DNA from: Candidatus Caldarchaeum sp.
Lineage (GTDB): Archaea; Thermoproteota; Nitrososphaeria_A; Caldarchaeales; Caldarchaeaceae
Direction: 5' to 3'
Assembly: GCA_025058435.1 (NCBI GenBank)
Contig: JANXEM010000043.1
Span: 1-22,906, forward strand
Length of the DNA stretch: 22,906 nucleotides
Under the pieces are notes generated by a model. That model was not told the origin of the DNA, did no database searches, and was given only the letters and a program-made list of their open reading frames with translations. The translations under genes and the position numbers were made by a program. Of this stretch, positions 1 through 22,906 are shown piece by piece (the stretch's first letter is position 1; each line of letters starts with the position of its first letter).

Positions 1-332
1 GCGGGATAGTCCGCGTGCCCGGGCCTCGGCTTGTTCCGAAGTAATTCGTACGGTCTCGAATCAACGTCTTTGTTCCATACAAGCATCAGAATAGGTGCTC
101 CGGTGGTGTATCCGTTAAAGACTCCTGAAAGAATTTCTACGCGGTCTTCTTCGGACCTCATAGTCGTGACAAGCGACTGGCCCGGCCTTCGACGGTCGAG
201 CTCGACTTGGACGTCCTCCTCCGTCAAAGGTATGCCCGGCGGGCATCCGTCGACCAACGCTCCCACGCATCGGCCGTGGCTTTCGCCGAAGCTGACCACC
301 ACGAATCGTTCACCGATGATGTTGCCGGTCAA
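1..332 (-). CDS. aroC: Chorismate synthase, N-terminal part (runs off the left edge)
   Basis: Chorismate synthase makes chorismate from EPSP, the last step of the shikimate pathway, using reduced FMN. The frame reads leftward from a TTG at 330-332 for about 110 residues and is cut by the window edge. The N-terminus has the family hallmarks: FGESHG followed by [16 protein letters not shown] and LDRRRPGQS, then [20 protein letters not shown] and a segment ending RPGHADYP. All are standard in AroC and carry FMN/EPSP-binding residues. TTG is preferred because a stop lies a few codons upstream in frame and the protein then starts [10 protein letters not shown], as family members do. Only 14 nt separate it from the metalloprotease stop upstream, so the two may be co-transcribed although their functions are unrelated. 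Confidence 0.93.
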
Positions 333-346
333 CGGGAGATGATGCT

Positions 347-2917
347 TCAGCCCTTCTCTTTACGTTTTACCGCCAGAACGACAGCCGCCGAAAAAACCAG
401 AACAATCAAGAGAAAAGACGGAGCCGACAGACCAGCCCTGACTTCGACGAAGCCTGATTCGGGCCGAACCATGAATTTTTGGCTATGTAAGAAGGTTTTG
501 GCGAGGCCTTCTACGGCGTCGTGGCTGACTTGGTGGAAAACGATGTATCCGTCGCCGTCTGTTTTGCCGCTTGCTTCTACGTGTCCAAGCCCGTTCCGCA
601 ACTCGACTTCGGCGCCGGTCTGCGGCACCCCAAAAAAGTCCACGACCTTCACCGTCACCGGATAAACCCTTAAACCAACCGTGTAAACCCCGGGAGCAGA
701 AACGACCAGCTCGTCCGACGCCTTGACGTCGACTCCGTTGAAAAGGATGCGGAAAATCTGGTTCCGCCCGACCGGAAGCCAAACAGGCTCGAAAGGCCCT
801 ACAACCAGCTCTTCTCCGTCGAAACCTACGGCTATGGTCGACGGGACGGGTCGGTTTTGGCTGTCGACGGTCGCCAGCCGGATGAGCGCTTCTTGGCGGT
901 AGGTTTGTTTGATAGTTTTCGGGCCGTCGACGGAGACCGTAACCCTGTTGTTTCGATGCTCGGCGACGTCGCCAACCATGCCGGTGAAGACAAGCCTCCT
1001 GCCTTCGTCGATGTAAACCACGGGCTCCGCCTCAACCTGGATGACTTCTCCAACTCTGACCCACGATTCGTCGACGCCGCCGGGTCTTTCTACCAATATC
1101 CGTGCTTCTTCAACCCAGTCGGCGACGAGAGTCAAAGGCCCAGTCATGGAAAAATTGCCGCCTTCCAAGTTTCGCCATCCGACGAACCGTACGCGCCTCC
1201 CCTCTCCGACTTCTTCCACGGCTTCCAAGTCGAGTGATACGACCGACCCCTTTTCCATCCATCCCGACTTCAAAGGCAGTCGATGGTCCGACACGACATC
1301 GAGGTAGTAGTATACCCGGTAGCGGGCTGTTATCAAGAGCGGTCCATACACCTTCAAATAAAGGGTCGTCGAGTTGCCCGCATCCGCTGTCCATCTTTCG
1401 AAAACTGCTTTTGTGCCGTTGTTCCAGTAGATTTCCTTTTGGACTTCGACCGATAGTTCCGAGTCGTAGGGGATCCATGAATCCAAAAGAATTTCTCGGC
1501 CATGGCTGGCTTTCACCACGACACGAAATTCAACATCCCATTCCGCCTTCAACCATACAGGGCCTTTTACCGAAACCCGCAAGGTTTTAGAAACATCGTG
1601 GATGCCCTCCGACGAATTAACGGCTTTCAGCCGGTAGCGCATGTTGCCTCCAGTTTCAACCAAACTGGTACGCACGAACAGCTCCGCGATAGAGCCTTCG
1701 TCAAACCAGCCGTCTCCTTCGAAAACATCAAACAACGACTCGACCCAGACACGGTGTTGGCGAACATAGGATGCTTCTACGGCCAAAGGCGTGTCGACGA
1801 CTATTTTCCGGAAATTTTCCTCGTATCCGTCGCTCCACCCCCTGAAGACGAGCCTTGTGTTGTTGCCGAAATCCACGGTTTTGTCCGTCCGGACAAACAA
1901 TTCAGACCCTTTGCGGAACCAGCCTACTATGCCGCCTTCAATCGTCTTTACCGAAACAAAGTAAAACACGTTGTAGCGAGCCACCAGCTCAACGTCCCCC
2001 GACACCACGAACTCCACGCTTCTCGCGTAAACAGTCCTCGACCCAGACAACATCCAATAGCCGAACACCTCCTTCGTCGCGTTGCCGAAGTCGGTTTCTC
2101 CGTCAGCGACGTACCTGAATAAAGTTCCTCGGGGCAGCTTGTATTCTTTCACGAGACGTTTGCCCAGCTCAGACTCTGCGTAAACTTTTATGATGAATGA
2201 CTGGATGCGGCCAGCAACGTGGATGTATGGGATGTTCGGCGGAAGCGAGACTGATTCCGTCGTCGGTCTTCGGAACACGCCGTCCGAAAGCCAAGCGTAG
2301 GCGACTGCGAGAGCGTAGATGTTCAGGGTTGATGGGTATTCCGCGTTGTTCAGCCTTTCGTACATGAGGTCGCCGCCGTAGTTTGAATGACCCAGCCCGA
2401 GGGCGTGTCCGTATTCATGGGCCACGACCTTGTAGGCCGTGGCTGCGTTGCCGCCGACGCATGTCCTCGAGATGCGAATCCAGACCCGGGCTATTTCCAG
2501 GGTTAGCGGATTGTGTCTAATCGACGCGAGGCCGCAGGTTCTTTCGCCCAAAGTCGACACGTATTCGACCGATACGTCGGCTTCGTCGGGCTCAGTCACA
2601 AACACCACGTTCAAAGACAGCAAATACTCATAACCGTAGGCCTCCACGAACACCCTGAAGCTTTCATACCAGACAAGCACTCCACGACGCGCGGACTCAT
2701 CAAAAACTTCAGACCCCGAGGGGAAAAAGTAAACCCGTAACGTGGGCTTCGCCCACGCTCCCAGCAACTCTATCCTACTGTCTGCCGGAGGACCGCTGGC
2801 TTGCTGTTGGACTTGGTAGGAGCTCGCGATGGTAAATTCAAGGTAATGCTGCGTTGGAAACGGAGTAGCTGCCGATATGGTCAGCAGCACAAACAGCAGC
2901 GTTAGCAGCCTAAACAA
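347..2917 (-). CDS. Secreted, membrane-anchored matrixin-like zinc metalloprotease with surface repeats
   Basis: An 856-residue predicted extracellular protease. Residues 1-20 form a signal peptide ([20 protein letters not shown]). The catalytic domain spans roughly 50-210 and has the metzincin motif [11 protein letters not shown] (167-177), giving three zinc ligands and the catalytic Glu, with a Met-turn-like DLMYE around 184-188. From about 235 to 700 come some six divergent modules of about 70 residues with the recurring pattern W-(F/M)-(R/E/D)-KG ... F-x-GW ... GP-(L/V) ... A-(D/R/S)-(Y/W), like the InlB-type B repeats of archaeal surface proteins. A carboxypeptidase-regulatory-like beta domain follows at about 770-820. 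A C-terminal transmembrane helix (about 830-850) ends in KRKEKG, anchoring it in the membrane. The TTG start is forced by an adjacent upstream TAG. Substrate unknown. Confidence 0.85.
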
Positions 2918-2940
2918 CTATCGAGCTAACGAACGCGGCC

Positions 2941-2948
2941 ATATTAAA
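2941..2948 (-). promoter_or_regulatory. TATA-like box for the metalloprotease gene
   Basis: On the minus strand this reads TTTAATAT, 23 nt before the TTG start at 2917. That spacing fits transcription beginning at or very near the start codon, and there is no Shine-Dalgarno sequence. Confidence 0.5.
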
Positions 2949-3022
2949 CCTTATTTGAGCGGCTCAGCCAAATGCCTTCCGTTCACAGCTCAGTATAACT
3001 CTGAAACATCACCGCCGCGTCA

Positions 3023-3030
3023 CATAAATA
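3023..3030 (+). promoter_or_regulatory. TATA-like box for the tRNA methyltransferase gene
   Basis: CATAAATA lies 29 nt before the ATG at 3060, with no Shine-Dalgarno sequence between. This helps choose 3060 as the start over the longer open frame beginning at 2877. Confidence 0.5.
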
Positions 3031-3059
3031 CCGAGAACCATCTCTTAACCTTTGCAGAA

Positions 3060-3842
3060 ATGCAGACACACAGCCAAACCATATCCGACGGCGACAGAGT
3101 ACTCATCATCACCGAGAAGAAAAAACGCTATCTCGTCCAAGTCCGTGACGGCAAAAAATTTCACACCAGCGAAGGATTCGTCGACCTGTCGAACATCATC
3201 GGTAAGCTTAGCGGTTGCTCCGTCGCCTCAAACACCGGCGCCCGAATGCTCGTCTTCAAACCGACCATAACAGACGTGTTGATGTTTCTCCCGAGAACAA
3301 CCCAAATCGTTTACCCCAAAGACCTCGGCTACATCGTCGCCGCCTCCGGCGTAGGCCCCGGCTCCGTGGTTTTGGAGGCGGGCACTGGGACGGGGGTTCT
3401 CGCGGCGTTTCTCGCAAACATGGTACGGCCTTTGGGAAAGGTCTACAGCTACGACATCAAGTTGGAAAACATCCAGTCGGCCGCCGTCAAGCTCCGAGCC
3501 CTCGGTTTAGATGAATTCATCGAATTGAAGCACGGCGACATATCCGCTGGAGTTGAAGAAAGAAACGTAGACGCCGCGGTGATAGACGTCCCAGAGCCTT
3601 GGACCGCCGTCAAGCCCTGCCGCGAAGCCCTCAAGCCCGGAGGTGTCTGGGTTTCGCTCAGCCCAACCATCGAACAGGTTGTTCAGACGTTTGAGGCCAT
3701 GGAAGGAACCGGTTTCGCTGACCTATCCTGCGTCGAGCTTTTATTGAGAAACATCCGCGTAAAAAGGGGGATGACGAGGCCCGAATTCCTCATGAGAGGC
3801 CACACAGCCTACATCGTTACAGCCCGCAAAACAGTCGACTAA
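3060..3842 (+). CDS. trmI: tRNA (adenine-N1)-methyltransferase, TrmI family
   Basis: A 260-residue SAM-dependent enzyme expected to make m1A at position 58 (and 57 in archaea) in the T-loop of tRNAs. The N-terminal small beta domain (1-75) is followed by the conserved RTTQIVYPKDLGYI (79-92). SAM motif I is VLEAGTGTG (104-112), and D176-VPEPW-181 matches the family's catalytic D-x-P-x-PW loop. The C-terminal R-GHTAYIVTARK is typical. Length equals that of known TrmI proteins. The frame stays open upstream to 2877, but that stretch overlaps the divergent protease gene, has no family similarity and lies before the TATA-like box. The stop codon overlaps that of the convergent adenylate kinase gene by 4 nt (CTAA). 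Confidence 0.93.
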   Translation: MQTHSQTISDGDRVLIITEKKKRYLVQVRDGKKFHTSEGFVDLSNIIGKLSGCSVASNTGARMLVFKPTITDVLMFLPRTTQIVYPKDLGYIVAASGVGPGSVVLEAGTGTGVLAAFLANMVRPLGKVYSYDIKLENIQSAAVKLRALGLDEFIELKHGDISAGVEERNVDAAVIDVPEPWTAVKPCREALKPGGVWVSLSPTIEQVVQTFEAMEGTGFADLSCVELLLRNIRVKRGMTRPEFLMRGHTAYIVTARKTVD

Positions 3843-4435
3843 AGGCCCATGATACTCTTCATCGTTTGGGCGATCTGTTCCGCGGCCGCATCCGCGTGCT
3901 CGAAAGGACGTGATTCGGGATAATTCAAGCTCACTATTTTCAGGTAGCAGGCCGCCGCGTTCGCCGCCGCGACGACAAACTGTTTCCCAACCGACTGGTC
4001 GAAGCTGATTTCCTCAAGCGAAGCAGTCTCTCTCATCCTGTCGACGCCTCCCGTCAAATCCCTAAGACGCCTGTTCAAGATGTCTTCGGGCCTGCATTCG
4101 ATGAAAACGATCAAATCCGGCGAAATGATGCGAACCGCCTCGGAGGGAAGCCCCGGATAATATCCCGAAGGTGTTTTGATCACTGAATGTGTGTCGACGA
4201 CGACGTCATGCATGGAGGCAATCCTTTCCGCTGCCTTGAGTTGTAGCTTTTGATAGTCCCTGAGCTTGAGGCGTTTCCTCATTTCATCACGATGGGTTAT
4301 TCCGTAGCCTTTCGAAGCCTCTTCAAACATCAAGTCACCGTAGTTAACTATTTTGACCGATGGGAGAAGATCGACCAACTTTTTCAAAGTGGTTGTTTTG
4401 CCCGAACCGGGCAGAGCAGTAACAACAGCCTTCAC
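3839..4435 (-). CDS. adkA: Archaeal-type adenylate kinase
   Basis: A 198-residue kinase interconverting ATP + AMP and 2 ADP in the cytoplasm. The N-terminal P-loop ALPGSGKTTT (7-16) is followed by IVNYGDLMFEEA and HRDEMRKR, and then DTHSVIKTPSGYYPGLP and the IECRPEDILNRRLRD segment. These are characteristic of the archaeal AdkA family and distinct from bacterial Adk, which carries a different LID domain. Length is normal (about 190-200). It starts at GTG, 31 nt after the stop of the zinc-ribbon/coiled-coil gene on the same strand, so the two probably form a transcription unit. The 3' end overlaps trmI by 4 nt. In many archaea adkA sits with ribosomal or secY genes; that context is absent here. 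Confidence 0.9.
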   Translation of the reverse strand: MKAVVTALPGSGKTTTLKKLVDLLPSVKIVNYGDLMFEEASKGYGITHRDEMRKRLKLRDYQKLQLKAAERIASMHDVVVDTHSVIKTPSGYYPGLPSEAVRIISPDLIVFIECRPEDILNRRLRDLTGGVDRMRETASLEEISFDQSVGKQFVVAAANAAACYLKIVSLNYPESRPFEHADAAAEQIAQTMKSIMGL

Positions 4436-4466
4436 AGGGGGCCAAAACGTTTCCGAAGTTAAAAAG

Positions 4467-5306
4467 CTACCCTCCCCGAAGCTCCAGCTGCCTCTCCAGC
4501 TTCTGCTTCAACGAAAGATATTCGCTCTGCTTCAGCTCCCCAATCTTGTACCGAAGCTCTAATTTGTTCAACTCCTTCTTGATTTTCTGATGCTGCTCCA
4601 TCAACACCTCCAGAACCTTCAGACTCGCCTGCACGTCCTGCTCAAAGACGTTGATAACCTCCTGCTTCATACCGAGTTCCCTGCCGCTCGTCTTGACCTT
4701 GTTCAGCCGTTCCTCCAGCTGAGACTTGAAAGTCGGCAAATCACCCAACCTGATGTTGAAAGGGTTACGGAGATACATGAGCTTCGGCCTCAGCTTGCCG
4801 ATTTCCTTCTCTATCTCCAATTTCTGGGTGATGTACTGCCTGTCTGGTATTTCGCCGACTTCATGCTTGACTTTGAGCTTTTCAAGCGTGGCATTCAAAG
4901 AATTAATCCGTTCTTCAACCTTCTTAATCTCCGCCTCCCTTCTTTCGTCCAGCGTACGCAGACGCGAACGATATTCGTGGAAAAGCTCCTCGAATACATC
5001 CTGCTCGGCTTCCTTCTCCAAAAACAAGTCGATGAGACGGAAATACCAGAGATAGACCGTCGACATCTGGTCGACCAACCTCTTTTCCTCGACAGCTACC
5101 TCTTCGGGAGAAGGAAGCGATGTTACCTGTTGTTCAACCGATTCGGCGGGAACCTCCTGAGGCTGAACCTGCGCTGGTTCGGCTTCTTCGACTACGGGCT
5201 TCGGCGGCTCCGTCGGCTGCTCCAAAGTGTATCCACAGTATATGCAGAATTTTCCCTTTATAGTCAGCCGGTGACAATTCGGACATTCGATCCTAGTGGT
5301 CGCCAA
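4467..5306 (-). CDS. Zinc-ribbon protein with long coiled coil, function unknown
   Basis: A 279-residue soluble protein I do not recognise as a named family. Residues 8-25 hold a zinc ribbon, CPNCHRL...FCIYCG. A linker rich in Pro, Glu and Val (28-75) follows. From about 80 to the end it is almost all charged heptad-like helix (EERINSLNATLEKLKVKHEVGEIPDRQY and similar). Two segments of the form (Y/H)-(K/E)-(I/V)-GE-(I/L)-x(2-3)-(Q/E)-Y appear, at about 150-160 and 255-265 (VGEIPDRQY and IGELKQSEY), like the short helix-turn units of coiled-coil proteins that bind other coiled coils. It lacks the PRC-barrel of CdvA. The TTG start has a TATA-like box 24 nt upstream. It shares strand and spacing with adkA and is divergent from the histone gene. 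Confidence 0.8.
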   Translation of the reverse strand: MATTRIECPNCHRLTIKGKFCIYCGYTLEQPTEPPKPVVEEAEPAQVQPQEVPAESVEQQVTSLPSPEEVAVEEKRLVDQMSTVYLWYFRLIDLFLEKEAEQDVFEELFHEYRSRLRTLDERREAEIKKVEERINSLNATLEKLKVKHEVGEIPDRQYITQKLEIEKEIGKLRPKLMYLRNPFNIRLGDLPTFKSQLEERLNKVKTSGRELGMKQEVINVFEQDVQASLKVLEVLMEQHQKIKKELNKLELRYKIGELKQSEYLSLKQKLERQLELRGG

Positions 5307-5330
5307 CCCGCTTTTAACGAGAATGTCGCC

Positions 5331-5338
5331 TTAATAAA
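5331..5338 (-). promoter_or_regulatory. TATA-like box for the zinc-ribbon/coiled-coil gene
   Basis: On the minus strand this reads TTTATTAA, 24 nt before the TTG at 5306. It fits a leaderless transcript covering this gene and probably adkA. Confidence 0.5.
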
Positions 5339-5489
5339 ACTTGCTAATCGCCTTCAGCGCCATAATTACGCATGAATACCGTGATAAATCGCTCGGTAAA
5401 TGGCCAAAAGCCTCCACATAGCTTTTCAGCACATCTTGAGCTCTTTTATGCCTTTAACAGTTTTAAGCAACCGTAAAGCTGTAGATTCG

Positions 5490-5729
5490 ATGTCGGAAAA
5501 GCAAGCTGACATTCCATCAGCTCCCATCCACCGCATAATGAAGAAAGCAGGAGCGGCCCGTGTTAGCGAGGACGCGGCCGAAGAGTTGCGGAAAATCCTT
5601 GAAAACGTTGGAACGATGATTGCAAAAGAGGCGTTTGAGCTGGCTCAGTACGCGGGCCGTCGTACGGTCAAGAAAGAAGATGTTGAAAGAGCTGCAAAAA
5701 CTGTTTTGAGGAACATTCCGGCTGCATAG
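5490..5729 (+). CDS. Archaeal histone (HMf family)
   Basis: A 79-residue single histone fold that dimerises and wraps DNA. The sequence follows HMfB closely: APIHRIMKKAGAARVSEDA (alpha-1 and loop L1), then the long central helix ELRKILENVGTMIAKEAFELA, then AGRRTVKKEDVERAAK (loop L2 and alpha-3), with the conserved arginine, threonine and lysine of L2. Length is normal, with a short N-terminal tail (MSEKQADIPS) and a short C-terminal tail (NIPAA). The ATG at 5490 is chosen because the fold begins ten residues later. A longer in-frame start at 5400 would add 30 residues with no histone similarity across the likely promoter (TTTTATG at 5444-5450). It lies 46 nt before the thermosome gene. Confidence 0.95.
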   Translation: MSEKQADIPSAPIHRIMKKAGAARVSEDAAEELRKILENVGTMIAKEAFELAQYAGRRTVKKEDVERAAKTVLRNIPAA

Positions 5730-5730
5730 A

Positions 5731-5740
5731 TTTAAATTAT
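5731..5740 (+). promoter_or_regulatory. TATA-like box for the thermosome gene
   Basis: TTTAAATTAT just after the histone stop, 35 nt before the thermosome ATG. The wider spacing suggests a short leader of about 10 nt. GAGGT at 5762-5766, ten nt before the ATG, could serve as a Shine-Dalgarno site, unlike at most genes here. Confidence 0.45.
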
Positions 5741-5775
5741 TCCTGATGCGTCAACCGTTTAGAGGTTGATGAAAC

Positions 5776-7404
5776 ATGTCTTTGGCGCCAGGTCAGCCAG
5801 TAATAATTTTGAAGGAAGGGACGACGAGGACACAGGGTAGGTCTGCCCAGAGGAACAACATCGCCGCCGCGAAAATCATCGCCGAAATCGTGCGGACGAC
5901 TTTGGGCCCGAAAGGAATGGATAAGCTATTAGTGGATAATATCGGAGACGTCATAGTGACCAACGACGGGGCGACCATCCTCGAAAAGATAGACGTTGAA
6001 CATCCCGCGGCAAAGATGATCATAGAAGTCGCCAAGTCGCAGGACCATGTTGTCGGCGATGGGACGACAACGGCCGTCATCCTCGCGGGCGAGCTGCTTA
6101 AGAAGGCGGAAGAATTGATTGAACAGAAGATCCACGCCAGCACAATCATCTCCGGCTACAAAAAAGGCTTGGAAAAGGCCTTGGAAGTCATAAACGAAAA
6201 CGCCGTAAAAATCGACTTGAAAGACCGCGAAACGCTCCGGAAAGTCATAACCACAGCCCTTGGAAGCAAATCGCTCGGATTCGCCCTCGACAAGCTGGTC
6301 GACATCGCCATCGATTCGGTTCTTAGCGTCGTAAAGGAGAGCGACGGAAAACTCAAGGCCGACAAAGACGACATCCAGATTGTCAAAAAGATCGGCAAAA
6401 GCCTTGGCGAAACGGAGTTGATTCGAGGTGTTGTCGTCGATAAGGAAGTCGTTCACGCCGCCATGCCGAAGCGGGTAGAAAATGCTCGGATAGCTTTGGT
6501 CGACAGCCCATTCGAAATTGAGAAGACGGAGTTCAGCGCCGAAATCAGAATACGCGACCCGTTGAAGATTAAGGAGTTTCTCGACGAAGAGACCAACATT
6601 TTGAAGGGCATGGTCGACAAGGTGAAGGCCATCGGCGCCAACGTCGTGTTCTGTCAGAAGGGTATCGACGACGCGGCCCAGTTCTTCCTCGCCAAGGAAG
6701 GTATTCTCGCTGTTCGCCGAGTCAAGAAAAGCGACATGGAGAAACTCGCCAAAGCAACTGGCGGAAGGGTGGTGACGAATTTTGAAGACCTTTCCGCGAA
6801 GGACTTAGGCCGGGCGGGCCTTGTGGAGGAAAGGAAAATCGGCGAGGACAGGATGGTGTTCGTGGAGAAGTGCGAGAACCCGAAGTCGGTCGCCATCCTT
6901 TTGAGGGCCGGTCTCGAAAGACAGCTTGACGAAGCGGAAAGGGCGTTGAACGACGCCATCATGAACATGATCGACCTCGTCGACGACCCGAGAATCGTCG
7001 CCGGCGGAGGAGCCATCGAAGAGGAAATTAGCCGACAGGTTCGACTGGCTTCTGGACGCCTGTCCGGCAAAGAGCAGCTGGCCTACCTTGCTTTCGCAGA
7101 CGCCGTCGAATCCATTCCCAGAACGCTTGCAGAGAACGCGGGCCTCGAGCCTGTCGAAATAATGGCCCAGATCCGCCACGCCCACGAAAACAACGGAAGA
7201 ACTGTCGGTGTAAACATCTTCGGAGGAGGTGTCGCGGACATGCTCAAATCCGGCGTGATAGAGCCGGCGAAAGTGAAGATTCACGCGCTGAGGTCAAGCT
7301 TCGAAGCCGCTTCGATGGTTCTCCGGATCGACGACGTAGTGGCGGCCACGAGGAAGAAGGAAGAAAAGAAGAAAGAAGGCGAAATGGAAACGCCGGAATT
7401 CTAA
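5776..7404 (+). CDS. ths: Thermosome subunit (group II chaperonin)
   Basis: A 542-residue subunit of the archaeal CCT-like chaperonin, which folds proteins in an ATP-driven double ring. Signatures include LGPKGMDKLLVDNIGDVIVTN near the start, the ATP-site segment VTNDGATIL, the GDGTTT nucleotide loop (about residues 96-101), VVGG-like AGGGAIEEEI around 411-420 and NIFGGG near 479. Length is normal. The C-terminus ends in a charged tail, KKEEKKKEGEMETPEF, instead of the GGM repeats found in many thermosomes. It is a single gene with its own promoter, following the histone gene. Only one subunit type is seen in the window; others may lie elsewhere. Confidence 0.97.
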   Translation: MSLAPGQPVIILKEGTTRTQGRSAQRNNIAAAKIIAEIVRTTLGPKGMDKLLVDNIGDVIVTNDGATILEKIDVEHPAAKMIIEVAKSQDHVVGDGTTTAVILAGELLKKAEELIEQKIHASTIISGYKKGLEKALEVINENAVKIDLKDRETLRKVITTALGSKSLGFALDKLVDIAIDSVLSVVKESDGKLKADKDDIQIVKKIGKSLGETELIRGVVVDKEVVHAAMPKRVENARIALVDSPFEIEKTEFSAEIRIRDPLKIKEFLDEETNILKGMVDKVKAIGANVVFCQKGIDDAAQFFLAKEGILAVRRVKKSDMEKLAKATGGRVVTNFEDLSAKDLGRAGLVEERKIGEDRMVFVEKCENPKSVAILLRAGLERQLDEAERALNDAIMNMIDLVDDPRIVAGGGAIEEEISRQVRLASGRLSGKEQLAYLAFADAVESIPRTLAENAGLEPVEIMAQIRHAHENNGRTVGVNIFGGGVADMLKSGVIEPAKVKIHALRSSFEAASMVLRIDDVVAATRKKEEKKKEGEMETPEF

Positions 7405-7450
7405 CATCTTTTTAAAAATTGCTCGAGTTTTTTAGATAATTTTTTTAACG
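7405..7450 (+). terminator. T-rich stretch after the thermosome gene
   Basis: Several runs of five to eight T (7419-7424, 7428-7433, 7440-7446) follow the thermosome stop without a clear stem-loop, as is usual for archaeal intrinsic termination. Part of the last run (TTTTTTAA, 7441-7448) could also act as the TATA box of the next gene, 23 nt before its ATG. Confidence 0.4.
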
Positions 7451-7471
7451 ACCTTTTCCAGCCGAGCTGAT

Positions 7472-7852
7472 ATGAGAATTAGGACCGTATTGGGCGCTCT
7501 CGTCGGTGTGGGCGTTCTTCTTCAGATATTCCTCGGAGAATCTGGTCTGGCTGCGGGTGCTTTCCGAGACATTCACGCCGCAATAGGCCTACTGGGCATC
7601 GTCGTGACGGCCGGCTATCTATTCATGAACAACCGTAACAGAGCTATGGCGGCGATCGCGGCGGTTGTCTTGCTGATAACGGTCGTCCAAGCCGTGATGG
7701 GGCTTTCCCTGTATGGCTGGCTCCGTCTCGAAATTCCCTACAGAGCGTTGATAGAAAGCCATCGTGGAACTGCATACATCCTGTTTGCTTTGGGAATCGC
7801 GGCGAGCGTCGTGGCCGTGATTATTCGGCGGCGGTCGAAGGCAACTTCTTAA
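7472..7852 (+). CDS. Small four-helix membrane protein, possibly haem-binding
   Basis: A 126-residue integral membrane protein with four predicted helices: about 5-22, 35-53, 58-77 and 97-118. It ends in a positively charged tail (RRRSKATS). Two histidines sit at helix edges, in RDIHAAIGLLG (helix 2) and ESHRGTAYILF (helix 4). Paired helix-2/helix-4 histidines within a four-helix bundle occur in b-type haem proteins and in the half-size archaeal haem A synthases (CtaA type), so a haem role is possible. The match is only a pattern and I cannot assign a family. It has its own probable promoter and sits 24 nt before the acyl-CoA dehydrogenase start. Confidence 0.8.
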   Translation: MRIRTVLGALVGVGVLLQIFLGESGLAAGAFRDIHAAIGLLGIVVTAGYLFMNNRNRAMAAIAAVVLLITVVQAVMGLSLYGWLRLEIPYRALIESHRGTAYILFALGIAASVVAVIIRRRSKATS

Positions 7853-7876
7853 ATTTTGGTATCTTCTTTCCTTTAC

Positions 7877-9082
7877 ATGGTTTTTCCCTTTCCTACTGGG
7901 TTGGATTTTTCCGTTGAGATGAAGGAAGAATACGAAATTTTCCGGAAATCTGTGCGGGCCTTTGCCGAAAAGGAAATCGAGCCTCTGGTCAAGGACATCG
8001 AAAAAAGCAACACCATTCCTCTGTCGCTACTGAAAAAAGCGGCTGAACAGGGATACTTGGGTCTGGGAATTCCCGAAAAATACGCAGGCCAAGGAACCGA
8101 CATGATGTACATCACGCTTTTCGTCGAAGAAGTTTCCCGGATATGTCCAGCGTTCACCGTGGCCACCCTCATCCACTCTCTATTCAGCTTCCCCATCTTC
8201 GCCTACGGAACTGAAGAGCAGCGGATGAAGTATCTGCCGCAGATTGCAAAGGGTGAAAAACACGCCGCCCACGCGACGACGGAGCCGGGTGCAGGAACGG
8301 ATGTTGCGGGAATCGAGACGACGGCGAAAAAGGTCGACGGCGGCTGGGTCATCAACGGAAGAAAATATTTCATTTCCGGCGCCGACAAGGCCGACTATTT
8401 CATCGTTTTGGCGAGAACGTCTCCTCCGCCCAGCCGGAGGGAACGTCATCTGGGATTGACTTTTTTCATCGTCGAGAGAGAAACGCCGGGGCTGAGGGTC
8501 GGCGAGAAGATTGAAGTGATTGGAATACGGGGCAGCCATCCGAACGAGGTGATTCTGGACAACGTTCACGTGCCGGATGAAAACGTCGTCGGCGGTGAAG
8601 GAAAAGGCTTCAAAATAGCCATGGAAACTTACGACCACGGCCGGATAGGAGTCGCGGCCCAAGCCGTCGGGGTGGCGCAGGCCTGTTTCGAAAAAACCCT
8701 CCAGTATTCGTTGCAGAGAAGAGTGTTCGAAAAGCCTTTGATCTACTTTCAAGCAGTTCAGTTTCATGTGAGCGAGATGCTGACGATGCTGGAGGCGGCG
8801 AGGCTGATGCTATATTGGTCGGCGACCTTGGCCAACAAAAACAAGCCCGAAGCCGCCATGGCGGCCTCCATGGCCAAACTTTATGCGACGGAGGTGGCTG
8901 AAAAAGCCGCTCTGAAAGCGATAACAGTTCACGGAGGAATTGGCGTCGCGTCGGACGGCCTCGTCGAAAGATTTCTACGCGATTCGCAGGTTTTCAAAAT
9001 CTACGAAGGGGCGAACGACATCCAGAAACTCGTAATCCTCCGACAGATGATGAGAACGACGTTCGGAATGGACGTCGACTAA
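7877..9082 (+). CDS. Acyl-CoA dehydrogenase
   Basis: An FAD flavoenzyme of about 401 residues that forms the alpha,beta double bond in an acyl-CoA, passing electrons to ETF. It has the three-part ACAD fold: an N-terminal helical part (FRKSVRAFAEKEIEPLVKDI), the FAD/substrate loop TTEPGAGTDVAG, and the C-terminal bundle with FQAVQFHVSEML and VHGGIGVASDG. Near the end, KIYEGANDIQ carries the Glu that is the catalytic base in short- and medium-chain enzymes. Three in-frame starts are possible. The ATG at 7877 has a TATA-like box (7848-7855) 21 nt upstream, while a TTG at 7901 would give MDFSVEMKEEYEIF, which also looks like a classic ACAD start; a TTG at 7856 seems too close to the box. Substrate chain length cannot be told. 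Confidence 0.93.
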   Translation: MVFPFPTGLDFSVEMKEEYEIFRKSVRAFAEKEIEPLVKDIEKSNTIPLSLLKKAAEQGYLGLGIPEKYAGQGTDMMYITLFVEEVSRICPAFTVATLIHSLFSFPIFAYGTEEQRMKYLPQIAKGEKHAAHATTEPGAGTDVAGIETTAKKVDGGWVINGRKYFISGADKADYFIVLARTSPPPSRRERHLGLTFFIVERETPGLRVGEKIEVIGIRGSHPNEVILDNVHVPDENVVGGEGKGFKIAMETYDHGRIGVAAQAVGVAQACFEKTLQYSLQRRVFEKPLIYFQAVQFHVSEMLTMLEAARLMLYWSATLANKNKPEAAMAASMAKLYATEVAEKAALKAITVHGGIGVASDGLVERFLRDSQVFKIYEGANDIQKLVILRQMMRTTFGMDVD

Positions 9083-9108
9083 ACTCCACAAAAATAAAAC
9101 AAGATATG

Positions 9109-9116
9109 CTTTTAAT
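9109..9116 (+). promoter_or_regulatory. TATA-like box for the membrane zinc-ribbon/lhr unit
   Basis: CTTTTAAT, 30 nt before the ATG at 9147. It probably drives both this gene and the overlapping lhr gene. Confidence 0.45.
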
Positions 9117-9146
9117 AGGCCAAGACTAACCCATATATCGGTTAGG

Positions 9147-9701
9147 ATGCGGACTCTCGTCAAATTAGCTCTGAGCATGGCCATAGCATTCGCCGTAACT
9201 TTGTTACATCATTATCTTGAACAGGTTTGGGAAAATCCCCTTCAGCCGGTCATTTTATCCATCACGGTTACGGCCCTTGTCGTAGGGTTTGTCGCGAATT
9301 CGGCATCTGTCGCTGCTTTGGCCACCGTTGTCGGAGGAGCCGCTTCCTTCGTCACGGCCTATTTGCTGGGGTTTAACCTGTGGACGCCTTCGCCGATTCC
9401 ATCAGACCTACCCATAATCAGGAGCTTCATCATCGGTGTGACGGCGATTTTGTCGTCGGGGATTGGATACGTGTCGGCCAACCTCTTCGTCAAAAAGCCG
9501 AAGGAAATCGAGAAAGCTGAGCCAGTTGTTCCGGAACCTGCTAAGCACGAATCGACTGAGCCCGAGCCGGTCGTTGAGCGACCCGTGGTTCCGACACCAG
9601 AGCCGGGCATGAAAATCTGTAAATTCTGTCAAAGCATCATCCCCGCCGAATCGGTTTTTTGCCCGATGTGCGGCGTCAAACTGGTCGAATCTAATGAATA
9701 A
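9147..9701 (+). CDS. Membrane protein with C-terminal zinc ribbon, function unknown
   Basis: A 184-residue protein with three or four hydrophobic helices in residues 1-115 (about 5-20, 33-51, 53-73 and 91-112). A Pro/Glu-rich linker follows (KPKEIEKAEPVVPEPAKHES onward, 116-150), ending in a cytoplasmic zinc ribbon CKFCQSIIPAESVFCPMCG (about 155-173). This layout of membrane helices, acidic linker and rubredoxin-like knuckles is common among uncharacterised archaeal proteins and suggests a membrane-tethered adaptor. It overlaps the start of lhr by 8 nt, so the two genes are translationally coupled. Whether the product tethers the helicase or is simply a neighbour cannot be told. Confidence 0.8.
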   Translation: MRTLVKLALSMAIAFAVTLLHHYLEQVWENPLQPVILSITVTALVVGFVANSASVAALATVVGGAASFVTAYLLGFNLWTPSPIPSDLPIIRSFIIGVTAILSSGIGYVSANLFVKKPKEIEKAEPVVPEPAKHESTEPEPVVERPVVPTPEPGMKICKFCQSIIPAESVFCPMCGVKLVESNE

Positions 9702-12555
9702 CGCGGTCGAAAATGGAGCCGATGTTTTGAACCGTCTGGTCAAACCTCTCAAAGACGCCGTACTTGAAAGGTTCGGCAAACTGACCGAGCCGCAGATTAA
9801 AGCCATTCCCAAACTTCTCGACGGCTCCAACCTTCTGCTGATGGCGCCCACAGGGACGGGCAAAACTGAGGCGGCTTTGCTGCCGCTAATCAACAATTTG
9901 CTGATTTCCGGGGATTTTGAAGGAGTCAAGATTCTCTACATCACGCCGCTCCGGGCTTTGAACCGAGACTTGCTCGACCGTGTGGAATGGTGGGCCAGCC
10001 GTTTCGACATGACTGTTGCAGTTAGGCACGGCGACACCGGAACCCGCGAAAGAAGAACACAATCTCTTTCGCCGCCCACCATCCTCATCACAACACCCGA
10101 AACACTTCAAATCCTGTTGACGGCCCGGCTGTTCCGGGAGCACCTCAAACGGGTTCAAGCGGTGGTCGTTGACGAGGTGCATGAACTGGCCGGTGACAAA
10201 CGTGGAAGCCAGCTTTCGCTGGCCCTTGAAAGGCTTGTCGAGCTGGCGGGCCGTGATTTTCAGAGGGTCGGGCTTTCGGCGACTGTCGGCAGTCCTGAAA
10301 AAATTGCCTCTTTTTTGGCTGGCGTGGGCAGGGAATGGGTGGTCGTCAGAGTTCCGGTGGTCAAGTCTCTTCAGCTTTCGGTGGAATTTCCCTCTCCCGT
10401 TGGAGATGATTTTGAATTAGCGGAAAAGCTTTCGGTCCATCCCGAAGTCGCGGCCCGGATGAATTTGATTAGAAAGTTGGTTGAAAGCCACGAATCCACG
10501 CTCGTCTTCACCAACACCCGTCCTCTCGCGGAAATTCTGACCAACCGGTTCCGGGCATGGGATGAATCAGCCCCCATCGGAATCCATCACGGAAGCCTTT
10601 CGAAAACAACCCGAATCGGCGCGGAGCAGGCCCTCAAATCCGGAGGCCTCGCCGGCGTCGTCTGCACTTCTTCGCTGGAGATGGGAATCGACGTGGGGAG
10701 AATAGAGCTCTGCATTCAGTACAATTCGCCTCGCGAGGTAACGCGTATCGTCCAACGGGTTGGAAGAAGCGGGCACACGGTATCCGGCACCGCGAAAGGC
10801 GTCGTGATTGTCACGGATTCCGACGACGCTTTGGAAAGCATCGTCATCAACAGACGGGCCTACAACGACATGATAGAGGAGGTGGAACTGTTTGAAAATA
10901 GCTACGACGTGCTGGCTCATCAGCTTGCAGGCCTTCTCATCGAACGAAAACAACTAAGCATCGACCATGTGCAGAAGGTTTTCCGCCGTTCATACTGCTT
11001 CCGAAACCTGTCGAAGGAGCAGTTGGTGAAAACTGCTCAACATCTCGAAAAGCTCGGGGCCGCGATACTGACTTCCGACGGAATCTTAGAGACGTCTCCA
11101 AAAACGGCCAACCTCTACGACTACTACTTCAACAACCTCACCATGATACCCGAGGAAAAACAGTACCTCGTCGTCAGCGAATCGACGGGCGAAGCCGTCG
11201 GGATACTCGATGAAGAATTCGTGGCGGAATACGGAGAGCCCGGCACCCGGTTTATCCTGATGGGGAAGGCCTGGGAAATAATTCAGACGGGAGGGGAAAG
11301 AATCTACGTCGCGGCCTTGGACAGCCTCGAAGGAGCTGTTCCTTCGTGGGTCGGTGAAGAAATTCCCGTCCCCTATGAAGTGGCTCAAGAGGTTGGAGCG
11401 GTACGAAGGCGGTATGCAGAAGCTCTGCAAAAAAATAGGGGAGATGAGGAGTTGGAAGCTCTCGCCAAAGAATACCGCGCCGACAAAAACCTGCTGGAAA
11501 AATCTCTTCGAGAGGTTGAAGAACATGTACGTAGGGGGTTGCCGATCCCTTCGGATACGACGGTTTTGCTTGAGGAAACTCCGGAATACATCGTGCTGCA
11601 TGTTTGCGGCGGGTTGAAGCCCAACCGGACTCTCGCTCGGGCCATAGCGTATCATGTTTCCGAAACCCTTGGCGCCGCCGTCACAGTCCAGCAGGACGCC
11701 TACCGGATCGTGTTCAAATCACGTGAAATCACCGCCGAAGCCGTGGCCGAAAGCATCAAAAACCTCGCCGACGAAACGACGTGGCGCTCCGTCTTCACGA
11801 AGGCCGTCGAATCTTCGAGCCTTTTCAGGAGAAGGCTGGTTCACGTGGCGAGGAAGATGGGCATGATCGCGAAGGACGCCAGCATCCTCGACATAAGCGC
11901 GTCGAAGCTCGCGGAAATGCTCAAGGACACCGTGGTCTACGAAGAAGCGCTCAACCATTCTGTTTTCGCCGACTTTGACTCGGCCAGAGCTCATCGACTG
12001 CTGAAGGACATGGCTTCGGGAAATCTCCGCCTTTCGATGATTCGGGATGTCGAACTTTCGCCGCTCGCACGTCTAACGGTCAACCGATATGCAAGCGACA
12101 TCGACGTCATAGCCTCCGAACGTCTGCAAAGGCTTGTCGTCAACGCCGTCCGGGGGAGGTTGAACAACGAACCCTTGACCCTCGTCTGCACCGACTGCTG
12201 GAGCTGGCACCGAAAAATCATCGTCAAAGAAATCGAGCTGAGGCCGGTCTGTCAAGCATGCGGGTCTTCGAAGGTCGGCGTCCTCCGTGAAGAACCCGAA
12301 AAAATCCTGAATCTCCTGGCCCGCAAAGGCAGACCAGCCAACAGAGCTGAAAAATTCCTCAAAAAACAGGCGTCAAAAACCGCTGAACTCGTCGCAAAAT
12401 ACGGAAAAGCGGCGGTCTTCACTTTGGCCAGCAAATTCGTCGACTTGGATGAAGCCGCTCAAATCCTCGAACGAGAACAATCGATAGGAGTCCGGCTTGT
12501 CGAACTCATCATCGAAACCGAAAAAAAGAAAATCCAGTCTATGTTTGCTGCGTAG
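9694..12555 (+). CDS. lhr: Lhr-type superfamily 2 helicase
   Basis: A 953-residue ATP-dependent 3'-5' DNA/RNA helicase of the Lhr family, thought to act at replication forks and in repair. RecA domain 1 has the Q-motif region (LTEPQIKAIPKLL), Walker A APTGTGKT (51-58), TTPETLQILL, the DEVH box (158-161) and GLSATVGSP (about 193-201). RecA domain 2 has VFTNTRPLAEIL, SSLEMGIDVG and motif VI VQRVGRSGH (about 353-361). The long C-terminal half fits the Lhr core (winged helix and beta-bundle). Two cysteine pairs, CTDC (832-835) and CQAC (853-856), form a likely zinc site. The ATG overlaps the upstream gene by 8 nt and the 3' end overlaps the convergent MAGE-like gene by 17 nt. Confidence 0.93.
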   Translation: MNNAVENGADVLNRLVKPLKDAVLERFGKLTEPQIKAIPKLLDGSNLLLMAPTGTGKTEAALLPLINNLLISGDFEGVKILYITPLRALNRDLLDRVEWWASRFDMTVAVRHGDTGTRERRTQSLSPPTILITTPETLQILLTARLFREHLKRVQAVVVDEVHELAGDKRGSQLSLALERLVELAGRDFQRVGLSATVGSPEKIASFLAGVGREWVVVRVPVVKSLQLSVEFPSPVGDDFELAEKLSVHPEVAARMNLIRKLVESHESTLVFTNTRPLAEILTNRFRAWDESAPIGIHHGSLSKTTRIGAEQALKSGGLAGVVCTSSLEMGIDVGRIELCIQYNSPREVTRIVQRVGRSGHTVSGTAKGVVIVTDSDDALESIVINRRAYNDMIEEVELFENSYDVLAHQLAGLLIERKQLSIDHVQKVFRRSYCFRNLSKEQLVKTAQHLEKLGAAILTSDGILETSPKTANLYDYYFNNLTMIPEEKQYLVVSESTGEAVGILDEEFVAEYGEPGTRFILMGKAWEIIQTGGERIYVAALDSLEGAVPSWVGEEIPVPYEVAQEVGAVRRRYAEALQKNRGDEELEALAKEYRADKNLLEKSLREVEEHVRRGLPIPSDTTVLLEETPEYIVLHVCGGLKPNRTLARAIAYHVSETLGAAVTVQQDAYRIVFKSREITAEAVAESIKNLADETTWRSVFTKAVESSSLFRRRLVHVARKMGMIAKDASILDISASKLAEMLKDTVVYEEALNHSVFADFDSARAHRLLKDMASGNLRLSMIRDVELSPLARLTVNRYASDIDVIASERLQRLVVNAVRGRLNNEPLTLVCTDCWSWHRKIIVKEIELRPVCQACGSSKVGVLREEPEKILNLLARKGRPANRAEKFLKKQASKTAELVAKYGKAAVFTLASKFVDLDEAAQILEREQSIGVRLVELIIETEKKKIQSMFAA

Positions 12556-13141
12556 CCGTTTCGCGGCCGTTCTGCATTTCGGTCAACGATTTGAAAAGCT
12601 GTTTCTGGTCAACTTCGGCAACGGCTCTCCAGCCCACCGAAAGCGTGCCGTCGCCAGAATCAACCAGATAACCCCTTCTCACGAACTTTTCCAAAGCGGC
12701 GTCGACCCGCCACTTTGGCAACTTCGACTCCAAAAGCTCGCTAACCTCCCTCTTTGGTGCTTTACCTCCCCTCGAAAAGAGGATTGCGAGGGCCCCGGAA
12801 AGGACTGCGAGCTCGTCGACACGCCATCCAGCGGCCACCACGTCCGACAAGCTAATGGGGTCGGCTAAAGTGATGAAAAACCTCGCCCGGTCGTAATCTT
12901 CGTCCGTTGGCTCTCGGTCGAACGACGTTTCGAAGAGGATTTTGACGCGGAGGCCGAGGTTTTCGAGGCGGTGGTTGAGGCTTTCGACGACTTTGAGATA
13001 GTTTTTTCCCAGCTTCCGGCGGAGTTCGTAGCCACGCACTCCCGGTAGACGATGGCTGGTGAACAAAAGCATGGCCATGGCCGTCGAGAGCTTCTTTCGT
13101 GCCGCCGACTGCTCCGGCTTACTGTCAGACAATTCGACCAC
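12539..13141 (-). CDS. Nse3/MAGE-like tandem winged-helix (KITE) protein of an SMC complex
   Basis: A 200-residue protein read as two winged helices: WH-A at about 16-95 (KKLSTAMAMLLFTSHR, RGYELRRKLG) and WH-B at about 108-177. WH-B resembles the eukaryotic MAGE/Nse3 domain in order and pattern. VLSGALAILFSRGGKAPKRE parallels the MAGE stretch of a hydrophobic helix followed by GN-x-AP-x-E-E-x-W. ALEKFVRRGYLV parallels the MAGE helix ending in KYLEYR. GTLSVGWRAVAEVD parallels the YEF-x-WGPRA-x-AE strand. Nse3 belongs to the KITE group, which binds the kleisin of SMC complexes. It is last in the operon, starts at GTG and overlaps the kleisin-like gene by 17 nt. The gene is certain and KITE likely; MAGE relationship is read by eye. 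Tail 180-200 looks disordered. Confidence 0.72.
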   Translation of the reverse strand: MVELSDSKPEQSAARKKLSTAMAMLLFTSHRLPGVRGYELRRKLGKNYLKVVESLNHRLENLGLRVKILFETSFDREPTDEDYDRARFFITLADPISLSDVVAAGWRVDELAVLSGALAILFSRGGKAPKREVSELLESKLPKWRVDAALEKFVRRGYLVDSGDGTLSVGWRAVAEVDQKQLFKSLTEMQNGRETATQQT

Positions 13142-13889
13142 CTTCTTGAACGGCCACAGCCAGCGATGAAACGGTTTTCCTCGTTCTTTTCCGCTCGTAG
13201 GGAATTAGTAGTATTTCACCCGACAACGGGTTTTTGTTCAGCTCCGCCAAACCTTCGCTGACGACGAAAGCGGTGTAGTAGGCTCTTTCGAAAACTTTTT
13301 CCGGCCCCTGCCTGTTCACGAATGCGACGTAATCCACCGTTCCCGATTGATTCCGCATCTCAACCATTTCTTCATGGATTTTCTTCAGCTCTTCTTGGAT
13401 TTGCTCCCGGAGCTGGAAAATCTCCGGAAGGCCTTTCAACCCGATTTCATCCATCGCCGAAACCTGGGATTCCTTGACGAATGATTTGCTCGGCAGAGAA
13501 TGGAAATGTTCCATACCTTTTGCGAACATATAGGGCGTGAGCTGCTCTGACGTAACGATGGGCCTCCAGCTGCTGACGAAAGCCGTTGCGAGGGATTTTT
13601 TGTCGGCGGCGAGGACTTTCAGAGCGATAACTTGGCTGTCGACGAAAAGCGAGGACGCCCTATCTTTCAGCCATTTGTGCTGCAGGGCAACGATTAAAGC
13701 GACCCGGTAAAGGGTTTCTGCGTCGAGGACGAGAATCTCCGAGTTACGGGCCTTTTCCAGTATGTTGCGGAGTTTCGCGAGCATAGATTTTACGTCGACG
13801 TTGTAGGGGTCTGTCCCCGTTTTCGCCACGGTTTCGCAGAGGGCGATGAGCCGTTCCAGCTCTTCCTTAGCCACTTTGACGTTGGTCAC
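13125..13889 (-). CDS. Nse4-like kleisin of an SMC complex
   Basis: A 254-residue protein between the SMC and KITE genes, overlapping both. Its ends match the two functional ends of eukaryotic Nse4. Near the N-terminus, EILVLDAETLYRVALIVALQ (51-70) resembles the Nse4 EAVLDAxFLxLAS helix that touches the SMC neck. Near the C-terminus, VDYVAFVNRQGPEKVFERAY followed by YTAFVVSEGLAEL (185-217) matches the Nse4 winged-helix pattern F-(V/I)-x-(N/D)-P-x-S-F-x-(Q/R)-TVEN-(I/L)-F-x-x-SF-(L/I)-(V/I)-(R/K)-DG-x-A. The middle holds a helix (LPEIFQLREQIQEELKKIHE) that may be the KITE-binding region. The length suits a small kleisin. It starts with GTG inside the SMC 3' end (23-nt overlap). Without SMC context I would call it unknown; with it, kleisin is the best reading. 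Confidence 0.72.
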   Translation of the reverse strand: MTNVKVAKEELERLIALCETVAKTGTDPYNVDVKSMLAKLRNILEKARNSEILVLDAETLYRVALIVALQHKWLKDRASSLFVDSQVIALKVLAADKKSLATAFVSSWRPIVTSEQLTPYMFAKGMEHFHSLPSKSFVKESQVSAMDEIGLKGLPEIFQLREQIQEELKKIHEEMVEMRNQSGTVDYVAFVNRQGPEKVFERAYYTAFVVSEGLAELNKNPLSGEILLIPYERKRTRKTVSSLAVAVQEGGRIV

Positions 13890-15621
13890 TCGCCAAAACC
13901 TCCGCCTCCTCTGTGGCGAAAACCGCTGAACGGCCTTTGACGCTCTGCACGACGATGACGTTCATGTCCTCGGAATACGGGATTTTCCCCGGCGTTATGA
14001 TTATGTACTGGGTGTCCGAATCTGTCTTCGCCGCCGAAGTTAGGATGTTGATGATTCTTTCCCTGTTGAGCGGGTCGAGATGAACGTCGAATTCATCGAC
14101 TGCTCTGAAGGGTGATTTGATGTATTTCTGGAGGGCCAGCAGGAATGCCATGGTGGCGACAATCCTTTCTCCGCCGCTTTGTGTATGGGTGTCGAGGAGA
14201 GTCGGCTCCACTCCCCTGAACCCGACGTAAATCTCTATCGACGCCTTTTCGATGTCGTTGAGGTTTCGGAGCTCGATTCTGCCAGCGCCTCCGACAACCG
14301 AAAGAATCCTCTGGTACTCTGGCTCGACCGCCGCAGCCAGCCCTCTTACGAATTGCCTCCATTTTTCCTTCCTGTATTCGGCTTCCGCATAGGTTTCCCG
14401 GGCGTTTTCCCGGAGTTGCTGGGCTTTAAGCTCCGCTTCCCGGAACTTCGATTCAGCTATCAGATACATTTCTTCGGCCTGCGGTGTCGGTGCCCCGAGA
14501 GCCGCAATCTGCAGCCCCACCGCCTTAAGCTCTTCGGCGATTTCAGCGGGTTTCCGGCTGGTTTCAACCCTCGAGCCTTTCGACTGGGCCTCCGACATCC
14601 TTCTCAAAACCTCCTTCTCCACAGCCGACAGCTCGTAACGCAAATCCCGCAGCTCCGATTCACGGATTTCCTTCCGCTCCAACGCCCTTCCAAGGGCTTC
14701 AGCCGCCTTGACGATGCCGTCAAGCCTTTCAATCAAGATTTTTTCCGACGCGCGTTCCCTGAAACCGGTCAACAAACCCTGATAGAACGACGAAACGCTG
14801 TTGGTTGCTTCGTTGATTTTTGCGTCGATCGTTTCCACCTCATTCCTTATCGCCGTCATCTTCTCCGTTATACGGTCTCGCGATTTTTCAGCTTCCTTTA
14901 CCAAGGCCCAGAGATGTTCCAGCTCGAGGCTGTTTCTCTGTTGCTCCAGCTTCTTCAACACCGTCAGTTTTTCGTATTCTTCCTTCCAGTAGTCGACCGC
15001 CGCCCGCGCGTCCTCCAAAGTCTTCCTGATTATCGCCTCTTCGGCCAGCAAAGCCGACAACTTCGCTTCGGTATCTCGTATCTTCTCCCGCAGCCCGCCG
15101 GCTCCAACCGCCTCCTCAACCATCGACAGCTTTTCCCTGCTGTCTCTGCTGACGAATTGTTCTATCATGTTTTGATGCATGATGATGAGGATGTTGTCGG
15201 CGTTGATTCCGATTTTGGAAAGCATGTTTTCGACTTCTGCCTTTGTTTTGAAACGGTTGTTTACGTAATGCCAGTATTCGCCGGTCTTTTTTAGAAACCG
15301 GACGATGGAGACCGTGTCTGATGAAACGGATGGAATTGGGCGGACTCCGTTGACGGGCCTGTTGTCGAAGATTACGGCCACTCTTGCCGCTTCGGCGCCT
15401 CGTCGGATGAGGTCGCTGAGCCTTTGGCCGCGTTCGGTGTATGTTTGTCCGAGGGCTACCGATATAGCTAAGAGGATGGATGATTTGCCCGCTCCGTTGG
15501 GCCCGACGATGACGTTGAGGCCTCGGCGGAAGGGGATTCGGTTGTATTCGTGCGACATGAAATTCTCGAGGATAACTTCTCTGATGAAGGCCTTGGGCCG
15601 AGGCTCTGAACCGGCTGACAA
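13867..15621 (-). CDS. Short SMC ATPase related to Smc5/Smc6, no clear hinge
   Basis: A 584-residue ABC ATPase of the SMC/Rad50 class. Head parts: IREVILENFMSHEYNRIPF (13-31), Walker A GPNGAGKSS (40-48), Q-loop MHQNMIEQF (148-156), signature QSGGERIVATMAFLLALQ (481-498), Walker B FRAVDEFDVHLDPLNRERI (505-523) and QYIIITPGKIPYSEDMNVIV (558-577). The NFM-H opening, QSGGER-x-VxTM, PFR-x-VDEFDV-x-(L/M)D and final ITP-K-x-PYSE-x-M-xV are hallmarks I associate with Smc5 and Smc6, not with condensin, cohesin or Rad50. The arms are short (about 180-430 in all), with no 150-residue hinge and no cysteine anywhere, so no zinc hook. TTG start with a strong TATA box 29 nt upstream. First gene of the operon, overlapping the kleisin-like gene by 23 nt. 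A single SMC gene implies a homodimer. Confidence 0.85.
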   Translation of the reverse strand: MSAGSEPRPKAFIREVILENFMSHEYNRIPFRRGLNVIVGPNGAGKSSILLAISVALGQTYTERGQRLSDLIRRGAEAARVAVIFDNRPVNGVRPIPSVSSDTVSIVRFLKKTGEYWHYVNNRFKTKAEVENMLSKIGINADNILIIMHQNMIEQFVSRDSREKLSMVEEAVGAGGLREKIRDTEAKLSALLAEEAIIRKTLEDARAAVDYWKEEYEKLTVLKKLEQQRNSLELEHLWALVKEAEKSRDRITEKMTAIRNEVETIDAKINEATNSVSSFYQGLLTGFRERASEKILIERLDGIVKAAEALGRALERKEIRESELRDLRYELSAVEKEVLRRMSEAQSKGSRVETSRKPAEIAEELKAVGLQIAALGAPTPQAEEMYLIAESKFREAELKAQQLRENARETYAEAEYRKEKWRQFVRGLAAAVEPEYQRILSVVGGAGRIELRNLNDIEKASIEIYVGFRGVEPTLLDTHTQSGGERIVATMAFLLALQKYIKSPFRAVDEFDVHLDPLNRERIINILTSAAKTDSDTQYIIITPGKIPYSEDMNVIVVQSVKGRSAVFATEEAEVLASDQRQSG

Positions 15622-15650
15622 TTCTTTTTCCAGCCGGCCTTGCCCACGCT

Positions 15651-15660
15651 ATAATATAAA
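15651..15660 (-). promoter_or_regulatory. TATA box of the SMC operon
   Basis: On the minus strand this reads TTTATATTAT, 29 nt before the TTG at 15621. It is one of the best TATA matches in the window. No Shine-Dalgarno precedes the start, so the mRNA is probably leaderless. The sequence is also TATA-like on the plus strand. Confidence 0.6.
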
Positions 15661-15756
15661 TTCCGTTGCGAAACAAGCCGCGAATCATGCTGCAAATACT
15701 CCGGCACATCGTCGTGTATGCCGTTGACCATTATTGTCGTGGGGACGTCGGCGAAG

Positions 15757-15764
15757 ATATAAAG
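15757..15764 (+). promoter_or_regulatory. TATA box of cdvC
   Basis: ATATAAAG, 27 nt before the ATG at 15792. Together with the SMC TATA box it makes a divergent promoter region of 170 nt. I see no further motif between the two boxes. Confidence 0.6.
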
Positions 15765-15791
15765 AGATGATTTGATTGCCGATGACGGAAT

Positions 15792-16922
15792 ATGTCTCAG
15801 GAGCTGGAACGGATAGCGGCTTCGAGGGCCCGTGAAGCGGTTAACTTCGACAAACTTGGTCAAAGACACAAAGCGATAAAGTCCTACCGGGAAGCAATCG
15901 ACGTTCTCTGGAAGCTCTACCGTCTATCGCCCGACGGAAGCGTCAAAAAAATTTACGCAGACAAAATCAAGGAATACCAGAACCGCATCGAAGAGCTTCA
16001 AAGCGATTCAGCGCCAGCGGTAACCATTTCGCCGGAAATATCGCCGGAACCATCCCCCGCAACCAAACCGTCCAGCCTTTCAAGGGAAAAACCCAACGTC
16101 CACTGGGACGACATCGTAAACATCGAAGAAGCCAAAAAAGCGATACGAGAAAGCATCGTCTTCCCCACCAAACGGCCAGACCTGTTTCCTCTGGGATGGC
16201 CACGCGGCATCCTGTTGTTCGGGCCGCCGGGATGCGGGAAAACTCTTCTGGCCGCGGCCGTCGCCTCCGAGCTTGACGCCAGCTTCTACGTCCTCGACGC
16301 GGCAACTGTGATGTCGAAATGGCTCGGCGAATCGGAGCGGAACATTTCCAAAGTTTTCAACCAGTGCCGTCAGGAGGCGAGAACGGGGAAGCCATGCATC
16401 ATTTTCATCGACGAAATCGATTCGCTTACCACTGAAAGGTTCATGGAAGTTGGCGGAGAAGCCCGTGTCAGGAACCAGCTCATCAAGGAGATGGACGGTA
16501 TTTTGGACAAGGGTCGTAAAGATTTTCTCTACGTGTTGGCGGCGACCAACAAGCCGTGGCATCTTGACGAGCCTTTTATCAGGAGGTTTCAGAAGAGGAT
16601 TTTTGTTCCTCTACCAGACCTCGAAGCCCGTAATCTACTGTTCCAGAAATACACGAAAGGGTTGCGTATGGACAGCAACGTGGAGCTTTCCCAACTGGCG
16701 AAGATAACCGACGGCTATTCGGCCGCCGACATCCACGACATCTGCATGGAGGCCCAGCTCAAAGTAGTCAGCGAATTCTTCGCATCCAACTCAGGCGAAA
16801 AAGGAGAACCAAGAATGCTGACGATGGACGACTTTATGGAAATCATCAAGAAAAGAAAACATTCGGTCGTTCTCGAAAACCTCAAAAAACTCCTCGACTG
16901 GAACGCAAAACACGGCACCTAA
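15792..16922 (+). CDS. cdvC: CdvC, Vps4-like AAA ATPase
   Basis: A 376-residue AAA ATPase that remodels ESCRT-III polymers during archaeal cell division. Residues 1-70 form a three-helix MIT domain (AREAVNFDKLGQRHKAIKSY, KIYADKIKEYQNRIEELQ) that binds the CdvB tail. A Pro/Ser linker (71-100) leads to the AAA domain: PNVHWDDI, Walker A GPPGCGKT (144-151), pore-loop region MSKWLGESERN (174-184), Walker B CIIFIDEID (202-210), sensor AATNKPW, and the arginine-finger region IRRFQKRIFVPLPD. The C-terminal helix region resembles Vps4. Length is normal. It is divergent from the Smc5/6-like operon and convergent with cdvB, overlapping its stop by 4 nt. No cdvA lies in the window. Confidence 0.95.
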   Translation: MSQELERIAASRAREAVNFDKLGQRHKAIKSYREAIDVLWKLYRLSPDGSVKKIYADKIKEYQNRIEELQSDSAPAVTISPEISPEPSPATKPSSLSREKPNVHWDDIVNIEEAKKAIRESIVFPTKRPDLFPLGWPRGILLFGPPGCGKTLLAAAVASELDASFYVLDAATVMSKWLGESERNISKVFNQCRQEARTGKPCIIFIDEIDSLTTERFMEVGGEARVRNQLIKEMDGILDKGRKDFLYVLAATNKPWHLDEPFIRRFQKRIFVPLPDLEARNLLFQKYTKGLRMDSNVELSQLAKITDGYSAADIHDICMEAQLKVVSEFFASNSGEKGEPRMLTMDDFMEIIKKRKHSVVLENLKKLLDWNAKHGT

Positions 16923-17698
16923 GTCGCTTCAGCTGTCTCCAGCTGGATCAGGCCTTTTTCGTGAAGGCTTTTCAACGCCTCGGATACAGCCTCCGCGTCG
17001 AGTTTGAGCTGTGAGGCGCATGCTTCGAGGTCAAGTTCGTCGAGGTTGTTTTCAGATACATACCTATAGACGGCCTTCTCCACATCCGTTAGCTTAGGCG
17101 CTTCGGGGAATGATTGAAGGATTTTCTCCGCGGCGATTCTCCTTGCCTGCTCCAGAACGAAAGATGCTTCTTCCGATGTCTCCGCAACCCTGTCGGAAAC
17201 AGGCTCAACGTAGACTCCGGCCGAAGACATAAAATCATCTATCATGCCCATCAAGCTTCTGAGGTTTTCCGAAGCTTCGGGAGCGACGTCCTTGATTTCG
17301 TCGACGACGTTTTCGAGCATCGCCGCTAAAGGCCTTATCAGACTTAGAGCCTCACCCAGTTCGAGAATGCTTTCAAGCCGTATCTTGACCTGCAGCAGAA
17401 CCAACTGGCTGTGCAAAACTATTCCGGCCAGCTTCTTAATTTCCGCGATTTCCGACGCGTAGATCTTGGCTTTTTCATCGTCTTTCGCCTGAAGTGCTTC
17501 GACCGTTCTTTCGAAATATTCCCGGCTCCGTGCGAGCATTTCGCGGTATTTGTTGTTGAGCCTCTCGATGTGGGCGTTCAAAGTTGTCACCGCTTTTTCG
17601 ACTCGGCCCTTAAACTCGTCGGTTAGCTCAACCGGCTGGAAAAATTGCTGTTCCTCCTGTCCCACCCATTCATTTTTCTTCTTCAGAAATCCCAGCAT
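16919..17698 (-). CDS. cdvB: CdvB, ESCRT-III (Snf7-family) division protein
   Basis: A 259-residue ESCRT-III homologue that polymerises at the division septum. Residues about 20-190 form the helical Snf7-type core: a basic first helix pair (FKGRVEKAVTTLNAHIERLN, KYREMLARSREYFERTVEAL), then KIYASEIAEIKKLAGIVLHS and acidic later helices (NVVDEIKDVAPE, GMIDDFMSSAG). A short Pro-containing linker SFPEAPKLTD (196-205) could hold the MIT-binding motif for CdvC. Residues 203-256 form the winged helix typical of full-length CdvB (VEKAVYRYVSENN, LDAEAVSEALKSLHEKGLIQ), which in Sulfolobus-type archaea recruits to CdvA. The presence of the winged helix marks it as CdvB rather than a short paralogue. ATG start with a TATA-like box 23 nt upstream. 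Convergent with cdvC. Confidence 0.92.
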   Translation of the reverse strand: MLGFLKKKNEWVGQEEQQFFQPVELTDEFKGRVEKAVTTLNAHIERLNNKYREMLARSREYFERTVEALQAKDDEKAKIYASEIAEIKKLAGIVLHSQLVLLQVKIRLESILELGEALSLIRPLAAMLENVVDEIKDVAPEASENLRSLMGMIDDFMSSAGVYVEPVSDRVAETSEEASFVLEQARRIAAEKILQSFPEAPKLTDVEKAVYRYVSENNLDELDLEACASQLKLDAEAVSEALKSLHEKGLIQLETAEAT

Positions 17699-17721
17699 CC
17701 AGCACAGCTTTCAAGAACGTG

Positions 17722-17729
17722 TTAATAAT
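17722..17729 (-). promoter_or_regulatory. TATA-like box for cdvB
   Basis: On the minus strand this reads ATTATTAA, 23 nt before the cdvB ATG. It indicates that cdvB has its own promoter, separate from the zinc-finger gene 95 nt upstream. Confidence 0.5.
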
Positions 17730-17793
17730 CTTCATCGTAGACGAAACTGTGGGTATTCTGCGGTGAATACTATGTTACTACGGCGCAATTAGG

Positions 17794-18207
17794 TCATGAA
17801 CAGCGGGAGAGGTAAATGTCTTCTCTTTCGTATTCGGCTGTCCAAGTCTGTTTGGAGCTATGTTTAAGCCGTAGCCCGACGAGGACATATCCTTCAGGCG
17901 TGTTGCTCATCGACATTTTAACAGCGTCGTCTATCGACTCGGCCACGAGCTCTTTCATCAGTCTTTTGTCGCCTTTCTCTCTTTCAGTTCTGTAACAGAC
18001 GAGACAGAGGGTTTTTCCCCTCAGTACGGTTACGGTCATCCGCCTGACCTGCGAGCCGCATGAATCGCAGACGACCTGCTGGATGCCACAGTCGCGGCAG
18101 ACGTAGCCAAACCCAGTTATGTAGTGAAAAGCCTCGGGTTTTTCCGATTCTTTACCGCAGACTCTGCAACGGGCTTTTTCCGATTTCTTGTGCTGATGTC
18201 CGAGCAT
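17794..18207 (-). CDS. Small zinc-finger protein with four CxxC motifs, function unknown
   Basis: A 137-residue protein I do not recognise. The first half carries four CxxC knuckles: CRVC (14-17), CRDC (37-40), CDSC (47-50) and CLVC (68-71), enough for two zinc sites, probably of treble-clef or LIM-like arrangement. The second half (about 75-137) has no cysteines until CS at the very end. It contains a helix (KRLMKELVAESIDDAVKMSM) and a strand-rich segment (EGYVLVGLRLKHSSK, TAEYEREDIYLSR). It is upstream of cdvB on the same strand with a gap of 95 nt and has its own TATA-like box (18232-18239, CTTTATTC on the minus strand, 24 nt from the ATG). It is divergent from sufD. A nucleic-acid or protein-binding role is plausible but unproven. 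Confidence 0.8.
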   Translation of the reverse strand: MLGHQHKKSEKARCRVCGKESEKPEAFHYITGFGYVCRDCGIQQVVCDSCGSQVRRMTVTVLRGKTLCLVCYRTEREKGDKRLMKELVAESIDDAVKMSMSNTPEGYVLVGLRLKHSSKQTWTAEYEREDIYLSRCS

Positions 18208-18256
18208 CTGAATTTCGGATATGATTGCGTTGAATAAAGGTTTACCAAAGATACAG

Positions 18257-18264
18257 CTAATAAC
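18257..18264 (+). promoter_or_regulatory. TATA-like box for sufD
   Basis: CTAATAAC, 29 nt before the TTG at 18294. It lies in the 86-nt divergent region shared with the zinc-finger gene, whose own TATA-like box is at 18232-18239 on the other strand. Confidence 0.4.
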
Positions 18265-18293
18265 GGGAAAGGCTGGCGGTTTGTTGGTGCGTT

Positions 18294-19655
18294 TTGAGTT
18301 CGTCAGAGGCCGTCGCCAAGAAATTTTCGCAAGGCCCTGAATGGCTACGCAGCCTGAGGGTCAAATGTTTTGAAATGTATTCTTCTCTTCCGCCGGAGGT
18401 TTCGGAGCTTTACGTCCGGCACTACGAAGCACCCACTATCGACGACCAGAAGGTCCTCGAAAACATCGACGCCGAAGACAGCCGCTCCGTTCCACAGGAC
18501 TTCATCCATTTGACGGAGGATTCAGCGCATCCGACCGCGATATTCGTCGGCAAACATCTCGTTCACATACATCTAACAGAAGAAGTCGAAAAGACAGGCG
18601 CATTATTTCTGAGCTGGGACAAGGCCGTGGAACGTCAAGAATTCATCGTCAAAGACGCCTACAACAGAATTCTCAACTCGCCCTACGTCGACAAATACTC
18701 CTACCTCATCCACGCACTCACCAACGCCGGCGTCTTCATCCGAATCCCCGAAAAAACCCAGTTGTCAAAGCCCTTCAGAATCGTCTACATCCTCGACAAA
18801 CCATATGAAGCCGTTTTCAGCAAAGTCGTCGTAATCGGCGGAAAACAATCGGCCGCGTCGGTCATCGAAGAGATACACGGGCTCCCCGAAGCTGATGGAA
18901 GCATCCTCGGCCATCACACGCATGTTATAGGACTTCAAGACAGCAACTTGAAGCACAGCACCCTCCAAAACATGTCCCACAGCCAAATATATCTCGCCAA
19001 CCGCGTCGCCGATACGGGAGCGAATTCATCGGCCATGGTGGTGGGCTCGGTCATCGGAGGAGCGGTCTCCAAAATCCGCGTCGACAGCTCCATGCATGGG
19101 GACGGCGCCAGCGTCAACGACTTGGAAATCGCTTTCGGAGACGACGAGCAAAGAATAGACGTGACGGCCAACCTCCATCACATCGGTTTCGGAACGCAGG
19201 GGCGAGTGATAGCGAAAGGGGTGGTCAAGGACAAGGCCAAGTCGATATTCAAAGGCGTCATCACCATCGAGAAGCCCGCCAAAGGAACGAGCGCCTACCT
19301 CGCCGAACACGCCATGATAATGAGCCCCGAAGCAAGGGCCTACGCTATACCATCGCTTGAAATCATGACCGACGAAGTCAAGGCAACTCATTCGGCCAGC
19401 GTCAGCCAAATCGACCCCGAGCAGATCTACTACCTGATGGCCCGTGGAATCCCCGAACAGGAGGCCCGTAAAATGCTGGCCCTCGGCTTTTTTGAACCCG
19501 TCGTTTCGATGGTCGATTTGGACGAAGTCCGCTGGGGCCTCCGGAGCCTGCTCGAAGGAAAATGGGGAGGAACCGTAACCGAACTTTTCGAAGAGCCGGA
19601 AGTAACGGTGACAAGCCTTTTCGGAACCCACTACAAATACCGGTATGGAAAATAG
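18294..19655 (+). CDS. sufD: SufD-type Fe-S cluster assembly scaffold protein (SufB/SufD family)
   Basis: A 453-residue member of the SufB/SufD family, which with the SufC ATPase builds Fe-S clusters. The central beta-helix is recognisable (GHHTHVIGLQDSNLKHSTLQ, NLHHIGFGTQGRVIAKGVVK, KSIFKGVITIEKPAKGTSAY). The end of the beta-helix reads VKATHSASVSQIDPEQIYYL (about 362-381), keeping the histidine (H366) that SufD uses at the SufB interface, whereas SufB has Cys-containing motifs here. SufD is therefore preferred over SufB. The tail helix follows (ARGIPEQEARKMLALGFFEP). The TTG start is the only start near the family N-terminus. No sufC or sufB is present in the window. The 3' end overlaps the Nudix gene by 11 nt. 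Confidence 0.88.
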   Translation: MSSSEAVAKKFSQGPEWLRSLRVKCFEMYSSLPPEVSELYVRHYEAPTIDDQKVLENIDAEDSRSVPQDFIHLTEDSAHPTAIFVGKHLVHIHLTEEVEKTGALFLSWDKAVERQEFIVKDAYNRILNSPYVDKYSYLIHALTNAGVFIRIPEKTQLSKPFRIVYILDKPYEAVFSKVVVIGGKQSAASVIEEIHGLPEADGSILGHHTHVIGLQDSNLKHSTLQNMSHSQIYLANRVADTGANSSAMVVGSVIGGAVSKIRVDSSMHGDGASVNDLEIAFGDDEQRIDVTANLHHIGFGTQGRVIAKGVVKDKAKSIFKGVITIEKPAKGTSAYLAEHAMIMSPEARAYAIPSLEIMTDEVKATHSASVSQIDPEQIYYLMARGIPEQEARKMLALGFFEPVVSMVDLDEVRWGLRSLLEGKWGGTVTELFEEPEVTVTSLFGTHYKYRYGK

Positions 19656-20187
19656 GCTGAAAACATTAACCACGCCGACGGCGGAAGTCGAGCCCGGGCC
19701 CGGAACGGCCGCTGTGGCAGTTGTTGCGGCGGAGGGGTTCCGGGTTCTGGTTGTGAAAAGGGTTGTGAGAAGCGATGACCCCTGGTCGGGTCAAATCGCT
19801 TTCCCCGGCGGTAGATGGAAGCCCAGCGACACAAGCCTTTTTGAAACAGCGTTGCGCGAGCTTGAAGAAGAAACGGGCGTTCACAGGGATTTCGTCAAGG
19901 CCATCGGCCCGATGCAGTCAATCAGCCCCGCCAACATGCCGACGCTCAAAGTCCAGCCCTTTCTTTTCACCCTCCAAAAGAAAGCAGACCCAAGGCCCGG
20001 CCCGGAAGTGCAGAAGGTTTTCTGGTTGCCGTTGAAAGGTTTAGAGAAAAAAACTTTCACCGTCTATTCCAGTTATTTACGGCGCGAAGTTACCACGTCG
20101 GGCTACGATTACGGAGGAGAGGTCGTGTGGGGGATGACCGCGAGGGTTATCGAGCGGTTTGAGGAGATGGTTAGAGACGGGGTTTGA
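19645..20187 (+). CDS. Nudix hydrolase, CoA-diphosphatase-like
   Basis: A 180-residue Nudix protein that should split a nucleoside-diphosphate bond. The Nudix box is present as GG-R-x(5)-D ... ETALRELEEETGV, with the catalytic RELEEETG metal site intact. Just before it, RVVRSDDPWSGQIAFPGG resembles the motif specific to CoA pyrophosphatases (NUDT7/8 type: R-(S)-x(n)-GQ-(I/V)-(A/S)-FPGG), which hydrolyse CoA to phosphopantetheine and 3',5'-ADP. Substrate is thus probably CoA or a CoA derivative, but this is inferred. It overlaps sufD by 11 nt and so is translationally coupled. Its 3' end overlaps the convergent PLP-enzyme gene by 17 nt. Confidence 0.88.
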   Translation: MENRLKTLTTPTAEVEPGPGTAAVAVVAAEGFRVLVVKRVVRSDDPWSGQIAFPGGRWKPSDTSLFETALRELEEETGVHRDFVKAIGPMQSISPANMPTLKVQPFLFTLQKKADPRPGPEVQKVFWLPLKGLEKKTFTVYSSYLRREVTTSGYDYGGEVVWGMTARVIERFEEMVRDGV

Positions 20188-21439
20188 CGAACAGTTCGGC
20201 ACCGTAAATCAGGGTTTCGACGTCTTCCTCGGTGTGGGCCGCGGATATAAAGAGATGCGGGTTATGAAGCGGGACGAAGAGGATTCCGTTTTTGATGAGG
20301 TGTTTACTGAATTCGATTGTTAGTTTGACGTCTTTCGTCCTGTTGGCTGTGTGGATGTCTCTGGGTTGTTCTTTGGTGAAATGTATGCAGACGAGTGAGC
20401 CGATGCCGGTTATGTGGACGCCGAGCGGCTGGAGAACCTCCTCCAACCCTTTACGGGCCTTTTCACCCAACTTTTCCAAACGACCGTAGACCTCCCCCTT
20501 CTCCAACTCCTTCAGCAATTCGTAGCCAGCCCTCATGGTCAAAGGATTTCCGCTGTAGGTTCCGCCATGGAAAACTCTTTCATAGAAGTTGACGTGCTTC
20601 CGCTGGTCAAGAACACCCATAATCTCCTCTTTTCCACCGAAGGCCCCCGCGGGGAAAGGCCCTCCGCCCACCGATTTGCCCAAAACAGTCATGTCCGGAA
20701 TTACTCCAAACCGTTGTTGAGCACCGCCGGGGGCAAGCCGGAACCCGGTTATGACTTCGTCGAAAATCAAAACAATTCCTTCACGGTCGCAGATTTCTCT
20801 CAACCCCTTCAAATAATCCAGCTCGGCGGGGATGAAGCCGCCGGCTCCCAACACAGGCTCAACGATCATAGCTGCAAGCTCTTTCCCTTTGATTCTTTTC
20901 TCAACCCCTTCGAGGTCGTTGTATGGAAGCAACAAAGTGTTCACCGTCGTCTCCTCGGGAATGCCCAAGCTCGAAGGCTTGTCAATCGGGTAGGTAACGC
21001 CGACTTGGAGACCGTCGTATCCGCCGTGCCATCCACCTTCGATTTTCCCGACAAGCTTACGACGCGTGTATCCCCGTGCCGTCCTAACGGCATACATGTT
21101 GGCTTCGGTCCCGCTGTTCGTCGGCCTCACTTTTTCTATCGACGGAACCATCCGGCAAACCTGCTTCGCCCACTGAATTTCCCAAACATGTGAATATCCG
21201 AAATGTGCGCCACGTTGAAGCTGCTCCATCGCCGCCTCAACCACAGGCCGGAATCCATGACCCATCAAAAGAGCACCATGTCCCATCCAATAATCGACAA
21301 ACTTTTGTCCAAAAACATCCCATACGTAGGCTCCTTCAGCCCTGTCAACGTAGACCGGCACCGGGTCCATGAAACGGACGCCGTAGGTAACACCTCCGGG
21401 AAGATATCTTACGGCTTCGTCGAATAACTTTGGGTCCAC
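20171..21439 (-). CDS. GSA 2,1-aminomutase-like PLP enzyme (class III aminotransferase family)
   Basis: A 422-residue fold-type I PLP enzyme. Near the start it has YLPGGVTYGVR and then AEGAYVWDVFGQKFVDYWMG, typical of the glutamate-1-semialdehyde aminomutase group. NSGTEANMYAVRTAR (108-122) binds the cofactor phosphate, FDEVITGFR (226-234) has the Asp that contacts the pyridine nitrogen, and LGKSVGGGPFPAGAFGG carries the Schiff-base Lys (K255). True HemL usually reads PGGVNSPVRAF at the start; here this differs, so it may be a paralogue acting on another amino acid rather than the tetrapyrrole enzyme. The GTG start has a TATA-like box (21462-21469, TTTTTATT on the minus strand) 22 nt upstream. 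Convergent with the Nudix gene. Confidence 0.88.
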   Translation of the reverse strand: MDPKLFDEAVRYLPGGVTYGVRFMDPVPVYVDRAEGAYVWDVFGQKFVDYWMGHGALLMGHGFRPVVEAAMEQLQRGAHFGYSHVWEIQWAKQVCRMVPSIEKVRPTNSGTEANMYAVRTARGYTRRKLVGKIEGGWHGGYDGLQVGVTYPIDKPSSLGIPEETTVNTLLLPYNDLEGVEKRIKGKELAAMIVEPVLGAGGFIPAELDYLKGLREICDREGIVLIFDEVITGFRLAPGGAQQRFGVIPDMTVLGKSVGGGPFPAGAFGGKEEIMGVLDQRKHVNFYERVFHGGTYSGNPLTMRAGYELLKELEKGEVYGRLEKLGEKARKGLEEVLQPLGVHITGIGSLVCIHFTKEQPRDIHTANRTKDVKLTIEFSKHLIKNGILFVPLHNPHLFISAAHTEEDVETLIYGAELFVKPRL

Positions 21440-21522
21440 GCCTTCAACAGCTATTTACAGAAATAAAAATCTGCTGATAATATCGCTGTATCTTTCGAGT
21501 ATTTCCTAAAGAATGTTCCATG

Positions 21523-21539
21523 TTTTCCGAATCGGAAAA
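21523..21539. promoter_or_regulatory. 17-bp palindrome upstream of the micro-ORF (possible operator)
   Basis: TTTTCCGA and TCGGAAAA form a perfect 8-bp inverted repeat around one A. It directly abuts the TATA-like AACTTAAT (21539-21546) lying 26 nt before the micro-ORF ATG, the position expected for TFB binding. A dimeric regulator bound here would block transcription. The site is also in the intergenic region of the divergent PLP-enzyme gene. Confidence 0.45.
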
Positions 21540-21561
21540 ACTTAATCCAAGGCCGATTGTC

Positions 21562-21587
21562 AAACAACCGAAATGAGTCGGTTGTTT
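21562..21587. repeat. Perfect 10-bp inverted repeat spanning the micro-ORF start
   Basis: AAACAACCGA and TCGGTTGTTT are exact reverse complements separated by six bases (21572-21577) that contain the ATG. It could be an operator at the transcription start or, in RNA, a hairpin placing the start codon in its loop. It shares the CCGA/TCGG core with the palindrome at 21523-21539. Confidence 0.5.
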
Positions 21588-21653
21588 ATTTCGGCGCTCA
21601 TCGCCGCCGACATCGTCTTCTTATCTGTCATCATCTACTTCGCTTCGCTTTAA
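21573..21653 (+). CDS. Possible 26-residue single-helix membrane micro-protein
   Basis: An ATG-started frame of 26 codons and TAA encodes MSRLFISALIAADIVFLSVI followed by IYFASL, almost wholly one transmembrane helix. A TATA-like box (AACTTAAT, 21539-21546) lies 26 nt upstream, the same spacing as at established genes in this window, and two palindromes flank the start. It lies 44 nt before glyA on the same strand. I recognise no family. A random short frame this hydrophobic is possible, so it is a candidate only. It could also act as an upstream regulatory frame for glyA. Confidence 0.4.
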   Translation: MSRLFISALIAADIVFLSVIIYFASL

Positions 21654-21656
21654 CAA

Positions 21657-21664
21657 GTTATACC
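21657..21664 (+). promoter_or_regulatory. TATA-like box for glyA
   Basis: GTTATACC, 33 nt before the glyA ATG. This gives a leader of a few nt. The GGGGTAGG stretch at 21689-21696 is a weak Shine-Dalgarno candidate. Confidence 0.4.
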
Positions 21665-21697
21665 TTGAAATAGGGGGACGGTCGTCTCGGGGTAGGC

Positions 21698-22906
21698 ATG
21701 GGTACATCAAAGCTGTTGGAACCCGAGCAGGAATACAGGCGAGTTTTGGAACTGTTGGAGAGACACCACGCCATGATGAGAAAGTCCATCCCGTTGATAG
21801 CCAGCGAAAACGTGGTCAGCCCAGCCGTAAGGGAGGCGTTGGTAAGCGATTTTATGCACCGGTACGCCGAAGGCTGGCCCGGAGAACGGCTCTACGCCGG
21901 ATGCAAATACATCGACGAAGTCGAGTTGACGGCCATCGAGCTGGGTAAAGCAGTTTTCAGGGCTGAATTCGTCGACGTCAGACCGATATCGGGAGTTGTG
22001 GCCAACCTCGTCGCTTATTCCGCTTTCGCGAGGCCGGGTGACATGATGGTTGCTCTGACGATTCCTCACGGAGGCCACATCAGCCACGGCAAGGAAAAAT
22101 GGGGTGGGACGGCCGGCGTCGTCAGAGGCCTCGACGTCGAAAGATACGAATTCGACGAAGAAAATTTTGAGATTGATGTCGACGCCACTGCGAGAAGGCT
22201 GAGGAAAATCGGTTCGGAGACGGGGAAGAAGCCGCGTCTCTTCATGCTGGGCGCCAGCGTCTTCTTGTTTCCGCATCCCGTCAAACAGGTGAAACAGCTG
22301 GCGGATGAATACGGTGCGAACGTCGTCTACGACGCGGCTCACGTGGCTGGGTTGATTGCGGGAGGCCGTTTTCAAGACCCGCTCCGCGAAGGAGCCGACG
22401 TCATGACGATGAGCACGCACAAGACGCTTGCAGGCCCACAACATGGCATGGTCGTTTCATGGAACAGATACGCCGAAAGGCTTAAGCAGGTGGCCTTCCC
22501 AGGCCTTCTGTCCAACCATCACCTTCACGCCGTCGCGGGTCTCGCCATAGCTTTAGCCGAGGCCATCGCCTTCTACAGAGACTACGCCACAAAGATAATC
22601 CGCAACGCGAAAGTACTCGCAGAAGCCCTCTACGAGAAGGGCGTCGAAGTCCTGTACGAGAAAAGAGGGTTCACCGAATCGCACACAATAGTAGCCGACG
22701 TGTCCAAATACATGGACGGAAGAGCCGCCGAAGAAAAACTCGAAAAGGCTGGAATAATTCTCAACAGAAACCTCATCCCCAAAGACTATCGCCTCAAAAC
22801 CGACCACAGGAGGCCGAGCGGTATCAGGTTGGGAACTCAGGAAGTTACGCGTCTCGGCATGGAGGAGTCGGAGATGAAGCAGATTGCCGAATTCATCGCC
22901 GACGTT
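21698..22906 (+). CDS. glyA: Serine hydroxymethyltransferase (runs off the right edge)
   Basis: A PLP enzyme of fold type I that interconverts serine and glycine, with a pterin as C1 carrier. 403 residues are present without a stop, and the end is cut by the window. Signatures: IPLIASENVVSPAVREAL (about 27-44), the substrate loop EGWPGERLYAGCKYIDEVE (about 59-77), the VYDAAHVAGL segment with the cofactor Asp and His, and the Schiff-base motif STHKTLAGPQHG with the PLP lysine at K242. The final region has RPSGIRLGTQEVTRLGM, with the substrate-carboxylate Arg. The lysine loop reads AGPQHG where bacterial GlyA has RGPRGG, as in archaeal forms. ATG start with a TATA-like box upstream. Confidence 0.93.
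   Translation, partial: MGTSKLLEPEQEYRRVLELLERHHAMMRKSIPLIASENVVSPAVREALVSDFMHRYAEGWPGERLYAGCKYIDEVELTAIELGKAVFRAEFVDVRPISGVVANLVAYSAFARPGDMMVALTIPHGGHISHGKEKWGGTAGVVRGLDVERYEFDEENFEIDVDATARRLRKIGSETGKKPRLFMLGASVFLFPHPVKQVKQLADEYGANVVYDAAHVAGLIAGGRFQDPLREGADVMTMSTHKTLAGPQHGMVVSWNRYAERLKQVAFPGLLSNHHLHAVAGLAIALAEAIAFYRDYATKIIRNAKVLAEALYEKGVEVLYEKRGFTESHTIVADVSKYMDGRAAEEKLEKAGIILNRNLIPKDYRLKTDHRRPSGIRLGTQEVTRLGMEESEMKQIAEFIADV

Follow-up and report, generated by a model that had tools for sequence, protein, structure and literature searches.

A three-gene archaeal operon resembling a minimal Smc5/6-type SMC-kleisin-KITE complex

Three overlapping genes in a 22,906-nucleotide stretch of DNA from Candidatus Caldarchaeum sp. 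(the window) very probably encode a minimal, complete Smc5/6-type SMC-kleisin-KITE complex, comprising a homodimeric SMC, an Nse4-like kleisin and a homodimeric KITE. Smc5/6 is a DNA-repair machine of human cells; among the SMC complexes of eukaryotes it is widely regarded as the one least well understood. The Smc5/6-type reading is supported by matched contrasts, made for all three subunits, with the canonical Smc-ScpAB operon of the same genomes. The three genes, which an earlier note on this DNA had described as overlapping and lying on one strand, were confirmed at the following positions, and are given here with their main features and the adjacent helicase gene.

15621..13867, minus strand: SMC-type ATPase of the Smc5/6 group, hinge-less (start TTG, 584 aa)
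15481..15504, minus strand: Walker A motif GPNGAGKS, SMC residues 40-47 (sequence; the 39 aligned SMCs all share G40-G43 and G45-S47)
14347..15093, minus strand: inter-head stretch, approximately SMC residues 177-425 (by eye, two short coiled-coil arms and a tip)
14164..14178, minus strand: ABC signature SGGER, SMC residues 482-486 (sequence; S482-E485 invariant in the 39)
14074..14103, minus strand: Walker B and D-loop AVDEFDVHLD, SMC residues 507-516 (DEF, D509-F511, invariant in the 39)
13889..13125, minus strand: kleisin of Nse4 type (start GTG, 254 aa)
13608..13889, minus strand: N-terminal helical domain of the kleisin, residues 1-94, with the SMC neck as its presumed binding site (model helices 2-24, 33-46 and 50-94)
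13197..13439, minus strand: C-terminal winged helix of the kleisin, approximately residues 151-231, with the SMC cap as its presumed binding site
13141..12539, minus strand: KITE (tandem winged helix) of Nse1/Nse3-MAGE type (start GTG, 200 aa)
12866..13120, minus strand: KITE winged helix 1, residues 8-92 (AlphaFold2 model, mean pLDDT 89.7)
12632..12850, minus strand: KITE winged helix 2, residues 98-170 (AlphaFold2 model)
9694..12555, plus strand: Lhr-type helicase, a conserved convergent neighbour and possible partner (Pfam DEAD, DEAD_assoc, WH_Lhr)

The genes follow one another in the order SMC-kleisin-KITE, the first two overlapping by 23 nt and the last two by 17 nt. Of 58 loci, made up of the window and 57 fetched relatives, 53 have the complete trio with order and strand kept; this count includes locus L053, whose KITE is truncated by the contig end. 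The trio is incomplete at or near a contig edge in L015, L049 and L051, whereas L026 and L029 contain the SMC and the kleisin with no detectable KITE although the contig continues. None of the 57 relatives is named as belonging to Asgard archaea. For the alignments A1-A3, sequences at least 85 per cent identical to a kept one were removed, as were the fragmentary KITE of L053 and SMC of L049, after which 36 of the 53 KITEs, 46 of the 56 kleisins and 39 of the 58 SMCs remained. Host genomes were reached from 26 of the 57 loci. Each of the 26 has one full SMC of the Smc5/6 type and one match to the KITE profile; a second, partial SMC match was found in one genome only (G015). In one of two phyla the operon occurs in 127 of 300 genomes, in the other in 21 of 28. 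Many of the archaea that carry it come from hot springs.

The window SMC matches Pfam SMC_N (2.8e-36), and Q150 is invariant across the 39 aligned SMCs in addition to the motif residues listed above. The yeast Smc6 equivalent of the Walker B and D-loop segment is DEFDVFMD; in the window SMC, E510 of this segment is the catalytic glutamate. When the SMC profile (A3) was compared with the sequences in the PDB, the best chains of Smc5 and Smc6 scored highest (219 and 215 bits), followed by prokaryotic Smc (171), Smc2 (152), Smc1 (126), Smc3 (120), Smc4 (108) and Rad50 (58). The profile of the canonical SMCs (A6) gave 681 bits for Smc, 493 for Smc2, 442 for Smc3, 418 for Smc4 and 397 for Smc1, compared to 142 for Smc5 and 130 for Smc6. 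In a tree of 21 of the 58 operon SMCs, computed after removal of columns with at least 30 per cent gaps and containing only three eukaryotic sequences, the operon heads group with yeast Smc5 and Smc6 (support 88.8/96). The AU test rejects a grouping of Smc5/6 with the canonical SMCs to the exclusion of the operon SMCs (p 0.013), while the SH test on the placement is not significant. Smc5 lies closer than Smc6 to the operon SMCs (98.1/91), whose own monophyly is weak (48.9/67), but nothing is deduced from this, since the sisterhood of Smc5 and Smc6 is not rejected (AU p 0.209). Judged by sequence, the operon SMC heads belong to the Smc5/6 clade, in agreement with the assignment in the earlier note.

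The same note called the ATPase short, which is correct, and was silent on its lack of a detectable hinge. The distance from Walker A to the signature has a median of 447 residues in the operon SMCs; in the canonical SMCs, of which 16 of 20 were measured, the median is 1008 and the minimum 642. The printed minimum for the operon SMCs is 252 residues; the median is the figure relied on. The SMC_hinge family is not matched by the window SMC (E up to 1) or by four of the longest relatives (E up to 0.5). It is likewise absent among the 25 of 81 matched families listed for the 39 SMCs, a list that could miss a match confined to one or two sequences.

Searches of the PDB with phmmer, using the single window kleisin or KITE, gave weak matches, and profiles were therefore used. 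Among the Pfam families matched by the kleisin relatives, Nse4_C is the most frequent, with 25 of 46 matching at E up to 1 (best 1.7e-4); the window kleisin itself is not among the 25, and the match of one relative, P0121, falls short of the Pfam cut-off. The top PDB sequences found with the kleisin profile are Nse4 and EID3/NSE4B (8.9e-5 to 2.8e-4), and in a further profile search the four best were again Nse4/EID3 (3.8e-5 to 1.2e-4). Furthermore, the best two chains found by Foldseek with the kleisin model are Nse4. Neither ScpA nor Rad21 is among the 25 of 40 families listed for the 46 kleisins, and ScpA is not matched by the window proteins. At the level of profiles and of the predicted fold, the kleisin, proposed earlier to be Nse4-like, is of the Nse4 (delta) type.

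The KITE belongs to the Nse1 and Nse3/MAGE families. Its relatives most often match the Pfam families MAGE (15 of 36) and SMC_Nse1 (12 of 36); one of them, P0003, scores 26.2 bits and so exceeds the Pfam cut-off for MAGE of 25 bits. The best PDB sequences and folds are those of Nse1 and Nse3/MAGE. ScpB is not among the 25 of 32 families listed for the 36 KITEs, nor is it matched by the window proteins. The original description of this protein as Nse3/MAGE-like is to be corrected: the KITE is equally near Nse1 and Nse3/MAGE, so that it is best named a single stand-in for both. These proteins have no RING: the window KITE contains no cysteine, and none of 53 KITEs has four or more.

The three genes could also be a divergent second copy of the ordinary Smc-ScpAB, their likeness to Smc5/6 being due to convergence or to retained ancestral traits. 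This is improbable, although two observations favour it. All 20 fetched canonical loci have the same gene order (SMC, an ORF of 143-233 aa, ScpB), and the kleisins of the two operons are related (hhalign probability 97.1), the N-terminal domain of the operon kleisin aligning to the canonical N-terminus. Direct homology of the KITE with canonical ScpB is not claimed, as the hhalign probability is only 20.7. The family preference, however, is opposite for all three subunits. The canonical kleisins (19 of 20 aligned, L110 excluded) match ScpA in 12 and Rad21_Rec8 in 10 of 19 cases, and Nse4_C does not occur in their full family list. The canonical KITEs match ScpB in 20 of 20 cases, the 25 of 47 families listed for them include neither MAGE nor Nse1, and a canonical SMC hinge was matched in 10 of the 26 genomes. 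The pattern DEF[DE] is present in 55 of 57 operon SMCs with a C-head and in 1 of 20 canonical SMCs; the corresponding numbers for the [ILV]TP motif are 55 of 57 and 0 of 20. Moreover, the AU test rejects a grouping of the operon SMCs with the canonical SMCs without Smc5/6 (p 0.024). The operon contains neither a hinged SMC of the canonical clade nor partners of the ScpA or ScpB families. The earlier statement that the genes resemble Smc5/6 subunits rather than ScpA/ScpB is strengthened by canonical loci of the same genomes that prefer the opposite families.

The window operon is flanked by the helicase and by a Vps4-like ATPase, and has no fourth gene. A convergent Lhr-type helicase lies at most 300 bp from the operon end in 22 of the 47 loci with room for it. 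The Vps4/CdvC-like gene was considered as a functional clue and discarded: among the 50 loci that extend more than 3 kb upstream, only L002 has a relative of it. The ORF beyond it has relatives in 2 of the 50 (L002 and L046), and in L040 relatives of both genes are found downstream of the operon. That the operon restricts foreign DNA, as a defence module like Wadjet/MksBEFG or Lamassu, is very unlikely in view of these flanking genes, neither of which is an effector, of the window kleisin and KITE, which have no PADLOC match at E up to 0.01, and of the single copy in each of the 26 genomes and a presence in the two phyla that is more even than expected of a defence system. Least likely is a Rad50/RecN/ASRP-like repair ATPase with two small neighbours unrelated to kleisins and KITEs: the short, hinge-less build, similar in size to RecN, and a match to the NCBIfam Rad50 model (7e-22) favour it, but the tree separates the heads from eight Rad50-like sequences (97.4/99; six have CxxC, and the identity of the eight is taken without profile confirmation), Rad50 scores far below Smc5 with the SMC profile, a CxxC zinc hook is absent from residues 181-430 in all 58 operon SMCs (the window SMC has no cysteine at all), and both neighbours have kleisin and KITE folds.

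An Smc5/6-type complex best explains what is observed: the genes and their conservation, the profile matches, the predicted kleisin and KITE folds, the one-copy status and the presence of a second, canonical SMC operon. The explanation would entail complex formation, probably at an SMC:kleisin:KITE stoichiometry of 2:1:2, clamping and a role in repair. The Nse4-like kleisin would link one SMC, at its neck, with the other, at its cap, and a KITE homodimer would stand in for Nse1 and Nse3. If the complex works like the solved KITE complexes, ATP would bring the two SMC heads together, with DNA on top of them, the kleisin and KITE would close over the DNA as a clamp, and ATP hydrolysis would reset the clamp. 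Lacking a hinge, the complex would have no large SMC ring or only a tiny one, so that a DNA clamp, tether or short-range folder is to be expected rather than a long-reach loop extruder. Such a complex may work in DNA repair or under replication stress, next to the ordinary condensin Smc-ScpAB.

It is possible, and is suggested here tentatively, that the operon is a living equivalent of the state before the SMC and KITE duplicated, namely a homodimeric, hinge-less Smc5/6 core clamp, probably with an Lhr-type helicase, existing beside the Smc-ScpAB condensin. If so, an old duplication of a whole operon split two archaeal operons of the same order, one leading to cohesin/condensin and the other to Smc5/6. 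The operon bears on the origin of the Nse subunits and would be a simple model of how Smc5/6 began. The individual contributions of the hinge, the second SMC, the second KITE and the SUMO/ubiquitin subunits could be studied with it. Purification and structure determination could be simpler for a three-protein homodimeric version than for the eukaryotic complex, and the conserved helicase neighbour is a concrete functional lead.

A study by van Hooff et al. (Cell Rep 44:115855, 2025; preprint 2024) reportedly deals, by its title, with the archaeal ancestry of the SMC complexes of eukaryotes; the archaeal kleisin and KITE may already be described there. The SMC component itself is not new. 'SMC5/6-related' is the name given to an archaeal SMC grouping with eukaryotic SMC5 and SMC6 in the passages on it by Yoshinaga et al. 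2022 (PMC9389158), which mention neither a partner operon nor a missing hinge; the word kleisin does not occur in the paper. That SMC is probably of the same family as the window SMC.

Among other systems, ASRP/coalescin (ClsN) and Arcadin-4 resemble the operon SMC in being archaeal members of the SMC superfamily, and the NCBIfam ASRP model matches the window SMC (5.8e-15). According to a passage in PMC9389158, a zinc hook is present in the great majority of ASRPs; in the operon SMCs, unlike in ASRPs and Rad50, the region 181-430 is free of CxxC. The JetD nuclease beside a Jet/Mks-type kleisin and KITE, by which Wadjet/MksBEFG is recognized, was not found at the window operon. Smc-ScpA-ScpB shares with the operon the three-gene order, a homodimeric design, a related kleisin and the host genomes, but has longer arms, a hinge, partners of the ScpA and ScpB families, and heads that go with Smc1-4 rather than with Smc5/6. 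The eukaryotic Smc5/6 core (Smc5, Smc6, Nse4, Nse1, Nse3) has two SMC and two KITE genes where the operon has one of each, and the operon lacks RING cysteines and a detected hinge. The Nse2 marker zf-Nse is absent from the 26 operon genomes, but also from 14 control genomes. The operon had been proposed to be a relative or ancestor of Smc5/6; 'ancestor' says more than the results do, whereas profiles, folds and tree all point to a relative, which has in common with the eukaryotic core the group of its SMC heads, a kleisin of the Nse4 type and a KITE of the Nse1/Nse3 type.

The three genes of the operon overlap and lie on one strand of the window, which comes from a Caldarchaeum-like contig:

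15621..13867, minus strand, SMC gene, overlapping the kleisin gene
13889..13125, minus strand, kleisin gene, overlapping both the SMC and the KITE genes
13141..12539, minus strand, KITE (tandem winged-helix subunit) gene, overlapping the kleisin gene

Scanning a species-level genome collection yielded 57 related loci, in records named Caldarchaeum, Pelearchaeum, Terraquivivens, Wolframiiraptor, Calditenuaceae, Hadesarchaea, Bathyarchaeota, Geothermarchaeota, Methanomethylicota and Methanodesulfokora, among others. The closest, L001, has a best segment of 96 per cent identity across the SMC. All three genes are present in the same order in 53 of 58 loci (the relatives and the window), which bears out the three-gene operon proposed in the earlier note. 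Two Calditenuaceae-named loci, L026 and L029, contain the SMC and kleisin, but the KITE was not detected there, though the contig extends further. The kleisin profile matches 127 of 300 genomes sampled from the phylum of a Nitrososphaeria-named record (G018), 126 at E < 1e-36 and one at 9.8e-4. The window's SMC family, here called new-type, is found in 21 of 28 genomes (as a partial protein in one of the 21) from the phylum of the Hadesarchaea-named G011. The Bathyarchaeota-named G015 has a second, partial Smc5/6-like SMC (403 bits, C137:3105-4364), which may represent either a paralogue or contamination.

The SMC was claimed to be of the Smc5/6 type, and the profile ranking agrees. A 39-member profile searched against the PDB scored 219 bits with yeast Smc5, 215 with yeast Smc6, 215 with human Smc6 and 183 with human Smc5, followed by Pyrococcus Smc (171), Smc2 (152), Smc1 (126), Smc3 (120), Smc4 (108) and Rad50 (58). 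The organisms are those to which we take the chains to belong, the search output giving molecule names alone. The profile of canonical SMCs, those of the ordinary Smc-ScpA-ScpB operons of the same genomes, produced the reverse ranking: Smc 681, Smc2 493, Smc3 442, Smc4 418, Smc1 397, Smc5 142 and Smc6 130 bits. With the window SMC singly, Smc5 (119) and Smc6 (107) are still on top of Smc (98), with narrower margins. The Walker B sequence DEF[DE] occurs in 55 of 57 new-type SMCs compared to 1 of 20 canonical ones, and a downstream [ILV]TP in 55 of 57 compared to none of 20, so that at the sequence level the two motifs tell the families apart. Yeast Smc6 carries both, and yeast Smc5 reads DEIN and ITP. 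Because the ATPase motifs are invariant across 39 aligned members, the new-type SMC is predicted to be an active ATPase.

The phylogeny of the heads (53 sequences, 353 columns) included 21 new-type and 20 canonical SMCs, eight Rad50-like sequences, Pyrococcus SMC, and yeast Smc5, Smc6 and Smc2, the last as the N-head alone. The new-type SMCs branch with yeast Smc5 and Smc6, as the earlier note anticipated (SH-aLRT 88.8, UFBoot 96; three eukaryotic sequences in the tree). The canonical SMCs join yeast Smc2 and Pyrococcus SMC (96.1/98), and the Rad50-like sequences stand apart from both groups (97.4/99). Grouping Smc5/6 with the canonical SMCs is rejected by the AU test (p 0.013) but not by the SH test (0.056); grouping the new-type SMCs with them gives 0.024 and 0.061, respectively. 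Sisterhood of Smc5 and Smc6 stays unrejected (0.209). Eukaryotes are thinly sampled in this tree, but a published one shows the same grouping, uniting SMC5, SMC6 and archaeal 'SMC5/6-related' SMCs with support of 100/0.99 (PMC9389158). The earlier note was unsure whether the system had been described. The SMC is already published as SMC5/6-related; the operon's kleisin and KITE were not described in the literature searched, and van Hooff et al. 2025 may well cover them. That work (preprint 2024; Cell Rep 2025), judging by its title, reportedly concerns archaeal ancestors of SMC complexes. The database proteins returned are named hypothetical or uncharacterized, except P0049, which bears an unrelated transport name.

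The new-type SMC appears to be built without a hinge. SMC_hinge was unmatched in a Pfam search of the window SMC and, at E up to 0.5, in four of the longest relatives, and it is absent among the best 25 of 81 families listed for 39 members. None of 58 new-type proteins has a CxxC within residues 181-430. The spacing from Walker A to the signature has a median of 447 residues; among the canonical SMCs, for which 16 of 20 gave a value, the median is 1008 and the minimum 642. RecN is a comparable design lacking a hinge. Seven canonical SMCs (L118, L119, L120, L123, L124, L125 and L127) have 732-791 residues, which is roughly two thirds of what is usual. SMC_hinge is matched by the L123-L125 proteins, and a hinge match is absent from the genomes of L118-L120 and L127.

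The genes neighboring the operon, and examples of a family found next to its relatives, are as follows:

window 9694-12555, plus strand, Lhr-type helicase (DEAD, DEAD_assoc and WH_Lhr matches), convergent with the operon
window 15792-16922, plus strand, Vps4/CdvC-like ATPase (MIT and AAA), divergent from the SMC
window 16919-17698, minus strand, 259-residue ORF, unmatched in Pfam at E up to 0.001, by appearance possibly ESCRT-III-like
L047:9265-9945, minus strand, ~234-residue family
L046:9055-9765, minus strand, ~234-residue family
L035:9223-9930, minus strand, ~234-residue family

Among the 47 loci with at least 1.5 kb past the operon end, the helicase is convergent and within 300 bp in 22 (window included), at a distance of 300 bp to 6 kb in another 9, farther in L037, and missing from the available sequence in 15. 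The close linkage occurs in Caldarchaeum-, Hadesarchaea-, Geothermarchaeota-, Nitrososphaeria- and Methanodesulfokora-named records. The ~234-residue family is present in 15 loci; in 11 of them, outside Caldarchaeum, it sits immediately upstream of the SMC in divergent orientation. Three members scanned had no Pfam match, and the family is a possible accessory factor. The window's upstream arrangement of ATPase and 259-residue ORF is common to L002 only. Farther off, a large ORF (347-2917, minus strand, 856 residues) matches matrixin-type (M10) metalloproteases at 5.5e-7 and by eye contains repeated domains.

Each of the 26 host genomes has one full new-type SMC and, by the KITE profile, one KITE, so both are expected to be homodimers. 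According to a review of SMC structure (PMC10512200), the kleisin of SMC complexes binds one SMC at its neck and the partner SMC at its cap, DNA is clamped by ATP-joined heads, kleisin and KITE, and in Smc5/6 Nse3 does most of the clamping. By analogy, the kleisin would bridge the two SMCs here in the same neck-to-cap manner, and the ATP-joined heads, kleisin and KITE homodimer would clamp DNA. Because a large ring needs a hinge, it is expected to be missing or small, which would make clamping and tethering likelier than long-range extrusion. From the analogy with Smc5/6 and the helicase neighbor, we infer a putative role in DNA repair.

The same genomes provide the comparison with the canonical operon. 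ScpB is encoded in 23 of 26; in G012, G017 and G026 it was not found and the canonical SMC search gave nothing better than the new-type match itself, which may reflect genome incompleteness. The canonical middle ORFs (19 aligned) match ScpA in 12, Rad21_Rec8 in 10 and Nse4_C in none, and each of the 20 canonical KITEs matches ScpB, with MAGE and Nse1 absent among the best 25 of 47 families listed. Since the family matches of canonical SMC, kleisin and KITE oppose those of the new type, all three subunits sort alike, as expected from the claimed likeness to Smc5/6 rather than ScpA/ScpB, a concordance that chance would hardly produce. The common gene order of the two operons would fit an old duplication of the whole operon. 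Some archaeal Smc complexes are argued to function without a kite (PMC7055376); here, however, ScpB directly follows the SMC and a kleisin-sized ORF of 143-233 residues in all 20 canonical loci fetched (L108-L127).
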